Source: Gemmatimonadota bacterium (GTDB lineage: Bacteria; Gemmatimonadota; Gemmatimonadetes; Longimicrobiales; Gaopeijiaceae). Taken from it: a DNA stretch of 39,529 bases. The stretch is taken from the NCBI GenBank assembly GCA_022822325.1, contig JAJEBW010000026.1, positions 1 through 39,529 on the forward strand. The letters are read 5' to 3'. Positions 1 to 39,529 of the stretch are shown one piece after another. The translations under genes and the position numbers were made by a program. The stretch's first letter is position 1; each line of letters opens with the position of its first letter. The notes under the pieces were generated by a model. It was not told where the DNA came from, did not search any database, and saw only the letters and a program-made list of their open reading frames with translations.

Positions 1-122
1 CAATAAACAACTCCTCCTGCCGTTCGCCGGGCATCCTGCCTATCGCCATCGCCGTCCTCTGCCGTTGGGGTCTCTGCCTGCTCCTAATCTAACCCGTTCA
101 CAATGGCCTCGCAGAACAGACT
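1..122. other. Short gene-free left edge
   Basis: This is the stretch just downstream of the truncated AlbA_2 gene, which is read on the minus strand and stops at 123. No ORF, hairpin or RNA gene stands out. Read on the minus strand past the stop, no frame continues recognisably into the C-terminal ATPase half expected for that family, so the missing part is not simply frameshifted within these bases. Confidence 0.5.
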
Positions 123-731
123 TTATCCACGGGCTGCTAGCAAACGCAACGATCGAAGCTGCTGATCCAGCGATCTCCGGTTGTCATCCAGGACCTCCTG
201 CGCGACCGCCTGCGGAAGGTAATGCGACTCGATGTAATCGATGCTGAGCTCCTCCATCGTTGCGTCCTGAACCGGACGCTGATCGAAAGGACGCTCCCCT
301 GCGCGCCGCCGCTCGCTCAGCCGCTGCTCCTCCTCGTGAGTCGCCTGCCTCACCGTCGGGCCGACTCCAACCCAGGTCCGTCCGCGATAGCGCACTGGCG
401 GATTTCGCGAAGGCTCGACGACGATCGCGGCGACTTCGCACCCGGAGAGGATGCGCTTCTGGACGATCAGGGACGGAATGGGCATAATCGTTCCGTCGTC
501 CTTCATACCAGCGAGCCTGGTGAGCAACCGATCGGTGATTGTCAGATCGGCGCAGCTACCGTCGTCCTTGATTCCAATGAAAATCACGTCCCGAAGACCG
601 TTCCCCGGAAGATCGTTGGCCAGGGCACAGATGTTGCGCCGGAGCTTGCTGCCGTCGGCGGCTGAACGCTTCCGTTCCACCCTGTCCGACTCGAGGTCGA
701 AGCGCAGGCGGTCAAGTTCCCGTCGGTCCAT
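123..731 (-). CDS. AlbA_2 (Schlafen AAA_4-type) N-terminal fragment, likely truncated
   Basis: This encodes 202 aa from an ATG at 731. The sequence matches the AlbA_2/Schlafen AAA_4 putative nucleic-acid-binding domain of the RecG-like 'ATP-binding protein' family. Visible signatures are a V-E-R-K segment near the start, A-N-D-L-P-G-N-G around residues 38-45, then I-F-I-G-I-K-D-D-G and V-V-E-P-S. Relatives usually run on for a further 250-300 residues with an HATPase-like half and a winged helix. Here the frame ends just after the linker (L-D-Q-Q-L-R-S-L), so the gene looks 3'-truncated and may be a remnant. It starts 13 bp beyond the RND pump stop on the same strand and could be co-transcribed, but a link to efflux is not implied. 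A genuine stand-alone short AlbA_2 protein remains possible. Confidence 0.7.
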   Translation of the reverse strand: MDRRELDRLRFDLESDRVERKRSAADGSKLRRNICALANDLPGNGLRDVIFIGIKDDGSCADLTITDRLLTRLAGMKDDGTIMPIPSLIVQKRILSGCEVAAIVVEPSRNPPVRYRGRTWVGVGPTVRQATHEEEQRLSERRRAGERPFDQRPVQDATMEELSIDYIESHYLPQAVAQEVLDDNRRSLDQQLRSLRLLAARG

Positions 732-744
732 GCGACTCCACCCC

Positions 745-3700
745 TCACCCCACCCGCATCACCCGGAACTGAACCGCGGTCAGGGCGGGCACGATCATCA
801 TCAGCACGACGGTGGCGAAGACGATGCCGAAGCCCAGCGACGCCGCCATGGGGATCAGGAATTGCGCCTGCAGGCTGGTCTCGAAGACGAGCGGGGCCAC
901 GCCCAGGAAGGTCGTCACCGAGGTGAGGAAGATGGGGCGGAAGCGCGCCTTGGCGCCCTGAACGATGGCCTCGCGGCCCGGGACGCCCCGGCCCAGCCGC
1001 TCGTTGATGAAGTCGATCATGACGAGGGAATCGTTGACGACGACGCCGCTGAGGCCGATTACGCCGAACAGCGACATGATGCTCATCTGGAGGCCGAGCA
1101 GGATGTGGCCCAGGACCGCGCCGATGATGCCGAAGGGAATGGCGGCCATGATGATGAGCGGTTTGGTGTATGACGCGAAGGGGATGGCGAGGAGCGCGTA
1201 GATGGCGAGGAGCGCCAGTGCGAAGCCCCCTCCGAGCGCGCCGAACGATTCGCGCTGTTCCTGCTGCTCGCCGCCGAAGGAATAGGACAGACCGGGGGAG
1301 CGTGCGGCCAGGGCGGGAAGCACGATCTCTTCCATGCGGCCGGTCACTTCGTCGCCGGTGACGACTGCGGCGTTGACGTCGGCGGTGACGGTGAGGACGC
1401 GTTGGCCGTCCTTGCGGCGGATGGTGGTCGGGGAGTTGCCGAAGCGCACCGAGGCCACCCGCGCCAGGGGAACCTCGCCGCCGCCGGGGGTGCGGACCCG
1501 GTAGCTCTCGACGTCGGCGATCGCGTTGCGTTCCTCTTCGGGGAGGCGAACGTAGACGCGAATGTCCTCGCGGCCCCTCTGCACGCGCAGCGCCTCGTCG
1601 CCGAAGAATGCGCTCCGGACCTGGCGCGCGAGGTTGTCGAGCGTCAATCCCATCGTTCGGGCTTCGGGGAGCAGATCGAGCTGGATTTCGCGCAACCCTT
1701 GCGCCTGGTCGGCCTGCACATCGAAGACGCCCTCGAACTCGCGCAGGTGGGTCATGACGGAATCGCCGATTTCGGCCAGGACGGCGGCGTCGGCGTGGGA
1801 AAGCTCGATGTGAATGGGGCTTCCGAAGGAGATCAGCTCGGCGGTGATCGTCAGCGACTTGGCCTCGGGGAGGGGACCGAGCGCCGCGCGCCAGTCGTTC
1901 TGGAAATCGCTGGCGGACACCTCGCGCTCGTCGGCGCCCACCAGCCTGAACTCGACGGCGGCGATGTTCGCGCTGGAGACGGCCTGCACCCCCGCCCCGG
2001 CCGGCCCCGATTGCCGCGCGGGCTGCCCGATCGTCACATTCACCCCGGTCAGGAGCGCCCCGGCCGCGTCGCCCAGCGCCATGTAGCCCGCATCCTCCAG
2101 CGTCCCGGCGACCTGCGAGGTCCGCGTCACCGGTGTCCCTTCGGGCATCTCCAGGCTGGCGGTCACCAGATCTGCCTCGACCGTGGGCATGAAGTCCACC
2201 TTGATGATCCCCGCCGGAACCATTGCCACCGACACGACGATCAGCGCCACGCCCGACGCGATCACGACGCCGGGACGGCCCGTCGCCACCCTCAGCGCGC
2301 GGTCGAGCGGCCCCTCGATGAAGCGCTTCAGTCCCCTGTCGATGCGCCGCTGGAGACCGGTGAAGATCTGGCCCGGGGACCGCCCCGAATCCGGCCCACG
2401 CATCCCCCGAAGTCCCTGTCCCCCAGGCGATTCGAGTTCCGCGTCCTTGCCTCTGGCCGCCCCCGCATCCGCGTCCGCCCGCCCCTTGCCCGGAGCCGGC
2501 AGGTGCGACAGGTGGTTGGGCAGCACCAGCAGCGATTCGATCAGGGAGAAGAGGAGGACGGAGATGACGATGATCGGAATCGTCCCCACGATCTTGCCGA
2601 TCGAGCTCGGAATGAAGAAGAGGGGACCGAAGGCGACCACGGTGGTCAAGACCGCGAAGATCACCGGTCCGGTAATGCGGCGCGCCCCGCGAATCGACGC
2701 CGTCACCCCGTGCGCGCCCTTCTCGCGTTCGGCGTAGATGTTCTCGCCCACCACGATCGCGTCGTCCACCACGATCCCGACCGCGAGGATGAAGGCGAAG
2801 AGCGACATGAGGTTGATCGAGACGCCGAGCACGGCCATCACCGCGAAGGTGCCCACGAACGACACCGCGATCCCGACCGCGACCCAGAAGGCCAGCCGCA
2901 CCTCCAGGAAGAGCGTCAGCGAGAGGAGGACCAGCGCCAGTCCGAGGAGACCGTTCTTGATGAGGAGTCCGAGCCGGCTCTCCAGGATCTGGGCGTCGTT
3001 GTTCCAGATCTCCAGCGCCACGCCCGCGGGAAGCGAGGGAACGATCTCGTCCTCCAGGTGCGCCTCGACCGCGGCCACGATGTCGAGCACCTTTTCGTCC
3101 GAGGTGCGGAAGACCTCCACATAGGCGGCGCGCTGTCCCTGGTAGCGCCCGATCAGGTCGATCTCCTGGAATCCGTCGCGCACTTCGGCGATGTCGCCCA
3201 GACGCACCACCGTTCCGTCGGCCCGGCTCAGGACGATGATCTCCTCGAAGTCCTGCTGCGTGTAGTTCTGTCCCGTGGTGCGAATCCGCACCTCTTCGTC
3301 GCGGGTGTCGATGCTTCCGGCCGACAGGTCCAGCGAACCGCTCCGCACCGCCGCCGAGACGTCGCGCAGGGTGAGCCCCAGGGCGCGCAGCCGTTCCAGC
3401 GGAACCTCGATCGAGATCTCGTACTCGCGCACGCCGGTCGTTTCGACGTAGCTGACCACGTCGAGCGAGGCGAGCTCGTCCTCGGTGCGGTAGGCCAGCT
3501 CCTTGAGGGTGCGTTCGGGCACGTCGCCGAAGAGGACCAGCCGGATGACGCTCTGGCGATTGGTGAGTTCGGTGACCTCGGGGCGTTCGGCGCCCAGAGG
3601 GAAGGTCTGGATGCGGTCGATCTGCGCCTTGATGTCGTCGAGCGCGCGGTTGAGGTCCTCGCCCAGTCGGAGCTCCGCCACGACCGAGGCGCGTCCCTCA

Positions 3701-3990
3701 GACGCGGTGGAACGAATCTCCTTGATCCCGTCGACCGCTTCGATCTGCTCCTCGATCTTGACGATGATCGATTCCTCGACCTCGTCCGGGGTGGCGCCGG
3801 GGTAGGGCACCGAGATGTTGATTCGGTCCAGCGAGACCTCGGGGAAGACCTCCTGCACCAGTCCTCGGAGCGCGAAGAGGCCGGCCACCAGGATGAAGGC
3901 CATGAGCAGATTGGCGGCCACGCCGTTGCGCGCCATGTAGGCGACCGGACCGCGCTTCTCCCTTCTGCGAAGCTCGTCGCTCCGGCTCAT
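745..3990 (-). CDS. RND efflux pump permease (AcrB/HAE1-like)
   Basis: This encodes a 1081-aa inner-membrane proton-driven exporter, the pump of a tripartite efflux complex. TM1 lies around residues 22-40, followed by a porter domain with the P-Y-P-G-A-T-P-D-E-V-E motif. TM4 carries the acidic pair Asp409-Asp410 in G-I-V-V-D-D-A-I-V-V-G-E-N, matching the proton-relay aspartates of AcrB. The second half repeats the fold, with G-V-V-V-N-D-S-L-V-M in the equivalent TM10. The length fits the family. The ATG at 3990 overlaps the adaptor's stop as ATGA, which fixes the start; a longer open frame reaches 4437 but runs inside the adaptor gene. A Gly/Arg-rich cytoplasmic linker near residues 500-550 separates the halves. 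Substrate is unknown; drugs, solvents or lipids are typical for HAE1 pumps. Confidence 0.95.
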   Translation of the reverse strand: MSRSDELRRREKRGPVAYMARNGVAANLLMAFILVAGLFALRGLVQEVFPEVSLDRINISVPYPGATPDEVEESIIVKIEEQIEAVDGIKEIRSTASEGRASVVAELRLGEDLNRALDDIKAQIDRIQTFPLGAERPEVTELTNRQSVIRLVLFGDVPERTLKELAYRTEDELASLDVVSYVETTGVREYEISIEVPLERLRALGLTLRDVSAAVRSGSLDLSAGSIDTRDEEVRIRTTGQNYTQQDFEEIIVLSRADGTVVRLGDIAEVRDGFQEIDLIGRYQGQRAAYVEVFRTSDEKVLDIVAAVEAHLEDEIVPSLPAGVALEIWNNDAQILESRLGLLIKNGLLGLALVLLSLTLFLEVRLAFWVAVGIAVSFVGTFAVMAVLGVSINLMSLFAFILAVGIVVDDAIVVGENIYAEREKGAHGVTASIRGARRITGPVIFAVLTTVVAFGPLFFIPSSIGKIVGTIPIIVISVLLFSLIESLLVLPNHLSHLPAPGKGRADADAGAARGKDAELESPGGQGLRGMRGPDSGRSPGQIFTGLQRRIDRGLKRFIEGPLDRALRVATGRPGVVIASGVALIVVSVAMVPAGIIKVDFMPTVEADLVTASLEMPEGTPVTRTSQVAGTLEDAGYMALGDAAGALLTGVNVTIGQPARQSGPAGAGVQAVSSANIAAVEFRLVGADEREVSASDFQNDWRAALGPLPEAKSLTITAELISFGSPIHIELSHADAAVLAEIGDSVMTHLREFEGVFDVQADQAQGLREIQLDLLPEARTMGLTLDNLARQVRSAFFGDEALRVQRGREDIRVYVRLPEEERNAIADVESYRVRTPGGGEVPLARVASVRFGNSPTTIRRKDGQRVLTVTADVNAAVVTGDEVTGRMEEIVLPALAARSPGLSYSFGGEQQEQRESFGALGGGFALALLAIYALLAIPFASYTKPLIIMAAIPFGIIGAVLGHILLGLQMSIMSLFGVIGLSGVVVNDSLVMIDFINERLGRGVPGREAIVQGAKARFRPIFLTSVTTFLGVAPLVFETSLQAQFLIPMAASLGFGIVFATVVLMMIVPALTAVQFRVMRVG

Positions 3991-5267
3991 GGACGGGTCT
4001 CTACTTCGGTGTCCGTTCCGGTGCGAACCGCCATTCCCTCGGTGGCGATCTGGATGCCGCTCACCACCACCCGCTGGCCGGGCTCGAGGCCGCTGGTGAG
4101 ATAGACCGCCTCGTCGGCGCGCTGCAGGACGCGGACGGGTACGATCGTGACGCGATCGTCGCCGCCGAGCGCCCAGATCTCGTTGCCGGTGCGCAGCGCC
4201 GCGCGCGGGACCGCGAAATAGCGTTCCGGCGAGATTCCGTCGATCCGGACCTCGACGAACTGGCCGACGAGAAGGGGTGGGGCCTGGGGGGCGGGGGAAT
4301 CGGGGGCATCCGCCGGGGAGCCGTCGCCGCCGGCCGGGACGCCGCCGTTCATGGGGCCGGGCACCCGCACCACGACGTCGATCGTGCGGGTTTGCTCGTC
4401 CAGCGCGGCCTCGGCGCGATCCACGTAGCCGGTCCACGAGTAGCGCATGTCGCCGTATTCGGCCAGGACCGCGGCCGTCACCTGGCGGTTGCCATCGCCC
4501 GCGGCCAGCTCCCAGAGCCCGGGGATCAGCGCGGCGTCCCCGTCCGCGAGCGGCACCACCACCTCGACCGCGTCATCGGCGAAGAGCCGTCCCACACTCT
4601 GCCCCGGCGCCACGAACTGCCCCGGATCCACCGACTCGGAGCGCACGATCCCGCTGAAGGGCGCCCTCACCTCGGTGCGCGCAAGAGCCAGCTCGGCGTC
4701 GGCCAGCGCGGCGCTGTCGCGGGCGAGCGCGGCCCGGGCGGCCCTCAACTGCGGTTCGCGGAGGGTAAGCGGACTCGCCTGTCCCGATGTCGCGCCGTCG
4801 GCGCGTCGGCGCTGGAAGCTCTCGTACTCGGCCCGCGCGATCCGCGCCTCCTCCTCGGCCTGAAGGAGCGCCACCTGCTGCGCCGCCACATTCGCGCTGG
4901 CCTGCTGGACGCGGTTCCGGTAGTCGGCGTCGTCGATGCGGAAGAGAACCTGGTTCGCGTCCACGCGTCCCCCGCCCTGGAAGGCCGGCGCCACCCACGC
5001 GACCTTGCCGCTGATCTCGGCGGCGACGTCGATCTCGGCGCGCGGCCGCACCGTTCCCGCGCCGAAGACGGGAATCGCGCCCTCGCGCGCCTCGGCGGCC
5101 GCCGTGCTCACGAAGGGCAGCCGCGAGGCGGGCTCGCGGAGGGGGGGCTCGGGCCGGAGTCGCACCATGACGACGGCGATCGCGACGGCGCCGAGCAGGA
5201 TGCCGAGGGGCAGGAGCCTCCCAAGAGTTTTGCTTCTGAGAATCGAGCTTCCGGAAATCGAACTCAC
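3987..5267 (-). CDS. Periplasmic adaptor subunit of RND efflux (HlyD/AcrA-like)
   Basis: This 426-aa membrane-fusion protein would bridge the RND pump and the outer-membrane channel. An N-terminal uncleaved anchor or signal helix lies around residues 17-36. It is followed by the first half of the lipoyl domain (A-E-I-S-G-K-V), an alpha-hairpin rich in Ala/Gln/Glu (residues 105-190), the second lipoyl half (V-R-A-P-F-S-G-I-V) and beta-barrel domains. A Pro/Gly/Ala-rich insert near residues 318-340 is unusual. The start is GTG at 5267, with GGAGGA six bases upstream, and it overlaps the upstream channel gene's stop as GTGA. The gene's own stop overlaps the pump start as ATGA. This tight coupling supports equimolar production of the complex. 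Confidence 0.93.
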   Translation of the reverse strand: MSSISGSSILRSKTLGRLLPLGILLGAVAIAVVMVRLRPEPPLREPASRLPFVSTAAAEAREGAIPVFGAGTVRPRAEIDVAAEISGKVAWVAPAFQGGGRVDANQVLFRIDDADYRNRVQQASANVAAQQVALLQAEEEARIARAEYESFQRRRADGATSGQASPLTLREPQLRAARAALARDSAALADAELALARTEVRAPFSGIVRSESVDPGQFVAPGQSVGRLFADDAVEVVVPLADGDAALIPGLWELAAGDGNRQVTAAVLAEYGDMRYSWTGYVDRAEAALDEQTRTIDVVVRVPGPMNGGVPAGGDGSPADAPDSPAPQAPPLLVGQFVEVRIDGISPERYFAVPRAALRTGNEIWALGGDDRVTIVPVRVLQRADEAVYLTSGLEPGQRVVVSGIQIATEGMAVRTGTDTEVETRP

Positions 5268-7012
5268 CTGTATTCCTCCATCCTGTCATTCGACCTTGCT
5301 CGCGCCGCCGATTCCGACCGGTCGCCCGGCGCGGCGGAGCCGATGGGGCCGGACCGTTTCGCGTAGGGATCCCCGGATCCATCTGGAATCGTGCGCGAGA
5401 CGCCGTGCGGTTCCGCGGAACCGGGCCGGTTCGCATCGTCGTCCCCGGGTTCGCCGGCGGGTGGGCGAGTCTCCTCGGGCCGGGTCCACTCGCCCCCCAG
5501 CGCCCGGTGCACGGCCAGCCGCGCCAGGGCCAGATCGCGTCGCGACCCCGCCAGCGTCGACTCCACATTCAGCAGCGCCCGCAGCGCATCCAGATAGTCG
5601 GTGTAGCCGCCCACCCCCGAGTCGTACCGGCGCGACTGGAGCGCCACCGACGCGGCCGCCTCCTCACGCTGCGACTGGAGGAACTCGTGGCGGCGACCCT
5701 CGTTCGCCAGCGTCGCCAACGCGGCCTCCACCTCGTGCACCGCCGTCACCACCGCTCGCCCATATGCGGCCGCCGCCTGGTTGAAGCTCTCCTCCGCGAG
5801 CGCGATGTTGGCGCGAATCCGGCCGCCCGAGAAGATCGGCGCGGTCAGATTGCCCACCAGGTTGCGGAACCACTGGTCCACATTGAATAGCCCGTCCACA
5901 TCGGCCGACTGGAGACCGATCGTTCCCGAAAAGGAGAGCGAGGGCAGCCGCTCGGCCCGGCGCGCCCCGATCGCGTACCGCGCCGCCTCCATCCGTTCCC
6001 ACGTCGCGCGCACATCGGGACGCTGCAGCAGGAGATCGGCCGGCGCTCCCGCCGCCACCGCATCGCCGGGCACCAGGGGAGCGAGCGAATCGGGCAGCAT
6101 CGCCTCCACCTTGGCGCGAAAACCGCCCAGCAGCACCGCGAGCCGTCCCTGCGCATTCACGAGCTGGCTTTCGAGCTGCGGCAGCGCGGCCTGCGTGTTC
6201 CGCAACTCCTGGCGCACCTGGTAGAGCTCGAAGGAGGTCACCAGCCCGCGGTCGTAGCGCGTCTCGGTCAGCTCCACTCGTTCCAGCAGAACCGCCACCG
6301 TCTCGCCCGCCAGCTCCGTGCGCCGCCGCAGATCCACGATCTCGAAGTAGGTGGTGATCGTCTCGGCCAGCACCCCGATCCGCGCCGCCCGGTAGTCCGA
6401 CTCCGAGGCCAGGTACTGCATGGCGGCCGATTTGGAGTCGTTGCGGGCTCGGCCCCAGAAATCGAGCTCCCAGGCGAAGTCGGCGCCCAGCGACCAGGTC
6501 GTGACCCCCAGCCGGTCGGGGAACTGGAAACCGCCGGGAAGGGGACTGTCCTCGCCCCCGGCCAGCTCCCGGAACTGCTGCCCGAATCCGGCATTGGCGG
6601 GGGTGTCCTGATCAGTGGCCGACGCGCTCGCCTGCACGCTCGGAAAGAGGGCCGCGCGCGCGATCCCCGCCTGGGCCCGGGCCTGACGCACCCGCGCCAC
6701 CGCCTCGGCAAGATCGAAGTTGGCCACCAGAACCGAATCGACCACCGCACCCAGAACCGGATCCTCGAAGGCGTCCCACCACTCGCGCGCATCGTGGCCT
6801 CCGGTCGGAAGGACGCTTTCCGCAAAGTCGGCGGGCATCTCGGCGGCCGGTTCGGGCGCCGAGGGCGGGGGCGCGAAGGAGCAGGCCGCAAGAGCAAGGA
6901 GGAGGGGAGGAAGCGCGACGATCCCGGCCCGGCGGACCTTCCCCGCGCGACCGGCCACCCCCTCGCCCCATTGCGCCTGCGCTAACGCGGAAAACCGAGC
7001 GGTCGGCGCCAT
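5264..7012 (-). CDS. Outer-membrane efflux lipoprotein (TolC/NodT/OprM-like)
   Basis: This is the first gene of the efflux operon and encodes the outer-membrane exit duct. A lipobox (L-A-L-A-A-C) follows a hydrophobic stretch, so the protein should be lipid-anchored. Two OEP repeats follow, with long Ala/Gln/Arg-rich helices and the family motif D-F-W-G-R-A. The start is uncertain. The ATG at 7012 gives 582 aa. A GTG at 6958 would place the lipobox Cys at residue 26, ideal for a signal peptide. A TTG at 7108 has the best Shine-Dalgarno (GGAGG six bases before) but would put 75 residues ahead of the Cys. The C-terminus carries about 70 extra Pro/Gly/Asp/Arg-rich residues after the normal family end (G-G-E-W), probably disordered. 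Its stop overlaps the adaptor's GTG start. Confidence 0.9.
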   Translation of the reverse strand: MAPTARFSALAQAQWGEGVAGRAGKVRRAGIVALPPLLLALAACSFAPPPSAPEPAAEMPADFAESVLPTGGHDAREWWDAFEDPVLGAVVDSVLVANFDLAEAVARVRQARAQAGIARAALFPSVQASASATDQDTPANAGFGQQFRELAGGEDSPLPGGFQFPDRLGVTTWSLGADFAWELDFWGRARNDSKSAAMQYLASESDYRAARIGVLAETITTYFEIVDLRRRTELAGETVAVLLERVELTETRYDRGLVTSFELYQVRQELRNTQAALPQLESQLVNAQGRLAVLLGGFRAKVEAMLPDSLAPLVPGDAVAAGAPADLLLQRPDVRATWERMEAARYAIGARRAERLPSLSFSGTIGLQSADVDGLFNVDQWFRNLVGNLTAPIFSGGRIRANIALAEESFNQAAAAYGRAVVTAVHEVEAALATLANEGRRHEFLQSQREEAAASVALQSRRYDSGVGGYTDYLDALRALLNVESTLAGSRRDLALARLAVHRALGGEWTRPEETRPPAGEPGDDDANRPGSAEPHGVSRTIPDGSGDPYAKRSGPIGSAAPGDRSESAARARSNDRMEEYR

Positions 7013-7213
7013 CTTCGCAAGCGGCGCGCCGGGCCGGGCCGGGGAGTGGGCCCGCATCGCCGGTTCAACGCCGCCTGCGCTCCATCCGCAGGAGGTTGGT
7101 CTGTCCAATTTCGTCCTCCGGTTCCTGTACCGGCTCCTGTTGCAACCGGTTGGTTCCCGCCACGGATTCCCGGTTCCCGCGCATCCCGATCCCTGCCCGC
7201 AGCCGGTTCCTTC

Positions 7214-7720
7214 CTACAGCTCGTAGTCCAGAATCAGGGTGTGCGCACCATCGCCGTCCACGCGAATTTCCATCGTTCCGGTCAATCCGGCCAGTTCCCC
7301 CGTCCCCGATCCCGGCACCACATGCCCCGCGGTCCAGGGCGGCGACCCCTCCGGCGCGACCCCCCAGTGGTGCAGCACGAAGCTCCCCGCGCGGTCCCCC
7401 AGCCGCCCCGCAACCTCCTCCGAAACGATGTAGCCCGCGTTCTGCAGCGGTCCCTCCAGGCTGGCGCGGCACATCAGCAGCCGGGCGCGGCCGACGCCCT
7501 CCAGCGCGCCGCCGTACTCCTTGGTCACCCGCACCGCCGCGAGATGGGGTCCGCCCTTCGGCGTCCCCGAAGCGCCCGCCGCATCCGCCCGCGAGCCGCC
7601 GCCCATGCCCCCGCCCGAATCCGGTCCGCTCCCGCCCGACCCCGCACCGTCCCTCGCCGCGGTCAAATCCCACGGCTCCTCCTCCCACCCCGTGACCCTG
7701 AACTTCGCCGTCGCCTTCAT
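7214..7720 (-). CDS. DUF3224 domain protein
   Basis: This encodes 168 aa. It matches the DUF3224 family, small beta-barrel proteins related in fold to allene-oxide cyclase: an opening K-A-T-A-K-F-x-V-x-G-W-E-E-E-P, a central G-S-F-V-L-H-H-W-G and a C-terminal V-P-G-S-G-T-G-E-L-x-G-L-x-G block ending in L-D-Y-E-L. Its cellular role is not established. The ATG at 7720 is chosen because AGGAAGGGA sits six bases upstream; an ATG at 7726 and a GTG at 7738 lie in the same frame. A Gly/Ser-rich insert of roughly 35 residues after residue 25 interrupts the domain between the first and second strands and looks like a lineage-specific loop. It follows the aminotransferase gene on the same strand across a G-rich spacer. 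Confidence 0.8.
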   Translation of the reverse strand: MKATAKFRVTGWEEEPWDLTAARDGAGSGGSGPDSGGGMGGGSRADAAGASGTPKGGPHLAAVRVTKEYGGALEGVGRARLLMCRASLEGPLQNAGYIVSEEVAGRLGDRAGSFVLHHWGVAPEGSPPWTAGHVVPGSGTGELAGLTGTMEIRVDGDGAHTLILDYEL

Positions 7721-7767
7721 GTGCATTCCCTTCCTCACCGCGAATCCGCCGCTTCGCCCATCCTTCG

Positions 7768-7796
7768 CCCCCCCGCCCCCACCCTACCCCTCCCCC
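7768..7796 (-). other. G-tract cluster over aminotransferase stop codon
   Basis: Read on the minus strand, the bases around the aminotransferase stop (TAG at 7784-7786) form G5-A-G4-TA-G3-T-G5-C-G7. In the transcript this fits a G-quadruplex pattern with one- or two-base loops, about 50 bases before the DUF3224 start. It could slow ribosomes or act as an RNA structural boundary. That is inference; it may equally be compositional bias. Confidence 0.4.
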
Positions 7797-8920
7797 GTCA
7801 CCCGCTTCAGCGCGGCCGCGAAGGTCTCCACCGTGCGGTTCACATCGCCGAGCTTGTCCAGCCCGAAGAGTCCCACGCGGAAGGTCGAAAACCCGGCCGG
7901 CTCCCCGCACCGCAGCGGCACTCCCGGCGCGATCTGAATCCCCTCGGCCGCGAAGCGCGTTCCGTCGCGAATTCCCGGATCGTCGGTGTAGCTGACCACC
8001 ACGCCCGGCGCCTCGAAGCCCGGCGCGGCCACGCTCGGCATTCCATTCCCGGCCAGCAGCGCGCGCATCCGCCGTCCCAGCTCCCACTGCCGCGCCCGCG
8101 CCCGCTCCATCCCGAAGTCGCGCGTCTCCACGATGCGGTCGTGCAGGAAGCGAATCGAATCGGTGGGCATCGTCGCGTGATAGTGCTGCCCGCCATTCAC
8201 ATAGGCGTCCATGACCCGCATCCACACCCCCAGATCGCAGGCGAAGCTCGTGCTCCGCGAGGCCTCCACCCGCTCTCGCCCCTCCGGACCGAGCATCACC
8301 AGCCCGGCGCAGGGGGAACCGCTCCACCCCTTTTGCGGCGCGCTGATCAGCACATCGACCCCCGTCTTCCGCATGTCGATCCACACCGCCCCCGAAGCGA
8401 TCGCATCCACCACCAGGATCCCGCCGGCCGCGTGCGTGGCGTCGGCGACCGCGCGCAAATAGTCGTCGGGAAGGATCATCCCGGAGGAGGTCTCGACATG
8501 CGGCGCAAAGACCACATCGGGCCGCTCTTCGGCAATCGCCGCCGCCACCTCCTCGATCGGCGCCGGAACGAAGGGCGAAGCCGGTCCTCCGTCCAACGGC
8601 CGCGCCCGAACCACCGCCGAGTGCGCGGGAATCCCGGTCGTCTCGAAGATCTGCGTCCAGCGGTAGCTGAACCAGCCATTGCGCAACACCAGACACCGTT
8701 TCCCCGTCGCGAGCTGGCGCGCCACCGCCTCCATCGCGTAGGTGCCGCCGCCGGGAACGACCGCCACCGAATCCGCCCTGTAGGTCTCGCGAAGCGCCGC
8801 CGACACCCCCCGCATCACCTCGCGGAAGCGCGCCGACATGTGATTCAGCGAACGGTCGGTAAAGACGACCGAGTACTCCAGCAGTCCGTCGGGATCGATG
8901 TGGGAATGAAGCCCGGGCAC
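7784..8920 (-). CDS. Class-V aminotransferase (alanine-glyoxylate aminotransferase-like)
   Basis: This encodes a 378-aa PLP-dependent fold-type I enzyme. It shows a substrate and phosphate region P-G-G-G-T-Y-A-M-E-A, the V-D-A-I-A-S-G Asp that pairs with the pyridine nitrogen, and the Schiff-base lysine in S-A-P-Q-K-G-W-S-G. The conserved opening I-D-P-D-G-L-L-E-Y-S-V-V-F-T-D-R-S-L-N-H-M matches a bacterial class-V subgroup annotated as alanine-glyoxylate aminotransferase-like; the true amino donor is not known. The start is taken as GTG at 8920, with GGAGG five bases upstream. The open frame continues far upstream, but that part lies opposite the divergent glutaminyl cyclase and lacks family similarity. 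DUF3224 follows on the same strand. Confidence 0.88.
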   Translation of the reverse strand: MPGLHSHIDPDGLLEYSVVFTDRSLNHMSARFREVMRGVSAALRETYRADSVAVVPGGGTYAMEAVARQLATGKRCLVLRNGWFSYRWTQIFETTGIPAHSAVVRARPLDGGPASPFVPAPIEEVAAAIAEERPDVVFAPHVETSSGMILPDDYLRAVADATHAAGGILVVDAIASGAVWIDMRKTGVDVLISAPQKGWSGSPCAGLVMLGPEGRERVEASRSTSFACDLGVWMRVMDAYVNGGQHYHATMPTDSIRFLHDRIVETRDFGMERARARQWELGRRMRALLAGNGMPSVAAPGFEAPGVVVSYTDDPGIRDGTRFAAEGIQIAPGVPLRCGEPAGFSTFRVGLFGLDKLGDVNRTVETFAAALKRVTGEG

Positions 8921-9175
8921 ATCCACCTCCAGGGGTTCGGGTTCGGGTCCGCCTTCGCCGGGCGCCGTCCGCAGGAAACGACAGGCGGGACAGGCACAGC
9001 GTTCGCCAACGAAAGTTCGGGTTCGCCGACGGGCGATCGGGTTGGAAGCTACTACATTCCCCCGCGCGGAACGGGTCCGGTGGCGCGGAGACTGGCGCGA
9101 CCGGCCGGGGGCCGGGCAGGTCAACGAATTCAGAGGGAACGGACAGGAGCAAAACCGGAGGAGGGGGAAGTCAGG
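8921..9175. promoter_or_regulatory. Divergent intergenic region
   Basis: About 255 bp separate the minus-strand aminotransferase from the plus-strand glutaminyl cyclase, so both promoters should lie here. No convincing -35/-10 pair could be picked by eye in this GC-rich stretch. A good ribosome site (GGAGGAGGGGG) lies at the right edge, just before the cyclase ATG. Confidence 0.35.
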
Positions 9176-9949
9176 ATGAGGATTGCCATTTCGGCCCGGA
9201 GAGCCGCGCTGGCGGCGGCCATGCCAATCATTTGCGCCTGCGCTGACGCGGAGGTTCCCGAGCTCGGCTACCGGCTGGCGCGCACCCTGCCGCACGACCC
9301 GGCCGCCTACACCCAGGGGCTCGTCCTGCACGAGGGCGCCTTCCTCGAGAGCACGGGGCAGTACGGGGAGTCGCAGCTTCGGCTCGTGGAGGTCGCGACG
9401 GGGCGGGTTCTGCGCAGCGTCGATCTGGCCGCCGACCTCTTCGGCGAGGGGTTGGCGGTGGTCGGCGACCGCGCGATTCAGCTCACCTGGCAGGCCGGGC
9501 TCGCATTCGTCTACGACCTGGAGTCCTTCGCGGTCACCGATACCCTGGAGTACGAGGGCGAGGGCTGGGGGCTCTGTCACGACGGCGCGTCGCTCTATCA
9601 GTCCGATGGGAGCGGCGTCCTCTTTCGGCGCGATCCGGCCACCTTCGCCCTCCTGGAGGAGCTGCGCGTCACCCGCGGCGGGTTCTCGACCCGGGGCCTC
9701 AACGAACTCGAATGCGTCGGCGACGAGATCTACGCCAACATCTACATGACCAACGAGATCGTGCGCATCGACAAGGCCACCGGCGCCGTCAACGGCAGCC
9801 TGGACGGTCTGGCGCTCGCGGTATCGAGCGACCGCCCGAACGACCCGGGCGCGGTCTTCAACGGGATCGCGTACGACGAGTCCAGCGGCAACTTCTTCGT
9901 GACGGGCAAGCTCTGGCCGGAGATCTTCGAGATCGTCATCGAGGGGTAG
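9176..9949 (+). CDS. Glutaminyl-peptide cyclotransferase (glutamine cyclotransferase), exported
   Basis: This encodes 257 aa of the plant/bacterial type glutaminyl cyclase, a five-bladed beta-propeller that converts N-terminal Gln of exported peptides to pyroglutamate. Family signatures are P-H-D-P-x-A-Y-T-Q-G-L near residue 40, the E-S-T-G-Q-Y-G-E-S block, L-T-W-Q-x-G, the E-G-W-G-L-C-H-D-G segment and the C-terminal N-D-P-G-A-V-F-N-G-I-A-Y-D with F-F-V-T-G-K-L-W-P. The N-terminus has a signal peptide ending in I-I-C-A-C-A-D-A, so the product is probably a lipoprotein. The ATG at 9176 has GGAGGAGGGGGAAG just upstream; the open frame further upstream is not family-like. Its last 14 bp overlap the tail of dapB on the opposite strand. 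Confidence 0.92.
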   Translation: MRIAISARRAALAAAMPIICACADAEVPELGYRLARTLPHDPAAYTQGLVLHEGAFLESTGQYGESQLRLVEVATGRVLRSVDLAADLFGEGLAVVGDRAIQLTWQAGLAFVYDLESFAVTDTLEYEGEGWGLCHDGASLYQSDGSGVLFRRDPATFALLEELRVTRGGFSTRGLNELECVGDEIYANIYMTNEIVRIDKATGAVNGSLDGLALAVSSDRPNDPGAVFNGIAYDESSGNFFVTGKLWPEIFEIVIEG

Positions 9950-10817
9950 GGGCGGCCGCGGCCGGTTCGTCGCCGAAGAGCAGCCGGTCCAGTCCCCGCA
10001 CCAGCCCCCGCACTCCGCCGACGCGGCGCGCGGCCAGGAGGGTGCCGGCCACATAGGGCGCCGGGCTGTTGCCCGCGTCGTGGCGCAGGAGGAGTCGTTC
10101 GTCAGGAAGGCCGAAGATCGCTTCCACCGAGATCAGGTAGCTCGGGAGGCGCACCGCGTGGAGCTGCGTGCCGCCGATCGCGGCGCCGCGCGTGGCCGGG
10201 TATCCCAGCGTCTCCGCCACGGGAAGGGGCATCTCGTTCGGCGCGATCGTCTCCAGGTAGCCGGCGAGCTCCAGCGCGGTGCCGCTCGGCGCGTCGGGTT
10301 TGCGGGCGTGGGCGTAGTCGATGATCTCGCGGTGCGGCAGGTGGCGGGCCGCGATTCCCGCCAGGTGCTTGAGCAGCGCCGCCGTGAGCGAGAAGTTTCC
10401 CGCCGCGATGACTCCGGAGTCCGCCCGGAGCGCGACCCTCTCGATCTCGCGGTAGTCGGCGTCGGCGAGCCCCGAGGCGCCGATCACGACGTGGCTTTTC
10501 GCCGCGAGCGCCGCCAGCGCATGATTCTTCACCGCCGCCGGGTGGGTGTAGTCGATCCAGACATCGGGCCGGGCCGCCAGCGCTTCGGCCGGCTCCGCGG
10601 CTACCGTCAGGCCGAGCGGATCCGGCCTGTCCAGGACCGCGCCCAGATCGCGTCCCGCGGAGGAGCGCGCCAGCGCCGCCGCCAACTCCAGATCGGGCGC
10701 CGCCAGCACCGCCTCCGCCACCGCCCTTCCCGTCCACCCCGTCGCCCCCGCCACGCACACCCGGATCCGGCCGCCGCTCCCGCGTCCGCGGCCCCCATCG
10801 CCAGCCTTCCCCCGCAC
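9936..10817 (-). CDS. dapB: 4-hydroxy-tetrahydrodipicolinate reductase
   Basis: This DapB-type enzyme reduces 4-hydroxy-tetrahydrodipicolinate with NAD(P)H in the diaminopimelate/lysine pathway, supplying cell wall and protein synthesis in the cytoplasm. The Rossmann start V-A-G-A-T-G-W-T-G-R-A-V, the catalytic-domain block A-H-A-R-K-P-D-A-P-S-G-T-A-L and the A-A-G-N-F-S segment are clear. The start is uncertain: GTG at 10817 (293 aa) keeps the first beta-strand (I-R-V-C-V-A-G) intact and has a purine-rich site upstream; GTG at 10760 would cut that strand. The equivalent of the substrate-loop R-G-G-D-I/V-G-E-H-T reads G-A-A-I-G-G-T-Q-L-H-A, so this is a divergent branch. It lies downstream of a class-I aminotransferase gene on the same strand. 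Confidence 0.88.
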   Translation of the reverse strand: MRGKAGDGGRGRGSGGRIRVCVAGATGWTGRAVAEAVLAAPDLELAAALARSSAGRDLGAVLDRPDPLGLTVAAEPAEALAARPDVWIDYTHPAAVKNHALAALAAKSHVVIGASGLADADYREIERVALRADSGVIAAGNFSLTAALLKHLAGIAARHLPHREIIDYAHARKPDAPSGTALELAGYLETIAPNEMPLPVAETLGYPATRGAAIGGTQLHAVRLPSYLISVEAIFGLPDERLLLRHDAGNSPAPYVAGTLLAARRVGGVRGLVRGLDRLLFGDEPAAAAPTPR

Positions 10818-10872
10818 CCCATCGCCCTTCCCCCGCCCACCCCCCGACCCCTCCCCGCCACCCCTTCCCCGG
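10808..10872 (-). other. Dense G-tract spacer before dapB
   Basis: On the minus (transcribed) strand this spacer, which includes the first bases of the chosen dapB start region, is almost all G-runs of three to six separated by one to three bases. It is an extreme RNA G-quadruplex candidate, placed between the aminotransferase stop (10892) and the dapB start. It also hides the dapB ribosome-binding site among purines. Whether it regulates translation or is drift toward G is unknown. Confidence 0.5.
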
Positions 10873-10891
10873 CGGCCGCCTTTCCCGGCGC

Positions 10892-12205
10892 TCACGCGAA
10901 GATCCCTCCCGGCGCGCGCCTCTGGTCGGTCACGAAATCGTGGAATCCGCCCACATCGTCGGCTGCCCGCACAATCCGCGCCACCCCGCGCCGAATGTCC
11001 TCCATGCCATTCGCGATCGAGATGCGCAGAAAGTCCTGTCCCCCGGCCCCGATCCGCCCGAAGGAGGCCCGGTCCATCGTCGCGACGGCGTAGCGGTACA
11101 GCAGAAACATCTGGAGCATTCCCGCCGGCGTCGTCCTTCTTCGCACACGCTCCGGCAACGCCAGGTGGGCCGTGTGAACCCCCAGCCGCGCGCACATTCC
11201 CGACACATCCGGAAAGACGTAGAAGGCGCCCTTTGGCACGCGGCAGCGCACCCCCGGAATCTCGTTCAGCGCCGGCACGATCCAGTCGCGCCGCTCCTCG
11301 AAGGCCGCCACCATGCGCCGCACCTCGTCCGCCGAACGGGGATCGGTGTAGGCCGCCTCGCCCGCCTCCTGCAGGAAGGGAGGCACGCACGACATGATGT
11401 TGATGTTGATGCGCTTGAAGATGCGCGCTTCCTCGACGGTGGGAAGGACCGCCCAGCCGAGCCGCCAGCCGGTCATGGCGAATCCCTTGGAGTGGCCGCT
11501 GGCGATGACCGTCCGCTCCCTCATTCCGGCGTGGGAGGCGATGCTCTCGTGGCGGCGTCCGTCGAAGAGGATCTGCTCGTAGATCTCGTCGGAATAGATG
11601 CGCAGATCGGGGCGGCCCCGTTCCCGGATGGCGCGCGCGATCGCTGCCAGCTCCTCGCGGGAGAGGACGCCGCCGGTCGGGTTGGAGGGCGAGCAGAGGA
11701 TGATGACCTTCGTTCGCCCGGTGATGAGCGCGGCGAGCTCGTCGGCGGTGAAGTTGAAGTCGCGGTCGGGCGAAAGGTGCAGCGGACGGGGCGTCGCGCC
11801 GACGAAGCGCACCCACGACTCGTAGATCGGGAAGCCGGGCGAGGGATAGATCACCTCGTCGCCTTCGTCCACATAGCTCTGCAGGGTGTAGCCGATCGGC
11901 GGCTTGGCTCCCGGCGTGACGACGACCTGGTCCGCCGCGACCGGAATCCTGCGGGTGCGCGTCACATGGTCGGCGATGGCTTCGCGAAAGGGAAGGATGC
12001 CGGCGGGATCGCAGTAGCCGGCGCGTCCGGCCTCGAGGGCGCGGATGGCGACGCGGTTCAGGTGCGCGGGACTGTGGAAATCGGGTGCGCCCAGGTTGAA
12101 GCGGATCACATCCATTCCCATCTCGACGCAGCGCTGAATGTCGTCGCCGAGCTTGAAGGCGTTTTCGGTGCCGAGGCGGCGCATGTGACGGGCAAAGACG
12201 GCCAA
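10892..12205 (-). CDS. Class-I/II pyridoxal-phosphate aminotransferase (aspartate aminotransferase-like)
   Basis: This encodes a 437-aa fold-type I aminotransferase of the AspC/AspB subgroup. Motifs are F-N-L-G-A-P-D-F (N-terminal substrate lid), C-S-P-S-N-P-T-G-G (the Asn binding PLP O3'), Y-S-D-E-I-Y (PLP-ring Asp and Tyr), the Schiff-base Lys in A-S-G-H-S-K-G-F-A-M-T-G-W-R-L-G, and the carboxylate-binding Arg in F-L-R-I-S-I-A. The TTG at 12205 is preferred because GGAGA lies eight bases upstream and it keeps the usual lead-in to the first helix; an ATG at 12184 has no ribosome site. An insertion rich in Arg between the large and small domains (residues around 385-395) is atypical. With dapB next on the strand, a role in the aspartate/lysine branch is plausible but not shown. 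Confidence 0.88.
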   Translation of the reverse strand: MAVFARHMRRLGTENAFKLGDDIQRCVEMGMDVIRFNLGAPDFHSPAHLNRVAIRALEAGRAGYCDPAGILPFREAIADHVTRTRRIPVAADQVVVTPGAKPPIGYTLQSYVDEGDEVIYPSPGFPIYESWVRFVGATPRPLHLSPDRDFNFTADELAALITGRTKVIILCSPSNPTGGVLSREELAAIARAIRERGRPDLRIYSDEIYEQILFDGRRHESIASHAGMRERTVIASGHSKGFAMTGWRLGWAVLPTVEEARIFKRININIMSCVPPFLQEAGEAAYTDPRSADEVRRMVAAFEERRDWIVPALNEIPGVRCRVPKGAFYVFPDVSGMCARLGVHTAHLALPERVRRRTTPAGMLQMFLLYRYAVATMDRASFGRIGAGGQDFLRISIANGMEDIRRGVARIVRAADDVGGFHDFVTDQRRAPGGIFA

Positions 12206-12453
12206 GGGGGCGTTCTCCGGGGTTTTGGGGGTGGGGAAGGGGGGACGGGATGCGGGGGTGAAGCGCGGGTGTGTGCGGCGCCGGTCCCGGGTGGCGCGCG
12301 GCCTTCCCGCAGCCCACAATGATGGGAGGAGCGCCGGGAAGCGCAAGCGGCCCGGTTCCAGGACAGGGAAAGCGAACCCCACAGCGAGAATCCCGGTCCT
12401 CTCCAGGCCCCGCGAGCCAGGAAGAATCAGCGTCCACATCCGGGAAGGTCCCA
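12206..12453. promoter_or_regulatory. Divergent promoter region with G-quadruplex motif
   Basis: About 248 bp separate the start of the class-I aminotransferase (minus) and the Tat aminotransferase (plus). At 12219-12244 the plus strand reads G4-TTTT-G5-T-G4-AA-G6, a near-ideal G-quadruplex sequence, 14-40 bp before the minus-strand start codon. Direct -10/-35 elements could not be assigned by eye. Confidence 0.45.
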
Positions 12454-13857
12454 ATGAACCAGTCCCCAGCCAGCCAGTCCCCCGCCACCGGGTCCCCGGC
12501 CAACCGGACCCCCGCCAGCCAGTCCCCCGCCAGCCAATCCCCCGCCGACCGCCGACCCACCAACCGCCGCCGCTTCCTGGCCGAGGTCGCCGCGGTCTCG
12601 GCCGTGCTGCCCGCCGCTCTCTCGTCTCCCGCTGCCGCCTCCGCCCGCGCGCCGATCCGGTCCGCCCCCGCCCCCCGCCTCCCCGCCCCTCCCCCGCGCG
12701 GCCCTCGCGACGAATCCTGGTGGGAGCAGATTCGCGCGCACTTCTCCTTCGCCGAGGAGAAGGTCCCCATGAACGCCGCCAATCTCTGTCCCTCGCCGCG
12801 GGCGGTGGCGGAGCGCGTCGAGGAGCTCACCCGCGACGTCGACCGCGACTGTTCCTCCAACAACCGCGCCAAGTTCCGCGGTCTCACCGAGGCTTCGCGG
12901 GCGGCGGTAGCGGAGCAGCTCGGGGTCGGCGCCGACGAGATCGCGATCGTGCGCAACACCAGCGAGGCCAACAATACCGTCAACAACGGCCTGCCCCTTG
13001 CCGCGGGCGACGAGGTCGTCATCTGGGACCAGAATCATCCCACCAACAATGTGGCCTGGGATGTGCGCGCGGCCCGCTTTGGGATCGTCGTCCGGCGCGT
13101 CGCCACCCCCGCCCGCCCCACCACTCCCCAACAGCTCATCGACCCCTTCACCCGGGCGCTCACCGACCGCACCCGCGTCCTCGCCATCACCCACGTCTCG
13201 AATGTCAGCGGCGTCCGCCTTCCGGTCCGCGAACTCGCCCGCGCCGCCCGGGCCCGCGGCATCCACCTTCACCTTGACGGCGCCCAGTCGTGGGGCGCTC
13301 TCGACGTCGATCTGCGCGCGCTCGGCTGCGATTCCTACACCGCGTCGGCGCACAAGTGGTTCATGGGCCCGAAGGAGGCGGGGATTCTCTATGTCCGCGA
13401 GGACCGCATTCCCGCGATCTGGCCCAACACCGTGGCGCCCGGCTGGGGCAGCGACGCCGATCCCGATGTGCGGGGCGCCCGCAAGTTCGAGTCGCTCGGC
13501 CAGCGCGACGACGCCTGTCTGGCGGCGGTGGGGACGGCGGCCGGCTTCCACGCGACGATCGGCCCGGGGGAGATCGAAACCCGCGTCGCCGATCTCGCCA
13601 CCACCCTCAAGGAGGGAATCGCCGAACTGGGACTGACCCTGGTGACGCCGCTCGACCCCGAACTCTCAGGCGGCGTCTGCATCGCCGAGGTTCCGGGCGA
13701 CCGCTCCACCGCGCTCCGCCGTCTCTACGAGGAACACGGAATCGCCGGCGCGGGAACGGGCGGCCTGCGTCTCTGCCCCCACATCTACAACACCCGCGAC
13801 CATGTGGCTCGCGCGATCGAGGGGGTGAGGGCGCTGCGGGGGGTGATTCTGGGGTAG
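12454..13857 (+). CDS. Tat-exported class-V aminotransferase (isopenicillin-N-epimerase/cysteine-desulfurase-like)
   Basis: This encodes 467 aa. A twin-arginine signal (N-R-R-R-F-L-A-E, then a hydrophobic Ala/Val/Leu stretch) is preceded by an unusually long n-region. Residues 4-32 are an imperfect tandem repeat of the pentapeptide (S/T)-P-A-x-x, about six copies. The mature enzyme is a PLP fold-type I protein with N-T-S-E-A-N-N near the cofactor, H-L-D-G-A-Q-S-W-G (pyridine-N Asp) and the Schiff-base lysine in S-A-H-K-W-F-M-G-P-K-E. Proteins of this kind are folded with PLP in the cytoplasm and exported intact. Substrate is unknown; isopenicillin-N epimerase, cysteine lyase and kynureninase-like activities occur in relatives. 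The ATG at 12454 has GGAAGG five bases upstream. Confidence 0.87.
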   Translation: MNQSPASQSPATGSPANRTPASQSPASQSPADRRPTNRRRFLAEVAAVSAVLPAALSSPAAASARAPIRSAPAPRLPAPPPRGPRDESWWEQIRAHFSFAEEKVPMNAANLCPSPRAVAERVEELTRDVDRDCSSNNRAKFRGLTEASRAAVAEQLGVGADEIAIVRNTSEANNTVNNGLPLAAGDEVVIWDQNHPTNNVAWDVRAARFGIVVRRVATPARPTTPQQLIDPFTRALTDRTRVLAITHVSNVSGVRLPVRELARAARARGIHLHLDGAQSWGALDVDLRALGCDSYTASAHKWFMGPKEAGILYVREDRIPAIWPNTVAPGWGSDADPDVRGARKFESLGQRDDACLAAVGTAAGFHATIGPGEIETRVADLATTLKEGIAELGLTLVTPLDPELSGGVCIAEVPGDRSTALRRLYEEHGIAGAGTGGLRLCPHIYNTRDHVARAIEGVRALRGVILG

Positions 13858-13880
13858 GGGGGATGGCTGGCTGCCGCCGG

Positions 13881-14444
13881 TCATGGCGCCCCGACCGCAA
13901 TCCCCATCACCTCGAAGCGCGCGCCGAAGAGCAGCGGCCCCGATCCCAGGAAGGCCCGCGCCGGGAACTCGCTCGTGAAGTAGGTGCGGTACACGTCGTT
14001 GAAGGCGCCGTAGTCCCCCACATCCGAAGCGTAGACCTGCACCACCACCAGATCGTCCATCGTCAGCCCGGCGTCCTCCAGGGTGCCGCGAATGTTGTTC
14101 AGCACATTGGTCGCCTCGGCCTCGGCCGTCTCGGGCACCTGTCCGCCCTCCAGCCCCAGCATCCCCGAGAGGTACAGGGTGCTGCCGACCCAGACCGCCC
14201 CGCTGAAGGGCGCCACCTGGTCGCCGTCGGCGGGCGAGCGCGGATTGACGTGCCGGACGGCCATGTGTTCCGCGTGCATCTCGGCGTGCATCTCGCTGTG
14301 CATGGCGTCGTCGTCGTGCATCGCCCCCTCGTGCATCCCGTCGCCGTCGGCGCAGGCGAGCGCCAGACCGAGCATGGGAACGCCGAGCGCGAGGAGCGGT
14401 AGGAGGAAGGCAACCCGGGGGGCGGTTGGCGAAGTCGAAGTCAT
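13881..14444 (-). CDS. RidA/YjgF-family lipoprotein with Met/His-rich linker
   Basis: This encodes 187 aa. A signal peptide ends in L-G-L-A-L-A-C, a lipobox, so the protein should sit in the envelope, unusual for the Rid family whose members normally deaminate reactive enamines in the cytoplasm. Between the lipidated Cys and the Rid domain lies a stretch dense in Met-His pairs and acidic residues (M-H-E-G-A-M-H-D-D-D-A-M-H-S-E-M-H), resembling copper- or silver-binding segments. The Rid domain follows, with L-Y-L-S-G-M-L-G-L, the E-A-T-N-V-L-N-N-I segment, and P-A-R-A-F, which keeps the Arg position used for the substrate carboxylate. The ATG at 14444 has AAGGA eight bases upstream. It is divergent from the first propeller gene across 100 bp. 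Confidence 0.85.
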   Translation of the reverse strand: MTSTSPTAPRVAFLLPLLALGVPMLGLALACADGDGMHEGAMHDDDAMHSEMHAEMHAEHMAVRHVNPRSPADGDQVAPFSGAVWVGSTLYLSGMLGLEGGQVPETAEAEATNVLNNIRGTLEDAGLTMDDLVVVQVYASDVGDYGAFNDVYRTYFTSEFPARAFLGSGPLLFGARFEVMGIAVGAP

Positions 14445-14544
14445 CGGGGCAATCCTTGTGGAGTGGAGAGGAGGGGAGGCGACGGCTGCGCGATCAACGG
14501 AATGGAGATCGAAAGTGCCGAGCATCGAAATGTCGCGAATCCAA

Positions 14545-15939
14545 ATGAACGAAACCCGGGCGGGGAAACAAGCCCGGCGGTTGCGCCCCCGGCGGCCCTA
14601 CCGCGCGACCGGCGCCTGGCTGCTCGGTGCGCCTGCCCCGCGTGCAGCCCGAGGACAACCCCCTCGCGGCATTCGAGCGGCGTTGCATCCACGCTGGATC
14701 GCTGCGTTCTGCGTTGCTTCTTCCCCCGGGCTGCTGGCCGCCTGCGGCGACAACGCGGAACCGCCCCCCAACCCCGCCCAGGTCACCGACTCGGCCGGAA
14801 TCGCGATCGTCACCAGCGCCCCGGCCAACGCCGTCTACGCCACCGTCGCCCCGGAACCGGTCCTCTCGATCGGCGTCCTCGAAGGCCCGGACGAACTCAT
14901 GTTCGGGCAAGTCGCCTCGGTCGCGCTCGACGGCGCCGGCAACGTCGTCGTCGCCGACCTCCAGAGCAACGAGATTCGCGTCTTCGGCCCGGAGGGCGCC
15001 CACCTTCGCACCCTGGGCGGCGCCGGCGAGGGTCCCGGCGAGTTCGAGCGTCTCAACGGCGCCTGGCCCATCCCCGGCGGCACGATCGTCGCGGTGGACA
15101 ATCGCGTCGGCCGCATCACCCGCTTCGGCCCGGACGGCGAGCTGCTGGGCGCGGAAGCCTTCCAAGGAACGGGCCTGGTCGGGCCGATTGGGCTCGCGGG
15201 ATCGAATGCCGTTCTCAGCCGGGTGCGCTCGCTGCCCTCTCCCAGAGGCGCGGTCACGGCGAGCGGCGGCCTGGATCTGTCCGCGATGACCGCCGCGCTG
15301 GAGGGCGGCACCGAGTTCCTTCTCCGCCACGGCCTCGACGGCGTCCTCATCGACACGGTGGCCACCCTGTCCGCCGCGGTCACCCAAATGACGGCCTCCG
15401 GCAGCGGCGAAGATCTGTCGATTCAGCTCATGCGGGTGCCCTTTTCCCCCAACCCCTACGCCGCCTCCTCCACCGCGGGCCGGATCGCCGTGACCGCGGG
15501 CGACTCCTACGAGATCCTGCTCTACGGCCCCGACGGCGCGCTGGAGCGGATCGTGCGTCTGGCCGAAGAGCCGCCGCTGCGCACCGAAGCCCATCTCGAA
15601 GCCTGGGTGCGCGCCTCCGTCACGGGCGGCCACTGGGACGACGCCGAGTTGCGGGCGACGATGCGGAGCTACGAGGAGATGCCGATGCCCGACCGGCTTC
15701 CCGCCTGGGACGGGCTCCTCATCGCCGACAATGGCGAGATCTGGGCCCGCCGCTACTCGATTCGGGGCGCGGATACGATCGTGCGCGACGTCTTCAGCGC
15801 CGAGGGCGGTCACCTCGGAACGGTCACGACCCCCGCAAACCTTGGACGGTATCTTGAGCAGGTCGTGGACGGCCGCCTGGTCGTCATCGCCACCGACGAC
15901 CTCGGCGTCGAGCGCGTTCAGATCCACGAACTCCACTGA
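14545..15939 (+). CDS. Six-bladed beta-propeller lipoprotein (copy A)
   Basis: This encodes 464 aa. The mature part begins after a lipobox (L-L-A-A-C-G-D-N) and contains NHL-like blades: D-G-A-G-N-V-V-V-A-D-L-Q-S-N-E-I-R-V-F-G-P-E-G, then G-E-G-P-G-E-F and R-I-T-R-F-G-P-D-G. Such exported propellers are common in Gemmatimonadota; no function is assigned. The start is hard to fix: the ATG at 14545 is aligned with copy B's ATG but gives about 65 Arg-rich residues before the lipobox. An in-frame TTG near 14684 would give a normal short signal peptide, but in copy B the same codon is CTG. Copy A is a tandem paralogue of the next gene, and both 5' ends share a nearly identical 178-bp block. Confidence 0.82.
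   Translation: MNETRAGKQARRLRPRRPYRATGAWLLGAPAPRAARGQPPRGIRAALHPRWIAAFCVASSPGLLAACGDNAEPPPNPAQVTDSAGIAIVTSAPANAVYATVAPEPVLSIGVLEGPDELMFGQVASVALDGAGNVVVADLQSNEIRVFGPEGAHLRTLGGAGEGPGEFERLNGAWPIPGGTIVAVDNRVGRITRFGPDGELLGAEAFQGTGLVGPIGLAGSNAVLSRVRSLPSPRGAVTASGGLDLSAMTAALEGGTEFLLRHGLDGVLIDTVATLSAAVTQMTASGSGEDLSIQLMRVPFSPNPYAASSTAGRIAVTAGDSYEILLYGPDGALERIVRLAEEPPLRTEAHLEAWVRASVTGGHWDDAELRATMRSYEEMPMPDRLPAWDGLLIADNGEIWARRYSIRGADTIVRDVFSAEGGHLGTVTTPANLGRYLEQVVDGRLVVIATDDLGVERVQIHELH
14583..14760 (+). repeat. Near-identical 178-bp block, copy A (partner at 16021-16198)
   Basis: Aligned without gaps to 16021-16198 (offset 1438), this block differs at only six positions by my count, about 97% identity. 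The downstream mature coding regions diverge clearly more and contain indels. It covers the Arg-rich N-terminal codons and the signal peptide of the propellers. The uneven identity points to recent gene conversion or to selection on the DNA or RNA itself. Confidence 0.8.
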
Positions 15940-15958
15940 GATCCACGAACTTCACTGA
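15921..15958 (+). repeat. 19-bp tandem duplication spanning propeller A stop codon
   Basis: Two adjacent copies of a 19-bp unit (15921-15939 and 15940-15958) with one mismatch. The first contains the last codons and TGA of copy A; the second adds a further TGA out of the original frame. It looks like a replication-slippage duplication. Confidence 0.85.
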
Positions 15959-15994
15959 GCCGCCCATTCCTGGCACAACGAGGGAGCGACCGAC

Positions 15995-17371
15995 ATGAAC
16001 AGGAAACGAGCCCGGCCACTGCGCCCCCGGCGGCCCTACCGCGCGACCGGCGCCTGGCTGCTCGGTGCGCTTGCACCGCGTGCAGCCCGAGGACAACCCC
16101 CTCGCGGCATTCGAGCGGCGCTGCATCCACGCTGGATCGCTGCGCTCTGCGTTGCTTCTTGCACCGGGCTGCTGGCCGCCTGCGGCGACAACGCGGAACT
16201 GCCCCCCAACCCCACCCAAATGACCGACTCGGCCGGAATCGAGATCGTGACCAGCGCCCCGATCGACGCCGTCTACGCCACCGTGGCCCCGGAACCGGTC
16301 CTCTCGATCGGCGTCCTGAACGGCCCCGACGAGCTCATGTTCGGGCGGATCGCCACGGTCGCGCTCGACGGCGCCGGCAATGTCATCGTCGCCGACCGCC
16401 AGAGCAACGAGATTCGCGTCTTCGGCCCGGAGGGCGCCCACCTTCACACCCTGGGCGGCGTCGGCGAGGGTCCCGGCGAGTTCGAGCAGTTGGAGGGCGC
16501 GTGGCCCACCCCCGGCGGCACCATCGTGGCCGTGGACAACCAGGCCGGCCGCATCACCCGCTTTGGCCCCGACGGCGAGCTGCTGGGCGCGGAAGCCTTC
16601 ATGGACGCAGGGCTGTTTCGTTCCATCGGCCTCGCGGGGCCCGACGCAGTCCTGACCCAGGGCCGGTCCTTCAGCCCCCCAACGCCGGGCACCAGCGTCG
16701 AAGAGTTCATGAGCTCGATCATGGGCGGCGGACCCGAGCACATCCTCCGGCACAGCCTGTCCGGTGAACTGATCGACACGGTCGCGACCGTCTCGGAGCC
16801 GGTCACCCAGGTGTCCAGCCGGGGCAGCGGCAACGACGTGTCGATTGCAATCATGGCGGTTCCCTTCTCGCCCGAACCCGCCGCCATCGCCGCCGCCGAC
16901 GGGAGAGTCGCCGTCACCGAAGGGCGCCGCTACGAGTTCCGCATCCACGACCCCTCCGGCGCGCTGGCGCGAATCGTTCGCCTCGACGAAGAGCCGACCC
17001 CGCGCACCGACGCCCACCTGGAGGCCTGGGTGCGCGGCCGGATCGCCACCAACGGCGAACCGATCGACGAAAACGTGGTGCGGGCGGCGATGGGGCGCTA
17101 CGGGGCGATGGATCTGCCCGATCGCCTGCCCGCCTGGAGTCACCTCTTCTTTGCCGACGATGGCGAAATCTGGGCGTTGCGCTTCATGATACGGGGCGCG
17201 GACTTCCGCCGCTGGGACGTCTTCGGCGCCGACGGGGGCCACCGCGGCCAGGTGACGGTGCCGTCGAACCTCTTTATTCAGCAGATTGGAGGGGGCCGCC
17301 TGGTCGTCGGGGCCTCCGACGAGCTGGGCGTGCACCGCGCGCAACTCTACGAACTGGACCGAAACCCATGA
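15995..17371 (+). CDS. Six-bladed beta-propeller lipoprotein (copy B)
   Basis: This encodes 458 aa and is a tandem paralogue of copy A. Both share the N-terminal R-P-R-R-P-Y-R-A-T-G-A-W-L-L-G-A block, the lipobox T-G-L-L-A-A-C-G-D-N and the blade motifs D-G-A-G-N-V-I-V-A-D-R-Q-S-N-E-I-R-V-F-G and G-V-G-E-G-P-G-E-F. The central third (from about residue 215) is much more diverged, which suggests different ligands. ATG at 15995 has GAGGGAG eight bases upstream. Its stop overlaps the start of the putative selenoprotein gene as ATGA, so the two are probably translated together. An envelope role is expected; partner and ligand are unknown. Confidence 0.85.
   Translation: MNRKRARPLRPRRPYRATGAWLLGALAPRAARGQPPRGIRAALHPRWIAALCVASCTGLLAACGDNAELPPNPTQMTDSAGIEIVTSAPIDAVYATVAPEPVLSIGVLNGPDELMFGRIATVALDGAGNVIVADRQSNEIRVFGPEGAHLHTLGGVGEGPGEFEQLEGAWPTPGGTIVAVDNQAGRITRFGPDGELLGAEAFMDAGLFRSIGLAGPDAVLTQGRSFSPPTPGTSVEEFMSSIMGGGPEHILRHSLSGELIDTVATVSEPVTQVSSRGSGNDVSIAIMAVPFSPEPAAIAAADGRVAVTEGRRYEFRIHDPSGALARIVRLDEEPTPRTDAHLEAWVRGRIATNGEPIDENVVRAAMGRYGAMDLPDRLPAWSHLFFADDGEIWALRFMIRGADFRRWDVFGADGGHRGQVTVPSNLFIQQIGGGRLVVGASDELGVHRAQLYELDRNP
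16021..16198 (+). repeat. Near-identical 178-bp block, copy B (partner at 14583-14760)
   Basis: This is the second copy of the 5' block shared by the two propeller genes; see the copy at 14583-14760 for the comparison. The six differences change few residues. Confidence 0.8.
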
Positions 17372-17748
17372 GCGACAATCCCGCCCCGAACCTCGAATGG
17401 CGCTACCACCGCCCCGGCTGAACCGGTTGCAAGCGAACGCAGGAGTTTCTTGCGCAGAATGGAGTGGAGGACGCCGCCGAGATCCGCAACGCCACCCGCG
17501 ACCCGGTGCTGGCCGCCGACGTGCCGCCCCTCCTCGAGGGAGCGAGCGAGCTGTGCGTGGCGCGCGGCAAGAAGATCGTGCGGGTCGATCTGACCGGCCC
17601 CGACCGTCCCGGCGACGACGAGCTCGTGGCCATGGTGACCAGCCGTTGGGGAAAGCTGCGGGCGCCCACGTTGCGGGTGGGGACCACCCTGTCGGTCGGC
17701 TTCAACCGGGAGATGCTGGAATCGGTCTTCGGGGTGGGGCAATCATGA
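17368..17748 (+). CDS. Putative selenoprotein: ArsC/glutaredoxin-like thioredoxin-fold protein with in-frame UGA (UxxC)
   Basis: Reading through one TGA (17419-17421) gives a continuous 126-residue frame from ATG 17368 to TGA 17746. Residues 10-30 read E-W-R-Y-H-R-P-G-U-T-G-C-K-R-T-Q-E-F-L, so the UGA sits exactly at the first Cys position of a C-x-x-C redox motif (Sec18/Cys21). A thioredoxin-like cis-Pro segment follows at residues 99-105 (A-P-T-L-R-V-G), then L-S-V-G-F-N. The part after the UGA has no other stop and keeps family-like sequence. From recall, ArsC-family (seleno)proteins with this layout exist in other bacteria. A hairpin with GG in its loop lies 8-32 bases after the UGA, as a bacterial SECIS should. 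The ATG overlaps copy B's stop (ATGA). If UGA is not decoded, translation would yield only a 17-residue peptide. A Cys-to-stop mutation is the alternative reading. Confidence 0.75.
17429..17453 (+). promoter_or_regulatory. Candidate bacterial SECIS hairpin
   Basis: Just downstream of the in-frame TGA, GCAAG (17429-17433) pairs with CTTGC (17449-17453). One bulged C follows, then GAA pairs with TTT (one wobble), closing a loop of eight bases (CGCAGGAG). The loop GG lies 21-22 bases after the UGA, close to its place in the E. coli fdhF element. The lower stem is short, so support is moderate. Confidence 0.55.
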
Positions 17749-17808
17749 TCCGGTAATGCAAGCCCCGGCTGGCCGCGCCACCGCCGGCCTCGCCCCGATG
17801 TCGGCGCG

Positions 17809-18699
17809 TCAGGGCGGATCGACGGGCGGGAGGCTCCCGATGGTCCGATCCGAACCCAGGCGCGCAATGCGAACCTCGACGGTCGACGACGGGGTCAGGC
17901 CGTCGAAGTAGCCGTAAACCCCGTCCCCCTCGATTCCGAAGTCCGGCCACGGCTGGGGCAGGGGAAATTCGCTGAATTCGGCCACGAAGTTGGTGTAGTG
18001 CCAGCCGATGCCGAGCAGCCGGAGTTCCAGTCGCTCGTCCAGCCGTCCGAGGTAGTGGTGAAGGGTGTCCGAAGCGTCGCCGTCCAGCAACTGGGGATAT
18101 TGACCGCTGATCTCAATTTCCGTGCCGTCCTCCTGAATCTCGAAGTAATCCGCGTAGGCCATCAGCGTGCCGATGTCGGAGCCCTTCCTGAACTCCAGCG
18201 GGATCGCCACGCTGTGGTTCGCCCCGGCCACCAGTTGCAAGGCGTCCGCCGGATCCTCGATCACCGGCGGCGCGGGCATCGTCATGTCGCCCGTGAAGGA
18301 GCCAAGCGGCGCCGTTCCCCGGATTCCGTAGCTGCGGCTTGCCCGAACGGCCTCGGGCAGTGAGGCGGTCAGGCAAGTCGCCGGACCCGGCCAGTTCGCG
18401 ACGAACTGGTTCGGCCACTTCGTGCACGACTCCAGCTCCGGTTCTGCGGAGAAGGCAGCCGTCCAGCCGGGTCCCTCCAGCACCGCCATGATTCGTGGCG
18501 CCTCCGCGTCCTGCGGGCGATGGGGGTGCACGGCCAGGAGACGCGCCTGCGCATCGCCTGCTTCGAGCAGCACCGTGATCGTGGTGACGTCCGGGTCGGC
18601 TTCGATGAGATCGGCCGGGCGGAAGAGCTGGCACGCCGAAAGAGCCAGGACCGGACTCGTGAGAACGAGCGCGGAGCGCCGGACCGCGAGCGCGCTCAA
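17809..18699 (-). CDS. Putative lipoprotein paired with TonB receptor
   Basis: This encodes 296 aa with a clear lipoprotein signal (L-A-L-S-A-C, lipidated Cys23). The mature part has beta-rich, DUF4249-like character: an opening D-P-D-V-T-T-I-T-V-L-L-E-A-G, two Cys in E-S-C-T-K-W and A-T-C-L that could form a disulfide, and aromatic C-terminal strands. I do not recognise it with certainty. DUF4249-type lipoproteins typically sit beside TonB receptors and may help capture ligand at the outer membrane. The TTG at 18699 overlaps the receptor's stop (TTGA), so it is translationally coupled to it, which supports a shared job. It converges on the selenoprotein gene, 60 bp apart. Confidence 0.72.
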   Translation of the reverse strand: MSALAVRRSALVLTSPVLALSACQLFRPADLIEADPDVTTITVLLEAGDAQARLLAVHPHRPQDAEAPRIMAVLEGPGWTAAFSAEPELESCTKWPNQFVANWPGPATCLTASLPEAVRASRSYGIRGTAPLGSFTGDMTMPAPPVIEDPADALQLVAGANHSVAIPLEFRKGSDIGTLMAYADYFEIQEDGTEIEISGQYPQLLDGDASDTLHHYLGRLDERLELRLLGIGWHYTNFVAEFSEFPLPQPWPDFGIEGDGVYGYFDGLTPSSTVEVRIARLGSDRTIGSLPPVDPP

Positions 18700-21014
18700 A
18701 ACCGGAAATCCACGCCGAAGAAGGGAAGCATCGGCAGTTGGGGCAAGTACACCCTTTCAACCTCCAGGTTGCCGTAGTCCTGCTGCGCGCGCCAGCCCAC
18801 GATGTTGGGAAGGCTGAAGAGGTTGGCGACCGACACGTAGGGCACCAGCGTTCCGCCCCCGAACCAGGAGACGGGACTTTCGCGCCGCCAGCCGATGTCG
18901 ATTCGCGCGTAGTGCGGCAATCTGCTCGAATTGTAGTCGCCGCCCAGCGTCACGATCTCCGCTACGCCCGAGCCATACTCGTTTGCGGCCACCAGGGCCA
19001 GCACCGGGGTGTCCGGCTGTCCCGAACGGAGCGACAAGCGGGCCGACCACGACGATGTGCCGGGGGCGTAGGCGGTGCCCACCTCGAGTTCGTGTTCGCG
19101 ATGAAACCGCGGGGTGTACTTCCGCGAACCCACCGTCCGCGATACTCTGGCCCAGCGATAGCTCGCGAGCATCGAGAATCCCGAGTCGGCGATCCAGCTC
19201 GAGGTCGTCTCGATTCCCCTCGCGGTGCCGCTCGAGATCTCCCAGCGCAACGGATCGGCCAGCGCGGTGCGGATCGACGGTCTCACGCTCAGCGGCGGCA
19301 GGCGGAGGTGATCCAGCGTGCGCGCATAGGCGTCCAGCCGGAAGCGGAGCTCGCCCCGCGCGCCTTGCCAGCCGACGGAGAACTCCGTGTTGGCGGGCAC
19401 GGGGCCGGCGGCAACGGGAACCAGAAGGTCGTAGGCGAGGAAGCTGGCCCCGATGGCTTCCTCGTCTCGCGCCGACGCCAGCATCTGGTGGGAGCGGGCG
19501 GCGGAGACCCTCAGGTTCCACCACGACGCCGCGTAGCCAAGCTCCGCAAAGGGTGCGAGCGTGGTGGACAGCCCCTCGAAGCGGTCGACTCTGAGACCGG
19601 TCCGGGCCGACAGGCCGCCCGCCAGCGGGACTTCCGCGCTCGAGTAGGCGGCAAGGCGCCAACGCTGCTCGTCAAGCGTGAACGACGACACGAAGAAGCC
19701 CTCGTCCGAAATGAACTCGTCGAGCACCTCGAAGTCGTGGACTCCGCTGTAACGGGTCGCCTGCACGCCGGTCGTCAGGGTGGTGCGCGCCAGGTGCCAG
19801 GTGGCGCGCAGGTCGGCGCGGGTCTCGCTCATTGCGCCGGCGCCGAAGCCCAGCGTGTCGAAGGGTGGGTCCGAACCGGGAACAACCGGTACGCCGAGGT
19901 GGCGTTGCCCCTCCGACAGGAGATCGCTGGTGAAGTGGCTCGAGCCCAGGCTCGCGTCCAGGATCCCCGCATCTCCGATCCTGTCGCGGTAGTGCGCCGA
20001 GACCGCGGCGTTCCCCCACGCCAGCTCGAGCGCGTGCGTCGTGTCCTGGTCGAATCGTCCCAACGATTCGGCATTCAGGTAGCCGCTGACCGAAAACCTG
20101 CGCACTCCCCCGAGATCGGCCGTGACCTTGCCATGGACGTCCTGAAACGAATAGGGAAGGTGCTGCGAGATGACCCCCGCCCGGCTCAGCGCCAGGGTCA
20201 CGCCGTCGATATAGGTGCGGCGGCCATTCAGCAGGTACGACACGCTCTGGCCGACCGGCCCCTCGATGGAGAGGCGCGACGACGCGAGCCCAAGAGAACC
20301 GAGGACGCGCATCTCGTCGCGGGATCCGTCCCTGGTGGCGATGTCGATCGCGCCCGACAGCGACCCGACGGTCATCCCGTCCCCGCCCGAACTCGCCAGC
20401 ACCGTCGCGCGCTCGACCGCCTCGGGGTTGATCGCCGAGAGAAACCCCCCGAGGTGGAAGGCGTTGAAGAGGCGGATTCCGTCGAGCAACACCGGAGTCC
20501 CATACCCGGCGCCCCCGCGAATGTAGGGGACGGACGCATAGTCCGAAGGCGCGGAGGCCGAGGGCGAAACCGCCGTGGCCCGCAGCACATCCGTCTCAAG
20601 GATTGTGGGCAGGGTCCGAAGGAGCGCCGCATCGATCACGAAGGCGTCCCGAGACAGCGAAATCGGGTCCCCCGCGCGTCCGGCGACACTCGCCTCCAGC
20701 CCCTCCAGGGGGATCGGCGCGGGACTCAGGAGCACTCGGACGGGTTGGCTCGGCAGGGCCGCGAAGGTGCGCGTCCATGTGGCGTAGCCGAATGCCGACA
20801 CCTCCACGCGAACCGCGCCCCCGGTTGCCGCCACCGGCACCACAAATGCGCCGTGCCGGTCCGAGGTGCCCGAAGCCGTCACGGCTTCGCCCGCCACGGC
20901 GGTGACCGTCACCTGAGCGAACCCGACCGGTTCGAGGTCCGTGCTGTCGCGCACGACTCCCGAAAGCGTGGCCTGACTCAATGCGGCGGCCAGAATCGCG
21001 GCGGTCGCAATCAC
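18696..21014 (-). CDS. TonB-dependent receptor with N-terminal carboxypeptidase-regulatory-like domain
   Basis: This encodes a 772-aa outer-membrane transporter. A signal peptide (residues 1-15) precedes a carboxypeptidase-regulatory-like domain (about 17-95; L-S-G-V-V-R-D-S-T, G-A-F-V-V-P-V). The plug domain follows (about 120-235; P-Y-I-R-G-G-A-G-Y-G-T-P-V-L-L-D-G-I-R-L-F), and then a 22-strand barrel ending in F-F-G-V-D-F-R-F with a terminal aromatic. This layout is common in Bacteroidota and Gemmatimonadota. Ligand is unknown. The start is GTG at 21014 without a strong ribosome site, so it may be coupled to upstream translation. The downstream lipoprotein overlaps its stop by four bases. 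Confidence 0.9.
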   Translation of the reverse strand: MIATAAILAAALSQATLSGVVRDSTDLEPVGFAQVTVTAVAGEAVTASGTSDRHGAFVVPVAATGGAVRVEVSAFGYATWTRTFAALPSQPVRVLLSPAPIPLEGLEASVAGRAGDPISLSRDAFVIDAALLRTLPTILETDVLRATAVSPSASAPSDYASVPYIRGGAGYGTPVLLDGIRLFNAFHLGGFLSAINPEAVERATVLASSGGDGMTVGSLSGAIDIATRDGSRDEMRVLGSLGLASSRLSIEGPVGQSVSYLLNGRRTYIDGVTLALSRAGVISQHLPYSFQDVHGKVTADLGGVRRFSVSGYLNAESLGRFDQDTTHALELAWGNAAVSAHYRDRIGDAGILDASLGSSHFTSDLLSEGQRHLGVPVVPGSDPPFDTLGFGAGAMSETRADLRATWHLARTTLTTGVQATRYSGVHDFEVLDEFISDEGFFVSSFTLDEQRWRLAAYSSAEVPLAGGLSARTGLRVDRFEGLSTTLAPFAELGYAASWWNLRVSAARSHQMLASARDEEAIGASFLAYDLLVPVAAGPVPANTEFSVGWQGARGELRFRLDAYARTLDHLRLPPLSVRPSIRTALADPLRWEISSGTARGIETTSSWIADSGFSMLASYRWARVSRTVGSRKYTPRFHREHELEVGTAYAPGTSSWSARLSLRSGQPDTPVLALVAANEYGSGVAEIVTLGGDYNSSRLPHYARIDIGWRRESPVSWFGGGTLVPYVSVANLFSLPNIVGWRAQQDYGNLEVERVYLPQLPMLPFFGVDFRF

Positions 21015-21487
21015 GGGCGCGTCAATGCCGACCCGCCAGGGCCAACGGGTGCGAGACGATTGGCGAACGCAGGGCGAGTGGCGTCAGTCGTGCCGCCTTC
21101 GGCAAGCGGTTCGCGCCCACCGTCACCGCCGCGCGTCCAGGGCTTCGGGCAGGCCGCGGCTGGCGACGACATCGAATTCCGGCCAGGGCGTCGAGCGATC
21201 TGCGCAGGTGGTCGAGCCGGAGCTTCATGGTCGTCCTTTTTCGGGTTTGGGCCGGGTCGCGCGCGGGGTCGCGCCGCCTCGGCAAGCCGCCTCGGCAAGA
21301 CAGGGTCATGACGCGATGGACTGGCGCGGCGGCCGCTGCACCCACAAGCTACTTTGGCATTGTACCCCGAGCGAATCCGGTGAACGTGGGCGAGATCGCC
21401 GCGTGCACCGGGATCGCCTGCCTTTCGGGATTCCGCCGCGCGTCAGCGCGGTGCATCCCTCCCGTACCCGCGCCGGAGAACCCAGTC
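21015..21487. promoter_or_regulatory. 473-bp divergent region between TonB receptor and S9 peptidase
   Basis: Both flanking genes point away, so it must hold their promoters. It contains a small minus-strand ORF (21022-21228) and a tandem pair of a 13-bp unit (21273-21285 and 21286-21298, GCCGCCTCGGCAA). A related motif recurs near 21099. No firm -35/-10 could be assigned. Confidence 0.4.
21022..21228 (-). CDS. Possible small ORF upstream of the TonB receptor
   Basis: This frame of 68 codons has an ATG at 21228 with AAAAAGGA five bases upstream, one of the better ribosome sites in the window. It ends eight bases before the receptor's GTG. The first 18 residues form an amphipathic helix (M-K-L-R-L-D-H-L-R-R-S-L-D-A-L-A-G-I); the rest is Arg/Pro-rich and looks like non-coding translation. 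A frameshift after residue 18 would give F-D-V-V-A-S-R-G-L-P-E-A-L-D-A-R-R before a stop. It may be a leader gene or a degraded gene; no function is recognised. Confidence 0.25.
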   Translation of the reverse strand: MKLRLDHLRRSLDALAGIRCRRQPRPARSPGRAAVTVGANRLPKAARLTPLALRSPIVSHPLALAGRH

Positions 21488-24415
21488 ATGCGCCAGCCGC
21501 CTTTCCGCACGATCCGCGTCGCCCTCCTTCCCCTCCTGCTCTTGTTCTTTTCGGTTCAGCTCCCGACGGCTCCCGCCGTCGCCCAGCAGCGCGCCCTGGA
21601 TCACGACGACGTGCTGCGCTGGAACACGATCGCCAGCCCCACCCTTTCGCCCGATGGGTCGTGGCTGGCCTTTGTGCTGACGGCCATGGAGGGCGATCCG
21701 GTGCTGACGGTGCGGGCCGCGCGCGAGGGGGCCGAACCGGTGACCTTCCGGGGGACGAGTCCGCGTTTCACCTCCGATTCGCGCTTTGTGGTGTGGGAGA
21801 TTCCGCCGGTGGAGGCGGTGGTCGACTCGCTGCGGCGCGAGGGCGTGCGGGGCGATGCGCTGCCGGGCGATTCGCTGGCCTGGGCCGAGGTGGAGTGGCT
21901 GCTCGGCGGCGGCGCGCCGACGGTGGTGGGGGCGGTCGAGAATTTCCGGGTGGCGGGCACGGGCGTCTGGGTGGCGTACAAGCCGAGCGACGAGGAGGAA
22001 GAGGAGGATGAGGGCGGCGATGCGGAGGCGGAAGAGGAGGCCGCGCCCGAGGGCCGCCGCGGGGAGTCCGGCGGGGAGGAGGAGGAGGACGAAGACGACG
22101 ACCGCGACAAGGAAGAGGGGTCGACGCTCATGCTGGTGAATCCGGGCACGGGCAACGAGGTGCGCTTCGAGAAGGTGACCGACTATCTCTTTGCCGAGGA
22201 CGCGGCGGCGCTGGCCTTCGCCACCTCGACGAGCGACGGTTCGGGCGACGGGGCCTACGTGGTCGATCTGAGTTCGGCGAGCGGGATGACGCGCTACGCG
22301 GTGCTCGAAGGCGAGGGGAACTACCGGCAGCTCGCGATCGCCGACGACGGCGCGCAGGTGGCCTTCCTGACCGACCGCGACGACTACGAGGCCGACCAGC
22401 CCGAGTTCACCCTGTATCATGCGGCCGGGCCGTCGTGGTCGGGCGCGGGCATGGCGAATTCGGCCACCGAGGGGGTGCCGGAGGGGTGGTGGGTGAGCGA
22501 GAACGGGAATGTGAGCTTCTCCGACGGCGGCGGCCGCGTGCGCTTCGGAACCGCGCCGCGCCCCGAGGAAGAGGAGGAGGACGACGACACCCTGGCGCGC
22601 GACCGCGTGACCCTGGATGTGTGGAATTGGCGCGATCCGTACCTGCAACCGATGCAGCTTGCGCAGTTGAACCAGGAGCGTCGCCGGAGCTACGCGGCGG
22701 TGGTGCACCTGGATGGGGGCCGGGTGGTGCAGTTGGCCACGCCGGAGATTCCCACGGTGCGCTTCGCGGCCGAGGGCGACGCGGCCTTCGCGGTGGGCGC
22801 GACCGATGTGCCGTACCGCCAGCTCGTCTCGTGGGACGGGCGCTACAACGATGTCCACGCGATCGATCTGGCCACCGGCGAGCGCCGTCTGGTCGTGGAG
22901 AAGACGAAGGGATTCGGCGGGGCGCAGCTTTCGCCGACGGGCGCGTACATGTACTGGTGGGACGGCGTGGCGCGGCACTGGGTGATCGTGCCCACCGCCG
23001 GGGGCGAGGCCGTCGCGGCCAGCGCCGAGGTTCCGCACCCGGTCTGGAACGAGCTCGACGACCACCCCGATCTGCCGCCTTCGTACGGTGTCGCCGGGTG
23101 GACCGAGGGCGACGAGGGTTTCCTCTTCTACGACCGCTTCGACATCTGGCGCTTCGATCCCGCGAGCGGCGCCGCCACCAACCTGACGAGCGGCGAGGGG
23201 CGCGCTTCCGGCACCCGCTTCCGCTACGCCCGAACCGACTTCGAGTCGCCCGCAATTCCCAATGGCGAGGCTTTTCTTCAGTCCTTCCACTACACCGGCA
23301 AGCAGTCCGGCTTCCACCGCGGGCGCACCGACCGCGCCGCCGCGCCCGAGCCGGTGATCGTGGCCGACAAGACCTTCCGGGTGCGCGGCAAGGCCGAAGA
23401 CGCCAACCGCTGGCTCGTCACCCGCGAGGATTTCCGCGAGTTCCCCGATCTCTGGGTCAGCGACGGCGACGACACCGGACCTCGCTTCACCGACATGGCC
23501 AGGGTGTCGGACGCCAATCCGCAGCAGGCCGACTACCGCTGGGGCTCGGCGGAGATCGTGGAGTGGCATTCGAACGACGGCACCCCGCTGCAGGGCATCC
23601 TCTTCACCCCCGACGGCTTCGACCCCGACACGCAGTACCCGATGATGGTGTACTTCTACGAGCGCATGTCCGACGGCGTCCACCAGCATCGGTCGGTCCG
23701 GCCGGGAGGTTCCTCCGTCTCGGTGCCCTTCTACGTCAGCCGCGGGTACGTCGTCTTCATTCCCGACATTCCCTACGAGATCGGCTATCCCGGCGAGAGC
23801 GCGCTCGACGCGGTGGTGCCCGGCGTGCTGAGCCTCATCGCGCGCGGCTTCGTCCAGGAGGACAGGATCGGGGTGCAGGGCCACTCCTGGGGCGGCTACC
23901 AGATCGCCTACATGATCACCAAGACAAATCTCTTCGCGGCGGCCGAGGCGGGCGCGCCGGTCAGCAACATGACCAGCGCCTACGGGGGAATCCGCTGGCA
24001 GTCCGGGATGAGCCGCATGTTCCAGTACGAGCGCACGCAGAGCCGGATCGGCGGCACGCTGTGGGAAGCGACGGACGAATATCTGCACAACTCGCCGGTC
24101 TTCTACGTCGACAAGATCCACACGCCGCTGCTGATGATGCACAACGACGAGGACGGCGCGGTCCCGTGGTACCAGGGAATCGAGATGTTCGTCGCCATGA
24201 GGCGTCTGCAGAAGCCCGTCTGGATGCTGAACTACAATGGCCAGGGCCATGGTCTGAGCCGCGAAGCCGACCGCAAGGACTGGGCGATCCGCATGCAGCA
24301 GTTCTTCGACCACTACCTCATGGACGCTCCGGCGCCGGTCTGGATGGAGGAAGGAGTGCCGGCGCTTCAGAAGGGGAAGACGCTGGGTCTGGAGGTGCGG
24401 AGGAAGGTGTCGTAG
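21488..24415 (+). CDS. Secreted S9 family (prolyl oligopeptidase-like) peptidase
   Basis: This encodes 975 aa. A signal peptide (residues 1-35, ending A-P-A-V-A-Q-Q) leads into a WD40-like propeller domain (for example S-P-D-G-S-W-L-A-F), followed by the alpha/beta-hydrolase domain. The catalytic triad is visible: Ser800 in G-H-S-W-G-G-Y, Asp889 in N-D-E-D-G-A-V-P-W and His921 in G-Q-G-H-G-L. Peptidases of this group cleave short peptides in the periplasm or outside. Two very acidic insertions in the propeller half, about residues 169-214 (mostly Glu/Asp/Gly) and 358-368, lengthen it beyond typical relatives and may bind cations or partners. The ATG at 21488 has GGAGA nine bases upstream. It is divergent from the TonB receptor, a frequent pairing for peptide use. 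Confidence 0.93.
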   Translation: MRQPPFRTIRVALLPLLLLFFSVQLPTAPAVAQQRALDHDDVLRWNTIASPTLSPDGSWLAFVLTAMEGDPVLTVRAAREGAEPVTFRGTSPRFTSDSRFVVWEIPPVEAVVDSLRREGVRGDALPGDSLAWAEVEWLLGGGAPTVVGAVENFRVAGTGVWVAYKPSDEEEEEDEGGDAEAEEEAAPEGRRGESGGEEEEDEDDDRDKEEGSTLMLVNPGTGNEVRFEKVTDYLFAEDAAALAFATSTSDGSGDGAYVVDLSSASGMTRYAVLEGEGNYRQLAIADDGAQVAFLTDRDDYEADQPEFTLYHAAGPSWSGAGMANSATEGVPEGWWVSENGNVSFSDGGGRVRFGTAPRPEEEEEDDDTLARDRVTLDVWNWRDPYLQPMQLAQLNQERRRSYAAVVHLDGGRVVQLATPEIPTVRFAAEGDAAFAVGATDVPYRQLVSWDGRYNDVHAIDLATGERRLVVEKTKGFGGAQLSPTGAYMYWWDGVARHWVIVPTAGGEAVAASAEVPHPVWNELDDHPDLPPSYGVAGWTEGDEGFLFYDRFDIWRFDPASGAATNLTSGEGRASGTRFRYARTDFESPAIPNGEAFLQSFHYTGKQSGFHRGRTDRAAAPEPVIVADKTFRVRGKAEDANRWLVTREDFREFPDLWVSDGDDTGPRFTDMARVSDANPQQADYRWGSAEIVEWHSNDGTPLQGILFTPDGFDPDTQYPMMVYFYERMSDGVHQHRSVRPGGSSVSVPFYVSRGYVVFIPDIPYEIGYPGESALDAVVPGVLSLIARGFVQEDRIGVQGHSWGGYQIAYMITKTNLFAAAEAGAPVSNMTSAYGGIRWQSGMSRMFQYERTQSRIGGTLWEATDEYLHNSPVFYVDKIHTPLLMMHNDEDGAVPWYQGIEMFVAMRRLQKPVWMLNYNGQGHGLSREADRKDWAIRMQQFFDHYLMDAPAPVWMEEGVPALQKGKTLGLEVRRKVS

Positions 24416-24472
24416 CGAAACAACGCCCCTCATCGCCCATAATCGCGATAAACCGTGATAACTTTGATATAA

Positions 24473-25654
24473 ATGGACCGCCGAACGAACCCGTACGCAC
24501 CCGGTGCCGGGACGCCGCCTCCGGAACTTGTGGGTCGCGACGAGCTCATTGAGGATGTGGAGATCACCCTGGACCGGCTTCGAGGCGGACTGGCGGCGAA
24601 GAGCATTCTCATGGTGGGGCTGCGCGGAGTGGGGAAGACCGTCCTTCTCAACCGGCTCGTGACGGACGCGCAGCGGAGGGGTTTCGAGTGCGTCGAAATC
24701 GAGGCCCCGGAGGAACGATCGTTGCCCGCGGCTCTGGCGGGACCGCTGAATTCGGCCCTGATCCGCATGAGCCGAAGCGCGGCCGCCACTCGTCTGGCGA
24801 AGCGCGCGCGCCGGGCGCTGGCGGGGTTCGTGGGCGCCATGAAGGTGACCTTCCACGATGTCGCGCTGTCGCTGGATCTGGAGAAGGAAGACGGGGTGGC
24901 GGACAGCGGCGACCTGGACAGCGATCTCACGACGCTCTTGCAGGTGGCGGGCGAGGCGGCAAGGGCGAGGAAGACGGCGCTGGTTCTGTTCGTCGACGAG
25001 ATGCAGTATGTGGAGGAACGCCAGCTCAGTGCGTTGCTTGCGGCCTTGCATCGCACCGCCCAGCGCAGCCTGCCGGTCGCATTGGTGGGTTCGGGACTGC
25101 CGCAGTTGATCGCGAATGCCGGGTCCGCGAAGTCCTATGCGGAACGCATGTTTGCCTTCCCGGAGGTTGGTCCGCTGGTGCGCGATGCGGCGGCTCGCGC
25201 CCTGGAGGCGCCGGCCAATCGGCTGGGTGTGAGCTATTCGGCCGGGGCCATCGGCGAAATCCTGCGGCTCACGGAGGGCTATCCCTATTTTCTCCAGGAA
25301 TGGGGAAGCGCTTGCTGGCGCGTGGCCGCCGGTCCGAAAATCGCCGCCGGAGACGTTGCAGCCGCCACCCCGGTGGCCGTGCGCGAACTCGATTCCACCT
25401 TCTTTCGGGTTCGGCTGGAACGCACCACCCCCTTCGAACGGCGCTATCTTCGCGCGATGGCCGAGCTGGGTTCCGGGCCCCATCGATCCGGCGCGATCGC
25501 CGCCGCACTGGGCCGACCGGTGCAGGGGATCGCCCCCACGCGCGCGCGCCTGGTGCGCAAGGGAATGATCTACAGCCCGGCCCACGGCCGAATCGCCTTC
25601 ACCGTGCCGCTCTTCGATCAGTATCTGAAACGGGTCATGCCTGCGGAGGCGTGA
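24473..25654 (+). CDS. AAA ATPase with C-terminal winged helix
   Basis: This encodes 393 aa. Walker A is G-L-R-G-V-G-K-T (residues 49-56), Walker B V-L-F-V-D-E (171-176), and a sensor-like stretch V-A-L-V-G-S-G-L-P follows. The last 65 residues (F-E-R-R-Y-L to the end) form a winged-helix-like region. This matches the COG1672-like group of ATPases related to STAND/ORC-type proteins, many of them in mobile or defence settings; function here is unknown. The 50 bp before the ATG are strikingly AT-rich for this window, with repeated GATAA motifs and an ATCGCGAT palindrome. There is no Shine-Dalgarno at the usual distance, so a leaderless or operator-controlled start is possible. It converges on the GHKL/STAS-like gene. 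Confidence 0.82.
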   Translation: MDRRTNPYAPGAGTPPPELVGRDELIEDVEITLDRLRGGLAAKSILMVGLRGVGKTVLLNRLVTDAQRRGFECVEIEAPEERSLPAALAGPLNSALIRMSRSAAATRLAKRARRALAGFVGAMKVTFHDVALSLDLEKEDGVADSGDLDSDLTTLLQVAGEAARARKTALVLFVDEMQYVEERQLSALLAALHRTAQRSLPVALVGSGLPQLIANAGSAKSYAERMFAFPEVGPLVRDAAARALEAPANRLGVSYSAGAIGEILRLTEGYPYFLQEWGSACWRVAAGPKIAAGDVAAATPVAVRELDSTFFRVRLERTTPFERRYLRAMAELGSGPHRSGAIAAALGRPVQGIAPTRARLVRKGMIYSPAHGRIAFTVPLFDQYLKRVMPAEA

Positions 25655-25668
25655 CGGCGGAAGCCGTC
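25653..25668 (+). terminator. Hairpin at the stop of the AAA ATPase gene
   Basis: GACGGC and GCCGTC flank a GGAA tetraloop, with the stem beginning inside the stop codon. A second potential hairpin (GGGGG-CT-CCCC) follows at once. There is no U-tract, so a bidirectional or Rho-assisted terminator between the convergent genes is the reasonable reading. Confidence 0.45.
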
Positions 25669-25711
25669 GGGGGCTCCCCTTGGCTGAGCGAGCGAGGTGA
25701 GAAAGGGCGGT

Positions 25712-26950
25712 TCAGGCCTCCTGCTGCGCGCGTTGCAGAATTGCCCGATCAATGATCTCCCGGACCCGGGGTGCGGCGCTCCGGATCCGTATCTTCTGCA
25801 TGAATTGCAGTGCGCCCGCGCGCACGAAGAGCTTGCCGATGAACTCGTCGGCGAAGCTGCTCGAGACGATTTGCAGCTCCCTGAAGTCCAGGTCGAAGAC
25901 GTGGTCGGGGTACATCCGCATCAGGTTTTCCACCTTGCCGCGCGCCAGGCGTCCCGCGGTTCTCGATCCGACCGAGCTGGCCTCGTCCCTGACCACGAAA
26001 GGGATGTAATCCTCGTACTCGTCCTCGTAGCGACGCTCGACATAATCGCCGCCCAACTCCCGTTTGGCGCCCCCGATCTCGAGGGCGCTCCAAAGGGCCT
26101 CGGGATTCTCGTAGTCGAGCCTCACGACCAACAGCGTACCCTGAAAGGGCACGGCCACGTCTTTTGCCCGGAGGTCGGTTCCGAGATGAGCTCGTCCCGA
26201 ATGGATCTCGAACTGGCCCTCTCCAATCGTTGCCGCCCTGTGCGTGCCGAACAGTCCGTTCCCCTGCCCGACATCCTTGTCTCTGGTGAATCCCTTCTGG
26301 ATGGCCAGCTCCAGAGCCTCCGGATCCGTTGCCCCGTGGCGAAGGGTCCGGATGCTGTCCGGGATTCCGCGGCCCGCGTCGGCAACCACGAATTCGAGCC
26401 ATCGGGCGTTATGATAATGGCTGACCTGCGCCAGGCCGCCCAATGGCGCATCGGCGTGCTGCAGGACGTTGTCGATCACTTCGCTCACCGCCCATGCAAT
26501 GACGTCCAGGCCCTCGCGTGTGATGTGGGCCGACGAAAGCACCGCGTCGCTGATATTGTCCACGAGCAGGTCTTGCTCTGCCGGGGTCCGAAAGCGTGTC
26601 GCGGGTAACGTGCCCTCCGGATGCCACCTCGATTCCTCGAACCTCGCCGGATCGGCCAGGTGTGCCCAGTTCGCGTTGGTGAAGAGACGGCGCAGCTTTT
26701 CCTCCCGTGGCCTCTTCAGAGTGAATTCGATGTCGCGCTCGTCGCGGTGTCGGCGACAGGTAACCAGGGTTGCCAGCATGGCACCCGGATGGGCCTGGGT
26801 AGTACGGGAAAAGTCGAGGGTGACTCTCTCGTATCCCGTGTCAATGGTCCGATACAACACGGACAGCAGCCTGCGAAAGGAGCCCAGCCGCATGTTCCCC
26901 GTCACCGCGATCCGCGGGCCTGACGGCCAGATCTGAAACTGATCGTGCAT
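25712..26950 (-). CDS. GHKL-ATPase protein with STAS-like (DUF4325) C-terminal domain
   Basis: This encodes 412 aa. Residues 12-70 resemble a STAS-like fold (L-D-F-S-R-T-T). A histidine-kinase-type ATPase core follows: N box at 155-165 (A-V-S-E-V-I-D-N-V-L-Q-H), G1 at 190-195 (A-D-A-G-R-G-I) and G2 at 228-235 (G-Q-G-N-G-L-F-G). No phospho-acceptor His domain or receiver is present. The end (about 325-385; S-V-G-S-R-T-A-G-R, V-F-D-L-D-F, V-S-S-S-F-A-D-E-F) matches the STAS-like DUF4325 domain. This layout recalls anti-sigma/anti-anti-sigma switch proteins combined in one chain. The ATG at 26950 has AAGGA three bases upstream. It converges on the AAA ATPase gene; a joint role is possible but unproven. 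Confidence 0.8.
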   Translation of the reverse strand: MHDQFQIWPSGPRIAVTGNMRLGSFRRLLSVLYRTIDTGYERVTLDFSRTTQAHPGAMLATLVTCRRHRDERDIEFTLKRPREEKLRRLFTNANWAHLADPARFEESRWHPEGTLPATRFRTPAEQDLLVDNISDAVLSSAHITREGLDVIAWAVSEVIDNVLQHADAPLGGLAQVSHYHNARWLEFVVADAGRGIPDSIRTLRHGATDPEALELAIQKGFTRDKDVGQGNGLFGTHRAATIGEGQFEIHSGRAHLGTDLRAKDVAVPFQGTLLVVRLDYENPEALWSALEIGGAKRELGGDYVERRYEDEYEDYIPFVVRDEASSVGSRTAGRLARGKVENLMRMYPDHVFDLDFRELQIVSSSFADEFIGKLFVRAGALQFMQKIRIRSAAPRVREIIDRAILQRAQQEA

Positions 26951-27080
26951 GGTTCCTTCCGCGCTCGGGCTGGCATGATCGGGCGACGGCTACGATTATC
27001 GTTGTCGTTTCCCAATGTGTCCACCACGGGCGACCCGGTCCATCGCCGCGGTGCGTCCGCCACCGAACCGGTAGCCAGCC

Positions 27081-27332
27081 ATGCCGATCTACGAATACAC
27101 CTGCCGCGACTGCGGACTCGACTTCGAGCGCCTGGTCCTGGGCGGCCGCACCCCCACCTGTCCCGAATGCGGGAGCGAGGATCTGAAACGGCGGCTCTCG
27201 CTGCCGCGCGTGAAGTCGTCGACGACCCGGGCGATGGCGATGCGGGCGGCGAAGAAGCGCGACGCCGGCCAGGCCCGCGACCGGATGCACGAGCGGATCC
27301 GGTACGAGGAGAGCCACGATCGCCACGGCTGA
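27081..27332 (+). CDS. FmdB-type zinc-ribbon protein
   Basis: This encodes 83 aa. The N-terminal 40 residues are the FmdB/CxxC_CxxC_SSSS putative regulatory zinc ribbon: M-P-I-Y-E-Y-T-C-x-x-C-G-x-x-F-E, with Cys8/Cys11 and Cys27/Cys30 as metal ligands. The C-terminal half is a basic, Ala/Arg/His-rich tail. Members are common and mostly uncharacterised. It precedes the APC permease by 19 bp on the same strand and is likely co-transcribed with it. Confidence 0.85.
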   Translation: MPIYEYTCRDCGLDFERLVLGGRTPTCPECGSEDLKRRLSLPRVKSSTTRAMAMRAAKKRDAGQARDRMHERIRYEESHDRHG

Positions 27333-27351
27333 GCCGCGGGGTTCCAGGACG

Positions 27352-28833
27352 ATGAGCGAACGGCCCGCGCTGAGGCGGCGGCTTGGCCTGCTGGGGCTGA
27401 CCGCGACGGGGATCTGCGCCATGCTGGGCGCGGCGATCAACCTGATTCCGATCATGGTGCAGCGGAATGTGCCGGGGATCGGGCCGCATGTCCTGTCGGC
27501 GTACTTCTTTGCGGCGGTTCCGGCGCTCTTCGCGGCGCTGGCCTACGCGAGTCTGTCGTCGGCGATGCCGCGGGCGGGCGGAAGCTATGTGCATGTCAGC
27601 CGTTCGCTCAGTCCCTACTGGGGATTCGTGGCCAGCTTCTCGCAGTGGTTCGGGCTCTCGATCGCGATCGGGGTCGTCTCGTACGTCCTGGTTCCCTTCC
27701 TGCGCGACATCGCCGATGCGCTCGGGTGGGCGGGAACGGCGGCCGCGCTCGATTCCGGTCCGTTGCGCGTGGGGCTTGCGCTCGCCTTCCTCTGGAGCTT
27801 CGTGATCGTGAATCTGCGCGGACTCGGCGCCTATCAGATCACGCTGATTCCGATGATGTTTCTCATGTTCGCGCTGGGGAGCGTGGTCATCGTGGCGGGC
27901 TTTGCGCACGACCAGGCGGACTTCGCGGCCGCCCTCCTCGCGCGCGACGGCCAGGCGGTCCCCCCGGCCCCCGACGCCCCCTTCCGTCTCGGCCCCTTCC
28001 TCGCGGCCGCCGCCCTCCTCTTCTCCTCCTTCATCGGCTTCGATTCGATCGCGCAGGCGGGGGGCGAAGCGCGGCGACCCGGTCGCAACCTCCCCATCGC
28101 CACCGGCCTCGCGGTCCTGATCGTGGGCGCCTTCTACCTCCTCTTCACGGCCGCCGTCTATCACGCGATCCCGTGGAGCTTCATGGCCCAGGAGGCGCAG
28201 CTCCGCGACCTCACCGCCCCCGGTCTCCTCGGCTACCTCCTCCCCGTGGGCTGGACGGTCGCGATCGTCGCGGGGGCCGCGGTGGCGCTCATCAACGATC
28301 TGCCCGCGATGCTGCTGTCCGTCTCGCGCCTCGTCTACGCCTGGGCCGCGGACGGGATCTTTCCCCGCCGGATCGCCTCGGTGCACCAGCGCTTCCGCAC
28401 GCCCCACATCGCGCTGCTGGTCAGCGGTCTCATGGCCACCGCCGGGATTGTGGGCAGCCACCTGGCGGGCGACTTCTTCCTCGGAATCGACATTCTGGTC
28501 ACCTCGATGCTCGTCAACTTTCTGCTGATGTGCCTCTCGCTCCTCACCCTGGCGCGGCGCAGTCCGGAGCGGGCGGCGGCGACGCGGGTGCTGCGCGGAA
28601 GGATCCCGCGGCGGGTGGTCGGCGTGGCCGGCACGGGGCTGCTGGCGCTCTTCCTGGTCGTTCACATTCACAAGGATCTCGCCGCCGAGGTGGACGCGTG
28701 GTACTTCCATTCGACCTGGGTGTGGGCGATCGTGATGACGGCGGCGTCGGCGATCTTCCTGAGGGGCTCGGTCCGGATGCGAAGGCGGGGGACCGATCCG
28801 GACGAGGTCTTCCGGGAGCTGCCGCGGGAATAG
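27352..28833 (+). CDS. APC superfamily amino-acid/polyamine permease
   Basis: This encodes a 493-aa inner-membrane transporter with about 12 predicted helices. TM1 carries the unwound glycine-rich segment (G-I-C-A-M-L-G-A-A-I-N) typical of APC transporters. Further signatures are P-R-A-G-G-S-Y-V-H-V-S-R-S-L and G-F-D-S-I-A-Q-A-G-G-E-A-R-R-P-G-R-N-L-P, the conserved loop after TM6. The substrate is probably an amino acid or amine. The next gene, three bases downstream, is an aldo/keto reductase-Rid fusion, so uptake and catabolism of one compound may be coupled. The ATG at 27352 has CCAGGACG upstream. Confidence 0.9.
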   Translation: MSERPALRRRLGLLGLTATGICAMLGAAINLIPIMVQRNVPGIGPHVLSAYFFAAVPALFAALAYASLSSAMPRAGGSYVHVSRSLSPYWGFVASFSQWFGLSIAIGVVSYVLVPFLRDIADALGWAGTAAALDSGPLRVGLALAFLWSFVIVNLRGLGAYQITLIPMMFLMFALGSVVIVAGFAHDQADFAAALLARDGQAVPPAPDAPFRLGPFLAAAALLFSSFIGFDSIAQAGGEARRPGRNLPIATGLAVLIVGAFYLLFTAAVYHAIPWSFMAQEAQLRDLTAPGLLGYLLPVGWTVAIVAGAAVALINDLPAMLLSVSRLVYAWAADGIFPRRIASVHQRFRTPHIALLVSGLMATAGIVGSHLAGDFFLGIDILVTSMLVNFLLMCLSLLTLARRSPERAAATRVLRGRIPRRVVGVAGTGLLALFLVVHIHKDLAAEVDAWYFHSTWVWAIVMTAASAIFLRGSVRMRRRGTDPDEVFRELPRE

Positions 28834-28836
28834 CCG

Positions 28837-30420
28837 ATGATGGAGGATCGTCGCGGGTCCCGGTCGCGGGGAGGTGCGCCGGGCGGACGGAACCCGGGTT
28901 CGGCGGGCGACGGCGCGACGGGACCGAAGAGCCAAGGGCGGGGCGAAGCGGAACCGAGATCGACGCAACTGGCGCCGGGGCTCGAGATCTCGCGGATCGT
29001 GACCGGGCTCTGGCAGGTGGCCGACCAGGAGCGGCGCGGCCGGACGCTCGACCCGGAGGACGCGGCGCGCGCGCTGGAGCCCTGTGTCGACGCCGGGCTG
29101 ACGACCTTCGACATGGCCGACCACTACGGATCGGCCGAGATCATCGCCGGGAGGCTGGCGCGGCGCCGCCCGGGCAGGGTGCGGCTCCTGACCAAATGGG
29201 TGCCGGAACCGGGGCCGGCGCGGCGGGAGGCGGTGGACGCCGCGGTGGAGCGGGCGCTGCGGCGGCTGGGGACCGATTCGATCGATCTTCTCCAGTTTCA
29301 CGCCTGGAGCTACGCCGATCCGGGCTGGCTCGACAATCTCTTTCTGCTGGCCGAACACCGGGCGGCCGGACGAATCCGCCACCTCGGGCTGACCAACTGC
29401 GACGCCGTGCACCTGGAGATGGCGGTGCGCAGCGGCGTCCCGGTGGCGTCGAACCAGATCTGCTTTTCGCTCCTGGACCGGCGCGCTGCGGGCGCGATGA
29501 CCGAGGTGTGCCGAACCCACGGCGTCCGGCTGCTGGCCTACGGAACGCTGGCGGGCGGATTCCTGAGCGAACGCTGGCTGGGACGGCCGGAACCGCCCCT
29601 TGACGACGCGCTGACCTGGTCGCAGATGAAGTACCGCCGCTTCATTGACGAGGCCGGGGGATGGGAGCGCTTCCAGGCCGTGCTGAGGGCGGTGCGGGGG
29701 GTGGCGGGGGGGTTGGGGGACGCGACGATCGCGAATGTGGCCTGCCGGTACATCCTCGACCAACCTGCGGTGGCCGGGATCATCGTGGGAGCGCGGCCGG
29801 GAGAGCGGCTTCACATCGAGGAGAATCTGGGGATCTTCGATCTGGCCCTGGACGATGCGGCGCGGCGCGAGCTCGACGCGGCCTGCTCCCTGCTCGACCC
29901 GATCGGGGGCGATTGCGGCGACGAGTACCGCCGCCCCCCCTTCCTCACCGCGGCGGGCGATCTCAGCCACCACATCGCGCAGCTTCCCGCGCCCTACCCG
30001 GTCGAGCGCTCGGGCGCGGCCGCGCGCGTCGCCACCGGAACCCCCTGGGAGGCGCTGGCCGGCTACAGCCGGGCGGTGCGGCGCGGCAACCGGATCCACA
30101 TCGCCGGCACCACCGCCAGCCACGGCGACCGCCTGATCGGCGGCCTTGACCCGGGTTCGCAGACCCACTTCGTCATCGACAAGATCGAGGGCGCGCTCCA
30201 GTCGCTCGGCGCCAGCCTGGAGGATGTGGTGCGGACGCGGATCTTCATTCGCCGCGGCGTCGATTGGGAGTGCGTGGCGCGCGCGCACGGGCTGCGGTTC
30301 GGGCGAATTCGTCCCGCGAACACATTGGTGTACGCCGACACGGTTCATGAGGAGCTGCTGGTCGAGATCGAGGCGGAGGCGGTCGTGGAGAACGGGGGTT
30401 CCGCGATAGCGCAGGCTTGA
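28837..30420 (+). CDS. Aldo/keto reductase fused to a C-terminal Rid domain
   Basis: This encodes 527 aa. A disordered N-terminal 40 residues precede an AKR barrel (about 45-365) with the full catalytic set: Asp92 and Tyr97 (F-D-M-A-D-H-Y-G), Lys120 (L-L-T-K-W) and His155 (L-L-Q-F-H). NADPH-binding signatures (G-I-I-V-G-A-R) are present. From about residue 404 a YjgF/RidA-type domain begins (W-E-A-L-A-G-Y-S-R-A-V, I-H-I-A-G-T-T-A, P-A-N-T-L-V-Y). It lacks the Arg that binds the substrate carboxylate in RidA (Asn/Thr at that place), so it is probably not a classical imine deaminase. The two activities could handle an imine or ketone intermediate in sequence. It follows the permease with a three-base gap. 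Uncertain: the exact start among in-frame Met codons at residues 1 and 2. Confidence 0.88.
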   Translation: MMEDRRGSRSRGGAPGGRNPGSAGDGATGPKSQGRGEAEPRSTQLAPGLEISRIVTGLWQVADQERRGRTLDPEDAARALEPCVDAGLTTFDMADHYGSAEIIAGRLARRRPGRVRLLTKWVPEPGPARREAVDAAVERALRRLGTDSIDLLQFHAWSYADPGWLDNLFLLAEHRAAGRIRHLGLTNCDAVHLEMAVRSGVPVASNQICFSLLDRRAAGAMTEVCRTHGVRLLAYGTLAGGFLSERWLGRPEPPLDDALTWSQMKYRRFIDEAGGWERFQAVLRAVRGVAGGLGDATIANVACRYILDQPAVAGIIVGARPGERLHIEENLGIFDLALDDAARRELDAACSLLDPIGGDCGDEYRRPPFLTAAGDLSHHIAQLPAPYPVERSGAAARVATGTPWEALAGYSRAVRRGNRIHIAGTTASHGDRLIGGLDPGSQTHFVIDKIEGALQSLGASLEDVVRTRIFIRRGVDWECVARAHGLRFGRIRPANTLVYADTVHEELLVEIEAEAVVENGGSAIAQA

Positions 30421-30492
30421 CGGACAACCCACAACGATCCCGTCCAGGCGCGGGGCTCGTGGCCGCAACGGGGCGGTCGCGCTTTCTCCCCC

Positions 30493-31836
30493 CTATTGCC
30501 CTTGCTTTTCGGTCTGCAAAGCCGGTCCGCCCGCCACCCGGTAGAGCGCCAGCCCCAGGGCGATGAATCCCGCGGCAACCAGCGCTTCGACGGGCCGGTC
30601 GCGCGCGATGAAGACCAGCGTCCAGCCGGTCAGCGAAAGATGGATCAGCGGGGTGACGGGGTAGCCCCAGGCGCGGTAGGGGCGCGTGAGTTCGCGTTCG
30701 CGGATGCGCAGCACGAAAAGCCCCGCGACGGCGAGGAAGCTGTTCAGACCCAGGATGAAGCCGGTGAAGACCAGCACCGTCTCGAAGGACGCGGTCAGCG
30801 CGAAGACGAGCGTGAGGCCGGTCTGGGCCAGGATCGCGACGGCGGGAATCCCGTTGGGCTTGCGGCGTCCGAGGGGGCGCAGGAGGGGGTAATCCTCGCC
30901 GATGACCTGCAGAACGCGCGGCCCGGCGAGCACCATTGCGCTTACCGTCGAGACGAGGAGAAGGGCGAGGGCGACGGCCATGATCGCCGCTCCCGCCGGA
31001 CCGAAGATGTGGGTGGCCGCGACGTAGCCGACCTCGATCCGGCCGGCCATCTCGTCCATCGGGGCTGCGCGCAGGAAGGCCCAGTTGAGGGCGATGTAGA
31101 GGACGGTGACCAGCAGCGTTCCCAGGCCGAGGACGCGGGGAATCGTGCGCCGGGGGTTGGCGAGCTCGCCGGTGAGATAGGTCGCCGCGTTCCAGCCGGT
31201 GTAGGCGTAGGAGACGTAGATGAGCGAGATGGCGAAGGCGCCGCCGAAGACGAGTGGGCCATCGCCCGCGGCGGGGACGAGGGGGACGGACTGGGGATTT
31301 TCCACGAGGGTCGCCGCGGCCAGGCAGAAGGCGGCGATCAGGGCGACCTTTACGGTGGTGAAGCCGCTCTGGAAGAGACCGGAGCTTCGGTGATCGGTGA
31401 TGTGAATGGCGGCCATCGCCACCACGAGCCCCGCGCCGGCCCAGGCGGGGGAGAGGGAGGGGAAGACCGAGGCCAGGTAGGAGCCGAAGGTGATGGCGGC
31501 CAGCGCGGTCGGCGCCGAGAAACCCACCGTGGCCGAAACGCACCCGGAGACGAACCCGACGGCGGGGTGATAGATGCGCGAGAGGAAGGTGTACTCGCCC
31601 CCGGATCTGGGGATCGCCGCGCCGAGTTCGGCGTAGGAGAGCGCTCCGCAGAAGGCCGCCGCCCCGCCGACCACCCAGAGGAGGAGGAGAGGGAAGGTGG
31701 AGCGGATGTCGAGGAGCTGGAAGCCGAGGCTGGTGAAGACTCCGGTTCCGATCATGTTGGCCACGACCACCGAGATGGCCGCGTAGGGGCCGTAGCGCGT
31801 TTCGGTGCGTGGCATGGGCGCGGGGGGTGTCTTCAT
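30493..31836 (-). CDS. APC superfamily amino-acid permease
   Basis: This encodes a 447-aa inner-membrane transporter with about 12 helices. TM1 has the unwound motif N-M-I-G-T-G-V-F-T-S; other signatures are P-R-S-G-G-E-Y-T-F-L-S-R-I-Y-H-P and the loop G-W-N-A-A-T-Y-L-T-G-E-L-A-N-P-R-R-T-I-P-R. It belongs to a different APC branch from the permease at 27.4 kb. The ATG at 31836 has no strong ribosome site; TTG at 31845 and ATG at 31815 are in frame. It converges on the AKR-Rid gene across 72 bp and lies downstream of the small exported protein gene on the same strand. Confidence 0.9.
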   Translation of the reverse strand: MKTPPAPMPRTETRYGPYAAISVVVANMIGTGVFTSLGFQLLDIRSTFPLLLLWVVGGAAAFCGALSYAELGAAIPRSGGEYTFLSRIYHPAVGFVSGCVSATVGFSAPTALAAITFGSYLASVFPSLSPAWAGAGLVVAMAAIHITDHRSSGLFQSGFTTVKVALIAAFCLAAATLVENPQSVPLVPAAGDGPLVFGGAFAISLIYVSYAYTGWNAATYLTGELANPRRTIPRVLGLGTLLVTVLYIALNWAFLRAAPMDEMAGRIEVGYVAATHIFGPAGAAIMAVALALLLVSTVSAMVLAGPRVLQVIGEDYPLLRPLGRRKPNGIPAVAILAQTGLTLVFALTASFETVLVFTGFILGLNSFLAVAGLFVLRIRERELTRPYRAWGYPVTPLIHLSLTGWTLVFIARDRPVEALVAAGFIALGLALYRVAGGPALQTEKQGQ

Positions 31837-31957
31837 GCGGATCAACCGGCCGACCTGCTGGAGCGCAGCGCCGAGGTTCCGTGGGCGTGGGGCAACCGCG
31901 TCACCCGGCGATCAGGCCACGATTGCCGCAACTCGACTCCGCGCGACGGGGTCCGTC

Positions 31958-32632
31958 TCACCCCTCCCGGCGCGACCTGACGGCCGACACGATCAACGTC
32001 GTCATCCCTGCCTGTATGGCCGCTGGAATGCCGAAGAACCACAGGGAATTTCCGTCCGGGTCGAAGACGACGAGTGCACCCAGCGCCAGGCCGGATCCCA
32101 GAGCGGATCCCGCCAGGGCCGGGAGGAAGGGCGCTCCCGCGAGCTTGGCGCCTGCCGCGGTTCCAAAGACGGGAGTCGCAATGGCGCCGATGACGTGGAT
32201 CGCGTCTGAGTCCAGGCAACCGCTGCCGCCATACGCCCCACAGAGGGCGAAGCCTAAGGCGAGGACATCGGATAGCGCCGCAGCGCCGAACGACATCAGG
32301 AACACCCGGCGGGTGGAAAAAGTGCTGTCGTTTGGAGTCGGCCGGATGGCGGATCCAGGTGAACCGACCGTGAAGGGCGCCCACAGATGGCTGGACATGC
32401 TGCTGGCGAGGGGCGCCAACGGATCGAACGTGTAGAACGGATCGGATGTGTAGAATGGACTGGGACGCATGCCGACAATCGCCGCGGAGAGCGGCATCGA
32501 TCCCGGGGCATCCGGCCCGTCCGCATTCTCAGTGGCGGATTGAGCCCGGGCCTCCGTGGTCGGAGTGGCAAGCACGAGCGCCACGGATCCGGAAAGAGCG
32601 AATCGCGTCAAGCGCTTGCCAGCAGTCATCAT
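31958..32632 (-). CDS. Exported or membrane protein of unknown function
   Basis: This encodes 224 aa. A cleavable signal peptide ends around A-R-A-Q-S. A low-complexity Ser/Pro/Phe segment follows (F-Y-T-S-D-P-F-Y-T-F-D-P), then two or three hydrophobic stretches (A-A-A-L-S-D-V-L-A-L-G-F-A-L and a Gly/Ala-rich pair near residues 165-200). It may be an envelope protein with helical hairpins. I do not recognise a family. The start uses the ATG at 32632 (GGAGA seven bases upstream; a second ATG follows at once). Codon use is like that of the neighbours. Confidence 0.65.
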   Translation of the reverse strand: MMTAGKRLTRFALSGSVALVLATPTTEARAQSATENADGPDAPGSMPLSAAIVGMRPSPFYTSDPFYTFDPLAPLASSMSSHLWAPFTVGSPGSAIRPTPNDSTFSTRRVFLMSFGAAALSDVLALGFALCGAYGGSGCLDSDAIHVIGAIATPVFGTAAGAKLAGAPFLPALAGSALGSGLALGALVVFDPDGNSLWFFGIPAAIQAGMTTLIVSAVRSRREG

Positions 32633-33142
32633 GGCCGTTTCTCCGGCATCCGGTGCGGCGTCGCCCGCAAGCTTCCTCGGGGGTCCAGTGGACACATCGA
32701 ACTGGCCCGTGGAAATCAGGAGCGCACAGCGGACCAGGAGCGCACAGCGGCTATCTGCAAGGAGAGTGGGGGCGATGGGCTGGCTGGCGCAAGTTGGCGG
32801 CTTCGGGGGTCGCTCGTGGCGGCAGGCAGGTTCGTGGCGGCAGGCGAGGTTCGGGCGCTGGGCAAGCTGTTCCGATAATCCGCGAGCGCGATTCGTGCGG
32901 GCCTTGACCGATGCGGCACTGGCCAAGCCGAGTTGAGTCCGACATGCCGCCGCCTGCGTGAAGGAGTTCGAGCGCCTGCTTGAACAGTCCGGCAAGCCGC
33001 TGCGCAAGCGTCTGGTCGCCTGGTTCGCCAGCGACAAACAGGCCGACCGCCTCCACTCCAAGGGTCTCTTCCGACACCGGATGCTTTATCTTGCGTCACA
33101 CGTGCCATCTTGTGTCACGAACCGTCTTCTGCGGATCCATCC
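32633..33142. other. Repeat-bearing spacer without a clear gene
   Basis: About 510 bp lie between the exported protein and the leader of the SLOG gene. Two pairs of direct repeats share an 18-bp period: 16-bp units at 32717 and 32735, and 14-bp units at 32814 and 32832. A third pair with 19-bp period (TCTTGYGTCAC at 33089 and 33108) lies near the downstream genes and could be an operator. The plus-strand frame 32937-33146 (K-E-F-E-R-L-L-E-Q-S-G-K) looks mildly protein-like and may be a gene remnant, but has no good start. Confidence 0.5.
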
Positions 33143-33190
33143 ATGAACATGCGCGAATCTTCCATGAACAGCCGCGAGCCTGTCGAATGA
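33143..33190 (+). CDS. Fifteen-codon leader ORF overlapping the SLOG gene start
   Basis: This reads M-N-M-R-E-S-S-M-N-S-R-E-P-V-E and ends in TGA, which overlaps the next gene's ATG as ATGA. It contains two copies of ATGAACnnnCGCGA, and the SLOG gene itself starts with a third (33143, 33164, 33187). No strong Shine-Dalgarno is visible. It may be a coupled leader peptide, or simply a triplicated start region. Confidence 0.3.
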   Translation: MNMRESSMNSREPVE

Positions 33191-33732
33191 ACCGGCGCGA
33201 ACCCCCTCGGCACAGGCTCCCGATCGTCGGAGTGATGGGGTCGAGCGTCCACCCGCATCGCACGCTGGCCGTGCCGCTTGTCCGCGGTCTGGCGCGTCTG
33301 GGCGTCCACCTGCTGACCGGAGGAGGGGGCGGTGCGATGGCTTCGGTGTCGCGGGCCTTCGCCGAGGTGGAGAACCGGGCCGGGCTCGTGATCGGGGTGC
33401 TGCCGCGCCGGGAAGACGGCGACGCGGCGGGCCCCGAACCGGGCCGGGCCAATCCCTGGGTCGAGCTCGCGGTGCACACCCACCTGGGCAGGGACGGCGC
33501 CAGCCACGACTCGCGCAACCATATCAATGTGCTGACCTCGGACGTGGTGGTGGCGCTGCCCGGGGGCGCGGGAACGGCCTCGGAGGTGGAGCTGGCGGTG
33601 CGCTACGGCCGGCCGGCGATCCTCTTCGGCGACCTGGAACGGGCGCGTCGGTTCCCGGCGGAGGTGGCTGCTGCGGCGACTGTGGAGGAGGTGGTGGGGT
33701 TTGTGGGCGAACGGCTTTTGGGCGCATCATGA
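33187..33732 (+). CDS. SLOG/LOG-family (TIGR00725-like) Rossmann protein
   Basis: This encodes 181 aa with the LOG-type nucleotide fold: I-V-G-V-M-G-S-S (residues 13-20), L-L-T-G-G-G-G-G-A-M (42-51), and the signature P-G-G-A-G-T-A-S-E-V-E-L-A (125-137), which in LOG proteins binds nucleotide and phosphoribose. Relatives include cytokinin-riboside phosphoribohydrolases, lysine-decarboxylase-like proteins and Moco carrier proteins. An acidic/Arg-rich loop at residues 72-90 interrupts the core. SLOG proteins also serve as sensors in bacterial conflict systems, which is of interest given the adjacent AlbA_2 ATPase. Its stop (TGA at 33730-33732) lies within the possible upstream start of that gene. 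Confidence 0.82.
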   Translation: MNRREPPRHRLPIVGVMGSSVHPHRTLAVPLVRGLARLGVHLLTGGGGGAMASVSRAFAEVENRAGLVIGVLPRREDGDAAGPEPGRANPWVELAVHTHLGRDGASHDSRNHINVLTSDVVVALPGGAGTASEVELAVRYGRPAILFGDLERARRFPAEVAAAATVEEVVGFVGERLLGAS

Positions 33733-33866
33733 CCCGGCGTCGCAAGGTCCCGGAGAACGGGCGGCAGTATGGAGGACGAGGCGGGGCCCCAGGTCATTTG
33801 ATCGAAACGCTCGCTGACGCGAAGATGCAAGGGAAGCGATTCGATCGCCGCAAGCTCCCAGGACAG

Positions 33867-35627
33867 ATGCGAGGGCCCGTGAGAATACCCGACTCGAAGA
33901 TTCGCCAGCGTTTGCGGCTCGGAGAGGACAGCGGCTGGGAGTTCAAGCAGATCGCGTTCAGCGGCGATCGTCCGACGAGTCCCCGGCGCGAAGACCTCGC
34001 CGACGAGATGGCGGCGTTCGCCAACGCGAACGGGGGGGTGCTTCTTTGCGGCGTGTCCGACGACGGGCGCCTTCAGGGCATGTCCCCAAAGCAGATGGCC
34101 GCTCTTGACCGGCTGTTGGTCGAGGTGGGCACCGATGCCGTGGAGCCTTCCCTGCGGATCGAAGTTCATCATCGGGAGCTTGACGGAGCGGCCTTCGTGC
34201 TTGTGTATGTGCCGCGGGGCGATGCCGTGCATGAGCGGGCCGGTCGTGCGTTCATCCGGGTCGGAGCGACCAAACGCCGCCTGGGAGGCGACGAACGCCT
34301 GAGGCTCGCGCAGAGGCGAGCCCAGAGCCGCTACCTCTGGTTCGACCAACAAACAGTTCCGGGGACCGGATTTCAAACCCTCGACGAGCGTCTTTGGGAA
34401 CCGTTGCTCAGCGCGGCGGGAGCGGCCCATCCGCGCCGGGCTTTGATGAACCTGCGGCTCCTGGCGCGCGACGAAGTCGGAGTGTACCGGGCTACGGTCG
34501 CCGGAGCGCTGCTCTGCACCAGCGCGCCCGAAGTTTGGCTGCCACAGGCCACGATCATGGCGACCCTGTACCGGGGCAGGGATCGTGCGTCGGGTCAACT
34601 GGACGCACAGGAGATCGACGGGCCGCTCCCCGTCCAGATTGCCGATGCCGTAAAGTTCGTGGTTCGCAACATGCGCGTCGCCGCCCGCAAGACGCCTGCA
34701 CGCGAAGATGTCCCGCAGTACAGCAAGGCAGCCGTGTTCGAGGCGGTGGTCAATGCCGTCGCGCACCGTGACTATTCCATGTCATCGCGGCGCATTCGGG
34801 TGTCGATGTTCCGGGACCGGCTGGAGATTGACTCGCCGGGTCCGCTTCCCAACGGGATGACCATTGGCGGCATGGGTTCGAGCCAGGCGACTCGCAACGA
34901 GGTTCTGGCTTCGGTGTTCGGGCGAATCGCCGTTGGCGACCTCCCCGGTTCCAGCCATCGCCGGTACATGATGGAGCGGAGAGGGGACGGCGTGGCGATC
35001 ATCCTGAAGGAGACCCGCGAGACCACCGGCGTCGGGCCGAGGTACCGAGTCGTTGACGAATCCAATCTGCTTCTGACCATTCCGGCCGCCCAACTTGAAC
35101 TTACGCCTTCGGACGCCACGGTTACAGTGCACGCCGAGGGCCGACCACTCGCCGGAGTCGATGTCCTGGCGCTGTTTCCGAACAAGACCTGGCAACGGAC
35201 CACAACCGACGAAGCCGGCGAGGCGGAGTTTGACCTCTACACGACCCACCTGCCGATGACCGTGTATGCCGCAGCCCCTGGTTTCGCCGCCGGGATTGCG
35301 CGGGAATGGACGCCGCGCGCGGGAGAGCTGCTGCTGGAGCTGGTTCCGCTTGCGGCTGGCGGGGCCGTCATCTTTCCCAACGGTACCGGGAACATCCCCG
35401 GACTGCGCGGCCGGCTGAACCCAATACGCGACACCACCGACCGGACCTACATGTACGCCGACAACATCGCGATCGAGGAGGGGAGACAGCAGCCGGTTTC
35501 CTTCCGGTTGGACAAGGCGTTGAGGCTTACGGATGCGTTCGGCGCCGATATGGCGGTGAAGATCGTGGAGATGGTCGGGCGGGCCGCTCTGGCGGAGTAC
35601 GGGGCGATTGATGGGGTGGAGGGGTGA
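33867..35627 (+). CDS. AlbA_2/RecG-like ATP-binding protein with Ig-like C-terminal tail
   Basis: This encodes 586 aa. Domain order: AlbA_2 (Schlafen AAA_4) at about 16-140 (W-E-F-K, F-A-N-A-N-G-G-V-L-L-C-G-V), a linker with W-F-D-Q-Q, a GHKL-like ATPase half with the N box E-A-V-V-N-A-V-A-H-R-D-Y-S near 291-303 and F-x-D-R-L-E-I-x-S-P-G, and a C-terminal carboxypeptidase-regulatory or Ig-like domain (about 411-495). An Ig-like domain on a presumably cytoplasmic protein is unusual. Start uncertain: ATG 33867, GTG 33879 (the family usually begins R-I-P-D-S) or ATG 33729, which would overlap the SLOG stop as ATGA. The family is frequent in conflict and regulatory islands; its biochemical role is undefined. 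Confidence 0.83.
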   Translation: MRGPVRIPDSKIRQRLRLGEDSGWEFKQIAFSGDRPTSPRREDLADEMAAFANANGGVLLCGVSDDGRLQGMSPKQMAALDRLLVEVGTDAVEPSLRIEVHHRELDGAAFVLVYVPRGDAVHERAGRAFIRVGATKRRLGGDERLRLAQRRAQSRYLWFDQQTVPGTGFQTLDERLWEPLLSAAGAAHPRRALMNLRLLARDEVGVYRATVAGALLCTSAPEVWLPQATIMATLYRGRDRASGQLDAQEIDGPLPVQIADAVKFVVRNMRVAARKTPAREDVPQYSKAAVFEAVVNAVAHRDYSMSSRRIRVSMFRDRLEIDSPGPLPNGMTIGGMGSSQATRNEVLASVFGRIAVGDLPGSSHRRYMMERRGDGVAIILKETRETTGVGPRYRVVDESNLLLTIPAAQLELTPSDATVTVHAEGRPLAGVDVLALFPNKTWQRTTTDEAGEAEFDLYTTHLPMTVYAAAPGFAAGIAREWTPRAGELLLELVPLAAGGAVIFPNGTGNIPGLRGRLNPIRDTTDRTYMYADNIAIEEGRQQPVSFRLDKALRLTDAFGADMAVKIVEMVGRAALAEYGAIDGVEG

Positions 35628-35705
35628 CGGGGGGGGGGCGTGGCCGGGGGGTTGACAGGCGGCAGCTTTCCACGGAGGGACGCGGCACAGTTGGGAACGG
35701 TAAAC
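35628..35705 (+). other. Spacer with ten-G tract
   Basis: Immediately after the stop of the AlbA_2 gene a run of ten G (35629-35638) begins a spacer with two TTGAC boxes. Such a tract is prone to slippage but lies outside the coding regions. This stretch marks the change from GC-rich to more AT-rich sequence. Confidence 0.4.
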
Positions 35706-35734
35706 TTGACGTGGGGTCGCGTGGGGGATAGGGT
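35706..35734 (+). promoter_or_regulatory. Sigma70-like promoter for the SNF2 helicase gene
   Basis: TTGACG (35706-35711), a 17-base spacer and TAGGGT (35729-35734) match the -35/-10 layout, five and three of six positions respectively, including T1, A2 and T6 of the -10. Transcription would start near 35741, leaving a leader of about 60 bases before the preferred ATG at 35803. Confidence 0.5.
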
Positions 35735-35802
35735 ATCAGGGCTTGGCCAACACATGTGAATATTCGTCCGAATCCTACCAGCCATACCCCTACAGGCGAC
35801 AG

Positions 35803-38800
35803 ATGAAGCCCGAGAATAACCGTTGGGCCATCCAGGATAAGGCCCGTGAGAAGCAGACCGCTACCGAAGCGAAAAAGACGGTCCCAGACACTCAGCGTGA
35901 AGACACGTTCGTCCGTATCCGGCGGAATCCAGAACGAACCGGCGTGTTGACCAACGAGGAGAAAAATGTCGCGGGTACCCTGATGGTAAGGGTACGCTTC
36001 GGGAATGGCCAGCTAAAGTGGATTCCCCATTCCGCCCTGGAGCCGGTCCCCGCCACAGGTGAGTCCCTTCAGGACCGATTCTCTGGCGGTCGCTTCGTTT
36101 CGCCCAACTGGTTACGCCGCACACTGACCCGGTTGCGGGTGACCGGAAGACTCCAAGAAGTCGTATACAGTATGGAAGCCACCGAAACTGACTTCTACGC
36201 CTATCAGTTCAAGCCGGTCCTAAAACTCATGAATTCTCCCACCGACGCGCTGTTGATCGCAGACGAAGTCGGCCTCGGCAAGACCATCGAGGCCGGATTG
36301 GTCTGGACTGAACTCCGCGCCCGTCTCGACTGTGATCGCCTCCTGGTAGTCTGTCCCAAGACTCTTTGCCAAAAGTGGCAGGACGAGCTCGCCCGGCGTT
36401 TCGGTGTTGACGCACGGATTGGCGACGCGAGAACGCTCCTTAATACAATGAAGACCGCACGGCAAGTCGGAGGAGGCTACGCCATGGTCTGCAGCATGCA
36501 AGGGCTGCGCCCGCCACGCGGCTGGGATGACCCAGGAGAAGACGGAGGGAGGACGTCCCCGCGGCGGAACTTGGCACTATTCCTGAATGAGGCCGGTGAC
36601 GGCGAGCCGTTGATTGATCTTCTGGTGATTGACGAGGCACATCATATGCGAAATCCCGATACCTTGCTCCACCGCTTTGGCCGTTTGGCTAATGCCGTTG
36701 CAAGCCACCGCTTGTTTCTGTCGGCCACGCCAATCCACCTGCGCAATCGCGACCTGCATTCTCTTCTTACGTTGGTTGATCCATATACGTTTGAGTTCCA
36801 AGACACATTGAATGAATTGATCAAGACCAACGAGCCGATTATCGCCGCCCGTGATATGCTACTGAGTGGAGACGGTTCCCCATCGGATGTTTTGCAACTG
36901 ATCGCAGAGGCTCAGGATCACGACATCCTGCGAGGCAGCAGGGCTTTGGCACAGATACGACGAGAAATAATGGGCACAACGAGATTGGATCGGTCCAGGC
37001 GCTCAGAGCTGGCGGCGCGAATGGAGCGGGTCAATCAACTTGCCAACTATGTGACTCGAACGCGTCGACGCGATGTAGGAGAATTTGGTGTCATTCGGGA
37101 TCCTGTAGCTCCAATCTTGGAAATGAGTGACGATGAGCGCGCCTTCTACACGGAGATTTGCGACCTTGTGAAGAACTACGCGTGGGACCGAGACGCGAAC
37201 GAGCTGTTTTTGCTGTCTACCCCTCAGCGACTTCTGACCTCTAGCCTGGCTGCGGCTTCAAAATATTGGTCGCGATGGATGACTGAGGCTGAAGCCGAGA
37301 TTGAGGAATCTGATCGGGATTTGGAGGAGACTAAGTTCGACCAGCGGCCCCTTGTTGGGCGGATTGCCCAGCATGCCCGGTCTCTAGACATGACCACTCG
37401 TTTGATCGAATGCGACACGAAATACAGACTTCTGCTCCGTGAGTTGCGAAAACTCTGGCGCACCGAGCACGATGCCAAGATCATTGTGTTTTCCAGCTTC
37501 ATTCCGACGCTGACTTACCTCCAGGAGCGGCTCCGCGCGGACGGGATCGAATCTGAGTTAATGCATGGACAAGTAGGGCGGCCACGCGGAAGTATTCTGG
37601 AACGCTTTAGGTCGTCTGCCTCTGTCAGGATTCTTCTATCGTCTGAGGTAGGAAGCGAAGGTGTGGACCTGCAATTCAGTGCGACGATTGTGAACTACGA
37701 TTTGCCATGGAATCCGATGCGACTCGAACAGCGCATTGGTCGTGTTGATCGATTGGGTCAGAAGAAGGACAAAGTAATGATTCTCAATCTGATTTATGAC
37801 GATACGATCGACAAACGCATATACGAGCGGTTGTACGAGAGGTTGCAGATTGGAAGACGGGCACTGGGCGAGATGGAAGTAGTGCTCGGCAAGCCAATTC
37901 GTGAACTGGAAAAAACTCTGCTTGACCCGAGACTTTCGGATGAGCAGAAGGAGCGAGCGATCGACCGGACGGCGCAAGCACTGGTGAACCGGCGACGAGA
38001 CGAAAAGCAACTCGAGGAGGAGGCGGGATCGTTAGTGCAACATGGCGACTATATTCTCACGCGCATTGCTGAGAGCCGCAGTCGCAATCGTTGGATCAGT
38101 GGCGAGGATATCCTGACGTATGTGCGTGATTGCGTGATTCGGGACTTCCCGGGGAGCTTTATTGAATCGAGTCCCAAAGGAACGGACACATATCGCATCA
38201 GGCTATCCTCGAAGGGGCTCATTGCCTTCCGTGAATTTGTTGCTAGACGGGGCGTGAAGGGTAAGACGCGGCTTTTTTACGATGACGACGAGCAACGATA
38301 TCGTTTCACCTCCTCAGTAGTCCAAGCGGTCGGTCGGATCGAAGACATATCACAGGTTCATCCTCTGGTCAGGTTTGCCGTCCATCGAGACCTCACCGAC
38401 AATGCGGTTTGTAACGCCGAGGCCGTCGCAACTTGTGTTGACGAAGCGCTAATGCCCTGCGAATGTACTCCGGGAGTCTTCGTGCTCGCTGCCCGTCATT
38501 GGTCCGTTGAGAGCGAGGGGACGAGGCTAATGACAACCGGTCGGATTGGGTACGCAGGGGCCGACGTCCAAACAGGGACCTTGATCGCGTCGGATATTGT
38601 GGAACGGATGATGGCGTGCGCGGCGCAACACGGCCGCCCCCTCCTGAACGCCGCGATGCACGACGGTTTGGACGCCGCTAGCAATGTGATGACCGAGGTG
38701 GTTGACCGGGAACTGGACCGATCTTTCGAGGAGTTCTGTGAGCAAGCGAAAGCCGAAACGGAGGACCGTGTAGAAATGAGACGACGGTCTCTGGACCGGC

Positions 38801-39048
38801 ATTTCCAGGAAAAAATCGATTGGTTGAGTGGACACCAGAGAAGACTGAAGGAGCAGGCCGAGTTGGCTATATGTTTCGGCGACCTGCGCAGGGCTAGGAA
38901 CCTGACGAATTTGGCCGCAGCACAAGGAGTGAGGAGGAAGCGCTTGCGCCGGACATGGCAATTGCGACAAAGCGACTTGGAGTCGCAGCGTTCTGCAGAC
39001 CCTGAGGAAGCTGAAGTGGTGTGCGTGTTCCTGCAAGTGGATGCGTGA
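35803..39048 (+). CDS. SNF2/RapA-family helicase-like ATPase
   Basis: This encodes 1081 aa. An SH3/Tudor-like segment (residues 35-82; F-V-R-I-R-R-N-P-E-R-T-G) precedes helicase lobe 1 with Walker A D-E-V-G-L-G-K-T (154-161), the DEAH box (277-280) and S-A-T-P (307-310). Lobe 2 has G-S-E-G-V-D-L-Q and the arginine-finger motif Q-R-I-G-R-V-D-R-L-G-Q (about 643-653). A long C-terminal region of Arg/Glu-rich coiled coil ends at V-F-L-Q-V-D-A. This resembles RapA/HepA and the SNF2 subunits of defence systems such as DISARM's DrmD. The ATG at 35803 is preferred; TTG 35743 is upstream in frame but sits at the predicted transcription start. Base composition and codon third positions are markedly more AT-rich than upstream genes, a sign of transfer. 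Confidence 0.88.
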   Translation: MKPENNRWAIQDKAREKQTATEAKKTVPDTQREDTFVRIRRNPERTGVLTNEEKNVAGTLMVRVRFGNGQLKWIPHSALEPVPATGESLQDRFSGGRFVSPNWLRRTLTRLRVTGRLQEVVYSMEATETDFYAYQFKPVLKLMNSPTDALLIADEVGLGKTIEAGLVWTELRARLDCDRLLVVCPKTLCQKWQDELARRFGVDARIGDARTLLNTMKTARQVGGGYAMVCSMQGLRPPRGWDDPGEDGGRTSPRRNLALFLNEAGDGEPLIDLLVIDEAHHMRNPDTLLHRFGRLANAVASHRLFLSATPIHLRNRDLHSLLTLVDPYTFEFQDTLNELIKTNEPIIAARDMLLSGDGSPSDVLQLIAEAQDHDILRGSRALAQIRREIMGTTRLDRSRRSELAARMERVNQLANYVTRTRRRDVGEFGVIRDPVAPILEMSDDERAFYTEICDLVKNYAWDRDANELFLLSTPQRLLTSSLAAASKYWSRWMTEAEAEIEESDRDLEETKFDQRPLVGRIAQHARSLDMTTRLIECDTKYRLLLRELRKLWRTEHDAKIIVFSSFIPTLTYLQERLRADGIESELMHGQVGRPRGSILERFRSSASVRILLSSEVGSEGVDLQFSATIVNYDLPWNPMRLEQRIGRVDRLGQKKDKVMILNLIYDDTIDKRIYERLYERLQIGRRALGEMEVVLGKPIRELEKTLLDPRLSDEQKERAIDRTAQALVNRRRDEKQLEEEAGSLVQHGDYILTRIAESRSRNRWISGEDILTYVRDCVIRDFPGSFIESSPKGTDTYRIRLSSKGLIAFREFVARRGVKGKTRLFYDDDEQRYRFTSSVVQAVGRIEDISQVHPLVRFAVHRDLTDNAVCNAEAVATCVDEALMPCECTPGVFVLAARHWSVESEGTRLMTTGRIGYAGADVQTGTLIASDIVERMMACAAQHGRPLLNAAMHDGLDAASNVMTEVVDRELDRSFEEFCEQAKAETEDRVEMRRRSLDRHFQEKIDWLSGHQRRLKEQAELAICFGDLRRARNLTNLAAAQGVRRKRLRRTWQLRQSDLESQRSADPEEAEVVCVFLQVDA

Positions 39049-39128
39049 CGGAATGACTTGCCTCGCCGGCCTCGCTAAAGACCGAAGGTTTCACAAGAGA
39101 CGAATCTTCAAAGGAGTACGATTATACA

Positions 39129-39434
39129 ATGGCACGAAGAAGACGCACGCGCGAGCTGCGGTATTGGGACTACCCTGGCGAAGCGTCTGTACGCGAATCG
39201 GTGCCCTCCGAGATCACGAGGGCCGAGAAGGCGAATCTCGACGAGATGCTTCAATCTGGTAGCGGAACCTCCGCCTGGGGTGGCGAGGAGTTATTCATCA
39301 TTGTCGGTCTCGACATGGGTACTAGTTGCACCAAAACCATCGTTCGTCTGCCGTATGAAGCAGGCGAGCCGGCGATCGCGATTCCAGCGCCTAGCAGGCC
39401 GTGGACAAAAGGGCTTCCGGGGAGAGTCGCTTGA
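39129..39434 (+). pseudogene. Hsp70/actin-fold ATPase, 5' fragment apparently interrupted
   Basis: The frame starts at ATG 39129 with AAAGGAG 12 bases upstream. Residues 57-72 (I-I-V-G-L-D-M-G-T-S-C-T-K-T-I-V) are the phosphate-1 motif of the Hsp70/actin/sugar-kinase superfamily. The first 50 residues are basic and not family-like. After residue 89 the sequence stops resembling such a protein and a stop follows at residue 102, whereas full ATPase domains need 350 residues or more. The break coincides with a CTAG and IS-end-like sequence at 39391. It follows the helicase by 80 bp on the same strand and is probably its operon partner. The rest may lie beyond the window, on the far side of the insertion. 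Confidence 0.6.
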
Positions 39435-39529
39435 GCATGTTGGTGGCGGCGGGCAACCAGCCCGGGTTGTGCGGAAAGGCCGGTATTGGGCGTCGAGGGT
39501 CCGAGTTTGCGGCAGCGACGGCTGAGATG
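39391..39529. mobile_element. Possible left end of an insertion sequence
   Basis: From CTAG at 39391 the composition returns to GC-rich, and the sequence TAGCAGGCCGTGGACAAAA resembles terminal inverted repeats that I recall from IS elements of the IS1182/IS5 kind. It interrupts the Hsp70-like frame. No transposase frame is visible in these 139 bases and the other end is outside the window, so this is tentative. Confidence 0.35.

Follow-up and report, generated by a model that had tools for sequence, protein, structure and literature searches.

A further ArsC family (seleno)protein in a Gemmatimonadota genome, with a predicted selenocysteine codon and a co-varying hairpin inside the coding region

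A single TGA interrupts a short conserved gene

The window analyzed here, a whole stretch of 39,529 nucleotides from a Gemmatimonadota bacterium, carries on its forward strand a 127-codon frame (positions 17368 to 17748) that is open but for one TGA and would encode 126 residues, including a selenocysteine, plus the stop codon. Its translation reads MSDNPAPNLEWRYHRPG*TGCKRTQEFLAQ...LRAPTLRVGTTLSVGFNREMLESVFGVGQS*, with the sole internal TGA at residue 18. This codon (17419 to 17421, forward strand) opens a U-T-G-C motif (residues 18 to 21) and is predicted to encode selenocysteine (Sec18) from its conservation among relatives; the sequence-only reading had described just such an interruption, and it was right in both position and frame. 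The codon of the partner cysteine (Cys21; 17428 to 17430, forward strand), the predicted resolving residue, is an invariant column in an alignment of 17 sequences (alignment A2). Equally invariant in A2 is an L-R-A-P segment (L97, R98, A99, P100; 17656 to 17667, forward strand) with the predicted cis-proline of a thioredoxin fold, and the motif RAP[TAS] was found in 54 of 54 sequences. Against the NCBIfam model NF041106 (ArsC_rel_Se_1, "ArsC family (seleno)protein"), listed with a UxxC motif that corresponds here to U-T-G-C, the protein scored 96 bits (curated cut-off, 85).

Immediately upstream on the same strand (15995 to 17371) lies a gene for a six-bladed β-propeller protein (DUF5128/NHL), with matches to PF17170 (23.5 bits; cut-off, 22.9) and PF01436 (20.8 bits; cut-off, 20). 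Because the ATG of the putative selenoprotein gene overlaps the TGA stop of this gene (ATGA at 17368 to 17371), translational coupling of the two is likely. The β-propeller gene is not part of the selenocysteine mechanism.

Conservation of the TGA codon

A scan of contigs returned at least 23 relatives among the matches listed, 20 of them titled Gemmatimonadota, Gemmatimonadetes, Gemmatimonadales, or Longimicrobiales and the remaining ones comprising one each from Gammaproteobacteria, Actinomycetota, and Melainabacteria. All 23 of these listed relatives have TGA at the selenocysteine codon. The NF041106 profile was also searched against 298 genomes of the phylum, some of which are shared with the set of 23 relatives, and matches at an E value of ≤0.001 were found in 84 genomes, 54 of them above the cut-off. 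Every above-cut-off match in Gemmatimonadota (54/54) contains exactly one internal TGA. At any score, a TGA-bearing match occurs in 71 of the 84 matching genomes, and the other 13 have TGA-free matches only, all at ≤38.9 bits. The genome from which the window derives holds a single NF041106 locus, with one TGA (88.7 bits in the genome search). Ahead of the TGA, residues W11, Y13, R15, and G17 are invariant in 17/17 aligned sequences (A2).

Two database proteins (P0005 and P0074) have cysteine at the selenocysteine site. Three others (P0008, P0010, and P0040) have tryptophan there, possibly where gene calling under code 4 has read the TGA. A genome-wide reading of TGA as tryptophan was considered and rejected: the tryptophan in these three proteins is tentatively ascribed to code 4 calling, and the upstream gene in the window itself ends in TGA.

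Twelve genomes of one genus (family f7, genus g63; G042, G046, G054, G056, G060, G072, G149, G163, G200, G209, G259, and G292) hold TGA-bearing matches of 64.3 to 74.3 bits, below the NF041106 cut-off of 85, and are likely to represent a divergent selenoprotein subfamily beyond the reach of the curated model. TGA-bearing matches in G085, G182, and G280 are weak (20.9 to 22.5 bits) and may belong to another thioredoxin-fold selenoprotein.

A candidate SECIS hairpin within the coding region

Downstream of the TGA, at bases 17 to 33 after it (17438 to 17454, forward strand; alignment A1 columns 20 to 36), we predict a SECIS hairpin from covariation and codon use, with either a 7-bp stem and a G-U-U loop or a 6-bp stem and an A-G-U-U-U loop. 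Sequences were collected from the window and 53 further loci, 50 of them by pattern and the other 4, which read U-I-T-C, by a looser pattern; alignment A1 comprises the 39 distinct sequences among the 50 pattern-found loci. In A1, 94.1% of 273 cells are paired, compared to 86.3% in shuffles, and 17 cells are doubly changed, compared to a shuffled mean of 3.7, with none of 500 shuffles reaching either value. Sliding the register lowers pairing to between 30.4% and 69.2%. Two other measures on A1 did not exceed the shuffles, namely the number of pairs with a double change (262/500) and the number of further pair types (433/500). Exchange is visible at individual pairs, such as positions 21 and 35 (GC in 26 sequences, UA in 8, CG in 4, and another combination in 1) and positions 23 and 33 (AU in 30, GC in 5, and others in 4). 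Whole arms also change in a coordinated manner (CGCAAG..CUUGCG, CUCGAG..CUCGAG, CUCAAG..CUUGAG, and, shifted by one, CCCAGG..CCUGGG), and these exchanges in part alter the encoded protein. Pairing is in a register shifted by one at loci L039, L046, L048, and L058. Arms that change together across relatives would be the behavior expected of a bacterial SECIS element.

Codon use was compared across 39 distinct sequences from a set of 45, with L039, L040, L046, L048, and L058 left out. Within the hairpin, glutamate is encoded by GAG in 39/39 sequences, phenylalanine by TTT in 38/39, and leucine by CTT in 33 or CTC in 6; across three genes of the window, phenylalanine codons are TTC 79 times and TTT 18 times. 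Among pairs of sequences with the same residue, the fraction using the same codon was 0.64, 0.49, 1.00, 0.95, 0.73, 0.88, and 1.00 at codons +6 to +12 after the TGA; for the conserved C-terminal block, compared in 34 of the 39 sequences, it was 0.22 to 0.76. Low variation was also seen at some codons outside the hairpin, with values of 0.85, 0.76, and 0.85 at −4, −3, and −1 and 0.90 for the cysteine codon.

In the bacterial SECIS model given in the legend to Fig. 2 of a 2026 review (PMC13188914), a 3- to 9-nucleotide apical loop with G in its first two positions tops an upper stem of 4 to 16 bp that lies 16 to 37 nucleotides from the UGA, with a minimum free energy of ≤−7.5 kcal/mol. The loop (GUU or AGUUU), stem (7 or 6 bp), and spacing (22 to 23 nucleotides) of the candidate agree with the model as worded in that legend. 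Folded alone, the hairpin reaches −7.1 kcal/mol, compared to the −7.5 of the model, and the 42-base region reaches −10.4 kcal/mol in another fold. When the 42 bases that follow the TGA in the window itself are folded, another structure has the lowest energy, and the pairs of the hairpin have a probability of only 0.11 to 0.20. For a 61-base stretch, the folding energy did not stand out from that of shuffles (z = 0.45), and an Rfam search of the window at gathering thresholds gave no matches. Because single-sequence folding favors another structure and the hairpin alone falls at −7.1 against −7.5 kcal/mol, it is the evolutionary evidence that carries the claim of a putative SECIS element.

Selenocysteine machinery in the genome and the phylum

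The genome (3,484,285 bases in 49 contigs; 94.13% complete) contains the full set of genes that the sequence-only reading had singled out for a search, each above its cut-off: selA on contig C47 (474.1 bits; cut-off, 267.9), selB on C28 (289.5 bits; cut-off, 242.25), selD on C16 (374.2 bits; cut-off, 125), and a tRNA-Sec, also on C28 (79.7 bits; gathering score, 47), which ARAGORN calls as tRNA-SeC with anticodon tca (UCA). The genome thus has the selenocysteine-decoding trait of its own, which takes SelB and tRNA-Sec together with SelA and SelD. The selD gene (L007; C16:100925-101845, minus strand) itself contains one internal TGA, its frame reading LSHGAGUACKLG. Table 1 of PMC13188914 gives UxxK as the motif of selenophosphate synthetase, and the GAGUACK stretch fits this motif; selD is therefore a second predicted selenoprotein gene of this genome.

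Across the phylum, the selA profile has matches in 226 of 298 genomes (220 over the cut-off). Counted by eye from the tables, selA is present in 70 of the 71 genomes with a TGA-bearing NF041106 match and in 1 of the 13 whose matches are all weak and free of TGA. The one exception among the 71 is G211, an 88% complete genome of 830 contigs whose NF041106 match spans 37 profile positions. The association between a TGA-bearing match and selA over the 298 genomes gives a one-sided Fisher P value of 3.8e-9, uncorrected for relatedness. Many selA genomes do without the NF041106-type protein or use a substitute for it, because 156 of the 226, including G174 from the window's own genus, have no TGA-bearing match. 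These counts bear on the earlier remark that selenocysteine use is little documented in this lineage. The remark holds for the literature, in which our search found no work devoted to Gemmatimonadota selenoproteins among the matches listed. It holds less well for the genomes themselves, given how widespread selA is, and most sponge-symbiont bins, drawn from various phyla, are reported to have SelA and SelB together (PMC5649159).

Family membership and putative function

We propose, with a probability of roughly 0.93, that the frame encodes a member of NF041106 whose UGA the genome's own SelA, SelB, SelD, and tRNA-Sec decode as selenocysteine, the product probably being a Sec18-Cys21 thiol-disulfide redox protein. 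That this is a selenoprotein with U-x-x-C at its redox site, as first suspected from the window alone, is supported by the sel genes, the conserved TGA, and the co-varying hairpin. The family is already catalogued and is not new. With the same UxxC motif, a score over the cut-off, and no essential difference from the curated model, the window protein is a well-supported further member from Gemmatimonadota, with a hairpin co-varying inside its coding region. In Table 1 of PMC13188914, "Arsenate reductase-like protein" with UxxC stands under "Predicted with high confidence." An AlphaFold2 model (mean pLDDT, 91.2; pTM, 0.85) predicts a thioredoxin-type fold. The most likely function is that of a small Sec-Cys thiol-disulfide oxidoreductase. 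In such a mechanism, the in-frame UGA would be read by the genome's own machinery, with SelB binding the hairpin and delivering Sec-tRNA. Sec18 could then attack a disulfide or another oxidized substrate, Cys21 would resolve the bond between Sec18 and the substrate, and a cellular thiol system might recycle the protein.

Alternatively, the TGA could really end translation or have arisen as an error of assembly, leaving a pseudogene or a protein that starts downstream (94 amino acids from a GTG). A protein-database search seems at first to agree: of 76 matches, 68 are downstream pieces of 75 to 94 amino acids at 49 to 75% query coverage. Such short proteins are, however, what would be expected of gene callers that start after the TGA, and a downstream start would cost the protein its first strand as well as its U-x-x-C motif. 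Against a stop or an error stand the same TGA in all 23 relatives among the matches listed and in each of the 54 phylum matches; the invariant residues ahead of it (17/17) speak against a pseudogene or a late start. With the codon and both of its flanks conserved, we rejected this explanation, to which we give scarcely any weight. The sequence-only reading had named a lack of sel genes combined with Cys-free or degraded homologues, or else a sequencing error, as its own possible undoing; the sel genes are present and the codon recurs in relatives. We consider the frame very likely to be a genuine selenoprotein gene. Annotation of NF041106-type proteins is often wrong, because those 68 of 76 database proteins lack the N-terminal segment that holds the active site.

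Other readings accept the selenocysteine and differ on what the protein does. The earlier description of the protein as ArsC/glutaredoxin-like was supported, with the correction that by profile the closest solved relatives are Spx proteins and not arsenate reductases. Membership of the plain glutaredoxins was rejected, PF00462 scoring 19.1 bits (gathering score, 22.9). A selenocysteine-dependent arsenate reductase is suggested by the family name of NF041106, by the presence of arsenate reductases among the structures matched by fold, and by an E value of 0.001 to Pfam ArsC. The same PF03960 match reaches just 19.8 bits, below the gathering score of 24, only 1 of 17 members gives a match to TIGR00014 (E = 2.4e-4), and no arsenic gene was found in ten reading frames scanned out of the larger number in the window. 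We therefore rejected membership of the arsenate reductases and regard that activity as improbable, the protein sharing the ArsC-superfamily fold of glutaredoxin-type ArsC while scoring below the family cut-offs. A regulator of the Spx/MgsR type carrying selenocysteine, in which the Sec18-Cys21 pair would be a redox switch and the protein would bind the C-terminal domain of the RNA polymerase α subunit, seems to us unlikely, if somewhat less so. The best solved-structure profile match of the window protein is Spx of Bacillus subtilis and its kin (a subfamily that we take to be cd03032). They have in common the position of the CxxC pair, the equivalent of Gly52, and a VG[FY]N tail, with predicted selenocysteine replacing the first cysteine of the Spx redox pair. 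Spx Gly52, which contacts α-CTD, aligns with Gly58 of the window protein, a glycine in 15/17 sequences of A2. In contrast, the RPI motif of Spx is absent, RAP[TAS] standing in its place in all 54 sequences, the window protein is shorter than Spx before Gly52, and scores fall under the cut-offs of TIGR01617 (Spx/MgsR; 21.2 bits; cut-off, 75.05) and NF002459 (Spx; 19.4 bits; cut-off, 123). We found no literature joining selenoproteins or selenocysteine with Spx and RNA polymerase. It is a long shot that a Gemmatimonadota protein of Spx ancestry has selenocysteine in place of the sensing cysteine, so that peroxide or disulfide stress controls transcription via a selenenylsulfide; if true, this would mean a transcription switch built on selenium.

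Several catalogued selenoproteins offer comparison. Arsenate reductase 2 (cd03032) from the Global Ocean Sampling selenoproteome (PMC2398784) has the same UxxC motif within the ArsC superfamily, and PMC1794560 tabulates a selenoprotein family, likewise ArsC-like, from Desulfotalea psychrophila and others, both likenesses being drawn from the published descriptions. The selenocysteine-containing arsenate reductase of TIGR00014 is listed as UxxS in Table 1 of PMC13188914, unlike the UxxC of the window protein.

Gene neighborhood

The neighborhoods of the 53 further loci, 30 of which hold about 1.5 kb on each side, yielded no functional clue, including in the 25 largest clusters of neighboring frames. 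Strong matches to the β-propeller gene lie beside only 15/53 loci, and at L056 the neighboring match is weak. Other recurring frames among these 25 clusters are common only to near relatives or occur within L029 to L033, with the exception of one large minus-strand cluster, which we take for antisense noise of GC-rich DNA. A conserved neighborhood was accordingly dropped as a clue to function. In the window, positions 14083 to 17371 hold two adjacent genes of the six-bladed β-propeller type, the first scoring no more than 20.3 bits against a DUF5128 cut-off of 22.9, and some near relatives have two or three such genes in tandem. Locus L031 (JAPPJO010000088.1), titled Gammaproteobacteria, has eight recurring neighbor frames, overlapping frames counted in, in common with the Gemmatimonadetes loci L029, L030, L032, and L033, and its record is probably a mislabeled or mixed bin.
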